A DNA stretch of 64,000 bases, taken from contig NC_092019.1 of NCBI RefSeq assembly GCF_042242105.1, forward strand, positions 22,620,828 to 22,684,827, given 5' to 3'. A program made the position numbers and the translations under genes. Under the pieces are notes generated by a model. That model saw nothing but the letters and a program-made list of their open reading frames with translations. It was not told where the DNA came from and made no database searches. This DNA is from Pempheris klunzingeri (lineage: Eukaryota; Chordata; Actinopteri; Acropomatiformes; Pempheridae). The stretch's first letter is position 1. Every line of letters begins with the position of its first letter. Positions 1 through 64,000 of the stretch are shown piece by piece.

Positions 1-3000
1 CCACAATCATTTCCTAATGTTAACCAAAGTGTGTAATTTATTTTAACCTAAACCTAACTACGCGAGTCCTGTTGCTAGAAAATCACAGCACAAGACAGTT
101 TTGCTGCCAAACGATCTGGGAAGCAATTACATCAGTATGTTATTTCCTGCAACATTTGGCAAAATAAATTCTAAGTATATAATTGTGATTTCTATTACAC
201 AAAGTGTCCCTTTTCTCAGTCAGGACAGATCAGCTCCATTGTCTTTGTTTTCAGAAACAGTCTTCAGACTGTGGGGGGGCCATGCTCGTGTTTGCCCCGG
301 GCCTTAAATGATTAAGTCTGCTCCTGCGCCTGATCCTCTGTATTTGTTGATGTTCTCTTGAGGATTTGATGCAGATTGTGAGAGATTAACCCACTGAAGG
401 CAATGACTCTGTGACGTGGCATTTCCTGATTCTCCTCTCTTTTATTTCCTCTTTCTCACGCTTTTTCTCATTTTCCTCCCACTCCCTTGGGGTCAGTTCT
501 TCACCTCTCCCATTAGTGTTGCACAACCAGACTAACTGAGCTCAGTGTTGGTTGTTAATCTTGAAACCAAAGAAGAAACCAGCAACAGAATCCAAAAACT
601 GCTCCAACTCACTGACCGTCTGCCAACTTTTACTTATTATTTCCTGATCACTACAATATGTGAAGTGTTATTTTCTTTTTGCAGACCATAGAGGAGCTTT
701 TTTGAGTCTTTTACCTCATCTGATAAATAAAGAATAGCAGGATGAGAGAACACAGACAAGCAGGTAAAGCGCCACAGACTACAAATGAGGAAAGACAGAT
801 GGTCTTGGAATAGAAACAGAGAGTGAAGTGAGCAAAGGTCAGGGAGAACAAGAACACAGATTAATATTCTGAGGTTCTTCTGCTGCAAATGAAAGGAGTG
901 AGGAATCTGACTGGGGCAAAGGTGTGGGGGGGTGAGACTACAACAGAGCTGGGGGTTTGAGTGAGACAACATGGGGCCTTGAAGAGGGAAGGCAGACAGC
1001 GATGGCATCAGAGGAGCAAAGGAAGTGTTGGAAAACATGACGGAAATTTTGAGGCACTGCAGATGGCCAAGACACGTGTTTACCACCCAGTGGAATTCCA
1101 CTTAAAAGCTTTATTGACAGATGGATCTCTCAGACATTCCAGACGCATTCAGCCACAGAAAGGTCCTCTACAGATATATACGGCAGGTTAAACTGCCATT
1201 AAAGCTGAAATCTGTAGCGTTTTCAGTTTGCCTGCATATTCAATCACCATATCCATCTTTACTTACTTTACAAAGTATATTTACATTCATGTTACCTGGT
1301 CAAATAATGGCATTTATGCAGCATACAAGCAGAACGATGATACAACCGTACAAAAACAATACAAATGCTTTGTCATGTCTGAAGGTGAACAGTATTACAG
1401 ACTTCAGAAAACCTGTATTCACTCCACTCATGATGGTAAGTAAAAGTACAAGTTGGCATGATTTAATTTGTTCGTTATTGGGTAATGAAATTTAAAATCA
1501 CCATACCTTAAGGCTACAACAAAATGTGGCATTACAGTGACAAATTACAATCAAATGCAAGTGCTAAACCAACAAAATTATCTTTTTAGATAACTATGAC
1601 CTCTCTGTAATACTGAAATACTCCTGTAATACTTCTGAGATTATAAATTAAGCCTTTTTAACATTTCTTTTGTTTGCTTTACGTTTGACATTTGTGTGCT
1701 CAGAGGTGCTTTAGAGGCTGGCCTTTTGTGAGTTTAGTTTAGTTAATTGGTTAATCGACAAGGAGTCAGCCATCTTGTTGTGTACATAAGGCCTGTTTTG
1801 TTGCACATTCTGTAAAACACACAGAAAAGGGCACTGAGCTAAAGTGCGTTGGCTGTTTTTGTGCCACTGTGTCTCACCATGTGGCGGCCATATTGGAGGA
1901 CCTCACCTTCGTACCTATGCTTTGTACAATTACTCTGAATGGTTGTAGTTCTAAAGGTGAAAGCCAGTCAGCTCAACTCTATTTAGGAGGCATAAATGCT
2001 TTTTGTGCTGTTTTTAACAGAGAATGACGACTAATTAAAAACTGAAAGTCCACATCGGCTACATGTTTCTTCAGATAATGTTAGCTTGTAAGCTAACTAC
2101 AGTAAGCTAGCTGCTAGCAGCTCAGCTCAAGATCCCTGACTAAGATGCACAGAAGCTAACAGTGGTGGATATAGTAATAAACACCAAATTCATATGATAC
2201 AAGGGTATATTGATAGCTTTTACTATAGCTTAGGAGGAGTGTATGGTCTGTAAATGTTATTACTATTTACTGATTCTGTCCAGGATTTATGAGAATCTGG
2301 GGAGTGACGGAGGGAAATAAATGAACTAATCTTTTTTAAACAATCTTTTTGCGAACTTTAGTGTTAGCATGCAACTAGCAGACATTTTCTGTCTGCTACG
2401 TGCCCAGGGGGAACAACAAATGCAGTCCAATCATGTTTCTGTAACATCTTGTTGGGCTTACATAGCCAACCTACATACAAGTGGGGTACTGGATTAATGC
2501 ATTAAAATGAATAGCTTACCTTTATTAATGTAACCTCATACATGATGACTGGTGGTGCACTGGAAAGAGGTTTTGTGCTGCAGTGTACTATTATGGTGAA
2601 ACATTATTTTATGAAAACTTGAATGGTTTGATACATTTACATGTATCGACTCAAAGAAACTGAAATTACTAGATTTGTTTATCTTGTTTATCATCAGTTA
2701 TTTAATTCATTATAATGTAACATACTTTAACATGGCTAGTGTTACACGCCAAACTTGAAAACTGATACACTTCAATTCAATTAATTGCATTTTTAATGAA
2801 ACTACATCCACACCAAGTAAACCTTTATCGGGTTCAGTATGTGTTGTCTTTGTATCTATGTTCACTGTGGTGCCAGCTATGGTTTCCAGGACATTTATGT
2901 CATAAACTGAATATAACAGAAACATAACTCAGCCCTCTATGTCTTAAACAGTCAGTGTGCCACTGAACAAATGTTTTAATGCTTTTTATTGGATTAGTTC

Positions 3001-3477
3001 ACTCACAGAGCAGCAGGCCGGTCGATGGTCCACTTGGACTGATGGGTAATAGCACTATCCTGCGTGGGCTGGGATTGGCAGACACTAGCGGACAGAGCTA
3101 TCCTACCATTGATCGACTCTACCCTCCAGAGCCACTCCGATGCTAGCCTCCATCCAGTCTTTCATTTGTTTATGAAATATTGATATTGGCTGCTGTCTCC
3201 TCTCGGAGATGAGGAGCTTCAGCTTGATGGAAAGGAGAGTGTTGGAGGACGGTGGAAAAAAGTTTTGTTGGGAGCTTTGTAAACTGAGAGTTTTGTTTTT
3301 TTCAGGGGGGTGTAATCAGTTCATTATTTCCAGAATTACTTAATGATACATTTCACCTTTTGTGGCATGTTTCCTCCTTAAAACTACCTTTATTGCGCCA
3401 CAACCTAAAGTCCCAGCAGAGAGAACAGGAAGACAAGCTATACCAGCTTCCCATAATTCTTCTGGTAAATGGTAAGA

Positions 3478-3690
3478 ATCAGAACCAGGGTGAATAACAG
3501 TGTATCGTGACACATACTACCCCTTCATGTATGCAGAAGCTCCAAAGTGCGTTCCACAGTGAATCTCTGTAAATGAATGAGCAAAAACATGAAAGCACTA
3601 CAGACATATTTTTTATTCTTTTTTGCATCCTGGCTCTTAAAAGTAGTTCTACATAACATTTGTTTAATGAGAAGGTCCACAGCAACAAGC
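3478..3690. repeat. Fragment related to the hAT-like element at 7063-7969
   Basis: The phrase running from GTGACACATACTACC through TTCATGTATGCAGAAGCTCC, and on to a run with AATGAATGAGCAAAAACATG, is repeated with few changes at about 7170-7275. The two copies are in the same orientation, so this is a partial copy of the same dispersed element. No terminal repeat is visible here. Confidence 0.5.
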
Positions 3691-4647
3691 CATCAGCTCA
3701 TTTCTTGAATTGGAGATTGGATGATAGCCTTCAGATCTATATGTTGATAGCGCCCTCTGTCTGCAAACCACCTCTGGCACCGTTTCCTCATCAGATTTCA
3801 CTCTTTTCCTTCAGAAAACCTTCTCTTAACCTCCACTCAACCGCAAAACAAGCTAACTCTGGCTCCTGTGGCCTGAGATGGATGCAGTAGCTCTTGTCAG
3901 TAAACAGATGCTTTAGTCTTCCCATAATGACAGTCAGGATTGACGGGCTACCACAGCCAGAGCCTTTTATGCAGGGGAAGAGCCTCCTGGATCAATAGTT
4001 GTTACCTAGGCAAAGCCCACACAACCACTAATGAATCCACTGGCTTACTGCACAGGCTGCCACTGCTCTTTAAGCCTGCTCTGGAGAAAATCCTTGGAAA
4101 TACTTAACGCTCCTGGTAATGTAAAAATGAACACCCAAAGACTTCCACCACATTGGATTAAAAGATATAAATGAAGAGATTAGGTTGGGTTTTATTTAAA
4201 AGTCACTGTAAATAGAATATGTATGCTAAAAGGTGAACAGGCCTATTGTCCAACAGCAGGTTCAGGTGTCACACCAGAGAGTTCCCAGTTTTGTGTGTCG
4301 TATTGTGTGGAAACATTTCAGCGGTCTGTTCTGTGGTGTGTCTGAAGCCTGTTGTCTGGCACACCCATCAGTCTGTCTGCTGCACATTTTCTGTTTTCTT
4401 AAAGTAGGATTAAAGCACTGATGTATCAAAGGTGGAAAAAGAGCATTAGTCACCTGTCTGGGATTTCCAATTATAAAACGGCTTTGTGCCAACAAGGTAA
4501 CAGGTGCAGTGTTGTGTATTTCAGTATTTGGACAGTGACACATTTTCTTTTGTTTTGGTTTTGTACTCCAGTGTATTTGATTCACAATGAAACAATGGTA
4601 AGTGTAAAGAGCTGAGCTTTAACTTCAGCCGTTTGACAATGCCACTT

Positions 4648-4870
4648 AAAGGAATAGTTTGACACTATTATTTAGAGAATTGGATGGGGAGCTACCACCA
4701 GTAGCTTAAAATAACAACTGGAAAATAGAAGGAAAATAGTTCATTTCATTTCTTTAAACCATACAGAAATCGGAATGTAAAATGACAATTTGTGGTTTTA
4801 CCTCGGGTTACAGTATCTGACAGACTATTTCTTGACCAGGAAGCAGGTGAAACGTCTGGAAGTCACAGTT
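4648..4870. repeat. Dispersed teleost repeat (AAAGGAATAGTTTGACA type)
   Basis: It begins with AAAGGAATAGTTTGACA and continues with AATTTGTGGTTTTACC and GACTATTTCTTGACC, phrases I recognise from a very abundant short interspersed repeat of fish genomes. Related pieces lie at about 30640-30740 (AAAGGAAAACTTCGCC) and 49930-50070 (GAGATGAGAAGATTGAT, TTAGCTTAGCATAAAGACT). Family assignment is from memory. Confidence 0.5.
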
Positions 4871-7062
4871 TCTCACCAAGAAATAGTCCAACACTTAATC
4901 CCATGTCAAACAGCAAATATTGTTTGTACAGATTGAGAAAACTACATACAGTGTGTTCATTTGTGGGCTTTAGAGGTACTGGTCTGTGTATTTCTGAGAG
5001 CCACTTCCATTCTTTATGCTGAGTTAAGATAGTGGCTGCTCAGCTCCAGCTACATACTGATCACATAGACATGACACTGATGCTGATCTTGTCATCAAAG
5101 CCTTGGCAACGAAGCAAATAAGTGTATTTCCTAACACAAATTTTCTTCAAAGCTAAAAGACAGCATCGTGTGAATGTCTACATAATTACTGTGGTGTATA
5201 TTACCTGCTGACAGTCTTAGCGATACATCAGTAAACTGTCTTTTTTTGATAAATACATGCTTTAATGGATTATGAACCTCCATTGTGCTCACATATTTCA
5301 TCCCTTGGAACTCATTACTAAAAAAATGTAATCATGATACCAAAAAATAATAAATAGAATCATGATAACAAATGAAAAAAAACTTCTGTCATATATACTC
5401 ATGTATGGCATTTGCAATTTGGATACTGGTAAAAATTAGACATAGTTTTCCTTTTGGAGAAAGTTTATCTTCACCTTCAATCAAAAATGATTTGCACAAA
5501 ATGTATCTTTGAGACTATTCTTTGATACAACTCCCCTGAACCTCCTAACAGCGCCGTCCTCTCAGCAGCAGCTCTTTTCCACTGAGAGAAACACAGACGC
5601 ACACTTCCTCCTGCACTGCGCTCTGTCTTTCAGATAGCACTTGATGGATTCTGACACGCTTGTTTTACGACGGAGAAGCCGAGCAGCTAAAGACCCTCCA
5701 CATCCACTGAGATATGAAATGATGACCGTCTCCACCCGCTCTGCACCTGCACCATGCATTATGACTGATACCATCTTGCTAAGCCAAGCACTTTGCTGCT
5801 CGTCTGCAGGATATTAGCTCAGCCAAAGGTTATTCATAGCCCATCAAACTAGGGCTGCGGTCAGGAAATGCTGACTTATGTGTAAATATCAATTAAATTA
5901 GTCGGAGTCCCTGTTGCTGAGGGTGCACTGCTTCGTTTTAATGGGCACGGACACTAACAGTGCTGCGTAAATCACATTTGTACAAGAAATGAGAGGCAGA
6001 TATTAGATTATACTTGTTTACACATCCATTAACTATTTGTATTTGGTAATCAATTCACTTAAAGTACAAGAATTATGCTGGACATCAATCATGCACTGAT
6101 TTTATTGTCATTTGAAGTTAAAAGGTGATGTGGCTAAAGTAATAATACATGACATCTTTATATAAATGCCCATTTTACTACATTTTACTACTACTAGCTA
6201 TAACGCAATGGATTTAAATGCCAGGGAGTGAAGCGATTTTGCATTTCTGGCAAAAAATCACAGCGATTTGCATGAAATAAGCAAATAATTTCTGTGAGAG
6301 ATTAGTTAGTGTGAAAGGGGATATTATAAAGACAAAGAAAAATGCCACCAGCATACTGTGAACACAAAATAATAAATGAATCGTGAAAAAATCCATCACA
6401 TTTGGCTGGGAAATGCAAAACACAGCAATGATCATTTATCACCAAATGTTACAAAAATAAAATGCACAAATGATGTCCAGGCTGAGGCAACTGACACGAA
6501 CCATTACGTAATTCCAGGCACAGCACTGGTGAGCAGCGGGGTCTGAGTGTTTAGAACACAAGGCACATTGTAGCGTCTCCAGTGCCAAACTCCAAGCCTC
6601 TGGTTCTTCACGCCTGAGAAAGTGACCTCTGTCCCCCTGTCAGAGTTATGTAGGCCAGTCTGCTGAGCAGAGACAAAATGGGAGCGGAGCTCAGCAGATG
6701 CAGCCTCAGCAAAAGCATCTCTTTAGGTGCAGAAAGCATTTCTCATGGGAGGCAGGATTATTACTGTATGCAGCTGAGGTAAAAGCACGGACACTTCCCA
6801 TTATTACATACAGCGCTATGTTAGTGCAAAATGTCTTGAAGTCACAGACAAACTGGTTAGTAACTGATAAATTACAACTAGACACATAGCGACACAGTTC
6901 ATAATATGCAAGCAGTTGATATTTAAAAAGCTGCAACATAAAGTAAATTTACATGAAATCTCTTTGATTCAACAATCTACTCTATAAAGAGTTGACACAA
7001 CTAATAAAAATGCATTTGAGATTTAAGTCTATAACAAATGGTCTGAAATACAGTGCGTCTGA

Positions 7063-7969
7063 TAGGGATGCACAGGTCCGACTTTTTCTCTCCTGATACT
7101 GATTCTGATTTGTAAACTCAGTGTATTGGCCGATACCGAGCGCTGGTTCTCCCCAGTGTATTGTAACACTGTGACACATACCACCCTTTCATGTGTGTAG
7201 AAGCTCCAAAGTGCACCATGAGCTCCAAGAGTTCAGCTTTTAACTGTAAATGAAAGAACAAAAAAATGAAAGCAGCAAGTCTTTATACCTCACAGCAGGG
7301 ATCTGATGGGAGTCATTCTTATATGTGTACAGTAATATGAGGATATACAGCTACACACAGTGGTGGAAGGTAAGCTAGTATTATTCAATCAAGTATTGTT
7401 CTCAAGTGCAATTTTGAGCTACTTGTACTTTTAATTTCATGCTACTTAATACTACTAGTCCACATTTCAGAGGTAAAACATAGTTATTACTGTACTACCC
7501 TAAACTGATCCCCATTAACCATCTCATAAACCACTGCTTATGCAATGATGAACCAATAGGAACCATCTAAAATGATTGATTTTGATTTTCAATGAGTACA
7601 TTTTGTTGGTAATAAGCTACTTGTACTTTTACTGAAGTAGGACTTTGGATGCTGGGTGTTAACCTCCAATGGAGTACTATATTGTTGTATTGGTACTTTC
7701 ACTGAAGCGAAGGATTGGAATACTTCACTTCACTAACTATACATTACTTCTGCAGAAACAATGAGGCTCTCTGCTGTACGAATGCCATTGGTGACATGGT
7801 GCACCGGTGATTGCTGGGATTTCAATTGGCAGTCCATTGTGACAGTGACTAACAGTGACTAATATACACAAGTTTTAATGTAGATTAGTTACGTCTGGCT
7901 GACACCCGATTGGCTTAATAAGGCCAGTATACGTGCTGACATCAAGCATATTGGATCAGTGCATCCCTA
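7063..7969. mobile_element. hAT-like non-autonomous DNA transposon
   Basis: The 907-base unit has matching inverted ends, TAGGGATGCAC at the left and GTGCATCCCTA at the right. The identical hexamer GTCTGA lies directly outside both ends (7057-7062 and 7970-7975) and looks like a target-site duplication. The sub-terminal text, such as GTATTGGCCGATACCGAG, is typical of fish hAT elements beginning AGGGATGCACCGAT. No transposase reading frame remains. A separate repeat copy (about 7362-7740) appears nested inside. hAT duplications are normally 8 bases, so one or two bases must have mutated if the family is right. Confidence 0.65.
7362..7740. repeat. Dispersed repeat ('tacttgtactttta' family), nested copy
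   Basis: It opens with AGTGGTGGAAGG and continues with CAAGTGCAATTTTGAG, CTACTTGTACTTTTA and a closing TACTTCACTTCAC-like tail. It is a diverged member of the family also found near 38346-38930, 43465-43606, 60211-60740 and 63190-63612. It lies inside the hAT-like element, so it inserted after that element did. Confidence 0.45.
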
Positions 7970-8078
7970 GTCTGACATTACTTTCATCTTATTATGATAA
8001 ACATATCCTGATATTCTCAGAGTAGTCTTGCAGATGGACCGGCAACAGAAATGTACAATATATCAATTTAAAGTGAAT

Positions 8079-9397
8079 TTACTCCGAGTGCACACACACA
8101 GCCACGTTCTTGTGTCTCTCCCAGTAGTGACAGTCTTCCGGAAAGCTCCACGCAGCTGCAGACTCCTTGTGGCGACTGACAGCGTGAACAACAAACCCGC
8201 ACAGCTGCTTCTCCAACACCTCCACCACCGCCGGGGCGTTTCCCTTCTTCCCCTGGCCCTCCATCGCCTGCTGGATGCAGTCACGGGGCACCGGCTGGGG
8301 TTTGGTGCTGTACGACACCACCAGGTTGATGTTGTTCACCTGGAGCACCTCGAACCAGTTGCGCCCCGCCACGTGATGAAAGTGCTCCCCTGCTCGCCAG
8401 TTCCGGTAGGTGCTCCCTGAGTGGTTGATTAGCCGCACTGACCAGCTGACCCAGTCGTACTTTTTCACCAAGAAGTCAAGGAGCTGCTGAGTCGTATCTT
8501 GCAGGTTCTCTTCATCTTTTTCTTGCAGGACACGCTGGGCGTCTATTTTTGCTTGCTCTGGGAAGGCAGCGATGCAGGACTCGATGGTCGTCTTCATCGT
8601 GGACTCTACTTCTTCAATCTTGCTGCTCCACTCTTGGACTTTGTCCTCTTCCTCCTCTTGGCCCTGGGTTAAGGCACAGTGGCCCAGCAGAGCAATCAGC
8701 CCCAGACAGAAGAGCTCCTTCATCCGGACACAGAAATCTTCCAGGAGACGACGGTTCCTTGCTACATACCTGCAGGACAGAAAAAACATGTACATTTAAG
8801 GAAGTTATCTGATCAAGAATCCAGAGATGCCTGGAATAATAATAACATGAGAGCTGCAATGAATCCAGAAACATAAATATAGAGAAATATAACACTTTAC
8901 CTTTCAACTAACTCTAAAACCTGCTCTCCAAAACTGTTTGTCCCCATCACAGCATCATACAGCACAAACAGGTTCTTCTCCCCTCCAGTTTTGGCAAAGT
9001 GCTCCAGAAAGAGTCTGGTCTTCACCTCCCTGAACTGCGGTTTTGCCTCCAAGATGTCCATATACTTCCGAAACTGGTTCCTAATGTTCTCCTCCACTGA
9101 GAAGTACTGGGAATCCAGCCTCCCCTTCTTGATCTCGCAGTCGATGTCCTCCAGCTGGGAGGAGAGCACATCGAGCTTATTCCTCACCGTCAGGAACTGC
9201 TCTTTGACGTAGAAGACCTCTTTGCTCTGGACGTTGTCTAAAGCCAGGCGGAGAACCGGAGCGGCGGCCTCACAGAGGGGGAAGAGCTCGCCCACAGCGC
9301 TGGCCAACACCTCGGCCCCCCTCTCAAACATATCCATCACTGCCTCGATGGCCTCCTTCTTCTGGGCCACAACCCTCTCCAGTGAGCTGGACATGTT
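8079..9397 (-). CDS. rpz-like: Rapunzel-family protein, two coding exons
   Basis: Coding segments are 9394..8901 and 8769..8079, giving 394 residues. The first ATG (9394) lies three bases after a splice acceptor (CTCTGTGTCTCAG), so the 5' UTR is spliced. Exon 1 ends in GAAAG/GTAAAG and exon 2 begins after CTGTCCTGCAG, both phase 2. The first half is helical, with the family phrase VEENIRNQFRKYM followed by NLFVLYDAVMG. A short hydrophobic segment (about residues 184-199, LFCLGLIALLG) follows, then an acidic stretch and a C-terminal domain with WVSWSVRLINHSGS and NWRAGEHFHHVAGRNWFEV. I recognise this as the fish rapunzel family; mutation of the founding zebrafish gene causes skeletal and fin overgrowth, but the biochemical role is unknown. 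It is a neighbour of the shorter family member at 16278-16961. Confidence 0.85.
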
Positions 9398-9912
9398 CTG
9401 AGACACAGAGGGACGAAATCTGGCGTCAAATATGAATAAACCCTGAGTAGAAAGATGTGGAGTGCGTGACGAAATGGGTCAGAGTCTTTATTCTGTTGAA
9501 GTATTCATGAAATAGACTGTTGCAGTGATTCACAACCTTTTTTGCCTTGTGAACCATTAAAACAAAGCAGTGCCAAAACAACCCCTTTACAGGTCTATGA
9601 ATTGTGAGCAGTTCCACCAAAAAGTGATTTTAAATATCTCAATTTGATTCATTTAAATAATCGATAGAGGCCAGAAGGGGTCCATCTATGTAGTAGGCTA
9701 TTTCACAAGAAAAAATACACAGATTAGATAAAAAGCTAAAAAGCACAGAACACAGAACAGTGTTTTTCATCCCATGAAATGAAGTTCTTTAACCAGGTTC
9801 AGGAACAATGACCACGCCTCATTCCCACCTCATTTCCGCACCAAAATATTTAACCTCCTCATATCCGTTGCTTCCCCTTTCGACTCGGTCTTCACATCCC
9901 TCCCAACCAAAC

Positions 9913-9968
9913 CCTCTCTCTCTCTCTCTCTCTCTCTCTTGCACTCTCTCTCTCTCTCTCTCTCTCTC
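9913..9968. repeat. (CT)n microsatellite
   Basis: About 56 bases of CT dinucleotides, interrupted once by TTGCA near 9939-9943. Confidence 0.95.
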
Positions 9969-10105
9969 AATTTAGGAACCAGGGGATCTGATTTACTAGA
10001 CGATGAAGAGTCTCGACATCCCGGGTTCCCTCCTGACTTCATGTTGCCAGCCAACACGTTCCATCTACTTATTCCATCCAACCGACCCTATCTTCCTGCC
10101 CTCTC

Positions 10106-10172
10106 CCCTTCATCCCATCATCCCTCTCCCCTTCATCCCTCACCACTTCATCCCCTCACCCCTTCATCCCCC
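10106..10172. repeat. Imperfect CTTCATCCC minisatellite
   Basis: Four to five imperfect units of roughly 12-17 bases built around CCCCTTCATCCC are arranged head to tail. The stretch is pyrimidine-only apart from the repeated A and occasional CACC. It has no coding character. Confidence 0.7.
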
Positions 10173-11517
10173 AACCCTCTATCCATCTTACCTACTTCAA
10201 CTCAGCTGCACTTCCTCACTATTCAATAAACCCTTTGAAATCGGCAACTTTATTGCCGTGGTCTTTGTTAGTGCACCATCTTGTGACCCTTTTCACAGGT
10301 TACGAACCACTAAATCATTATCATGTATTTCCTTAAATGAATGAAATTCCTTGTGCCAATATATTTTGTGCACTTTACCACAGTTATTTACTAAACAGGA
10401 ATGAAGCTACATGCTTTTCACAGAATCTTGGTCTTTTTTCCCTCTTGAACAGGAGACTGTTTTTCATAAAGCACGTACTAATACTAACATGAGAAGAGCC
10501 TTTCTCTTAGAATAGTAATAATAGCTGATGAACACAATGAACAGTTAATCCACAACTATTTTAATGATCGAATTATGGTTTGAGTAATTTTTCAACTGCT
10601 GCTTCTCCAATATGAGGATTAGCTGCTTTTTCTTAGTCTTAATGTGATAATAAACTAAGTATCTTTGCCCTTAGGAGTGTTGGTCCGGGACATTTGAAGC
10701 AGAAGAAACTATAAATCAAAAAAATGAACATTATGACATTTAATCGAGAAAAAGAAGAGAAGAACAAGAAGGATGTTTTTTTAAATGTTCCCCTGATCCT
10801 GTCAGCTGTGACATGGTGATTATATTTTATTTGCAGAAAAGAAACCAACCTGCCCACCCACAAGGATGCAGGTAATGATGTCATAAAAACAAAATGGGGG
10901 CCTGAGATAGTAGGATGAAAAAATGACACAAGTGCCCTTGGGTCTGTCTATGACTCATTTCAGAGCAGAGCAGACCAGACCAAGGCCAAACCATGTTTAA
11001 AAATCCCCTTTCATCCTTGCCTGCAACCTCCATGAATTAGCGCGTCCTCTCTGCTCAGATTGTCTGTGGATGGACCCCAGATGCTGCGTAACCCAACTCC
11101 TCAACGAATGAATGTCGACGGTGATCTTGTTTTGTTTATTCGTATCTAAAAATGCGCTTTCTATATTCAGAATGAAAGAAGGCAAAAAAGAAAATATCTG
11201 AGAATGAAACAATCAAACAGATCAAGAGTGTATGAGCAAAAACATCACTTGAGTAAATAAAAAAGAAAACGTAAGTCATGTGTCCAAACTGCACCATTTA
11301 ACTGCCATGCGCACCCAAAAGAAATGCGCAACGGAAGGCTCTTTACGCACAAATCCCCCGGAGACCATCGGACACACCTTACTGCATATTTACCCCTTCT
11401 GGAGGAAGATAAGGACATTCATCACATTCTTACAATAACAGCGTGTTTTTCAGTACCTGAATGAAAAGACTCTGCTGCTCCTTCACGCCTGATGAGCTCC
11501 AACAGCTGCAAACAAGT

Positions 11518-11682
11518 TTTTTTTTTTTTTTTCCCTCTTCAAGTTTGAGAAAATTCCCACGGTTCTCTGATCCACCGTGGAGCCGAGGAGGGGTCCAAAA
11601 ACAGGATCCAGAGAGGAGGAAGAGATGCGCACTCAATATCTGCAAAGGAGAGAGAGGGAGAGAAGGGCAGAGAGATAGATAG

Positions 11683-11718
<36 letters not shown>
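11518..11718. repeat. Poly-T tract and (GA)n microsatellite
   Basis: A poly-T run occupies about 11518-11532. A purine-rich tract follows, ending in an uninterrupted GA repeat at about 11686-11717. The region lies just upstream of the first candidate plus-strand exon ending at 11979. Confidence 0.85.
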
Positions 11719-11719
<1 letters not shown>

Positions 11720-11979
11720 CAGATTGACAGACGGAGCGCAGACTGCAGGAGGAGAAATACGTGGTCGGTTCCATTTTCTTCTCAGTCTACATGTCACCAT
11801 GAAAGGGTTCAGTCTCTTTCCAAACTAAATGGAGCTGAAATATGCTCTGTTGTATTATTTCCCACACATTTTCATCTGGCTTCTTCTTCAGAGAGATCTT
11901 TTGCGCGCTTGGTGCAAACGTCTCATCATCACCATTACGCGCTTCAGCTGCTGTGAACGTTAAAGGATCCAAACTTGAG
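11719..11979 (+). other. Candidate non-coding first exon (plus strand)
   Basis: The segment ends with AAACTTGAG followed by the donor GTAAGATGG. It carries an ATG (11799) that stops after nine codons, so it would be 5' UTR. A second well-flanked segment follows at 12594-12697. No coding exon on this strand could be recognised downstream, so this may be the 5' end of a gene whose coding part is far away, a non-coding RNA, or chance. The left boundary is arbitrary. Confidence 0.3.
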
Positions 11980-12593
11980 GTAAGATGGTCGTTAAACTGT
12001 TGTTGTCTTACGTGTTTTTAATGTTTGAACACAGTCACTTGATGTAATCATGATCATTTTTATTCTTACCTCAGTCGCATCTCAGATTCTAAATGGGTTT
12101 GCTGTACACACACGGCAGGGGTGAGAAATAACCAGAAAGGTTTTGATTTGGATTTGAGATTCACAATCTGTCAGGTTAATGGAGATTTTAGTGTGCGGGG
12201 AAAGAACTGGTCCACCACACGGTGTGTAGACGTGCGTCATCACTCTCCTGTCAGACTTGGCAGAAATAAAAATATATCCGGTTAAAACACGCATTCAAAA
12301 TCAAAATTTACACCGAATGTACTATTTTATTCATCAGTCAGAGGACTTTATGATGATCAAATGAAACCTCACATCTCCTCATCATCTGTGCGCACACGAC
12401 GCGCCCCGTGAGCGCCCAAGCTGAACCTCCCTCATGGAGAAAAAAAAAACAAAAAAAAAAACAGAAACATCATCAATCGTTTCTCCTCCAAACCATGAAG
12501 GGCTGCACGTCACGTATGAGGGTTTATTCTCGATTTATACCCAAGACTTTTACCTGAATTTCTGAAATAAAAACAATACCCATTTTGTTTCAG

Positions 12594-12697
12594 GGCAAAG
12601 TGGAGAAACGAGTGATTGTCACGGAGAGAAAAACAGGCTCCTCTTGAGAGCAGAAGACGCGCATCGGTGGCTCGGAGACATCATCGTGCGTCCGCAG
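12594..12697 (+). other. Candidate non-coding second exon (plus strand)
   Basis: It is flanked by CCATTTTGTTTCAG at the acceptor and by CCGCAG/GTAAGAACC at the donor. It contains several CG dinucleotides and no ATG. With the donor at 11979 it gives a consistent plus-strand splice pair across about 0.6 kb. No protein can be assigned. Confidence 0.35.
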
Positions 12698-15600
12698 GTA
12701 AGAACCTCTCATCTTTGTGTCTCACTAATCTGCAGCTGAGACGCCTGTAATGCACATTTTCCTGTTCTGGTTCCCCAACTGTGAGCTGTAAGTCAAACCT
12801 GTTCGGCTGGATAATGATGCATGAGGGCCCTGCCGGAGGAGCTTAAGGCCACAGGCTCATTTTACTCCACCTGAGGTCAGAGATTCTGCCTCTTCGATCC
12901 TTCAGGACTGTTCTTTAATGCTATCTAGGCCCTGTCGTTGCTTTCAGTTCAGGGAGCGCAGACGTGATGCTTTAGTCCCGGGGGCCCTCCGGTGTTCAGT
13001 GGAAACAGGTGTACGGGTGAGGCAAGAGACGCACTGACGCCCTCTTGCGGACAAACCAGTAAACAACACTTTTACACCCGCTCATAGATCACTGGCCTCC
13101 CGAGGCACCATCTGAGGTTCAAATGTTCTAACAGGCGACTTATTGGGGCAAATTAAATTATGTACGAGACCAATGAAATACTAGAAGTTGATGGAATGGT
13201 GCGGTTATAAAAAACAGAACAATATTTGATGTACTAGTAAGTATCATTTAAGTATCATATACATTGAAATAATTACTAACATATAGGCTACTGTATATTT
13301 TACACAAAATAAAACAAAAATATTACATTGAGAGTGAATAAAAAATTTTTGAAACCAAAAAATTCCAACAAAATACCATAAAACCATACAAATGTTCTAT
13401 GTTTGATCTCAGTATGCGGGTGATTTCTCTAATACCGCCAAAGTCTCCTCAGCTTCAATGCGTTTAACATTAGAGTCTGTTTGGCATTTTCTAATGGAAA
13501 ACACATACTTTGACATTTGCTGCGTGCTTTTGTGTCAATTCTAAAAGATTAATTATGTTTTAGATTTGCAGGCACACAAATATGCTATTTGGTTCAGAAG
13601 TATTGGACACCCGACCATAACGCCCATATGTTATAGTCTCACTCCACAGCTATGGGTTAATATTAATCTGCTGCTTTAAAGGCCTCCACTCCACTTACAA
13701 AGGTTTTCCTCCAGGTTTGGGAACCAAGCTGCAGGTATTTTGGTCCCATTCAGCTACGAGAGCATTAGTGAGGTTCAACACTGATGTTGGACGATAAGAT
13801 GTGGATCCAACACACACCGGTTCAGCCCAAAGGTGTTGGTGTTGAAGTCAGGGCTCAGTACAGGGAAAACGATTTCCTTCAGGACCTGGCTTTGTGTACG
13901 GGAACATTACAATGTGTAAAGACAATAGTGTCTTCCTAAACGGTTGCTACAAAATAGGGACACGTGCTACTGGGTATAATACATCATTGTGTTCTAATAC
14001 AGCCACATACTGTCGGCATGCTGTGGTGCACCTCACAGTTATTAAGTCATAGGAATTGTATGTGTTCAGTTTAGAGTCTCCATACTGTGGCAGGTGGGTG
14101 TATATCTGTGATAACACTACCTAACATGAACACTTAAATAGTTCATTGCTCCAAAAAGGCTCATGCTACATGAATGAATCCAACCTTTAATGTAGTTACT
14201 ACAGTAAAGAAGTGACTCCAGCATGTCACCAGTATTCACTCATGTTTATTCATAGTGGTACATATACAACCAGGCATGAAAGAGTGATAACAAAAAAAGG
14301 TAACATATTCACATATGACCACAGAGATTTGTAGAATATTCCTCCATTAAGCAGCATTTGGACTATATATAGATATATATGTAGTGGATACTGGGTCTGT
14401 TATAACAATAAGAGATATGGCCCAATGCCGCACAACCATAAGCCGGTTTAGTACAGAGTTATGTATTGAAAGGGTGAGAGCAGTGTAGGATAGACCTGTG
14501 AAAAACACGACGAGATACATCAACTGATGGATTTGAAAGCCATTCATGACAATCAGATGTTGTCCCATGTTTCGCCTGCGTCTCTGATTTACAACTTTTC
14601 TGACGCTGTGGTTTGTCCCGACGCAGCGATCCAAACCCACCTGGTACTACCGATACCAGCTGTTTAATAAATGTGCAATAAAAACAGAAAAAAAAAAAGC
14701 ATCCATTTACAAATATTATTTAAACCACAAGTTTAGAATCTAAACTGTAGTGTGTAGACCTTCCAAAACATAATGCCGTACACAACAAATATATTTAAAA
14801 GGATTAAGACAAAAAAAAACCCTCAAAAGAACAGAAATATAATACAAAACCAATGGCACACGGAGGCACTGAGGAGAGCATGAAGAGCTTTTATCTTGAT
14901 GATGAGGCTTAACTGTAAAAAAAAAAAAAGAAATGGCTATAGGTCTTACAACAATACGAGGTTCATCTCCTGCATTCAAGTCAAGCGTGGCAGGACTCAT
15001 GCAGTGACCTTATGACTTCCTATGATACCACATTTCAAAATCAAGTATCTCAGCTGTTTACAGACTGAAGATGAAACTGTGTGCAGTGAAAGTGGAAGCA
15101 CACGTCGAGCCACTGCTTCTTTGACCGTGCAAATGACAAATTACATGTAACGTCCTGCTGTGATCAAGAGTTGTTTAGTGACAACAAATCAGATTTAGTG
15201 TTGGCGTTTTCTGTGTTTGAACTAAAAACATTCACGAAAAATAGAGGAGTAGGAGGAGCTCGGTCCAGTCAGGTTAAACGTAGTGCTCGACAGCGTGTCA
15301 TGATCTCCACGCAGACGTATCTTGTTGATTTGTTCACGGCAGTATGAGCATTTGCAGCAGGTGATGATTACACGACTTTGTAACTGTACTTACATTCATA
15401 GCTCTGAAAACTTTGGGACGTTTGTTCCTTATTTTGGTTTTGCTTACTTTCCTTTATGACCAGCTGACCGACAGACTCCTCCTGTCTGGCAAACAAAGTG
15501 TCTGATAGCAGTTATAATATCACTAGCATACTATAAAATAAAAAAAATAGAAAAATAGTGTTTAGACTAATTTTAAGGAATTCAGGAGGCCCTCTAGTGG

Positions 15601-16277
15601 AGCTACATTTGTATGGCAGCAGCCTCAGCTTGTTTCCTGTTCCTCTGTAAGCTGTATAGTGTGTTCAGGTTTTAGCAGGCTGCTTTACTATGTAGTGTAA
15701 TACATGTCATTTAAAAAAGAAACTACAATAAACCACAAATATTTCCAAAAAGTGCATAATGGCTGAGATACATTGCAGTTAGAGATGGTGTTTAGATCCG
15801 TACAGATGTATTGGTGTTGGTGCGAGTATTATTTTGCATGACATACAGCGTGTACTGTTCGCTGTACTGTGAATTTGGCTTTCAGGGTAGATTCATGATT
15901 AATTGTAAAGATTCCACAGATTCGTTTTTAGTGTTCCGCGGCAGCCTCATCCAGATTCATCACACAACTTGAATGTGATTTTGAGCCGTTAGTTAACAAA
16001 TACAAAATATTGCGCAATAGTTTCTCAGCCTGCATGTTTGTGACTCAAAGAGCGCCTGCATACGCATGAATTAGTGTTTTGGGAAGAATGAGGCATCTTG
16101 TTGCTCATTATCACCGAGCCTCCAAGCAGTGGGAGTAAATGCTAACAAAGTGCTTATAGGGCGAGAAGAGGAGAGGAAGACGAGCCACTAGAGGCCACGT
16201 GGACATGCGAGTCCTGAATATGAAGGAAAAGCAGCAGTGGAGAGGAAAAAAAAAAAGCTCTTCTTCGTGCCTCTTCT
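12698..16277. other. Non-coding stretch downstream of the second rapunzel-like gene
   Basis: No coding region is recognisable. Because it lies just downstream of the minus-strand stop at 16278, part of it is likely 3' UTR of that gene. Candidate minus-strand AATAAA signals exist (for example the complement of TTTATT near 14246), but none is clearly decisive. On the plus strand 14665-14698 reads AATAAATGTGCAATAAAAAC then poly-A, resembling a polyadenylated 3' end. Confidence 0.3.
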
Positions 16278-17005
16278 TCATTTGCACTTTCCGAGAGCCT
16301 CCTGCATCTTCTCCTGCACGTGCTCCATCTTCTCGGCCCACTCCTCACTCAGACCCTCCTCGTCGTCGCCGATGACGGCGGCGTAGCCCATGAGGGCGAT
16401 GAGGCCGATGCAGAAGAGGTAGGTGAGGCGCGTGCAGAGTCGCTCCATGGTGGCGCGGTCGCCTTGTGAGTGCTTCAGGTAGACCTCCAGGATGGGTCTG
16501 CTGAAGAGCTTGGGTTTGCCCACCACGCCGTCATACAGCGTGTGCAGGTTCTGGTCTCCCAAGTCATCGGCATAACTCAACTCAAAGTCGTCCTTCTTGC
16601 TCTCGCGGTGCTCCGGCCGCGCCTCCACCATCTTCATGAACTTTCTGAACTGGTTCTTCAGGTTCTCCTCCACGCGGCAGTACTGGCCATCCAGCGTTTC
16701 CTTCTTGATCTGCACCAGCGTGTTGTGGTTCTGCTGGGACAGATCGTTCAGCGCCTGGTGGACCGAGCCGAACTCGCGCTTCAGGGTGCGGATGTCCTCG
16801 TCGTCAACGTGGTGCAGCACCACCCGGATCAGGGAGCCGGCCACGCCAAAAATGGGGTTGACCACAGCTGCTGCTGAGGAGATGGTGGCCACACACTGGA
16901 GCACTTTGACCAGGCCCTGCTTCAGCTTGGCCCGGTCCTCGATGATCTCCTCTTCCATCATGATGTCCAGGCGGCGCGGATGTTGAGGTCACAGTGCGAG
17001 GACGT
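16278..17005 (-). CDS. rpz-like: Rapunzel-family protein, single coding exon
   Basis: The reading frame 16961..16278 encodes 227 residues from ATG ATG GAA GAG. The exon begins at an acceptor at 17005 (CTCCGTCACAG), leaving 44 bases of 5' UTR. It shares with the gene at 8079-9397 the core RVEENLKNQFRKFM, then NLHTLYDGVVG, and a hydrophobic segment LFCIGLIALMG (about residues 182-192). It then ends after a short acidic helix and lacks the long C-terminal domain of its neighbour. The N-terminal part has another hydrophobic stretch (ISSAAAVVNPIFGVAG, residues 27-42). The shorter length matches the compact rapunzel paralogues of fish. The cellular role is not known; a helical membrane-associated protein is an inference. 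Confidence 0.85.
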
Positions 17006-18027
17006 CTGTGACGGAGAGAGGAATATTACAGTTTACTTCAACTCAGGCCGGGATTCAGGATCAACATGAGGCATTCTATTTGTTCACTGGACAAACAATC
17101 ACTTGCAAAACTTTCAGTTCTCTCTTCTATATGCAAGGGCAGTACTAAAACAGTGGAGTACCCCTTTAAAAACCAATGGATCATTTTACAGTAGCTGCTC
17201 TGAAACAAACAGACTGTGCTATGGGTGTCTGTTTTAGCTGCCGCATGAATACTATGAGAACATCTCTGGATAAACTTACACCATTAGTTTTAATTGTCCT
17301 ACTATTCTACTTTTCTCTCGTCTATATTTGAAGCAATATCAGCCTTGAAAATGGCCAGTGGATGAATTTTTCGTTGACATTTTTGTGGTTAAGATCTAAT
17401 ATTTCAGCAGCGGTGATTTGAACTGAGACCCTGAGATCATCAAATGAGTTTCATACCGAGCAACCACACCGTGTGTGTGTACGTTTTCTTTCCACATACA
17501 AATGAACAGATATTTGGTAAAGAATAAATGTTTCAATAATAAATACTGAATGGATATCTTCTTGGGTTTAAAACTGAGCTCTTCCCCATTATTAGTAGCA
17601 TGCTGCATAGCTCGTTCTAGGAAACGTGTGCAGAAATCCTCTGACAGCCATGGAAAAGGGAAAAAGTCGAATGTTTTGGTGTAAAGGCTCAGCTTGACCA
17701 ACAGTTTCACAGCTAATAAATCGGCTCCACTTCTCAGCTGCTCCATAAATCAGCTTAAAGACGAGCAGACCTGATCTAATACTAACACTGACACGGTGCC
17801 GACATCCAGAAAAACTTTTATTCAGTTCAGCTCTGCAGCAGCTTGTCGTCACTAACTGATTTCTTCAGCTCCTCTCAGCCTGAAATGCTTCTGACTGCTT
17901 TGACAACCACAGAGGAAAACGAAGAAGCATTTCATGGATATGTCACACAATATTCCAACATGATGGACGAACGATTGTGCAATAAATCTGCTGTGTCACC
18001 GTTGGGGGGACAGCTGTAGCTTCTTAC

Positions 18028-18098
18028 ATCAGCTTTCTTCTCTTCGAGCTCTCACAGGAGCCTCGTCCTGGGTTGTTGAAGTGAGACCGGGATGATTC
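18028..18098 (-). other. Candidate 5' UTR exon of the second rapunzel-like gene
   Basis: Read on the minus strand, the 71-base segment follows a polypyrimidine acceptor (GTCTGTCTGTTTCAG) and ends at AGCTGAT/GTAAGAAGC. It lies 1.0 kb upstream of the acceptor at 17005 in the right orientation, so it fits an internal non-coding exon. Assignment rests only on splice-site quality. Confidence 0.35.
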
Positions 18099-19061
18099 CT
18101 GAAACAGACAGACACACAGAGATTCAGACACAAGACGCGACATATCAAACGAAGCTGCAGAGCGCTGACTGGTTGATTCTGTCCCTCTGAACCAGGAAGT
18201 GAACAGATGTTTGCCATTTGCTGGGTGCAGACTTTGGCAGTGACAGAGTTAACGGCCTCTCTGCCTCTGCGTGACACCGCTCCATTCAGCACTAGGCTGC
18301 TCCCTGTGTGTTTCTATGGAGCGAGCTGATAGCTCCTCAGCAGCAGCGAGCTAACATGAGGAAGGCATGCTGTGGCGCTAGCAGCAGCTTAAGGGCGGGA
18401 CAGAGACTCTCTGAGCTTCAGTGCAGTTGGAAAACAACTAGACCACGGCTGGCTGAGCTGTAAGACATGTAACAGGAGCTGCTGTCCTAAATATTATATG
18501 ATTTCAAACTAGTTTAGAGGCAGAATTCATGTTTTTACAGTCAAATCTGTGTAAGCTGACTGAGTGCTGACGGCTACAAGAGGGAGCAGTAAAGGCTCTG
18601 CTGACTCTTTGTACCCCACAAGCACAATATGGGACAGTGAGATCATCCACAGAGCTAAACGTGGCTCAAGGGCTCATGTTAAGTAGTCTGTTATCTTCCA
18701 CTACACCTCACTTATGGCTCGGCATGCGTGCGATGGTGCTGCAGACACATACCACCCTGAGATTACAGCACAGCCACACAGATAATCACAGTACCCACGT
18801 AGCGGTGACACCGGGGGCCCATACAGCTGATGACCACAAGCCTGTGCAGGTTCAAACAGGCCCTGAGAGACACACGCTGTAGGAAACAGGCTGGTGTGTG
18901 TTTTTGTTCTGGTTTTGTTTTCTTCCCTTTTTAAAATACCGGTGTCCACCAGAGGAGGCAGCAATTTACCTTTGATGACAAAGACGGCCATAGTATCCAC
19001 CATCTGCTTTCAGCACCACCACTGTGGACTAAAAGCAGCTGCTGTCAGGAGCAGGGTTTAA

Positions 19062-19510
19062 CCCTTTAGTGTCAGGTTAACTTTAGATGATGTGTTTAAA
19101 TGCACAAATGCAACAAAAACATGAGCAAATGTTTCACTTTTTCTTTCTTTTTTTAATACCTGTGAAAGCTACACTTGTAAAATGAGAATACATCTCAACG
19201 AAGTTCTCTTTAATTGTTACTTTTGCAGACTTTTATCATTTTCTTACCTCACATATTCTCAGCTTCTGTGCTATAAGTCATCTGTCTTGCCCATAAATTT
19301 CGGCTTTTTCTTATTACGGCTGCCAGTAAGGAGTTACTTGCCTCATAGTTGGTACTTGTTAAGCTAGAAAAGTACCAAAAAGCTACATTCACGTGTGTTA
19401 TATTTCTATTTCTTTATCCTTGCTTTCACAGATGATGTTCTACAACAGAGGATGCTCCAGGTCTCAGCACAATACGACAAACTTGCAAGACGACGCAGGT
19501 AATGAAAGGG
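19062..19510. mobile_element. Possible piggyBac-type MITE
   Basis: The segment starts CCCTTTAGTG, ends AATGAAAGGG, and is bordered on both sides by TTAA (19058-19061 and 19511-19514), the piggyBac target. Only the outermost six bases pair perfectly, so the evidence is thin. It contains the exon-like stretch 19432-19498. Confidence 0.3.
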
Positions 19511-22500
19511 TTAATAACAGGTTTTCTGATACTTATTACTTCTCTGAAATAATATCATAAAATTTAAGATTTTCCTGGATAATCTGAGCTTTATTTGCCA
19601 TTCATTGTGTGATTTTTGTGAATCTGACAGCTTCCTGCTGCTGATTTTTTAATATGTAACAGATAATTAACCCTTTGTGCAAATTAAATGACCCTTAAAT
19701 CGACTCTGCACCTCCAGGGACGTGCTGACGAGTGACCCTGATCAATTTGTGTCATTTTTTAAAATTAATCTGAAGAAAATTGGGGACAGATATATGATCG
19801 TAAAGGATCTTCTATATTATATATTAATATGTTAATTAAGGGCCAATAAATGAGAAGCATTACATGTCCTCTGTGGGCTAAGCAGTCACTGCTGCAGCAG
19901 CAGCAGCATGGCCTTCAGAGAGGAGGCAGCACTCCGACATCACTAAGTCTTGGCCTAAAGTTGTGGCTCAGTGACTCAGCTTGTGCATTGCTGTGCGTCT
20001 ACACCGAAACTAGCCATGAGAAAATATAATATAAAGTCACTGCTTGGAAGAAGCATTTGACTCCTTGTTGGCTGTAAACAAAGCAGCTCTGTCCGTCTAA
20101 TCAGGAAGTGACAGGCTCCTCTCACCTGTTTCCCTGCTGTGGAGTGGCCATCTTGAAAGTGTTTTCTGTGATCACAGCAATGCTAGGCTAACCCAAATGT
20201 ACACTATATTCTATTAAACGTGTCCCTTAAGTACACGAGTAACATTTTCATGACTTATCAGAATGATTTTGTGCCACTTCTTCATGACACTTGACAGTTT
20301 GTCTGTCTGTCTTAACAGATCACAGCCTGAGAGCCAGTTGGGACACTGTCTGAGGAAGTGTACACCCTTGAGGCCACTGCAGTTCAAACAATAACTACCA
20401 TAATGAAGACTAACACACAACAATGAAGGGTCTTCCGGAGTTCTTCTGTGTTTGTGAGTACTACAACAAGCACAACACCCCCCCTCCCTTCAGCTCAGGG
20501 CCACACAGCTGCCTGCCCAGCTATAGCTCCCCCTAGCCGTGCCTCCATGTTTCCTTGTTAATGCACACCATACTGCCCTGACCCTCCCTTCTCTATCACA
20601 CAGCAAAGACACCAAAATACACCTGAAAACCTCCCTTTCTCTGTCTAAATGTCGAGTATACAGTCTCCATCTGCCTCCCAGCCGACATTGGGCACCATTG
20701 GTCCCAGCAGAAGGGAGGATTTCTTACCTTTAGAGAGTGGCTGTGTCTGTACCTCCCTCTACAGAGTCCCAACCTCGACAGCCTCCTTCTTCTTCCCAGC
20801 AATCCCTGCAAAAAAAGGACACTTCCATGTATGTTGAATATGTAGGGGTGATCAAATTGGACTAAACCATTTCTAATGAGCCCAGAGAGCCCCAAAAACC
20901 CAAAAATGGCCATTTTGGACCCACATAAACATAAGCACCAAATTGCCATTTTAAAATGGCATATAAATGGCCTCAAAGGGCAAAGCCCACTCCTCAAATG
21001 CACCATGGCCTACCCCTATGGTTTCAACTTATTTTGGTCCATCCAGTAGTCATACAGTTGATACTGAACAACAATTGTCTGTCAGTGCGCAGCTGAGCTC
21101 TGAAACGCTCTCCGCTGCCTTTAGTGCGTCTGTCAAACCCCGGAGCATCTTTGAGAGGCTACAAACAGTCCGGAGGTGGTATTTAGGAGTGAAAAGGACC
21201 CTTTTCCTTTGGACTGGACCAAAGAAACTGGAAGGAAAATAGTTTCATGTGCTTAAAATCCAACCAGGCAGGAAGAGAGCGGTGTCTCCAAATGGACCTC
21301 TCCAAAAGTGCACTTGCGTATCCAAAGTCACAAGGAGCTCTCCAAAGGCTCCAGGAGGAATAAAAAGGAGTTAATCCAGTTTTAAAGGTAAAAATAACAT
21401 TTATTCTGTTTAAATGTTTCTAATTCTACTAAAAAATATAAGGTTACACATAAAGAATGTCGAATTTAAAGTCCATTTTAAAGTGAAGTGCAACTGAAAA
21501 TGTACCAAATGGCGCAATTGACACTGCAAACAATATCTTTATTTTTTCACGTATTTAAATATAATATTTAATTAAATATATATGTTCTATTGCGGGCAGC
21601 AATGTAGCACAGCTAACAATATCAAACAACAGTCTCTCTAACCAACAGTAGCTACGAAACAGACAAAAACCTGCGCAGTAAACGCACCCACTCAGTGCGT
21701 CAAAGTAGTCCTGCCACGAGCCAGTCTGGTCCTTTATCCACGCTGGAATGAGCAGAAATTCAGTCCTGTTGCACTAAAACATTATTATACAAAAGACTAA
21801 TCCAGTGGATTCTCTGGTGGGGGGGTGGCTGTGCCGGCGGTTGAGTCTGTTTTCCCCAAAATAAACCTCTATGCAAATTATGTTGGCAGCTGGCAGCAAA
21901 GCGTTAAAAGGACAATCGTGCTCCCTCCAAAGCCTGGCTGGTGCCTCGGATGTTTCCGTCCTATATTACAGAAAACAGAGGATGGGCGTCTGCCTCCGTG
22001 CGTGTCCAGTCTGCAGCAGCAGGTTTGAGACCCCGCATCCCCTCTCTGAGACACCCAGCCTCGGGCAGCAGCCACACAAGAGAAGCCCTGTCCCCACTGC
22101 GGGTTGAGCTGAAACCCGAAGGAAAAAATAGAAATAAAGAGACGAGCGTTCCTTCGAAATGACAAAGCCTTCGTTATCTGCTCAGATCCGCCTGTGTCCC
22201 CCCTCAGTGCTGCTGAAAACAGGCGCATGTGTCGCCCTCATTCAGCACCAGAGCACAGCCGGAGCTCCAGCCGGGCGCACGCCTGTCCTCGTTGTGCATT
22301 TGCCGCAGCAGCTGTCGAACAGATCACATTTCACGGTGGAGACACAGAGGGATGAACGCTCACACTCCTTTAATGTGCTACTGTAATAACCGCACTTGTG
22401 CAACATCAGCTGTGCGTCGGGCTGCGGTCAAAATGCGTAATATTTAGGCTCCAGGGCGACAAACAACCGCTTTGGCAAGACGCTCTTGTGTTTTCTTAGC

Positions 22501-23185
22501 TGGGGGGCAGGAGGAGCTCTGCTGACGGTCTGAAAGCCACAGTAATGATGTCTGGAGGCAGTGACTGTAAAGTGGAGGAGAGGTGCAGAGATCCACTGTA
22601 ATATATCCAAGACTCCCTGTTAGTTCATTAATATTCCCAACGAGATGGACCTGTTTTCCCTTTTTCTGAAAGCAGGCCTGCTTAACAAGATGCTTCATTG
22701 TCTAATGTGACGCCGAAAAAGCCTCCAAGATATTTGTGCGTGCCTGATCTCTTTCAGTGTGTTAGTATTTTAAAATAAAAACTTTCTTAAAAAGAAATGG
22801 AAATCCTGTGTTTGTCTTTTCTTGTGCATCATTTCCAGAGAAAAACTAAGACCTTTTGGAACAAAGAAAGCTGTCTCCACTCAGGGGTCAGTAGGTTTAT
22901 TTTGCCTCAAGTTTGCATGAACTCAAATACTTCAGTGCCTATAGATTTCTTTTTTAAAAGTTAGAGCAATAACAGATGGAATTGTGTTGATAATTGGTGA
23001 CAAATGTGGACAGATGTGATTCTACAGAGAGACAAAACCACAGTTATACTTAAATTAACGTGTCTTTATTATTTAACGTGTTACAAAAAAAGAACAAAAA
23101 TACATTTTAAGTCAAACCAGTAAAAATTCAACTGTTAATTCTTCATCTATCATTAACATGTTGAGCTCCTCGTTTGACCAATATA

Positions 23186-23891
23186 CACTACTCACAAAAA
23201 GTTAGGGATAGTCGACTTTCAGATGAAATATATGGAAAATGGAAAAAGTGAATGCTACAGTGATATTATATCATGAAAGTAGGGCATTTAAGTAGAAGCA
23301 TGCAATGGTGATTTTATTCATCTTAAACAATTTATTGAAAGAAAATCTAACAACAGTGGTAGGTATACCACAACAAAAAATGTTCAGTGTCTCAATAAAT
23401 TGGGACGTGGCCAAAGGACGTCCACTCCTCTCCTTTCTGTGACTCTTCCAGTCTCTCTGTATCACTGTTACAACCTCCTGATGACACTCTGTGACCCTCT
23501 AAGCTCAGTGAACACCTCCGTCTGAGGACTTCCTGTTTGAAGCCTCCAGTGTTGAGGTGCTGCTGATCAACTGTTAGGTGTCGTCTTGGTCTCATGATGT
23601 CAGAATGTGAACAGCAGGATGAGGAGGACTGTTTAAATACCAATTCTAACTGAAGCAGGAAATGTATTGGTGGATTCATGGATCAAACCTGTTGTGAATG
23701 TTGCTGTTAAGCTTCTTGTTAGAGAACAGCAACTTGTGCAGAAAGTACTGAGACACTGAACAGTTGGACATGTGCATTCAGAGGTTTAGAGAAGGTCACA
23801 TTAAGTTCACCTGGAAAGGTTAGAATGCATTTTTGGTTCATCCTGAAATTTCACCTGAAAGCTGAATATCCCTAACTTTTTGAGAGTAGTG
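23186..23891. mobile_element. Mariner/Tc1-type non-autonomous element with TA target
   Basis: The left end CACTACTCACAAAAAGTTAG and the right end, on the other strand, CACTACTCTCAAAAAGTTAG match at all but one position, continuing for GGGATA. TA dinucleotides flank both ends (23184-23185, 23892-23893). The 706-base interior has an open minus-strand frame (23679..23392, 95 codons) with no recognisable transposase motif, so it was probably mobilised in trans. Confidence 0.7.
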
Positions 23892-24354
23892 TAGATGCCT
23901 TGATTGTAGTTACACCTTTTGGACTCCGGGGGCGCTGTATCGACACAGTGGCTGATATAAGTAATACTGTACAATAGCTTTATATTGCCTCAGAATACAT
24001 GTATTGAGTCATTTACAGTTAGCGTTTTGTACAGGCATGCAATGCAGTATATCAAAGGAGAAAGAGAGCAAAAGTGTTGTTCCCGTGGGAGGTTAGTTGC
24101 ATAATTCAACTATGAAGAAACACAAATGACAGTTTAAACATACAAATGACTGATTTGTAACACTTGGTTCAAATTATTCGGACCATATCAGAGGACCTGA
24201 GTCGAATCTCAGCTCCATCAGTACAAATCAAACAAAACATAGAAACGAAAACACAATCACGTGTGTCCAGTGTTCTACATAACATAACATAACACAATGA
24301 AATAAACCTTGAAATGTGCGGGATAGAAAACCTCATCAGCAGCGTTACTGTCCA

Positions 24355-27300
24355 TCAGCTGCACATTATTCCTTCACTGTTGCCGTGGGCTCCTCCTGTG
24401 TTTGGTGCCAGTGTTTCTTCGGACGGCTCCATGCTGTGGAGCAGGTGTTCGTACTGTGCGGCTTCGGTGCGAGCGATTTTCCGAGCGTAGTACCTCCTGG
24501 ACGCGGCCCTCCACGCCTCCCTCTGCTGCGTCTGAGACTCTTCAGGCAACTCCGATATCAGCGTCTTCCTTCTTCTGTCCACAAAGGAGATGGGTTGTGA
24601 ATACCGGGAGTCTGTGATGTGGGGGAAGGGGCCGGGGCGCAGGGGGTTCGCCTGCTGGCGGGCTATTTTTCGGGCGTAGTAGCGCCTGGAAGCCGCTCTC
24701 CAGGCTGCCCTCTTCAGTGTCTGAGCCTCCTCCGGCAGCTCCGACATCGGCACGCTCTTCTTCCTGTTCCTGAGGAGGGCGACAGGTGAGAAAGGATCAC
24801 ACGGATGAGTAGGCAGGAAGTTCAGGTGGGAAGACGAACGTAAGGGTGTGCATTGCTTCTGACTGATTGAAGCTGAAAAAAAACTGACCATCAAGTTATT
24901 TATCAAGCTAAATGCTGAAACATTTACTGGTTTCCGAGATATGTGTTCTCAATGGAATATCTTGGGGTTTTCGACTGCTGGTCAGACAGCGTCTTGTTTC
25001 CTGTCTATACTGTCCTCTCATATGGACAAGGAAACCCCCAAAAATTAAGTCATTAAAAATAAAGCAATCTGAAGAAGTCACACGTCCCATTGGGGTGTGA
25101 TGGGAACCTAATAGAGGTTAAGAATAACCCAATGATTATAATAATGCTTGGCTGCCACCCTTTGAAATGCTGATTGTGAAAAAGTACAAAGGCAAAGAGA
25201 AGCTGTTAAATAGAGAGATGGAAATCACTATGGAGAAGTAGATGGCCCGATGGTCTGTGCGCCCCCAGACAGAGTTACCAGCAGGGACACTGAGCAATGT
25301 GCTGCTGTGGACAGGAGCAGCAGAAAAACATGTTTCAGCCACCTAAGAAAGGGTTCACCTAAAAATAAATCAATGTCAGTTTAAGCGTACACTATATTTA
25401 GAATATTTTCACTGATGTGCTTATGTTCTTCTGCTGTCCCTGTCCACAGCAGTACTTTGCTTAGTGTCCATGCTGGTATTCCTGTCTGCCTCCAAACTGC
25501 AGGTAATACACTGACTGAGGATAAGTGCCTTATACAACCCTACTTCACAAATATCTGAAATATTCCTTTCATTATAAAGAGCTGATGCCACAATCCGATG
25601 CTAAAAACTGATGTTTCATGTAACTGGAACATTTTGGAGAAAATTTCTCGGCATACAGGAACATCTCTTTGTCTACATTTAGCTAATTGTCCACAGAAAA
25701 CATCCCCAACAACATTTTGGGTGGATTTTCCGCTGAAGCGGGACGCATGCTGATGAGGTGTCTGTGGGCCTCGTGCGTCTACCTAAGAAGTAACCCACCT
25801 CAGGTGTTCTCCCTCAGCCACGTGCTGTCCGTCTGGGTCAGCATGAGGCTTCTCCCTGAACTTCTTTCTCTCTCTGGTCTCCAGTTTTTCTGAACACATC
25901 AGAAGGGATGAATACAAACATACCGCCATGAGAATACACTTTTATAGTGGCAGCATTTAGCTGAGGCTTTTCTAATACTGCTACAATGAGGGCTGGTTAT
26001 TGTTTGAAAAAGTTTGATACCAAAACTCTACTGGAATCTCAGCTTGAAGTGAGAACTATACACAACATCCCATTTTGTTTAATAAGAACATGTTTTTACT
26101 GTTTAACAAAATAAACTAAATGATTAATTCTGACACAGTACAAAAATATATTTAAAATGAGCAAAAAGTCTTCTTAAATCAGGAAATATCTGATCAATCA
26201 ATAAGGAAAGAAGCTGAAAAATCTGATTGCAGATTTTGATGGCAAAACTTAAGCATTACACTTTACTTTTCACACCTAGGCTCTCTTTGTCCTGACACGG
26301 GCTGCTTGTGCTCTCCTGATGCTCCCCAAACCTCTCTTCGCTCATCTCCCACTTGATTAAGACCGTGTCGATGTCGCACGGCTCCTCTTTGATGACGAGG
26401 CTGCTGGGAGATGTAGGCAGATTCCTGGCTGCCTCTGACACGCCCGGGGAGTCTGAGGAGTGGGAGGTGGAGGTCTGGTCCAGCCCCATTCTGCTGGGGG
26501 ATGATGGAGGAGCCGACTCGTGGCTTTGGGAGGAGACGTGTGAGGGGGGTCGCGCAAAAAGGCCCACTGTGGAGAGAGGAGGCAAAAACCAGCATTCTCA
26601 GTGGTGGCAGATTGTATTTACTCCTTTTTTGTGTATTTGTACATTTTTTTCAGTGGGCATAAACACTCAGCGCTCAGATGTCCCATGTCTTTTTTGTTTT
26701 TGTAGATCCAATGTCTGATTGTCCAGGCTAAAAATGTACAAATAATCACAGTCCACATTAAATGTATACATCAACATCATCATCATAAGCAAAAGTAATG
26801 CAATAACATGTACTATGACAACATTTTACATCAATTATTCTTTAATACTTCAATTGAACTCTTTTCTCAGACAAATATGCGAAACATTCACTGATCCCAG
26901 CTTTTCTGCATCTCTCTGGTTTATATATTTGTAAGCTGCACATCTGAGTTTTACACTGATGTTAGTAGCAATCAAGCTATTTGAAGACATCACCATTTTA
27001 TAGACTAAACAACTGATCAAACAAATAGTTGCCAGAGAAAATAATTGATGCATTGCAGCACCTCGTAGATCTTCACATAAGTTATTGTCTTCTATTGTAC
27101 TGAATAACTTCTTTAATTCTGCAGTTCTGCTTGGTGTCCTGAAGACCCCCGGGGGCCTCTGCAACAGCTCAAGAAACACACCTGACATGTTTACTTCATG
27201 ACTTTTTTGTAAGAAACACGGATTCTAACTGGCTTTTTCTTTTTTTAAACCACCTCAGCTGTAAAATGTGCAGATACAATAGATCTTCATATGCTCCATA

Positions 27301-27905
27301 CCTGTGACATTTGACACCAGCCTGTTGGCCCATGTAACAGGATTTCTTTTGTCAAATATTATGACAGTGTTATTCTAACACATACAGCAGGAGGGTCAGT
27401 GGGACCCCAACCTGAGAGGATCTAAAGCTACTGTCAGCACAAACAAGCATCCTCCCAGCCTCGGACCCTCTTGTGTTCATGAGCGTCTTCCTGCTCTGAT
27501 AATCTAGGTTTACTTACAGGAGATGCTCATCTCACACTCCTGGTGGCCAGCTGTCCTCTCACTGTCCCTGCTGCTCGACCCAAAGCGGCTCAGCTCTCCG
27601 GCCTGTGGCTCACCGGAGGTCTGTGATCCCTGGAGGCCGTGCTCTCCTCCAAACAGCCCGCAGGAGCATCCCCGCCGGCGCAGCACCTTCAGCTCCTGCT
27701 CGATCTCCCTCAGCCTGCACTCCAGCCGCTGGATCTCTTTGTCCCTGTCGGCCACCATCCGCTGGTACTCATGAGTCCGGCCACTGTTGACCCCGTACAG
27801 CACGTTTATTATCGAGTCTATGGCCAAGCGGATGGCGTTTTCCACCACAAGAGCTTCCTCGTCGCGCAGCTGTGGGTGCAAAGTCCCGTTTTTGACCAGA
27901 TCCAT
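24355..27905 (-). CDS. Coiled-coil protein with duplicated RRYYARKIAR motif, function unknown
   Basis: Coding segments 27905..27518, 26566..26267 and 24872..24355 join in phase 1 each time and give 401 residues. Donors are CTCCT/GTAAGT and GAAAA/GTAAAG; acceptors are CTCTCTCCACAG and GTCAGTTTTTTTTCAG. Exon 1 encodes a helical segment (EYQRMVADRDKEIQRLE) predicted to be a coiled coil. Exon 2 is Ser/Pro-rich and contains IKEEPCDIDTVLIKWEM. Exon 3 carries two copies, about 63 residues apart (from residues 273 and 336), of SELPEE-x-QT followed by AWRAASRRYYARKIAR. I do not recognise the family. The basic repeats suggest nucleic-acid binding, but that is inference. Exons 1-2 are related to those of the gene at 29755-38036. 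The last splice junction is the least certain. Confidence 0.6.
25500..25575. repeat. Fragment of the fold-back element family
   Basis: The text GTAATACACTGACTGAGGAT and CTTATACAACCCTACTTCAC matches the right arm of the element at 32120-32680 (GGTACACTGACTACGGATAA and on). Only one arm survives. Confidence 0.5.
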
Positions 27906-28596
27906 CCTCAGTATCTGTTTGGATGTTAGCAAGCTATGTGGGAGCAGTGAGGCTAGCAGCGAGGATGCTAGGCTACCAGCCGCCACACGCACGGAGGTCC
28001 AAGAAAACACAACAATACAGTCACATTTAAGACGAGAACCAAAAGCTTTCGTTTTGTGGAACAAGCGAAAACAAAAGGGAGAAAGGTAGACCTCTCCTTG
28101 GCTCACACTGAGTCCACCACATCAGAGATGCAGGTGTGCTTCCTGCGTCCTCCACTTCTTCGGTGAATCGGCTCGTCAGTGGAAGCCACAGCGCCGCCTG
28201 CTGGCCGGTGTGAGCGCTCACAGTCAGGCTGCAAACAGATAAACTGAAGTCAATTGATTGATAATCGCTTAATTTTTTGGTCTACACAGCCTCAGAAAAA
28301 GCAAAAATAAAATTCAAAGATGAATATAATATGTTTCAATTTACAGTGATATAAAACTGGGAAAACGTGTCTAAACCTTACAATTTCTCTGCTGGAATCA
28401 GTTTATGTTTGGCAGTTTTACTTCATAAAAGCATCAAATGGTTAATCACTTATCAACCATTTACTAATTGTTCCTGCTACTACTTGGGGTATTCATATCT
28501 GATTTTGACTCTTACTTTAGAATGGAGAAGTAGAAACAAGAATAGGAAATAAAAACAGGAACAGTAATCAGTAAACTGAGTGTAATTGATGTCTAG

Positions 28597-28775
28597 TGTC
28601 AGGCTGTGGGCTGCCCATTGATAACAGCGGTGGCAGTCCAATCCCCAGCTCCTCCTGTTCACATGTAAACGTGTGCTTGGGCGAGAAGTTGAACTCCATG
28701 TTGCTCACTTAGAGCAGCTGGAGGAGGATGGTAAAGTGCTTCGGATAAAAGTGCTACATAATGCAGCCCGAGCTG
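28597..28775 (+). repeat. tRNA-derived SINE (plus orientation)
   Basis: It starts GTCAGGCTGTGGGCTGCCC, has a box-B-like CAGTCCAATCCCCAGCTCC, and finishes with GTAAAGTGCTTCGGATAAAA and GTGCTACATAATGCAGCC, the tail phrase of common teleost SINEs. It lies between the two coiled-coil genes. Confidence 0.5.
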
Positions 28776-29754
28776 GAAAACAAGATATGTAAAGGCAATA
28801 TACAGTAGAATGATGTGGGAGCGTGCATTATGTGTAGATATTGATCCTAAATATGTGGGATATTTACTTTATACTGAGGCAGATACACAATGTACACATT
28901 GTCCTTATTTAAACATGAACATACATTAGTCTCCTGTGTAAAAGGTTTGCTCAACCTTAGTGAAAAGAAACCACACGATTCGTACAACTTTTAGCCTGTT
29001 TAATGAAAACCATTAAATAGATGACATAACGCATAACATGTCAATAAACCTGACAAGCAATAAGGCCAAACAAGAACCAGGCAACTGCTTCAAATAACAG
29101 ATCGCCTCCTGTAGAACCGCTACACTAGAATCACTGATGATCTGTGATTTTAACTTACAGTACATATATTATATAAATAAAACAGAGATATGATTTTACT
29201 GATACCACAAGGACACAAGGTTATTGCAAGTGATTTTCTGCAACACATTTCCTGCAAGAGAATACCATACGCAGGCATTATCTAAACGGATATATTTACA
29301 GTTTTTGAAGTGATATTTCTCACTTGAATTTCAAAAAATTCTGAGGCCTACCAACTATAAATATCGTGAAGTCATTCTCTGAACTCAAACTATGTCTGAT
29401 GGATAAACCTTATAAACTAATATCAAAATAAGATAAACGTTTAAGTACAATGAATGATGAACTCTAGAGAGCAAAAACAACAACAATGGTAATAGTGCAA
29501 ATCTGACACATATCATAAATGAAAAAGAAGTGAGCATTTTACTGTTTAGCTTGCGTCTATCAGATCCTACCTTACCTTACCCTGTTGTGTTAAACTATTA
29601 CAGATCACATGACGGTCTCACGTGAGATGATAGAGGTGAATTAAAGGGTTGTTTTTCTTTGCTGCGGCCCGCTGTTTGTTCATGGGCAAGGGTCAAAGTA
29701 AGTGTGCTTGTTTGTGCGATAAATACAATGTGCACTGTACGGGCTTCAAGCTCG

Positions 29755-32700
29755 CTACTCGATCACACGGGTGAACAGCTCGCCCACACAGTAATCTTGC
29801 ATGCTGTTTGCTTCTTTGCCCTTTTCTTGCCGCCTTTTCCTTCCTCCGTCTCGGTCCCCTGCCAGCTGCAGCCAGCGCTTCATGTACCTCTCTATCTCCT
29901 CATCCACGGCTTCCTTGCAGAACGAATTCTGCCTGACTGCATCTGCAGGAGTGAAGAGGTGCAGGGTATAAATAAATAAACAGATAAATAAATAAATAAA
30001 TAGCGTTGTGCCTGTTAAAAATGTCGCCATCAGTTTGTTGCAGACTGTTGTTACCACATCATCAGTTGCATGGTACAGCCTACTCACTGAGGATAACTCT
30101 CTTGATGGTAAGGTTCTCGATTCTCTGCTTGTTATTCCTTCCCCTCCAGTTAACGTTTTTGGCCAAAGCGTTAGTGAAAAGCTTGGCCATTATCCTCCAG
30201 ACACTCTCTTTGGTCGTCATCCCTCCAGACAGACCGAGGTATGAGATCTGCAAAGTAAAACAATGCGGACTTTTATTTAACTGCTACGGTAAGCGGCGCC
30301 TTTTGAGTCATTTCGACTCCTCAAAGCGCTTTTACATCACATCCTCGTTCACACATCATTAATTCAGGAGGAATCACACTGAAGCTGCTTCGGGATCAAG
30401 CTGGGGTTCAGTGCCCAAGGACACTTCGACATGCTGACTTAGAGGAGCCGGGGATCAAACCGCCGACCTTCCAATAGATGGAGTACCCACTGCACCTCTG
30501 AGCCACAGCTTCCCCCGCTATGTACACTATGCATTATTTTTTCCAACATAAAACGATAGCTGAATATGGATCTTTCGACGGTGCAGTCAACATACACAAT
30601 ACACAACAGGTTTCATACTAGTCAGCAGCCTCATGAACTTTAAAGGAAAACTTCGCCATTTTGGGAAATGCATTTATTTACTTTTTTAATTAAAGCGAGA
30701 TAGAAGATCAATGTCACATGAATGGCTGTATAAATAACTGATTTGACTTGACTCGTGTTCATTAAATGTGCAGCCATAGCCAGGAGACATATAAACCGAA
30801 GAGTGGAGTAAACAGGTTTTCATGCTTGGTCATTAACTCCCAAATACCTTTTACACTGCTGGTACTGCAGCAAGTAGAGCAGATTACAGCTGACAGATAA
30901 TATTCAATCAAATTCATCTAATTTGTCTAAATTAAAATTGGTCTAAATGCACTTGAGTATGTTTAAATGTGTTGTATTAAATAAGAGCTCTACACTGTGC
31001 GGCTGTCAAATTAGAAATACACAAGAAGCACCCAAGAGTCACTGAGTGATACAATAAATACATTCACTTATTCTGCAGGAATCCTCTCTTCCTTTATTTG
31101 CAGCAACAGTTTTTATATTCTTCATAGCTCTCCAATATAACAATCCATTATTTTTCCTTTATTTAAGTCCTCATTGAGAAAACACTCAATTTTGTGCAGT
31201 CAAACCCTTTCATAGGAACATGCACAGACCCTGGAGCAGAAATCCTGGGTTAACAAAGACAGTTAATAACCACCGTCGTGATACCTGTTGTCTCTGACTG
31301 AGAGTTTAGGGTTGGTGGAGCTGTAAGGCCTTAAAGACATGAGAGTGCCGACTAACTCTCGGCAAGAAAGCATATAAGCTCATTGTCTAAAAAACTATTC
31401 CTGCCCACTAGACTATCAGGAGAGGTCCCTGTGCTTTGTTGATGTCCTCATCACAGTCATCACAGGTAAACAGAAGTCAGAAGAAAAATCACATCTCTTG
31501 GCCCCTTACCATTTTCTTCTTGAGCTCTGGTTCAGTGGAGAGCCTCTGCTCCAAACTCCCTAAGTCCTGTACTGACTGAAGTGGAAGCGGAAGCATCCCG
31601 ACGTCTGGAGGTTCACCTGGCGGTGCTCCAGGTGAGTTTCCTGACTGCAGTATTTGGAGAACAGTGGTGTTCTGCTGTTTGATGGTCTCCAGTGAAACGA
31701 GCACCTCTAAAAGTATTGCTTAAAAAAAAAAAAAAAGAAAGAAAAACAAACACTTTAACATCTTAAATCCAGTTTTCTTGGATTCAACAAGGTTATCTAC
31801 ATTAACTTTCATTCCCTGAGTAGCTGCTGTGACCCTGTGTTTGTGTGTGTCTCTCCGTCAGTCTGCAGATGAACGAGGTTAACAGTAGAGAGCAATGCCA
31901 GCTGTGACTGATGGGTGGCAGCAGGTGTCCTTCTTGTGTCTCATTAATGTTACTGTATTTGTTGTTCACTAACCCTGGAAACTCTAATAACTCTGTATTT
32001 TCAATAATAATTTTAGCCACATTGAGAAGATAATTCAGCGCAACGTGTTTGTTAATTTAGAGTTTCATTGCTTAAAAAAAATACAACCTCTAATGATTTA
32101 ATTTGAGACTTAATTTCACTTAAAAGGGACAGTTTGGATGTTTGTAAGTAGGGATGTGTGAGGTATTTATCCATAGCCGGTGTATTACCTACAGTAGATG
32201 ACGCTCGGTACATCCCCAGTTTGGAGAAGCAGACAGGATCACTAATTAATGTACTAGCGAAGGAGGACAAAAAATACATTTTGGCTCAGACAAGTCATTA
32301 GTCTAGTTACTTTGACTGTCATGTTTTAACTTGTTAGTCCAGATCCCAACTAACTCTTTAAAACACCAATAATACAAAGAAACCAGCCGAACGAGGCAGC
32401 AGCAGTAGACCAGCGAGTCCTCTGTTCTGCAAAGTAAAATTCATGTTTTCGTCAATGGAGTCTGGTTCACTCTGGTTCACGCATTAAAAAGGGCCGTCTG
32501 AAGGCAAGGTAAAGTGGTGACAATATAAAGAAAATAGCACACGCTTAAACTTTTTTTTTTCAGGAGGGCCTTTTCTTAAGGAGGCTAAAACACAACGCTA
32601 TCTACTGTAGATGGTACACTGACTACGGATAAGTACCTCATACAACACCACCTCAAAAAAAATCCAAACTATCCCTTTAACTGAACTGTATTTACAACTT

Positions 32701-35700
32701 TAAACTGGGCCAGTGATGTTTAAGATAATGCTCATCATATATCATCTGAGCACATTCCTGACAATGTATTACTCAACTATACACATATGTGTGTCTGGTC
32801 AAAGGTCACTGTCCACTATGGATGACTTGATTATGACAAACACATTCACGAACAGATCTGCGGCTCTTACAGTCACACGTGGGTTGCGGAGGTGACATAG
32901 TGACGTATGTCTGCTGCTCTTGGGTTGCGTTTAAGTTTGAAGTCTGTGGTGAGCTGACGACTCCCAGACTGTATTTTGGAGCAGTTATTTTAGGTGCAGA
33001 GGACTGGGTCACACAAGCTCTCTTCACAACAGCCTCCTCTTCCTCACTCTCTGGCAGGTGGCATCTGTTTCTTTCTCTAGATTCGAATGAAGAATTTAAA
33101 ACAGGAAATATTCTGGTCATTGAGGTGCCACTTTTGTTCTGTCTAAGCACACATCATCAGACCTTCAAGAATAAGGTAAGACAAGGTAAGACTGAGCTTC
33201 CACTGCAAACACAGATTCTGGTTCATTCACCACGCTGACACATTTTCCCTCTCCTCCCTCAAACATTGTGCTTATTCACAGGGAGAATCTGCTTTTGTGC
33301 TCAATAAAAAAAGGCAATCTGGAGTTCATCAACAAACAATCTGTATGTGTGTTTGATTACTCTATCAGGATGCAAATATCTGTACCTTCCTTTGCGTTTT
33401 AGAGGGGCGGCACCCTCCTCTTCATGTTCTGTTGCCATCAACTTGTCGGTCTGGAGATTTGTGGTTTTTGCTTCACATTCAGCCTGCGTGTCTGCGAAAC
33501 AAGATTTTAATATCGTTCACATTGGCAGACAGAATCTGACACTGAGGAATGAACTGATGGAACAGATCTGATTCTTGATAGCATTTTAGTAGCACAAAAC
33601 CTAATTTGTGTTAATTATCAGAACTCTGTGATTGTGTGGCGATTGGCTCACATTGGGTACTACTTTGCTAAATCAAACACTTGTAGAAAAATATGTTCAT
33701 GTTGATGTTCCGGAAATACGTGGTTTTCCTTTTCTCTATAGTATATATATCTTATTCTTATAAATAAGAACTACTTATTTGAAATTTAAAAAAAAAAAAA
33801 GACTTCTGTTGATAAATCTAACAAATTTGACCATTGCTTTGTTGTGACTCAATGTTGATGTTTCATCCTTGTCAATTGGTAGTAAGCTGTCACACAGTAT
33901 AACCACAGCCTTCTTACACTGGGAACTGTTTTCCCACGCGTGAACTCTTTGGCAGCAGTAAGTTTATTGATGCCAGTTATAGCCACATTTTACACAATAG
34001 CGGTATGCTCATTAAAGCACAAGACTGGCTGTGTTATATCCCATGAAAATGCCAAAACCAAGCATGAATTAATCCCACTAACATGTACTCTATTTTCAGT
34101 GGACCATCCTGCTGCTGTAAATACTCTATGGAGGACCAAATGTGTATTAATCCGCGGCTAAAAATAGTCCCCACCAAAGGCTCTTGTAAGATCTGCTAAA
34201 AGCTACAGTACCCACATGCTTCAGGCTTTTTTTTGGACGTTGTGATTCGCTGTCAGTAAGTAAAAAATCTAGAGTTATAGCATCCTCAATCTTTAAGTGA
34301 GTTGATTGATGGCAACGGCAGCTACAAACCAACACATCAGGCATGAAATTCTGTTCACCTGTGACACAAAATACTCTTCAGCTGTTTATAATCACTTTCA
34401 AACAACCGAGACTATTAAAAATGAAAAGTGCTTTGTACCACTGATTTAAGCGGTCATCAAAAGACAGTAAAGCACTTTTAATTAAGTTACACTTTTGAGC
34501 TCTGGTCTTGTGTGTGAACTTGGCCTTCAGTTTTCTCGTCAGCCCTGAAAATGAACACACACACACACATATATATATATATAGAAGACATGAGATGGAC
34601 AGATAACATATAATCTTACTGAGGACATGACTCATGACTTAAGTTCACTCATCAAAGTGACAGCTACCAAGCAACCGGTTTCAGCAACTAAAGGGGGAGA
34701 AAGACAGAAGGTGGGTCTTTGTGGGTCGGTTTCAAACTAACTCAGATTAAGAGATAAGCTTGCCTCAGCTAATGTCAATGGAAGAAATAAAGTTGAGGAT
34801 GTACGCGACTGGGTGTGCATCACGAGTGGAGAGCGAACTGTTCCTTCCTAACAAGTATTCGTGCTGCCAAGGCAGCAAATGCATGCTAATTTATTGACAC
34901 ATGATTTGAAGGACAATTAACTCCCAAGGTGCATTTCAGCAAGAAAAACATTCACTCACCCAGCTAGAAAACGCTGTTATGTACGTTGCTAAAGGCTGGT
35001 GAAAACTAAAGATGCTAAAGTTGTTACACTGCTGACCAACAAAGTCAAGGAGATCTTTAACATCCTTCACAGGTTTTATTAAATTAATCATTATTTGCAG
35101 AAACTCAAAGATACTGATATATACTGCACATTATGAGGAGAGCTAAGAGAAACTCTGGTGCATTTATTTTGGTCTTTTGGTCTTTGCTCATAAACAACAA
35201 TTCATTCATTCATTATCCCCTATCTATACCTCTTATCCTTAAGGCCAAACCCAGTGATTCTGGCACACCTCGGACTGGGCCGGCACACAGAGACAGACAC
35301 CCATTCATGCTCACACCTGCAGGCAATTTGAGTCATCAGGTTTCTCAGCACAGGGAGATCATGCAAACTCCAAACAGAAAGAACTGTGGAGTAAACTCTC
35401 TTCATCCTCTCTTTATTATTACTTTGGAAAAATGTTGGGAAAATAATTAAGATAAAATGAATATGCTATGAAACAAAGTTGAAAAATTAAAATCGATGGC
35501 CATAGGATAAGGCTAGATGATTGTTAGAATCTCTGGGAGAGTCCATCCATCCATCCATCCCTTTTCAACTGCTTATCCGGGGTCGGGTCGCGGGAGCAGC
35601 AGTTTTAGCAGAGATGCCCAAACTTCCCGGGCCCCAGACACCTCCTCCAGCTCATCCGGTGGGACCCCGAGGCGTTCCCAAGCCAGCCGAGAGACGTAGT

Positions 35701-38036
35701 CCCTCCAGCGTGTCCTCCTTCCGGTGGGACATGCCCGGAAAACCTCCCCAGGGAGGCGTCCAGGAGGCATCCGAAACAGATGCCCGAGCCACCTCAGCTG
35801 GCTCCTCTCGATGTGGAGGAGCAGCGGCTCTACTCCGAGCCCCTCCCGGATGGCCGAACTCCTCACCCTATCTCTAAGGGTGAGTCCGGCCACCCTGCGG
35901 AGGAAACTCATTTCGGCCGCTTGTATCCGAGATCTCGTTCTTTCGGTCATGACCCAAAGTTCATGACCATAGGTGAGGGTACACTGGACTCTATGGGCGA
36001 GTCCAGTGTCTCGATGTTTCTACTATTCTGGTGTTATTTTGACGCTTTGAGGACCACAAGCCATGAGTGTCATCCGATGCCGCTGTATTCATGGGAAGGT
36101 AGACATCAAATCCATATTTCATGCTAATTATAAACAGGACTTGAGTATGTAGTGACAAAATAAAACACAGTGTACTGCAGATGGACAGAGCTCAGGAAAT
36201 GCAGCTGCAAAAAAATTAAACTAAATGATGAATGACGGTCGAACAGCTCCAGAAACACCTCAGAAAAAAAACCCAGCAACAGTACAAAATGTTTGTCCTT
36301 CATGTTTACTTTAACGGCTTTCTGAGTTCAGCTGTCATTGGCTGTTATCACCTCGAGCTAAGCCTACAGAGATGTCTCACGCCGGCTGATTTCACAAGGG
36401 ACGCAAAGGTTCAGCGTGTTTGAATCCAACTAGCTTGCACGACGTGTCTTCTGACCACGTCTGAAGCCAAAAGGGTTTCCACCTTTCCACCTGGCGGGGT
36501 GAAAAAGCCTCTCCTGACCTCAGCGATCTCTGTCCAAGAAGCGACGGCACACACTTTCACTCTCTCCTCCAGGGCATCTGTGATTTAACACTTGCTTGTT
36601 AAACCATGTGCGAGGAATGAGAGAAAAAAAAAAAAAAGAGTGATTGTGATAGAAGTTCAAACCCTGCCCACAAAAGGTGGCAATAATATCAGATAGTCTC
36701 TTCTTCAAAGTAATAAATATTGCAGGAGGGTTTCAGATGCTGCTCATCAACTAATAAGATCTGACTTTGTTTGAAGTCTTACTGTTACCCCTAAGAACTT
36801 TTTTTCCCTGGTTATACTTCGGTAAAACTGAGCAGACATATTTACCTATTTGCCAACCACATGTGACTAACTCCTGTAGCTGTGTGGGAGGGAGGTTGTA
36901 ACGCCTTAGTTCGACATTAGTTCTGGTGGGGGGTTACTGTGGAGCAAAGATCAGGGGACTGATAGCCTGCAGATCATGGTTTTCTTGCATATCTGACTTT
37001 GCAGACACACCAGAGAGGCTGACGTCATTCACCACTGCTCACTTACTCACTCTGCCAACGCTGGGAGATGACGACAGCGGCTGAGCTTACCTCTGTCTGC
37101 AGGCTTTCCTCCACGCCGCCCCTCCTGCTGATCCTCACACACTTCCCATTTAATGACCGTCTCTGAGTTAGAAGCTTCCTCTTTGACCTGGGGGCTCGTG
37201 CATCCAGAGGGCTGGCCTCCAGCTGCTCCTCCACCGTCCCCTGAGGGTTTCTCAGTCTGGGCATGTTGGCGGGGGAAGGCCTCCATTGCCTCAGGACTCT
37301 TGGAGGAAACTTGTTTGGGTATTTCCGCACCTACATCTGATGAACAGATAAATGAGTGAAAAAAAACAATGAGTGGGTGGACTTCCTGACGCACCCACGT
37401 GTTGCGCTGCTGGTGAGATGTTGTGCATCCTGTTATATTCTTCCACACACTGATGTCACTTACCACAAAACTGGACTTCCTGACCGCACCCACGTGTTGC
37501 CCTGCAGGTGAGATGTGCATCCTGTTATATTCTTCCACACACTGATGTTACTTACCACAAAACTTAACCTCAGGCTCGTTTTTCATGTCCTTACAGGAGC
37601 TGTTGGCAGCTTCACCAGAGCTTATGCTCCACGCATTAGACGGGACCGTCTCGGGCCGTCTCCTCCCTCCCACCTGCAGACGCAGCATCTCCAGCTCACT
37701 TTCGCTTTTCTCCAGGCTGGACTCCAGTCTCCTGATCTCCGTGTCCCTGTCAGCCACCATCCTCTGGTACTCCAGCACCCTGCGGCTGCAGGCGCTGCAC
37801 ATCACGGCCATCACCGTGTTTATGGCCGCCCTGATGGCGTCCTCTATGGCCACAGCCTCGTCCTCGCTGTGGAAACTTGGAGGCAGCCCGGACAGGTTGT
37901 GTGTGTTTTCATCACCGACGCTGCACATCGTTACACACTCAGTGAGCTCTGTGACTCTGTAGAGGTGCTCACAGCCACCCACGACACGATAATCAGGAGA
38001 AATTATCCGCAGACACAGTTTGGTGTCTGAATTCAT
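29755..38036 (-). CDS. Coiled-coil and DUF4806-domain protein, function unknown
   Basis: Proposed coding segments are 37928 (or 38036)..37556, 37336..37091, 33491..33386, 33076..32871, 31718..31510, 30247..30088 and 29942..29755; all phases agree, giving 495 residues from the inner ATG. Exon 1 (EYQRMVADRDTEIRRLE) and exon 2 (QVKEEASNSETVIKWEV) are related to the first two exons of the gene at 24355-27905. The last three exons encode a helix ILLEVLVSLETIKQQN, then LPLQSVQDLGSLEQRLS, GMTTKESVWRIMAKLFTNAL, NWRGRNNKQ and AVRQNSFCKEAVDEEIERYM. I recognise these as DUF4806, a domain of unknown role in fish and insect proteins. The 3.6 kb intron between 37091 and 33491 carries LINE debris. The join across it rests only on phase, and these could be two genes. 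Confidence 0.55.
29969..30001. repeat. (AAAT)n microsatellite
   Basis: A run of AAAT/AAATA units within the last intron of the DUF4806 gene, beside the acceptor of its final exon. Confidence 0.85.
30372..30516 (-). repeat. tRNA-derived SINE (minus orientation)
   Basis: Read on the minus strand it gives AGCTGTGGCTCAGAGGTGCA (box A region), GGTCGGCGGTTTGATCCCC (box B region) and AAGTGTCCTTGGGCA. These are recognisable features of a widespread fish tRNA-derived SINE. It lies in an intron of the DUF4806 gene. Confidence 0.55.
32120..32680. mobile_element. Fold-back MITE with long inverted ends
   Basis: The left arm (TTAAAAGGGACAGTTTGGAT) and the right arm read on the other strand (TTAAAGGGATAGTTTGGATT) stay alignable for about 90 bases, including TTATCC and CTACAGTAGAT. 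There is no coding content. It sits in the intron between the exons at 32871-33076 and 31510-31718 of the DUF4806 gene. Confidence 0.65.
34555..34583. repeat. (CA)n(TA)n microsatellite
   Basis: A CA repeat passes directly into a TA repeat, within the proposed large intron of the DUF4806 gene. Confidence 0.85.
35197..35410. repeat. Degenerate LINE/SINE tail repeat
   Basis: The ATTCATTCATTCATTATCCC start, followed by ACACAGAGACAGACACCC, ATTCATGCTCACACCTGC and CATGCAAACTCC, matches by memory the abundant teleost repeat whose core reads 'cacagagacagacaaccattcacactcacacctac'. It is diverged and shortened. Confidence 0.5.
35533..35977 (-). mobile_element. 5'-truncated non-LTR retrotransposon (Rex3/RTE-like end)
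   Basis: The minus-strand frame 35950..35573 encodes the very C-terminal part of a fish LINE reverse-transcriptase protein, with MSFLRRVAGLTLRDRVRSS, QLRWLGHLFRMPP, WRDYVSRLAWERLG and EVWASLLKLL. It is followed by a (GGAT)n tail (35537-35556). All upstream parts are missing, as expected for incomplete reverse transcription. Rex3-type elements are known for GATG tails; the clade assignment is tentative. Confidence 0.7.
36413..36577 (-). other. Possible alternative terminal exon of the upstream coiled-coil gene
   Basis: After the acceptor GTTAAATCACAG there is an open frame of 54 residues in the right phase (phase 1) to follow the donor at 37091, ending in TGA. Its start can be read as ALEERVKVCAVASWTEIAEV. 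It would give a short protein without the DUF4806 domain. There is no family match, so this may be chance. Confidence 0.25.
37379..37564. repeat. 94-bp direct tandem duplication across a splice donor
   Basis: Two near-identical copies (37379-37472 and 37473-37564) each contain, on the minus strand, AGTTTTGTG/GTAAGT, so the exon 1 donor of the coiled-coil/DUF4806 gene is present twice. The copies differ by a few substitutions and small gaps. Confidence 0.9.
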
Positions 38037-38345
38037 TTAGTTTGGAAGGAATGGTGTCTAACCAGGCTAAATAAAAACACAAAAAGACATTAAAATCCTC
38101 TATGAAGTTAGTGGGAAACAGGGGACTGTTGCTATCAGCCTCCTCCTCTTCTTCTACTGTTTATAAGTGTCGTTGAGTTGGCAGGATATAAAGCTGCGTT
38201 ACCGCCAACTACCGGACTGCAGTGGAACTGCAGGGTGTGATGCACAGATGTGTGGCTGTTCATACAAGGCAAAATGGTAAATAGTAAATATTAAAAAGCA
38301 ATACAATTGATTTAAAGAAGAAAATAACATCATCTATCAGTTTTC

Positions 38346-38930
38346 TGGTAGTTGTGGAAGAATCCAGATCCCTTCTTAAGTAAAACTTCTAATACCACAA
38401 CGTTAAAAAAATACTCAGGTATTATTGTATGCGTTCAAAATTCTACTTAAAGCTTGAGAATGGCACTTTTACATATGAATCAACATCCTCACCAAATGAG
38501 TTCACACAATGCTAATTGCGCCTACCACCACCAGGTGAATCTTTCTGTATGTACTGGGGTTAGTAGAGAAGCACAAAAGTATTATCAGCAAAATAGAATT
38601 CAAGTTGAAATTGGACCCTGTCACTGACATATTATCATATAAGACAGTATTAGACTGATGTATCAATGCATAAACAGCATATTACTGCTGTAGCCGGTCC
38701 AGGTGGAACCAGTTCTTTATACGCTGATAGGGAGTCTGGCGTTTCCCAACATGCAGGTCAGGCCCCACACAAAGGGTGATGAGATTAATATTGTTTCTAT
38801 GAAACAAGACAATTCACTTTGGAACTCACGGCCATCTGAAAAGTATGGCCATCTTAATCTGAAAAGTAACTACTACAGTAAAAGGTACAATATTTTCGTT
38901 CCAGATTGTTGTATTATCATTATCAAAATT
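38346..38930. repeat. Dispersed repeat ('agtactcagatcc' family), degraded copy
   Basis: It contains GTGGAAGAATCCAGATCCCT, TAAGTAAAACTTCTAATACC, TATTACTGCTGTAGCCGGTC and CTTAATCTGAAAAGTAACTA in the order expected for this family. Divergence is high. It lies 0.3 kb upstream of the coiled-coil/DUF4806 gene. Confidence 0.5.
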
Positions 38931-39913
38931 GTGCTCAAGCACAGTGCTTGATTTGTTTGTGGTGCTGTTGAATAGTGAGGTGTTTCTAATAGAGAGGTAT
39001 TATATCAATATTATGGTCATTTTGGAGACCTTGTTATTTAGTCAACCCTCGTGGATGTAAATGTGATGAGAAAATATTAAAAATACCCAAAAATATAACA
39101 CAACACAATTCAACAGCATGACCAAAAGCTCCAGAACAGCTACTAAAAAGAACTTGAGGTAAGGTTCACTTGTCGACTCAGCAAAAACTGCACGCTATTA
39201 TCTTCAGAGAGATAAGATAGCTTGCTGGACTGATGTGTCAGAGTGGATTTTAGTTTTAAACTGGCAGCTTTTTAAGGCTTTTTATTTTAAAGCAGCACAG
39301 TCCAACCCACTTAGTTAGGCTCAACAGATTTTATAGCTTTCTGCTGACCCACAGCGTAAAATGTCCGCAGTACATGCAGTCGGCAGTGAGCATAGTACTA
39401 CTTGCTGTCATGATTGATAGAGAAACCCGAAGAAAATAGAGAGCCCTGTGAAGGCAGTACATCAATACCAACAATCCAATCAGTAAACATTTAAAAGCAT
39501 CGCTCTCAAGCCGACAAAAAACAATTACAAAGCCATTCAATTGACTTTGATATGATTTTGAACTTAATGCCCCTTTAATGACTTCTTCATCACAAGGTGA
39601 AAGAAAAGCATAGTAATAAAAAAAAGCCATAGAAAGTTGGTGTGACGGTCATGCATGTTCTGCAGTCAGTGTGGCAAGTGCATTAAGTGTAGCATATGCA
39701 AGTTAGCCAAGGCAGAATCCGACCATATGTACTGCGTTTAGATAAAGAGATAATGCATGGCTGCATTGGCTAAATAGGAAGTGCTATCTGGAACATGTAA
39801 CATACAGTCTATGTATGTAAGCATGCAAACATCATCATCAATTATGCTTTTGCTGCGATGCAGTATACAGCCGTTGTGATCAGTGTCACCGGTCTTGTGA
39901 ATTTCACTTATCT

Positions 39914-42900
39914 TTAGCTCTTTTCCTCTTGCAGGGAAACGGATGGAACATTTGGGCTGCTTCCTTTGGACACTAAGACAGGAGCAAAACCTCCTGCTGT
40001 TTTGTTGAGAATGCAATAATCATTACAGTAACATGGCGGCGGACGGTCATCAACGGGACTGTGTGCTACGCTGCAGTCTGGGCTTTGAGTCAGGTCCTCA
40101 CAGCCGCAGCCAGAGTCTGCACGGCTGATGTTTAAGAAGTCTTTTGGCGGAGGGGAGACGACTTCTACTTGTCCAATGCCAACTCCCCAAACAGAACAAG
40201 GCAACTGAGTGTAAGACGTGTTCTCTGGGCCGACCATAGTCACAGGTGGGGAGGCCTCCTGTGGGGCGACATAGGAAGTCTGACACTGAGTGAATACCAG
40301 TGGTGTTATTGGAGGGTTGTGGAAGTCCTCGTCCTCCTCTGGCTCTTGTGTAATGGGCTTCGGCACAACAATCACAGCGTCAGTTGTCAAGATCTCCTCA
40401 GCTTTGTGTGTTAGCACATATTTGCCACGAGGTGAAACCCACTCCTGTAAATTCAGTAGCAATGAGATACATCAGGTGTGATAAAGGTGCGTGAATAATT
40501 TTCACCGTAGCATGTTATACACAACATACACAAAAAGAGTCCCAAAACTAGCAACATTCCCACCAGCCTCAGCTGTACGTTGTGTTTAGTGCTAATTAGC
40601 AGATGTTTGCATGTCAACAAGCTGCTGTGGCTGTAGACTCTTTACTGAGTGACCCCAGAGGTACGTACACTTTTTGTCATATCTCACAGGTGCTTTACTC
40701 TCGCATTCCAAATGTTCATGAATTTGTCAATCAATTTGTCAGGAATGACTTCATGTCATTGTTTTCTGTGTCTGTTTTAGTCAGTGCTTTTTATAAATAC
40801 CAATGCACTTTGCCAATTCCACCTCTGCGCTCTGGCAGACATTTTGAAGGGGACAGACAGAGATGAAGCGGGCACAGTTTTCCTTTCCTAAAGTATCTAT
40901 TTTCATTTGACACAATATGCAAATTGACCACCCTTTCCTAAAATAATTATGATAGATTTTTTTCAGATGACCTCAATTACATAACAAATCATGTCTGATC
41001 ATTAACTTACAGATTACCAGGATGCTAGTTGGCAATCAGTTTTTTTCTCACACATGTCCTTGACTAGTACAGTTAGCAAGTTTGTTAGTTTTTTAGTATA
41101 GTCAGTGTATAAAAGCTAAGCTATGTGTTGGGCTTTGCATCGTACTGTCTCCATTTGTGTATTTCCTCTCATTATTCTGCAAGGTTCACTGTAGTAAAGC
41201 TGAAAGGAAACCAAACAAAATAAAAAAAAAAACCGTCCTTGAGGGCTTTAATTATACTCATTACATGACCACACTTCATGTCTGTAGCAGGAGCTGCTCT
41301 AAATGTTGTCACGCAGAGGAGCAGAGTTGGCTTCATTTCCTAAAATAAGACAATGAGACAGAGAACGGACAAGAGGGCGCTGCATTAACACCTCACCTGG
41401 AGATTGCCCCCGTGTTGTTGAAACAGAGGTGTGAAGAAAGGGGCTGGCGATGGTGTGTGGGACAGAGTTTTTATCTTCATTCTGTCGCACGAATCGGGAC
41501 AGATCAGAACAAACGAACCGCATTTGACTTTTTCTCATTCTCAAGAGCAGATTATGTAATTAATGACAATCTTCAATTTCCACTTTCACCAGCATTTCAA
41601 AGTACAGATGAATTACCGTGCAGCGGGACTGTAGAATACACACAGCAGGACTCCAACAGCCAAACACAGTGGGCCCAGAGATTTGGACAGAATGATAAAT
41701 ATATTATCTTGATCTGAAAAAGAATACAGTTATTAGTCATATTACAGAGGTACCAGTAAGTCTATTAGGTGGCTGGTGGGCGGTGGTTATTTTCTAAGAA
41801 AGTGGTGATTAAAAAGGAAGGAAATGATTTGATGTCTTTAAGACTGACTCAAGTCATTCATACAATATACAACATTTACTAAAGATGATACTGAGAGACA
41901 TACAATTCAGGGACAAGACCTCACGCACTGTGCAAGACAGCAGTAAGCAGACATCACATATACCTGTATATCATCATTGACAGTCAGTGCCATGAAGAAC
42001 AAAAAAGTGACATTTTACCTTCTCCTGCTTCATTTTCCCAGCACGTCAGTGGACTCCACATACTCCAGGTTCCATCATAATCAGGGTGGTTAACGAGAGA
42101 TCTCACTTTAACACAACATTTAGCATCTGGTTGGAGTTGTGATCTCGAAATGGATGCAGACTTGTATGAAGTGGGATGAAGAATCTGAGAACAGAAGAAA
42201 CAGTGAAACAAGCGGTTACTGTTAGACCTCATTGTAGGAAAGTATGGTTGTGTGTGTGTGTTTTCTTTTTTTTTTTACAGTGTGGCAGTGGCTCTCACTT
42301 TGGTCTGTTGGTCTTGAGATGTTTGAAGTAGGAGTTCGTATTCAAAGACACTGTCGAAGCCTTGACGCTTCTCATACCCACTTCTCCAAGTGATGTTGAA
42401 AGTGTCTGCTGTTTGTTGGAGCACAACCTCATGTGGTGGTGTCAGCAGAACTGATCATAAACATCATTCATCAAACGTTACTTATATATGAAAATATCTC
42501 TAATATATACAGAGCGTCTTGCAAAGACATTACCTAATGTTTGTTACAATGAGTTCATACTTACTGTTCAGTGAAGGTAGAAAGCTCTCTGTTACAGTAG
42601 TGCAGCCAGATTCATGGCAAAGCTTTATGAGATATCCAGTGGCAAAATTAAAAGTGTCGGAGATGACTTTACAGACACAGCTGTAACCGTGAGTCCCCTC
42701 CACAAGTGGACAGGAAACGACGTCGCCACTAAACATTTCAAACGCAACAACAGAACATTAACATGTGTCTGTGGCACAAACCTTGCTTGAAAAGAATTTA
42801 ACATGTTCATTTATTCATGTAATCCTGCAAGAAGTGTATTTACTCCTTTTCAGTGAATTCCAGGCTGTAGGTGGTGTTGGACTGTCCCGCAGGGTTACCA

Positions 42901-43901
42901 GTGATGTTCAAGACACAAGCAATTGTGTCCCAGTAGGCACTCGCACATGAATATCCACCAACTATGAAAGTAGGACAAAACAATTCATGTCATGGACATT
43001 TTGTCACCACAATACTCCTTTATGACAGGTAGGTGTAATTATTGTACATGACATTATTAGATTGTCACTGATGTATTGCAGAAATAGCATTGTGCTGTTG
43101 TAGGAGACCAAGTTGGAGCAAGTTTTAACTGCTTTAGGTAGTTTAGCCCAGTGATTCCCAACCGAGAGATCACCCTCCGCAGAGTCGCAAGATAAACCGC
43201 ACAACTTTGTTTTCATGTTTTAAACATTTTCAGCATCTTTTTACTATTAGGAAACTTTGGATAGTTCTACTTCTTTGAGCCTTGACCAGTTCTTTTAAAT
43301 GAAACCATCTGAGCTAACAACTCATACACACCTGGAATTCAACAAAGGGCCACATAGACAATGTTTTTTGTAAGGTATCACAAGCCAAAAAGATTGGAAA
43401 CCAATTTGTTCATCTTGGTTCTTTTGTAAAATAACCAGCAACTCTAGCTGTCATAGTCAGTAAATGAAGTGGAGTGAAAAGTACAACATTACTACTAAAA
43501 TCACATCTAATGAAGATATTCAAGTAAAGTACCTGAAAACTGTACTTAAACACAGTGCATGAGCAAATGTACTTACTAATGTAATTACTTTCCACCACTG
43601 GAGTCATCAAAGGTAAATGGTAGGAATTTTTGTTTGACATTTCTATTAATATTTCCCCTCCTACTGTAGTTGATAACTGGAATGTATGACAGTGACTTTG
43701 CACAGTTAATCATACAGTTTGATCATGTGAAAACAGACCACTGGGTGACATATGCCTCAAGCTGCCGTGGTAAAGCCTTTACCACAGAAGAAGTTCAGAG
43801 GAAAACAGATGAGCGAACGGTACCTCTGATGCTGCTGGTCACCGCAAGGATGCTGGAGCACCAACACACAAACACCTGCAGACACCTCATGTCTCCATGA
43901 A
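39914..43901 (-). CDS. Type I cytokine receptor, tandem relative of il21r
   Basis: Eight coding segments, 43890..43824, 42961..42844, 42728..42565, 42450..42299, 42184..42019, 41713..41617, 41481..41397 and 40444..39914, give 459 residues with every junction in phase. The protein has a signal peptide (MRCLQVFVCWCSSILAV) and a cytokine-receptor module. Its WSXWS motif reads WSMWS (207-211). A membrane segment lies at about 227-250, a box-1-like PSPAPFF precedes TPLFQQHGGNLQEWV, and the tail is 176 residues with Tyr at KYVLTH and DYCILN (425-430). Exon number and intron phases (1,2,1,0,1,2,0) are identical to those of the gene at 49131-58375. Membrane receptor signalling through JAK/STAT is known for the family. 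The ligand is uncertain: IL-21R-like by layout, but a teleost IL-4R-type receptor is possible. Confidence 0.8.
43149..43406. mobile_element. Possible hAT-type MITE in receptor intron 1
   Basis: It starts CAGTGATTCCCAACC, and its far end reads CACAAGCCAAAAAGATTGG AAACCA, the reverse of the same kind of terminus. The interior is non-coding and the ends are degraded. Confidence 0.4.
43465..43606. repeat. Dispersed repeat ('tactttccaccactg' family)
   Basis: It includes GTGGAGTGAAAAGTACAACA, TCAAGTAAAGTACCTGAAAA and the closing TACTTTCCACCACTG, the 3' part of the family seen in full at 63190-63612. It lies in intron 1 of the tandem receptor gene. Confidence 0.6.
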
Positions 43902-44165
43902 CTGTGGACACGAATACAAACATTTCTTCTCATGGCCTCTTAATTGAATGTCTCATTGTGTCAGCTGCTAATGTAAGATAAGACATCTATAAGTCCAGTG
44001 CAGACCAGCGTCGGCCTAACTTTAAATTCTGTACACCTGTGACATGAATGGAACAAATTCACAAATGAAATAACATCCCTCAAGTTAACATTATTTGAAA
44101 AAGACAAGAAAAGCAGTTGTCATGTTGATGCTATGATGTGTAATGGATGGAAAAGCACTGTTACC
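43902..44165 (-). promoter_or_regulatory. Likely 5' UTR exon donor and short intron before the receptor start
   Basis: On the minus strand CTCCAGAG/GTAACAG (exon end 44165) could pair with the acceptor TTCGTGTCCACAG before 43901, giving a 263-base intron in the 5' UTR. The 11 bases of leader in the coding exon contain an ATG at 43898 that opens a three-codon frame (ATG GAG ACA TGA), whose stop overlaps the main ATG. The transcription start is not determined. Confidence 0.4.
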
Positions 44166-44545
44166 TCTGGAGCTGCGCTGCCGCCACTGATGTCTGAGAC
44201 AGTTGAATGAGAGGTGGAACTGAGGGTTGACTTATCACTGGTTGTATCACAGGAAGTCAAAACCTCATTTACATCACAGGTTTTTTCTTCTCTTTTACCT
44301 TTTATGTTTGGGCATGTGGTCTTGCTTGCCAGTGAAACAAATATGGCTCTTTAAGACTTAAGATAATTCTGTGTCTGATCATCCTGTGTATTGTTGCCCA
44401 GTGGATTATGATCATGTTTATGTCATGACGAAAGCTTTTCAAGAACCTCGGAAACAAAAAAATACTAAACAGCTTGGTGATTAATCCTGGAAGCTCAAGG
44501 CTTCCCTTTTTTTTAGTGGAGGATTGTACAACATTCTTCAGCAAC

Positions 44546-44566
44546 ATGATGATGATGATGATGATG
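44546..44566. repeat. (GAT)n microsatellite
   Basis: Six to seven GAT units upstream of the tandem receptor gene. Confidence 0.85.
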
Positions 44567-46625
44567 AGTGCTGTGTAAGATCCTAAATCTCATATGCTGT
44601 GGGTGTTTGGCTGGGTCGACAAGTTCATGACATGTGATTCACATCATTTTAACAGTCATCAAGTCATCATCTGTGAGCCCTTGTGTGGAAACAGTTATAA
44701 TCTTTTTTCTTTTATTCCTTGAATTTGTTGTCTACCCACATATGATGATCCCATAAAAACCCAACTGAACATTTCTACAAAAGAAAGACAGAGACAAAAG
44801 AGACAGAATTAACTGGAGGGACACAATGCACCTATTAAATGGGCTTTTAACTGACTGGTATGACTTTCTCCTTGGCTAGATTATATTCATTTAATTCATA
44901 TTTTATGTCATTTAACTGGTTTTACTTTTTACTCTACAGTTGTATTAGTGCCTTTCATGTCCTCTGTAAAAGACCTTTGTAACTGTTATTATCACGTTAT
45001 CAAATACATTGACTAAAAAATTGGACTGTGAAATTTAAATACACGTAATGGTACTGACAGTTAAGTTGTTCAATCGTCTAAGTCTCTGTGGAATTGCAGA
45101 CTTGCTTTCAAGCCTCACGCGCCACAGAATCTGATGATGAAAATGGGTTCCTTGTAAGAGATTAAAGCACGCTTTTCTTTTCAGGACAGGGAAACCACTG
45201 TGCAAATCGGACATCGTGTCTGCGCTTGATCGTGAAGATAAGCTGTACTCTCACTCTGGTCATTCCTCTTTAAAACAACTTGATGCAGTTACAATAGAGA
45301 TATAAATATCACGCATATGTATTATATGAACAAATGGGTCACATCTAGTGTAAATGTGGAACTTGGGAGGACTGCCCTCCGCTTCTTTGCGTCATATAAA
45401 TGGCCTGAACTGAAAAGGACATTAAAACTCCAATTTCTCATTTGGTGAATAACTTTTAAATTTGAGAATTTGAGATGTGTTTATTTTTAACACTGTTTGT
45501 GCCCTGTTGAGACTCACTGGTTGGTTATGATAATAATGTACTGTATGACGGTTTGCAGTGCAACTCTCGACATTATGTGGATTTGTGCCTGGAACTTGCT
45601 CATGAACAGTTCGGAGAATGATTTGGCAAGAGCTTGGCAAGCTGCATGGGTTTACTGATGCACAAGCTGCCATGAAGCAAATCAAGCTGCAAGTATTGCA
45701 AATAAAATGTCCATTAAAGACTGAACATAAGTCGGCATGTGAGCAGCATGTGAGGCTGGGTAACATCACATCCAGTACCAGCAGCGATGAGCACTGGTGT
45801 CAACCTGTTCCAACTTCTCCCCTCTGGCAGGCCTTACAGAGCACTTTGTACCAAAACAACCAGAAACATGAACTCCACCCAAAAGGCATCACTCTGATGA
45901 ACACGTGACATCAGCCATACAGTGTTAGGAGCTCTCTCTGTGCAATAACCCTGTAACACTAAGCATCCACTGTCCCCATTTATTCAAAAAGATATTTCTT
46001 AGTTTAGAAACTGCTTTTTTCATTCATATCCTGTCACATCTACATACCTTATAAAGTAACCATAATCATCTCATATCACTATTAATAGGCACATTTTTCC
46101 ACAATTGTTTTTACATATATATTTTTAATCATAGCAGTTAAATGTTTATTTTATTCAACTTTGTTATCCTTGTTTTTTCTGTATGTCTATGTCAGTGCAT
46201 GACAGCAATGGAAAAACAAGTCATATTCCATGTATGTGTACACATACTACATAACCTCCAATACATAGACCTCATTATAAGTCCTTCTCCACTCAAAAGG
46301 GTGTTATTGTTTGGTCTTCTTGTTACTTCACCTGGATGTTTAATGTTTGGCACTAGAAGTCACCAGGTCACATTCATTTGCTACAAAATCAGATGCCGTA
46401 GGACGAGATAAGGAAGAAGAGGAAGCAAAACTCATCCTGTTAGAGAATCAGCCAAGCTTTGCTCATGCAAAGCTAAAATCTTATTTCAGTCTGTATGTGA
46501 TGCAGCACAGATCTACACTGTACTATACGCCTATGACTATGCTCTATGTAAATACAGATTATATTCATATGGTCAAAAATTATTAATTAGCTAAGAGGGC
46601 TGGAGGAAGTGTAGACAGTAACAGC
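44567..46625. other. Intergenic region between the two receptor genes
   Basis: No gene is recognisable here. The segment 45770-45960 looks like the decayed end of a LINE reading frame, with TTCCAACTTCTCCCCTCTGG giving an LLPSGRPYRAL-type phrase. Confidence 0.45.
45770..45960 (+). mobile_element. Relic of a LINE 3' end (Rex1/L2-like)
   Basis: One plus-strand frame reads NLFQLLPSGRPYRAL and then runs into stops. This resembles the LPSGRRYR phrase near the end of fish CR1/L2/Rex1 polyproteins. GTGCAATAACC follows, similar to LINE 3' UTRs. It is short and frameshifted. Confidence 0.4.
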
Positions 46626-46627
46626 TA

Positions 46628-47722
46628 CAGTTGCACAACTAATGTTACAGGTGGTTTCTCCAAATTCAACACAATATGCAACTTTTAATGACGACTGCAG
46701 TCTCAAAATTATTCAACCCCTTCTTGACAAGCATCTGTAGTACTTAGTAGAGCAGCCTTTTGCTGTTATGACCTGCTGCAAACATGATGCATATCCAGAC
46801 ATCAGGTTCTCACAGCGTTCCTGAGGAATCTGAGCCCATTCTTCATGGCCAACAGCCTCCAGCTCTCTGATATTCTTGGGTTTATGTGCTGCAATCGTCT
46901 TCTTCAAATCCCACCAGAGATTTTCTGTGTGATTCAAGTCAGGCGACTGTGACGACCACTCTAGTATCTGCCAGGACTTTTTCTGAAGCCTTGGTGGACT
47001 TTTGACGTACACTTGGGATCATTGTCCTGTTGGAAGGTCCGATGACGTCCAAGCTTCAGCTTTCTCAAACGGCCTGATGTTTGATAGAATCCATCTTGCC
47101 CTCCAAACGCTGCAGGTTTCCAGAGCCAGAAGAAGCAAAGCAGCTCCAGAGCATCACTGAGCCACCGCCATGCTTCACTGTAGACAGGGCGTTCTTTTCA
47201 GTGTAAGCCTCATTCTTCCTCCTCCAGACATACCGCTGATCCATACCGCTGAAAAGTTCCAGTTTTGTTTCATCGCTGCACAGAACAGAATCCCAAAACT
47301 TCTGTCTTATTTCGATGGTTTCGAGCATATCGGAGCTGACTTGTCTTGTGCTTTTCTGTCTGTAGTGGTGTGAAAAAAAAACCCCGAGCCAGTCTGAGTA
47401 TTTGATGTTTTCTATCTCAAGCACACCTGATGCAGCTAATGAGGCTCTTGATTAGTTACATCAGGTGTGCTTGAGACAACACCTGGTTTGTAAATGAGTC
47501 TCCTATGAGGGATTCTATTCAGGGGGTTGAATACTTTTCAGACTGCAGTCATTAAAAGTGGCATATTGTGTAGAATCTGGAGAAACCACCTGTAATATTA
47601 GTTGTGTTGAGCTATTTCAGTTGTTCTTGTTTGAGCCGTTCATTGAACACAGCTGAAAGTTTGTACATTTTGCCAATAGACCTAATTTGCAATGAGGGTT
47701 GATTATTTTTTTAGTGCAACTG
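46628..47722 (-). mobile_element. Tc1-like transposon, defective
   Basis: The 1095-base element is bounded by CAGTTGCAC and GTGCAACTG, with TA on both sides (46626-46627 and 47723-47724). Inner inverted repeats of about 80 bases (46640-46721 and 47522-47600; AGGTGGTTTCTCCA) are well preserved. Two separated minus-strand frames (47424..47065 and 47012..46713) carry transposase pieces: CSDETKLELFSG with its catalytic Asp, and WSSQSPDLNHTENLWWDLKK with catalytic Asp and the third acidic residue of the DDE triad. The N-terminal DNA-binding part is gone and the frames are shifted, so the element is inactive. Confidence 0.85.
47416..47475. repeat. 60-bp near-perfect hairpin inside the Tc1 relic
   Basis: CTCAAGCACACCTGATG at the left pairs with CATCAGGTGTGCTTGAG at the right, and a further CTAAT/ATTAG pairs closer to the centre. 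It lies where the transposase N-terminus would be expected. Confidence 0.85.
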
Positions 47723-48582
47723 TAGATTGGTGTATGGTAAAGAAACAAGCTTGAGCTTTAACAATCAGCAGCTGTCAAGGAAACTCTGGACTTGGAAAGT
47801 AAATGAGCTACACTTCCCCCTCCCACTACAGCTACCATCAGGAGACATTTCAGCAGGGAAAAAAAATACACCCTCAGACACTCTTACACCGTTAGATGTT
47901 ATCAGTAAGTGATGTTCACTACAACCTCACCTCGATTGTGCCCACAAACTCTTGTTAAATATCCTGACGTTAATATCTTAACTATGTTTGCTTAGAATAG
48001 GAAGAATATGAGACAGAAAAGAAAAACGTGTTTTTAGTAGAACGGTAAAACACTGCATTTCCACAGAAGTGTTTGTGTGCTGTAACTATATAAATGTGCA
48101 ACAGTAGTTTGTTTAAAGAGAACCAGTACACTCTGTATACATTCTCTGTATAACTCAAGGTGAGAGACTAGACTTTCCTTCGACAAACGAGGTCCAGGCC
48201 ACAGAAGACATTGTTTTCTTGTGTTTGATAAATCTTTGCTCCAAGTTTGCTCTTTTTACTGACATTGCACAGAACAGGATGGATGGTTACAGTGGTTACT
48301 GACAAAATGCATGTGCAAGGAAAACAGACATTATCAGACATCTTGATAAGGCAGCATGCGTGCTGGAGCTACAGTACAAGCTAATGAAGCATGTATGACC
48401 ATGAGAATGTGAAGCTGTACAGTGACAAAAATGAAACAAAAAACATCCTCCAGCAGTGTAAATCAAAGCAATAGCAGTGTGCAGCATTTAGATACGTTGC
48501 ATATCTAAGGAGTGAACTGTCAGCATAATTATAGACTTTTGTCACTGTGACATTATGATTGATGATTAACAAATTTTATACA

Positions 48583-48733
48583 TTTTTATTTATCTAGTAT
48601 AACAAATAGAACATGATTCATTAAATTAGCATTCATATGATGCCTGCAAGCACAAATTAAATAATAAAAACACCATTAAATTTGTGATTTTTAATCCTTT
48701 TCCCTCCTCTGTCTTTAAATGATCAGTTAACTG

Positions 48734-48765
<32 letters not shown>

Positions 48766-49130
48766 ACTGATGGACTGATCTGAATATAAATCAACACGGA
48801 AAAATCTAATCCCAATGTTCCAGTCCCCATTAACATCATCCCTCTCTCTCTCTCTCTCTCTCTCTCCAGTCAAAGCTCTCGTTGAACTGCCTTACAACAC
48901 AATATCAAATGTTCAGAACAAAGAAACCAGACTATATACATGGTACAAAGTGCACAAGTGAAACACTTCAAGATGAACAAAAAATACAGGATAATATGCT
49001 GAGCAGATACTTCCAGTGTACTTTAAATCAAAGTATATCTTCTGGGAATGTCGCCAAGGATGTTCATCTTTTAAATATGTGCTCCCCAGCACTATCAACT
49101 GTAACTGAGGCAGTAAATCAGCAGCGATAA
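48583..49130 (-). other. Probable 3' UTR of il21r
   Basis: It follows the stop at 49131 and contains a GA repeat (complement of 48842-48867), an AT repeat (48734-48765) and an AATAAA signal (complement of TTTATTT near 48586). The end is inferred from that signal only. Confidence 0.45.
48734..48867. repeat. (AT)n and (CT)n microsatellites
   Basis: AT repeat at about 48734-48765 and CT repeat at 48842-48867, separated by about 75 bases. Confidence 0.9.
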
Positions 49131-50121
49131 TCACTGTGTTTCGTGGAGGTCATTCTCTGAGTTGCTGGAGTCCTCTTGAATAGTGCTACTTATCATCCAC
49201 TGCTTGACGTAGTTAGAATTTGAGATTTTGTGCCCACGGTATAAATCAGAGTCTATCTGCTCTGCTATGTTTGAGTCTGAGGCTCCGGGGCTGCTGCACT
49301 CCCCAAAACCACTGTCAATGGTGTCCAAGTCCACGTGAGGGTAGCCGTCTTCTGACTGCTCGTGTGAGGCGAACGAGTCAAGTGATACCCTCTCTGGTTC
49401 ATTAGGCTGGGCATGTGGCTGAAAGATGATATTCTCTGCTGATATGTCATTAGATATTTGGTTTTCCTGGTGTGGTAATATCCCACTTTGTCTTTCCAAC
49501 CTAGATATCTGAGGTTCCTCTAAATCAAAGCCAGCCTGCTGTCTGTTGTCTTCTTCAAATGAACCCTGCAACGCGACTTCCGCCTCAAACTCTTCTTCTC
49601 CAGACAGGGTTACAGTATGGATGAAGATGTGTCCGGCGGAGTGGCTGGTGCCCTGTGAACTGGCACCGTCCTGGAAGAGCAGCAGCGAGCTGCTGTGAGG
49701 CTGCAGCATGTGGAGGAAATGACCAGCTTGTTTCATCTCGTTGTCCCCGCTGTAACTTTGTTTCTCGTTCTTCCACTCAAGGACGCTGTGCCGCTTCTCG
49801 CTCGTGGGCTGAATTTGCGGGCTGATCCTCACGTAGTCATGCTCACTGAATACAGGCTTCACCCACTCCTACAACAGAGCACATAGAAAACAATGATTAG
49901 GACCACTGGACTATGAAAGTATGAATGGATCGTTGCTTATTTGCTTTCTTGTTGGGAGAGATGAGAAGATTGATGATTGTACAGTACATATGAAGATGGA
50001 GTGAAAAGGCAGTTAGCTTAGCATAAAGACTAGAAGAAAGGGGAAACTGTTAGCCTGTAACTCCCAGTAAAAACACAGCTTGTCATTCAGTTTAAATATG
50101 GATTAACAAAATATAACATGT

Positions 50122-50158
<37 letters not shown>

Positions 50159-53100
50159 CCACCAGACTCCATTGACAAAAACAGAAATTTCACCTCAAAG
50201 AACACAGAAGGAGCTGAATCTTTACATTTAGTGACTACTTACAGATTATATAAAATAATTTATGATAGAACTAAGAAGAGGAAAATATTATCAGTAAGGT
50301 GCAAAAACCAAATGTCCAGTTAGAGATTCGACAGGTGAGCTGTGAGTATCATAAATGTGGTTGCACCTTATGGTTAAACTAGTCAATGATGCAATTCCAA
50401 AATGTTCACAAAGTCAAAAATGTAAACTGTAAAATGTAGTGATTCTATATATCAAGCAGTGAATGGTGAGGTGCAAATCCAAATATACCAGGTGTGTGGT
50501 AAGGATCACAGGTATGTGTGTACAATAGTAATCTGCAGTGCTTAATTCAAAATGTTCAGTGTTTGAACTTTGCATTGAAAATGTTGCTATTTTACACGTG
50601 TAACAAGCACTGTTCTTTAGAGGAGTGTATCAATTGAGTGAATCAGTGTTCTTCATGCAAAAAGGCCACCACATCCTGAGGTGCACAGCTCATCAGCATC
50701 ACTGACTCGTCTCTGATCTGCTGTAAAACGTAAGCAGGCTGCACCACAAAAGTAAGATAGCGCAGTCAAATTAGAACAATGATTTCTACAAGAGTCTGCT
50801 CAGTCTTTCGCAGTGAGCCCGAGGATGTGATATAAAAAATAAAAACTCTCTATGAAAAGTAACAAGGATTTTACTTAACTTCACACCTGTCATGAGGTAC
50901 TGCATATTACAGGGGTGTTTAATGCATGTTGTTTAGGATGATGCTATATGGGTGGTTGCATGCGTCGTTTTATAAACTAACAAATTCGATTGAATCAAAA
51001 TCCAGTTTGATGAATTTAAGAGCCAAATATTCACATACTGTGCAGAGGAACACGATTATGAAACTAAATCTAAACTATGAGCTGCTTAGGAGACAAATCC
51101 TTTTTGAATTTAATCTAATCTAATTTAATCTAGCACAAGATTTAGCCCAGTATAGCACATTTAGTATAGTGAATAAATGTACGGTAAAGTACTGCTAAAT
51201 AAAGAATAACTTTCCTATTTCAGTGTCTCTCTAGAGCTCCCCCTCTCAAAGAGTGCTTCCTCTGTTATATGCTGCAGTAGCGCCCTCTGCTGACCAGCAT
51301 TTCTAACTGCATGCAGATCTCAGGCTGAAGGCTAAAGACCATTAGGAAGCAACTGTCTGCCCAGGACTAAAATCATCACAATACTTTTGACAGAATATCC
51401 CAAACCAAGTAATGTGATGATATTTGATGTTATTGGTGTTTTTAACAGATACAATATGATGATGAAACAGGTAAACAGGCATTTACAGCTCTTTTCACTC
51501 AGCCAAGCACTGTCTCAACCTACAAAAGCTACACCATAACATTAAAGAGAAATTTCGCCTTGTTTTTTTTTTTTTTTTGTTTTGTGAATCAGTGTTGATG
51601 GTAAATGTAGTCAACTGCAACAATAAATTCCTCAGTGTGTGCCACACGAGCCGAGAAAGCCGAGTTCTCCTGCTGCACAATCTGTTGTTCTTCCAGCACC
51701 ATTACTTGACGTGTACAGCGAGTGAAGAAGCTGGTGGCCGGGAAGAACCACAGGCTTCTTAGTTCTCTTCGCTTGTAGACTGCTACATTTCCATCAGGGA
51801 AAATGGCATCCCACAATATGAGGGGCAGGGGATGTTACATGTCTGAGCTCTGGCTGACTCGGATATTCAGCTGTATTCATTTGAGCCAGAGGAAATGTGG
51901 CGGAGATACGCCGAGGCTGCAGATGCATTAGCTGTGCTGAACTCAGCTTTCTCTGTCAATATAAAACGCACTCAGGTATTTATTGCACCAGACAATATCT
52001 TCACTCCTGATGATACTGATATTATAGTGATACAGCCAGCAACACTCAAATCTATGGCTGAAGTTAGTGAAAAGTCTTTTTACTTTGTTCTGAGTGCAAG
52101 AAAATCTGATCTAGTTTCCTGTGTAACCACTGTCATGTGATTGTTGTTATTTGTTGGGTGTTGGGTGATGTTAGCATTATTGTGTACCCCATGTATTTCT
52201 AGGTAAGATATCTTGGACGTGTTACAGGTTTCAGGGAAAACAGAATCTAAATCCTGGGTGTCAAAAAACAGAAAGAAGAATTCCCATTAGGGGGAAAATA
52301 TACAAATGTGATGGAAGAGACCATAAAAACATCAGTAAGACAATAACAAAATGTAAACCACATAGCTTTCACTCTGTTTGCCTATCTAGTGAAGCATCAG
52401 GTATCAGGCTGTTTTAACCAGGCACGATGACTTTTAAAAGTCGTGAAAGAGATGCACCAGGGGTATTTTCCACTGGGGTGGAACAAGACGGGCTCTCAAA
52501 CACAAACATCTACCCACAGCATGTCAGATAGACGAAAAACGAAAAGCCTCTTGAAGCCCCTGCACACTGAGTCATTCGCATCATGGAGGACCTTAAGGGT
52601 AAAGTCAGGGGAAAGTCCCACCAACGGGGGCCAGATGTGCTGAAAGTCCCCCTCTTGAGCAGCACCTGCTGGGCTGGGTTGGAAATGACAGGCAAAGCCC
52701 AGTGAGCTTGTGTTTTGCTTCCTCTTACCTTGAAGTCCCCTCCGTTATTTTGGTAGAGGGGCTTGAAAAACTCGCTTGGCGTGGGGATGAATGTGATCAG
52801 CTGGATTTTTTTCTGCCAATACCTTAAAACAAACACGAAAATGACTTCAGATTAATGACGGTAACAGAGAATGAAAAATGAACACGGCATTTATAGCTCG
52901 AGTAACTCATAACCAGTGATGCTTGTAGCACTAAATGGCCCTCATGTGAGTTATTACACAGCAAAGAGCCGAAGCCCTGAGTCAAAGTCACACCTTAGTA
53001 TTTGACTAAAACTTATTCTAAACATTGAACATTTCATGACTCAGAATAGAGCAACGTTTGCTGTGTGATGAGATACAGAATGAAAATCTCCTTCACATTA

Positions 53101-56100
53101 ACAACAGCTTGTAAACACAATGTTGATCAGCATGTCACGTCTCTTGCTTAGTCATTAAAACTTCATTGTTTATCCCGATGTATTGTTGGTTTTTTTTTAC
53201 ATCACACAGCAGTTTACTGTGCTGTGGAAATGCAGCTCATCAAGTAACAGAGATCAAAAACTTCCACACAGGTGCTGATTCGCTGTGTTACGTTTCAGCC
53301 ATTTTGCTCCAATGCCAAGATATCTTTGAATTTTGAGATTATTAAGTCAGAGATGTAAAAACGTCAAAAATGTTAATCAAGGAGCTAAAAACTCCTGCAG
53401 TCTGAAACATCGTCGTTAAATTGGAGACATTTCACGACGTCGCTCCTTCGTCGCTTGGGGTCCAAAATCGAAAGCATGTTTGTGTTCAAACATCTCAGCG
53501 TGGTGCGGTAAAATGAGTGTGGCAAGGGGAAACAAGGTGATGGAATAACTGGGGGTATTTTAGGGTGCCAGCCAAAATCATTAGGTGCTCTGTATAATAC
53601 TGCTGGACACAGGGAGGTTCTGTCTATTGATAGCGGTACTGAGCACCTTCTCTCCTCTGCTAAACCAAACCATAGCCAGGGGATCCTCTTTAGAAACACC
53701 ACTGACATATCCTCGTGTCCCGAGATTTCAGTTACATAATGGAAGTTGTATCGACTAGTGCACATTGATGACTGTACTGCTGAAGCTTTGTAATGTAATG
53801 CATGTTGTCCTTATTATCTGACTAGTGAGACACAGACACATATCCTGGGCTGGAGGGACAATAATGTTTAAGCTGTTGTATTCAACAGCTCTGCAATACA
53901 TCCTGCCCCCGTGAAGGATATAATGCTCAGTTTTTGTTGAACTTCCGTCAGAACGGTGCTGCTTTTACTTTAAAGTTCATCTTGTAGGGTGCAGTTTGCG
54001 GAGCTGTTGGATTGAGAGGCTGAGATAAAATATTGCAAAGCATCTGCAAGGACAATACAATTCACCGGGAGCACAAAAACTGCAGCCTCCAAAATTGCCA
54101 AAAAGTTGAAACAACATATCTTTAAAACAGTTTCAGTGAAAAGGGAACATTCTAACCTCCATGAAGGCAGGATTAGTTTTAGGTCAGTGTGGCAGCTAAG
54201 TGAACATCACAGACATCTGCAGTGCATTTGCAGACTGCACACTAACGATAGCCATTGCACAGAGTTTAGGCAAACGGTGCAGTGAACCAAAACCAAAGTT
54301 GAAATCATTATAGCTCATAGAAGATAACTTCTTATATCATCCTCTGAGCTGGATAGAAACCAACAGAAACTAGTGTAAGTGCTGGGTTCATTTACGTCTT
54401 TGAGCTTGGGTTTTTTTTTTTCTCCTTTAACCTTGTGCCCTTATTAAGCGAGGTGTTCTCAGTTCTCTGACACTGATGCTCTGCATGACTTCCTATGCCT
54501 GCTAGCCATTTCAGTGCAACGTGTCGCTGCATGTACAGCGCAGCAGTGGTTTCTCTATATGTGGGAGGTGATGCCAGGAAAGTGTAGATTGAAGCAGTGA
54601 GAACCTTTGCTAATCATTTACTGGAAAACAAAGTGTCTCTGACCTTAAGATTTAATTTGCTCTATTTCGCTAAATTAATTTTCTGTGCAATGAATGCAGA
54701 TTCAGTTATGTGCAACTACACTTTGCACGATTTCAACCTTTTACTTCTATATATCTATTCTATAGATGTATTCCTATAATCATTCATTAATAGCTGGTAT
54801 ATGCATATCCATTTCTGCAGGTTTCTCCAAAAGCTAATACTACCACTGGACATCAAGGACTAGCTTGAAAATGGGTAACAAAGGGCCTTGAGGTGGTGTG
54901 GTAAGTGTTATAAAGTGGCAAAGCGCACCACATTTTGGGAAATAAGGAAATGTAATGGAGTTATTAAGCTCAGCATCAACGGGGCCAAGGTTCAAGGTTC
55001 AAATCCCACCTGAGCCACATGTTTTTAAGAGGGAATAAGGTTCAACTCTCATGCTTGGAGAAAAAGTAAGTAACTCCAGTGTTTCCAGTACTCACAGCTT
55101 TTTTGAATAACCCAGCCACAGGAGAGCGAGGACAGGAATGACTGGCAGGCCGGCGTACCACCAAAAACCATTAATTCCTTTAAAGGAGACATAACATGTA
55201 AATATGTAATGAGAAATGATATGATATGATGAATAAACTTCACACTTCCTGTTTCTGAAATGTCTGTCTGAAGGGTCAGCGAGGAAAAACACACTCAAAC
55301 AAACACCACAACACCAGTGACAAACCGACTGCATCATGGCTGCAGGCTGGAGGTCACAGCGCTCCTCTACCTTCAGTCTCTGCAGGCGCTCTTATAGTCC
55401 TCCATTCTGCAGGGGAGCTCCACTCGCTCCACGGCCCGTTATAGATGATCCCACACATTTTGGCCTTAATGTCCACAGTATAGTTGACATGCAGATGCAG
55501 CTTGTTGTGGTCTAACAGAAAGTATTTTTCATGTACTGAAAGGGAATGAGCCGGTTCCTGTTGGACAAAAAGCAGAATGGATTCAAATGGGAGTGGTCAG
55601 AAAAAAATACCCCACAATAATAACAACAGCCTCTCAAGTCCCGTTTAAGTTGTCCTGATGTTGCTGCTCTCATGTTACCTTTGACAAGTCTTTGCTGTTT
55701 CTCACGCGCACGCTGTATATGAGACAGTCGTCCTGGTTCATTTGGTCTTTGTCCCAAGTGATGTTGTAGAATCCGTCAGAGTTTGTCACTTGAACGTCGA
55801 CAGGAGGCAGGGGTTTCACTGCAAAAGTTAAGTCACAAGGGGACAGGGGGGATGTTATGAAGGTGAAAATGTGTGTGTGCCAACAACCCACTACACCACA
55901 AGTGGCAGCTGAATGTCACTTTTAGCTTTTGTCTTAATCTGGAGGGTAAAGCAGGTGTGTGTGTGTGTGTGGGGAGGATGTTTGCTGCCAAACGACAATT
56001 TGGGCAAGTTGGGAAAGTTGCCAGAATGATTCTTGTCATCTCTGGGTTTTCTGAACGTGGCTTAATGCACAGTAATTTATGAAGGCGAATGGAAAAAGGT

Positions 56101-58375
56101 GGTTCTATTGAACAAATGGGAAAAGACTGTTTTATAATCATCTACAGACTGTTTTACTTCTTACAGACACATATCTTGATTCCACTAAACATGTCATATA
56201 GTAAGTTAGTTAATGGCTGTGACCTAATTTCTGTCTTATCCTCTCATCTATTCTGCAAAAGTGATGAATACTGAAATGTCAGATCACATTGCTGTTATCG
56301 GTTAAACTTACCCACGTCACTCAGATCCCAGCTAGATGACTCACTGGCATGCATTATTTCTTGATCGCCTTGTCGAGCAACTGTCCCAGTACACGTGGTT
56401 CCAATGGATGCAATTTCGTAAAGCATCTCCGGATACATCACACACCAGGACTCAGGTGGTTTGACTTCACAGCTGCCAGTAACCTCTAGTTCTCCATCTC
56501 TACAGCAGAAAAACAGCGTTACAATCAGTGCTGCTCTGTGACGTCGATCCACCCATTAGCACAAAGTTTGGTTTTAGAGCACTGAACTGATGTGGCACAT
56601 AAACATCTCCAATTCACATTATTAATGTTTCTTTACAACAAAAAAGCTCTTATGATGAACATTAAATATCTCACAGTAACGCCTCTCCATGTATGCAGCT
56701 GCTAAAAGCTCCTCACTGAAGCCACAATTAATCGACTGGCCGCAATTATCATAATAACTTGTTCTCAACTAGTAAATTATCCCTTTGTTTTGCATTTTTG
56801 CTTCAAAAAAATGGCCACAACAAATCTTTGTTAAGTTGCTGCAGTATGCTGCAGTTTAGAAGCAGTGTTATGCGGTTTGTCCATCAGGGAGTGCTTCCAG
56901 GTTTGTGTACTGACTGTAAAAAGTACACGTCTTGGTCTCAATCGTTTGATAACAAAAGTTTAAGGAATCCCTCTAAAAATGTTTGTTCACGTTGATCCCT
57001 GCACAGCATGTACTGGGCTCCACATAAGGCTTTAAAAGACAAGTGAAAAGGTGTCAAACACCATGCTGCCTGGATGTTTTTGCCAGTACTGTTTTATTAA
57101 GTGGTCACTTACAGGTGTAACAACACTTAAACCAATAGAATTATTTTTTTCAAAAAAGAAGGCACCACAGACTCTTACTCTTGTAATCACTCTTAACCTA
57201 ACACGCTGCACAATGTATTGTGTCCTTTTGTGTATCTTTATGTTAGTATCTTAATAGTGTCACTTTTAATATTTTAAGATGTCTTTTGCTACCTGCTAAG
57301 GGACTATGGGTGGAAATTAGCATTCACGCCAACACCAGTTTACATCTAGTGATTTTATACTGATGTTCATTAACGTGTGTTGTCCCCATCTATTAAACAA
57401 AGAAAATAAAAAACATTGAAATAAATGCAGCCCATTTTTATTCCATTTTTTAACTCTGAAGTATCAGTATCAGAATGAGTTGGACTGTACTCTTAACACG
57501 ATAATAAAACATGACCCACATTGTTTTTTTCACACTTCAGATGCCACACTATGACATCAATTACTCTCATGGAAATTTCTGATGGGGGATTCTCAGTGGG
57601 GGGTGTATTAAAGGTACCTTATTCAGAATAGAAATAGAAAGGTGCTCTACTCAGCTCCCTATAGTGTTTCCATGAGATCGAAGCAACTGTTCCAAAACAG
57701 CTCCACCGTCAAAAGAGCCCACAAGAAAATAACATCGGACGACTCAGGATCCATCAAAAAGTTACTAATGTTATGGTTTCTGTTATCATTATTAAAAGTA
57801 GAATATTCAAAATCACTCAGCTTTATCCTTGTCAGGATAATGTCTAACTAAGAAAAACAACAGCTGGATCAAACTCTACCATTTGAGTTGAAGCTGGTGG
57901 TGGCAGTGATGGAGCCACAAACCGTGTAACGCACCAACATAAAGTACGATCATTCGCAGCGACAATGAACGTGATGTGTACCTGCACTTTACTTCGAGGG
58001 GGACAGAATGTGTCGGCGCCCAGCCCGAGCAGGAACAGTTCAGCGAAACATTGTAGTCCGTCGAGCAGGTGACATTGCACAAAGACGAGACTGCAGCAGC
58101 AAAGAAAGAGTGCGGTCAGTTATACGTGGCAGCATTTCAATGTAACATCCTAACATCCATGCTCTAACACGTGACCCTTTCAGTTGTTTGATCACTAAGA
58201 CAATCTCACTGAAATGTATCTTGAATGGAGCACATAAAGTGGGGAATAACCTTGAGAAATTCATATCAATACAAGTAAAAGATACTGATCAAATAATGAA
58301 ATAAGCCAACTTACCACCGTGAACAAACAAAGTGAGGCCCCACAGCAAAAGCAAGAACCGACGTTTAGGAGCCAT
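49131..58375 (-). CDS. il21r: Interleukin-21 receptor
   Basis: Coding segments 58375..58315, 58090..57982, 56499..56312, 55818..55679, 55557..55371, 55177..55096, 52822..52729 and 49868..49131 join without a phase conflict to give 532 residues. The protein has a signal peptide (MAPKRRFLLLLWGLTLFVHG), a first domain with paired cysteines (CNVTCSTDYNVSLNCSCSGW), and a second fibronectin-type domain ending in WSEWS (209-213). A membrane segment lies at about 233-251, and box 1 IPTPSEFF is followed by KPLYQNNGGDFKEWV. The tail is acidic and ends near NSNYVKQWMIS. Tyr507 in YVKQ is a YxxQ STAT3 site, placed like Tyr510 of human IL21R; that tail match and the box 1 context decide the name. In the family it pairs with the common gamma chain and JAK1/JAK3 on lymphocytes. 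A homologous gene lies downstream. Confidence 0.9.
49930..50070. repeat. Dispersed teleost repeat in il21r intron 7
   Basis: GAGATGAGAAGATTGAT, GGCAGTTAGCTTAGCATAAA and CTGTTAGCCTGTAACTCCC belong to the same abundant family as the copies at 4648-4870 and 30640-30740. Confidence 0.5.
50129..50157. repeat. (AT)n microsatellite
   Basis: AT repeat in the last intron of il21r, beside a dispersed-repeat copy (49930-50070). Confidence 0.9.
55955..55972. repeat. (GT)n microsatellite
   Basis: Nine GT units in il21r intron 3. Confidence 0.85.
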
Positions 58376-58399
58376 GGGGACGACCCACCGCTATCAGCC

Positions 58400-58779
58400 G
58401 CTGGTTAAACAGGAGGAAACACAGCAGCTGAAACTAAATGTAGACTTCCTAGAAAATGGTACAACAACAAAAGAAAAGAACAAAAAAGTATTCATGTCTA
58501 AATGACAAGAAGCTGTCTCGTGAGATTTGCTGCTACACTGAGACGAAGGTTAGTTTGTTCAAACATCTGTCTACAATCTCACACGTGGTAAACATCATCA
58601 TCAGCATTAACTTCATCAATTAAATACGGTCATAAAAAGAGTATTAATGTTAACATTAAAAGGTGATTAATTGAATGACAACTTCTCTCTTAAACCGGCT
58701 AAACATCGTCAGAAGTACATTATCTGTCGACACTTTCTCTCCTCATTTTTAACGCACTTAAAGAATCAACAATCTTACC
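58400..58779 (-). other. Candidate 5' UTR intron of il21r
   Basis: On the minus strand GAAAAAAG/GTAAGATTG (exon end 58779) and the acceptor TTTAACCAG before 58400 would remove most of the leader. The coding exon would then carry 25 bases of 5' UTR. The tandem receptor has a similar 5' UTR splice pair. No TATA box was identified. Confidence 0.35.
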
Positions 58780-60210
58780 TTTTTTCAACTTAAAATTCTG
58801 CCACTTGATTAGTCAACAGGCCAGCAGAGTTGCTCATGATCTGACGCCTCTGTGAGAATGTTTAGTGGAACAGTTTTTTTTTTTTTTTTCTCTTTGTCAT
58901 AGCGAAGGCGTCACCATCAGTGGCGTGACTAAGGATGTGGTTTCAGACCCTTTGAGCCGTGTCTGTGTGGTGCCTTCCCACCACATCCACGTTGCTGCTA
59001 TGAATATGCAATACTTAACCAGAGAGTCATAAAAAGGCAACAGGAAACTGCAAATTTTGGGCAGATGTTTGCATCTGGGTTACAGTATTTACATGCAGGT
59101 GTATGTTGGAAAAAGTATATTTTGTGTTTAATGTACCCTGCCTTTTATATTTGTATATGACTTATTATTTTAACACACTAACCATGATCTTCACCTAAAC
59201 CTAACCAAGCAGATTTGGTGCCAAAACATAACCAAAGTGAAAACTGATAATAATAAAAGAAAACTGAAATGTATAAATCTATGAATAAAGAAGTCTCTTC
59301 AAGTAAACCATTCAACCAGCACATCTGTCTCTGACTATGACTGACAGACGACCGGTGCTAAACCAGGAACTAAATCAGTTTTGAGTTGACTAAATTAAAG
59401 AAATATACAGAGATATTGATGACCTGTATTCATAATCGCAAAGTTCCTCCTTGCTCATATCATTTTTAACATTTACTTGCAACACGACACAATAGCATGT
59501 TTCAGTACTGAGATGATTCTGAGCACAGACACCAGAGATGCCTTTCAAAAAGACCCCTCAACACACACCCACACATCTGCAGCAGCAGTTTATTAGGGGG
59601 TTTCACTCGTTTCCAGCAGAGTGCATCTTGTTTGAAGCTAAATGAGTCATAAACCTGCTGTAGGGCCCCTCAGAGCTCAATTCTAATAATTCAATTAGCT
59701 CTAATTGGTATCAACTCAACTCACCAGGAGGTGACCCACAAGAATCGTGATTCCTGCTTATATAACGTTCCATTTAGAAAATATTAAAGCACAATAATAA
59801 TAGTTTGGGTTTTGAACAATGAGTGGGCCTTCATGGTATTCAAAACACCGAGTAGGTGACGCATCTCATTTATTGTCAGTTTACTAAAATTAGTCAAACG
59901 CAGTTACACAAAGCAAATGTTGTTGTTGGAAATAATATTTCATTTTCAGCTTAACACCAGGCCCACTGCAGATGCCAAGCGGAAAATTAAACGTTATTTC
60001 CAACAACAATGTGTGTGCAGCACACGCAAACATATAAAGACACTCATGCACGCAAGAGGAGTGAGGACCTGGTCCAGGACAGAAGTACATGCTGCAAGAG
60101 CTGAACAAGATGGAGCTGCACAATAAATACTACTTTGTGAAGGTGCTCCTGCCTTTGCTCTTGAGCAAGGTGCCGGTCTTTAAACCGCAGCTGCTGCACT
60201 GCAGAGTTTA

Positions 60211-60740
60211 GAGGTGGAAGAAGTACTCAGATCCTTCAGTAAAAGTACCACTACTGCAGGGTAAAAATACGCCATGACAAGTAAAAGTTCTCAGTGTTAG
60301 CTCACAGGTATTAGCAGCAAAACGTATAAAAGTAAAAGTAGTGGATATGACATCATTAGATTATCAATAATGAAGCATCAGTGTGAGTTGTAGCTGCTGA
60401 ACTACTTTATATACAGTAAGACAATTTAGTTTAGTTAGTTAGTTAGTTCCGTACCCAGGGGTCAGGCCCCTCCACAGGGCCACCAGAAGAAAAAAAAAAA
60501 CTAAATCTGATTCCAGTTTTTGGACTTTTTCCTCTCATCTTTGATTTTTGGTGAAATGCTGAAACTTTTGAACAATTATTGAAATAAAAGAAGTTCAGAG
60601 GGAAAAACACTATTTGTTAACAACATCTATATCTTTAACAATGTGCTGCATTTCAAAAGCTTGTTATACTATCTGTCGTGTCAGCTGAAGTAACTAAAAC
60701 TGTCAAATAAATGTTGTGGAGCAGAAAGCACAGTATTTCC
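60211..60740. repeat. Dispersed repeat copy, interrupted
   Basis: GGTGGAAGAAGTACTCAGAT, GTAAAAATACGCC and GTAGCTGCTGAACTACTTTA are followed, after a foreign stretch of about 250 bases, by CAAATAAATGTTGTGGAGCA and CAGTATTTCCCTC. The order matches the family, so the middle piece (about 60440-60680) is probably an insertion or replacement. Confidence 0.5.
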
Positions 60741-62351
60741 CTCTTCTCATATTATTGTTAATGAAATATTTTGTGGCTTTAGACACTTTCCTCGGATAAA
60801 ACAAGACATTTGCAAGTGTGGCACCTTGAGGTCTTTTTTTTTTTCACTTGCACTTTGAATTGTTTCAACAACTAAACGATAAATAAAGAAAATAAAGGGC
60901 AGATTATGAGCAGGTGCGGCCCTGCTGTGCTGTGGCTGCTAGGCAGGGTGGGTCAAATGGAGAGGATCAACGTCCCCATGAGGATTAATATGATGTAAAA
61001 TGGCTCCACCTTGTAAGGTGCTGATGAGGTTGTGTCTGCTGCGGAGTCATTATACTGTAGTTTAGGGGCAGTTTACAGCCCAACGTCAAGTCCAGTGGTG
61101 TCAAAGCCAACGGCTGAGTCCTCAGAAGGTTAATGCCCATGATGTGCCTGAAGTACGCAGCACAGCCAGAGGCCTCAACGCTGCTGGGGTGTCTTGTACA
61201 AACACTTTGCAGCCACTGGAGGTCACTGTAAAGGAGGGTTTTATCCTCGATCTGCCTGTTTTGAGCCACTTCTCCCAACTACACTATAGACTGCAAATGC
61301 TTAATGATTTCTGGGTCTTTTGGTGCAGTTATTTTAGTTTTTAACACCCCTACCACATACATTCATACAGTACGTCTCTGTCAGTGGGGACATTTCTATT
61401 TCTAATATCAGTTTGACTTATCAAGATGTGTGTTAACCAAATCTAATTTCACATAGTTATATATTCAAAATGTGTCACATCTGCTCACGTTCATGACAGA
61501 GATAATATATATTATACAGATATCTAATAGAAAATATTCTCTGATTTATTAAGGGTCTGATCAGAGATCCCATTTAAGCTGTTTTATTACTGCATGACAA
61601 TTTTCCTCTGTTTATAATGACCAACAGATCTTTTGCCTCCTTCGTCATCTTTGGCGTGCTTCGGCTCAGCACGTACAGGCCGCATTTGTTACCTCTTTGT
61701 CATTTAGTGTCACTTGTGTGCAAAGTTATCAAGAGCAGAATGAATATTATAGCAGTTAGTCACAAATGAGGAAACCTTGAGTTCGACCTACTTGAAAACA
61801 AGGAATCAAAGAAAAAAGCTTTTAGTGTGAGTGATGATGTACCTCTTAATGAGGCTCTGCACCCGTCCTCTCACACAGCTCCCGCGTGACGAAGATAGTC
61901 TCTATGGCTTCTCTTTAACCACAGGGCTAGTGACACTACCGCCCTGTCAGACCACTGTGAAGTGCCCTGGTTGCAGAAGTGCCATCTTTGCACTCTGCAG
62001 AGACTGATGATGGAGGTGTCGCTGTTTCAAAACAGACAGAGAGTGATGTTTGGGGGCAAAGACAGAACCATGTCTTCATGCAGACGGGAACAAGAGGTAC
62101 AGACTGACTAACCAGGCCAGATGGCCTCTCTGGAAACAACCCAGTGCTGAGCAGTGGTGAGGATATTACTCAACACCTATTATTAAACTGGAAAACAATA
62201 AATTCTATAATTTAATTAGATCTTAAAGTAGGATTTTTTTTTTAGGCTTTTCAGAGCCGCCTCCCTTGACGAGATTAAACGTGGGGGAAATCTTCTGGAT
62301 TTTTTTGGGTAAAAACCCCCAAGAGATTATCTGTGCATGTCTGAATATTGC

Positions 62352-62390
62352 ATGACTGACTGACTGACACACACACGCACACGCACACGC

Positions 62391-62435
<45 letters not shown>
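62352..62435. repeat. Compound (TGAC)n (CACACG)n (CA)n microsatellite
   Basis: TGAC units pass into a CACACG hexamer array and then into pure CA repeats, about 84 bases in all. Confidence 0.95.
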
Positions 62436-62436
<1 letters not shown>

Positions 62437-63189
62437 GTATCCAAGCATGTACTCACTGTGGAACTCCGTCATGTGCCGCTCGTTTCGTTTCCCCCTCGTG
62501 GTCTCTGCTGGTCTGACTCAGTGTGACTTTGGTTCTCCAGCTCACCTGGAGGGCCAGGTCCTGTCAGAGACAAGTCAAACCTGCAGTTTTCCCCTCTCGT
62601 GCACCATCCTAGATGTAATATGGCCATTTTTGCCGTTTAACTTTGACTATTTAGCAGGTGACCGTGCACCTGTGCAGCGTCACACAGGTGAGACTTTAAC
62701 CTTGTGTTCTCAACTGAGGAGTCATCCACGGCTATTCTGTTCACTGTAAAGACTGGTAGACACAAACCAAAAGTGAAAGGAAGGCCAGTCTCGACTGCAG
62801 CAGGCTGTGTTGGCGCTTACTTAGGTTATAAACCCACAGCGCCCACATGCGGTGTGATCACGTTACTGCAACTCAGGCTGTCAGGCTTTGAGAAAACAGA
62901 TGGAAAATAACCAAGCTGTCTGCACGGGGCTGGATAAATATGTTTAATAAGCAGTGTGACCTAATACAAAAGGCTGATAAAATATGATGCGGGTTTGAAT
63001 GGTCACGTCTGTGAGATTAATAAAGTACTTACAGTTTAAGGAAGCAGCCGCAGCAGCACAGGAAGCAGCGTCCTCCTGACTGAAGATCTTGAAACTGATG
63101 GATGAACCGATCCCACACAGAGGATGTAGCTAAAGGTTAACTTTCCACACTGGTAAAAACAAATCAGCCCCTTGTGCTGCAGCCTGTTT

Positions 63190-63612
63190 AGAATGTCAGA
63201 GGAGGAAGAAGTACTCAGATCTTATACTTAAAGTGAAAGTAGCCATAGCACAGTGTAGAAATACTCTGTTACAAGTAGAAATAACAGTACTCATTATGTG
63301 GAATGTCTCATTTCAGAGTAATGCATATTATATAACTGGACTATATTATTTGTGCATTCATGTTTTCATCACTTTGATCTTATATTGCCTACCACTATAT
63401 CTGCTGTTTGTATTGTGTTTTGTATCAGCTGAATCTGCAAAGTGACTATCAAGCTATCAAATACAGTAGTGGAGTAAAAAGTCAAATATTCCCCTCCCTG
63501 AACTGTGGTGGAGTAGAAGTATAAGTAGCAGAAAATGGAAAAATTACAAGTATCTCAAAATTGTACTTTAGTAGGGAACTTGAGTAAATGTATTTTGTTA
63601 CTTTCCATCACT
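63190..63612. repeat. Dispersed repeat copy, nearly complete
   Basis: It runs from GAGGAAGAAGTACTCAGATC through ACAAGTAGAAATAACAGTAC and CAGTAGTGGAGTAAAAAGTC to TTTGTTACTTTCCATCACTG. It is the most complete copy in the window and useful as the local reference. Confidence 0.6.
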
Positions 63613-64000
63613 GCAGAGTGTGAAGAAGTTGTCCAGAATGCAGTTTAACCCAAACACGTGGGTTGGAGGTACACATGAGAAAAACGGAGAAAACCTGCAT
63701 CTGCATTCAGTGTGTCACTTTAATCACTCTGTGAAATGAATAATATAACTCAGAATAAGCACACAGAGGTTCTGTCTTTTCTTTGGAGACTAATGGAAAC
63801 AGTTAGTCAAGATGCTCTCGAGCAAGGCAGCAACATAAACCCTGCCTGAGAAGCCACTATGTGAATATATGAAGAGAAACATTTCTCTGCATAGATGAAG
63901 AATGATTTCCAGTCCAACAGGGAGACTCATTAAGCACTTCACAGTATCTCCAACAACACTGCTACATTACCTGAAATAGTCCAGGTTACCAGCTCGAAGT

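Follow-up and report, generated by a model that had tools for sequence, protein, structure and literature searches.

The window analysed here, a stretch of 64,000 nucleotides from the percomorph fish Pempheris klunzingeri, holds two neighbouring genes on the minus strand, A and B (Table 1). Gene A runs from 27905 to 24355 in four exons and gene B from 37928 to 29755 in seven, and the introns of both are GT-AG throughout. A previous sequence-only reading of this DNA had compared the two genes through peptides of their first exons, EYQRMVADRDKEIQRLE in A and EYQRMVADRDTEIRRLE in B, and of their second exons, IKEEPCDIDTVLIKWEM in A and VKEEASNSETVIKWEV in B; all four are encoded there on the minus strand. 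It overlooked one exon in each gene: exon 3 of A, and the linker exon 4 of B, which is needed because exon 3 of B ends in phase 2 and exon 5 has to be entered in phase 1. Exon 1 of gene A corresponds to the annotated P. klunzingeri protein P0026, and the spliced A protein equals P0026 except for four residues that become one at a splice choice, the exon 2 donor of P0026 lying 9 bases upstream of the predicted one and also being in phase 1. Gene B starts at the ATG at 37928 and not at 38036, as the starts of orthologues align with the former (window, MCSVGDENTHNLSG; P0002, MTDDNNISHNLSG). The joins between exons 1 and 2 and between exons 2 and 3 are in phase 1 in both genes.

Table 1. Exons of genes A and B and the head/tail junction intron of gene B (positions within the window)
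Feature	Positions	Strand	Content
Gene A exon 1	27518..27905	-	start codon; coiled-coil helix, residues 15-77; donor gtaagt, ends in phase 1
Gene A exon 2	26267..26566	-	two SUMO-type motifs, IKEE and IKWE; phase 1 at both ends
Gene A exon 3	25799..25889	-	basic linker; supported by splice sites and phase; present in P0026
Gene A exon 4	24355..24769	-	tail with two AWRAASRRYYARKIAR repeats, IMCS end and stop
Gene B exon 1	37556..37928	-	start codon at 37928; coiled-coil helix; donor gtaagt, ends in phase 1
Gene B exon 2	37091..37336	-	two SUMO-type motifs, VKEE and IKWE; phase 1 at both ends
Gene B intron 2	33492..37090	-	head/tail junction; phase-1 intron
Gene B exon 3	33386..33491	-	charged linker that opens the tail; entered in phase 1, left in phase 2; 72% to P0001
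Gene B exon 4	32871..33076	-	linker; phase 2 in, phase 1 out; 60% to P0001 (Pagrus major orthologue)
Gene B exon 5	31510..31718	-	DUF4806 start, preceded by a second predicted helix/coiled coil (P0001 model: helix 328-355)
Gene B exon 6	30088..30247	-	DUF4806 core; predicted BEN-type fold
Gene B exon 7	29755..29942	-	end of BEN-type fold, basic C-terminus, stop

Several other features were seen in the window. The end of exon 1 of B is duplicated in tandem at a spacing of 92-95 bp (37422-37479/37514-37571, 58 nt, 93% alike; 37390-37421/37485-37516, 32 nt, 94% alike), and the copied part includes the donor region of the exon, so that intron 1 has a second donor-like ACTTACC. A 148-aa ORF lies on the minus strand within the junction intron of B (35573-36019); it has no Pfam match and resembles what we take to be the decayed end of a LINE reverse transcriptase. 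Rapunzel-like ORFs are present on the minus strand (16278-16988 and 8079-9478). Compared with the rapunzel portion of the Larimichthys crocea protein P0088, the one at 16278-16988 shows 90% identity and the others 30-38%, and P0088 is likely a false fusion of gene A and a rapunzel gene. Decayed transposase pieces, presumably Tc1/mariner-like, are found at 46713-47451 on the minus strand, with a DDE_3 match below the cut-off (E 0.0035). Two further minus-strand ORFs (39914-40471 and 49131-49868) have no Pfam match and look to us like intracellular tails of cytokine receptors, an assumption on our part.

The first two exons of A and B encode related heads, as the sequence-only reading had claimed. 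BLASTP of the spliced proteins at default settings gives an E-value of 3.35e-12 over 46 residues, the two agree at 32/62 residues and 127/186 bases over a 62-residue stretch, and the exon 1 regions match in blastn with an E-value of 5.6e-19. In exon 2 the likeness is limited to the surroundings of two motifs, and blastn of the exon 2 DNA gave no convincing match. Exon 1 forms one long predicted helix in the AF2 models of P0026 (residues 15-77) and of the B orthologue P0001 (residues 21-87), with pLDDT mostly 80-97 in both; comparison of the two heads with solved structures yielded non-significant, coiled-coil-like matches only (best E 0.11 and 0.24). Exon 2 carries a pair of psi-K-x-E motifs that, as judged from the sequence, show the SUMO acceptor site pattern, their starts being 11 (B) or 12 (A) residues apart. 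The first motif is found in 77/77 A and 16/16 B orthologues and the second in 65/77 and 16/16, the A alignment comprising 77 of the 120 listed A proteins. Counted over whole proteins, motifs of this form average 1.90 in A and 2.19 in B; after shuffling of the sequences the averages are 0.29 and 0.71. The mean identity of the B motif segment is 0.89 and that of its flanks 0.58-0.59, values calculated with P0005, a near copy of P0001, left out. Both models predict the motif regions to be disordered (pLDDT <50), except for three residues at the first A motif. A chance likeness of two coiled coils is ruled out by the similarity, the exon order, the phases and the paired motifs of exon 2.

A protein search with A returned 144 matches at E<=1e-3, 120 of which are listed. 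Fifteen of the latter (lgn-only rows; 370-496 aa) come from contigs some 1.4 to 2.8 kb long, and we infer that these are spliced transcripts, since such contigs are too short for the 3.55 kb intron-bearing locus; the matches listed for B include no transcript-like contig of this kind. The search with B returned 25 proteins. Sixteen combine the head with DUF4806 (P0001-P0016; the head is shortened in P0008 and the tail in P0015), P0017 has DUF4806 without the head, P0018 and P0021 have the head with another tail, and five are further DUF4806 proteins; P0024 has a weak DUF4806 match only (13.4 bits, cut-off 25). No B protein of P. klunzingeri is among the 25 even though B is open in the window, so that the lack of a protein in the collection says little. 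Both proteins are nearly always listed as uncharacterized or hypothetical. Twelve species have A together with a B protein or one bearing the third tail described below, the B protein of Paralichthys being given without a contig. In 11/11 species with data for both (Pagrus, Acanthopagrus, Caranx, Melanotaenia, Hippoglossus stenolepis, Echeneis, Xiphias, Cololabis, Aulostomus, Dicentrarchus and Larimichthys crocea), the two are separate proteins on an equal-sized contig, which is a stand-in for adjacency and not a map. Gene numbers of the pair are consecutive in Caranx (INR49_002005, 002006), Melanotaenia, Dicentrarchus and Larimichthys. Therefore, A and B have probably stood in tandem for a long time. 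In a coarse tree of 46 heads over 76 columns (27 A including that of the window, 16 B and 3 third-tail heads; P0008 left out, six rows cut by a fallback rule), A heads stand on one side of a branch with 100/100 support and a length of 0.85 changes per column.

Behind these heads, the tails of A and B are unrelated. In A, the RRYYARKIAR unit, which had been read as a duplicated exon, indeed occurs twice, inside the single exon 4; the two units agree at 25/34 residues and 74/102 bases. Helices are predicted at residues 270-297 and 333-369 in the AF2 model of P0026, and the A tail has no significant match among solved structures (best E 0.13). Of the 120 listed A matches, 113 show the repeat pattern, and none of the other 26 proteins fetched does (146 in total, sets that are biased by the query). 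Other observations on A concern its C-terminus (24355-24369), where IMCS ends 46/77 orthologues and ILCS 15/77, and the stretch QECEMSISLGLFARPPS spanning the exon 1/2 junction (P0026 residues 118-136), with a conservation of 0.64 against 0.42 and 0.56 in its flanks across the 77 A orthologues. This stretch is possibly a short interaction motif, and a counterpart in B was not seen by eye. In the A relative P0081 (496 aa), the stretch with the paired SUMO-type motifs is present twice in tandem, so that its motif exon seems to have been duplicated.

The tail of B was correctly assigned to DUF4806. Against PF16064 in Pfam, for which the cut-off is 25, the spliced protein of the window reaches 45.1 bits (E 1.3e-11), and the two DUF4806 exons scored alone give 17.2 and 22.4 bits, below that cut-off. 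The previous remark that neither gene has a named function can be improved upon for this part. A fold comparison found a BEN fold in its model, a match to a predicted structure for which the tool's own caution deserves weight, and DUF4806 is called a BEN subtype in the available part of PMC11075544, which cites Pan et al. 2023. By sequence, no BEN family was matched in Pfam (to E 1; to E 0.1 for the spliced protein), and no BEN chain came up when PDB sequences were searched with a profile to E 10. On the predicted model, B is thus best described as a DUF4806 protein that is a fold-level relative of BEN. Other fish DUF4806 proteins have the C-terminal domain in common with B, those from the B search at 39-50% identity in local alignments, whereas four of them (P0019, P0022, P0023 and P0025) have another head around MYHIV/MFHIV/MFKIV in place of the coiled coil. 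No convincing match to this ordinary head was found upstream of B in the window, and the homology between exons 3-4 of B and the linker of other DUF4806 proteins is too weak to claim. DUF4806 proteins are also reported on zebrafish chromosome 4 (PMC11075544, in part).

A third, again unrelated tail follows a B-type head in P0021 (Dicentrarchus labrax), P0146 (L. crocea) and P0018 (Anarhichas minor). P0146 was found by a search with the P0021 head. The 14 proteins listed there all have heads of the B type; A proteins long enough to qualify were missed, so that further genes with this head may exist. In P0021 and P0018, similarity to B orthologues stops after KEKPA, the end of exon 2 in the window protein, and in P0146 it stops earlier. 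In Pfam, the third tail matches SAM_TNK only, below the cut-off (E 0.011), and it has no match among solved structures. Third-tail heads group with B heads in the tree and are not joined to one another there, a topology that is still compatible with a single origin. In the 64-kb window, the three third-tail proteins used as queries gave convincing matches to heads only. The 25 B-search matches include no DUF4806 form from the three species, weak evidence as an absence from the collection.

The idea of a tandem duplication followed by a swap of the 3′ half, put forward by the sequence-only reading, finds support in the related heads, the unrelated tails, the neighbouring position, the same phase-1 junction intron and the occurrence of a third tail elsewhere. 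We propose, with a probability of about 0.6, that A and B arose by tandem duplication of the head and acquired different tails at a phase-1 intron, and that they are coiled-coil, SUMO-tuned regulators that contact DNA or chromatin. An ancestral two-exon head would have been duplicated in tandem, and each copy would have gained a tail of its own at the phase-1 intron that follows exon 2. For B, joining of a DUF4806 block to the duplicated head at this intron is the simplest account, because DUF4806 occurs elsewhere with another head and the A repeat only in A matches; the order of duplication and joining is one that we infer. A bolder extension, which we put forward tentatively, is that the intron after exon 2 is a recurrent site of tail capture in percomorphs. 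One coiled-coil head with a double SUMO motif would then have received at least three unrelated C-terminal modules, namely the basic helix repeats of A, the BEN-type DUF4806 block of B and a SAM-like third module, making this a host gene in which a constant effector head is directed, time and again, to other partners on DNA or chromatin.

These readings have to be weighed against three others. First, the third tail of sea bass, croaker and wolffish could be a gene-prediction artefact in which a B head was joined to an unrelated downstream gene, leaving two real tails. There are just three such proteins, P0018 is shortened inside, P0146 joins at another point, and P0088 of L. crocea, discussed above, looks like the same kind of error; however, related third tails stand on B-type heads in three species and both P0021 and P0018 diverge after KEKPA, and we consider an artefact rather doubtful. 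Second, a BEN-type tail could be ancestral, a coiled-coil BEN gene having been duplicated and copy A having lost its BEN exons and evolved the repeat tail from new exon sequence. The long branch between A and B heads points to an old split, and restriction of the repeat pattern to A matches among the 146 fetched proteins is as expected of a new exon. This account is nevertheless improbable, as DUF4806 is found elsewhere with a different head, and A is listed from Polymixia, Lampris, Lota, Muraenolepis and Centroberyx whereas the listed B orthologues are all percomorphs, by fish groupings that we assume. Third, a single locus with alternative ends, in which two head copies and their tails form one transcription unit that is variously spliced, is very improbable for A and B and finds no support there; in the place of B in the three third-tail species it may hold. 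The genes share a strand with B upstream of A, their phase-1 exon 2-3 joins would allow exon 2 of B to be spliced to exon 3 of A, and each of the three proteins with the third tail is called isoform X2, but A and B each have their own start codon, head and exons 1-2, occur as separate proteins in the 11 species above and gave no mixed protein (DUF4806 is marked in 0 of the 120 listed A matches, 144 in total, and the A repeat is confined to A matches in the same query-biased sets).

The arrangement of A and B would fall among kinds already known, exon shuffling and proteins of the BEN type. In the DNA-binding protein BANP (SMAR1), an N-terminal coiled coil is joined to a BEN domain, and its oligomers choose DNA (PMC11472053, in part). 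Its identity to B in the fold alignment is only 12-14%; in B, a further predicted helix precedes the BEN-type domain and two SUMO-type motifs are present, whereas BANP has a C-terminal DNA-binding part besides. The BEN domain of BEND6 is 16% identical to the predicted BEN-type domain of B when these domains alone are compared. BEND3 carries several BEN domains against one in B, and its chains in the fold comparison output are titled BEN3 and BEN4. Two SUMO sites of BEND3 are reported to be essential for NoRC stability (PMC10377563, in part), whereas SUMOylation of B is predicted only. By description, the pair may also be set beside the FiNZ genes of cyprinid fish, in which a short, conserved, fish-specific N-terminal exon precedes a DNA-binding tail (PMC10547256, in part). 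A conserved N-terminal exon ahead of the tail is the common feature; the FiNZ exon encodes 28 residues against about 63 in the head helix, the tails of A and B are of different kinds, and unlike FiNZ, neither spliced protein has a zinc-finger array in Pfam scans. The parts of the DUF4806 literature available contained no description of the present coiled-coil head, and the papers listed by a literature search on the BEN domain, gene fusion and exon or domain shuffling in teleosts gave none of A/B.

In the proposed working of these proteins, the coiled coil of the head would pair them, the tail would contact DNA or chromatin, and SUMO at the two motifs would recruit or tune corepressors. B would act like the BEN proteins BANP and BEND3, whose features it combines in one protein, and for this reason it would, by analogy, be a DNA-bound, SUMO-dependent regulator, probably a repressor; A would be expected to be its sister with another targeting tail. 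Since the heads are related, A and B may pair with each other. Both likely regulate other genes. Two fish genes that have so far been uncharacterized would thereby gain a testable role, and DUF4806, little mentioned in the literature searched, is tied to a fixed head with SUMO-type motifs. The family would also offer a natural series, one effector head with different tails in different fishes, in which the effect of the tail on targeting may be compared.
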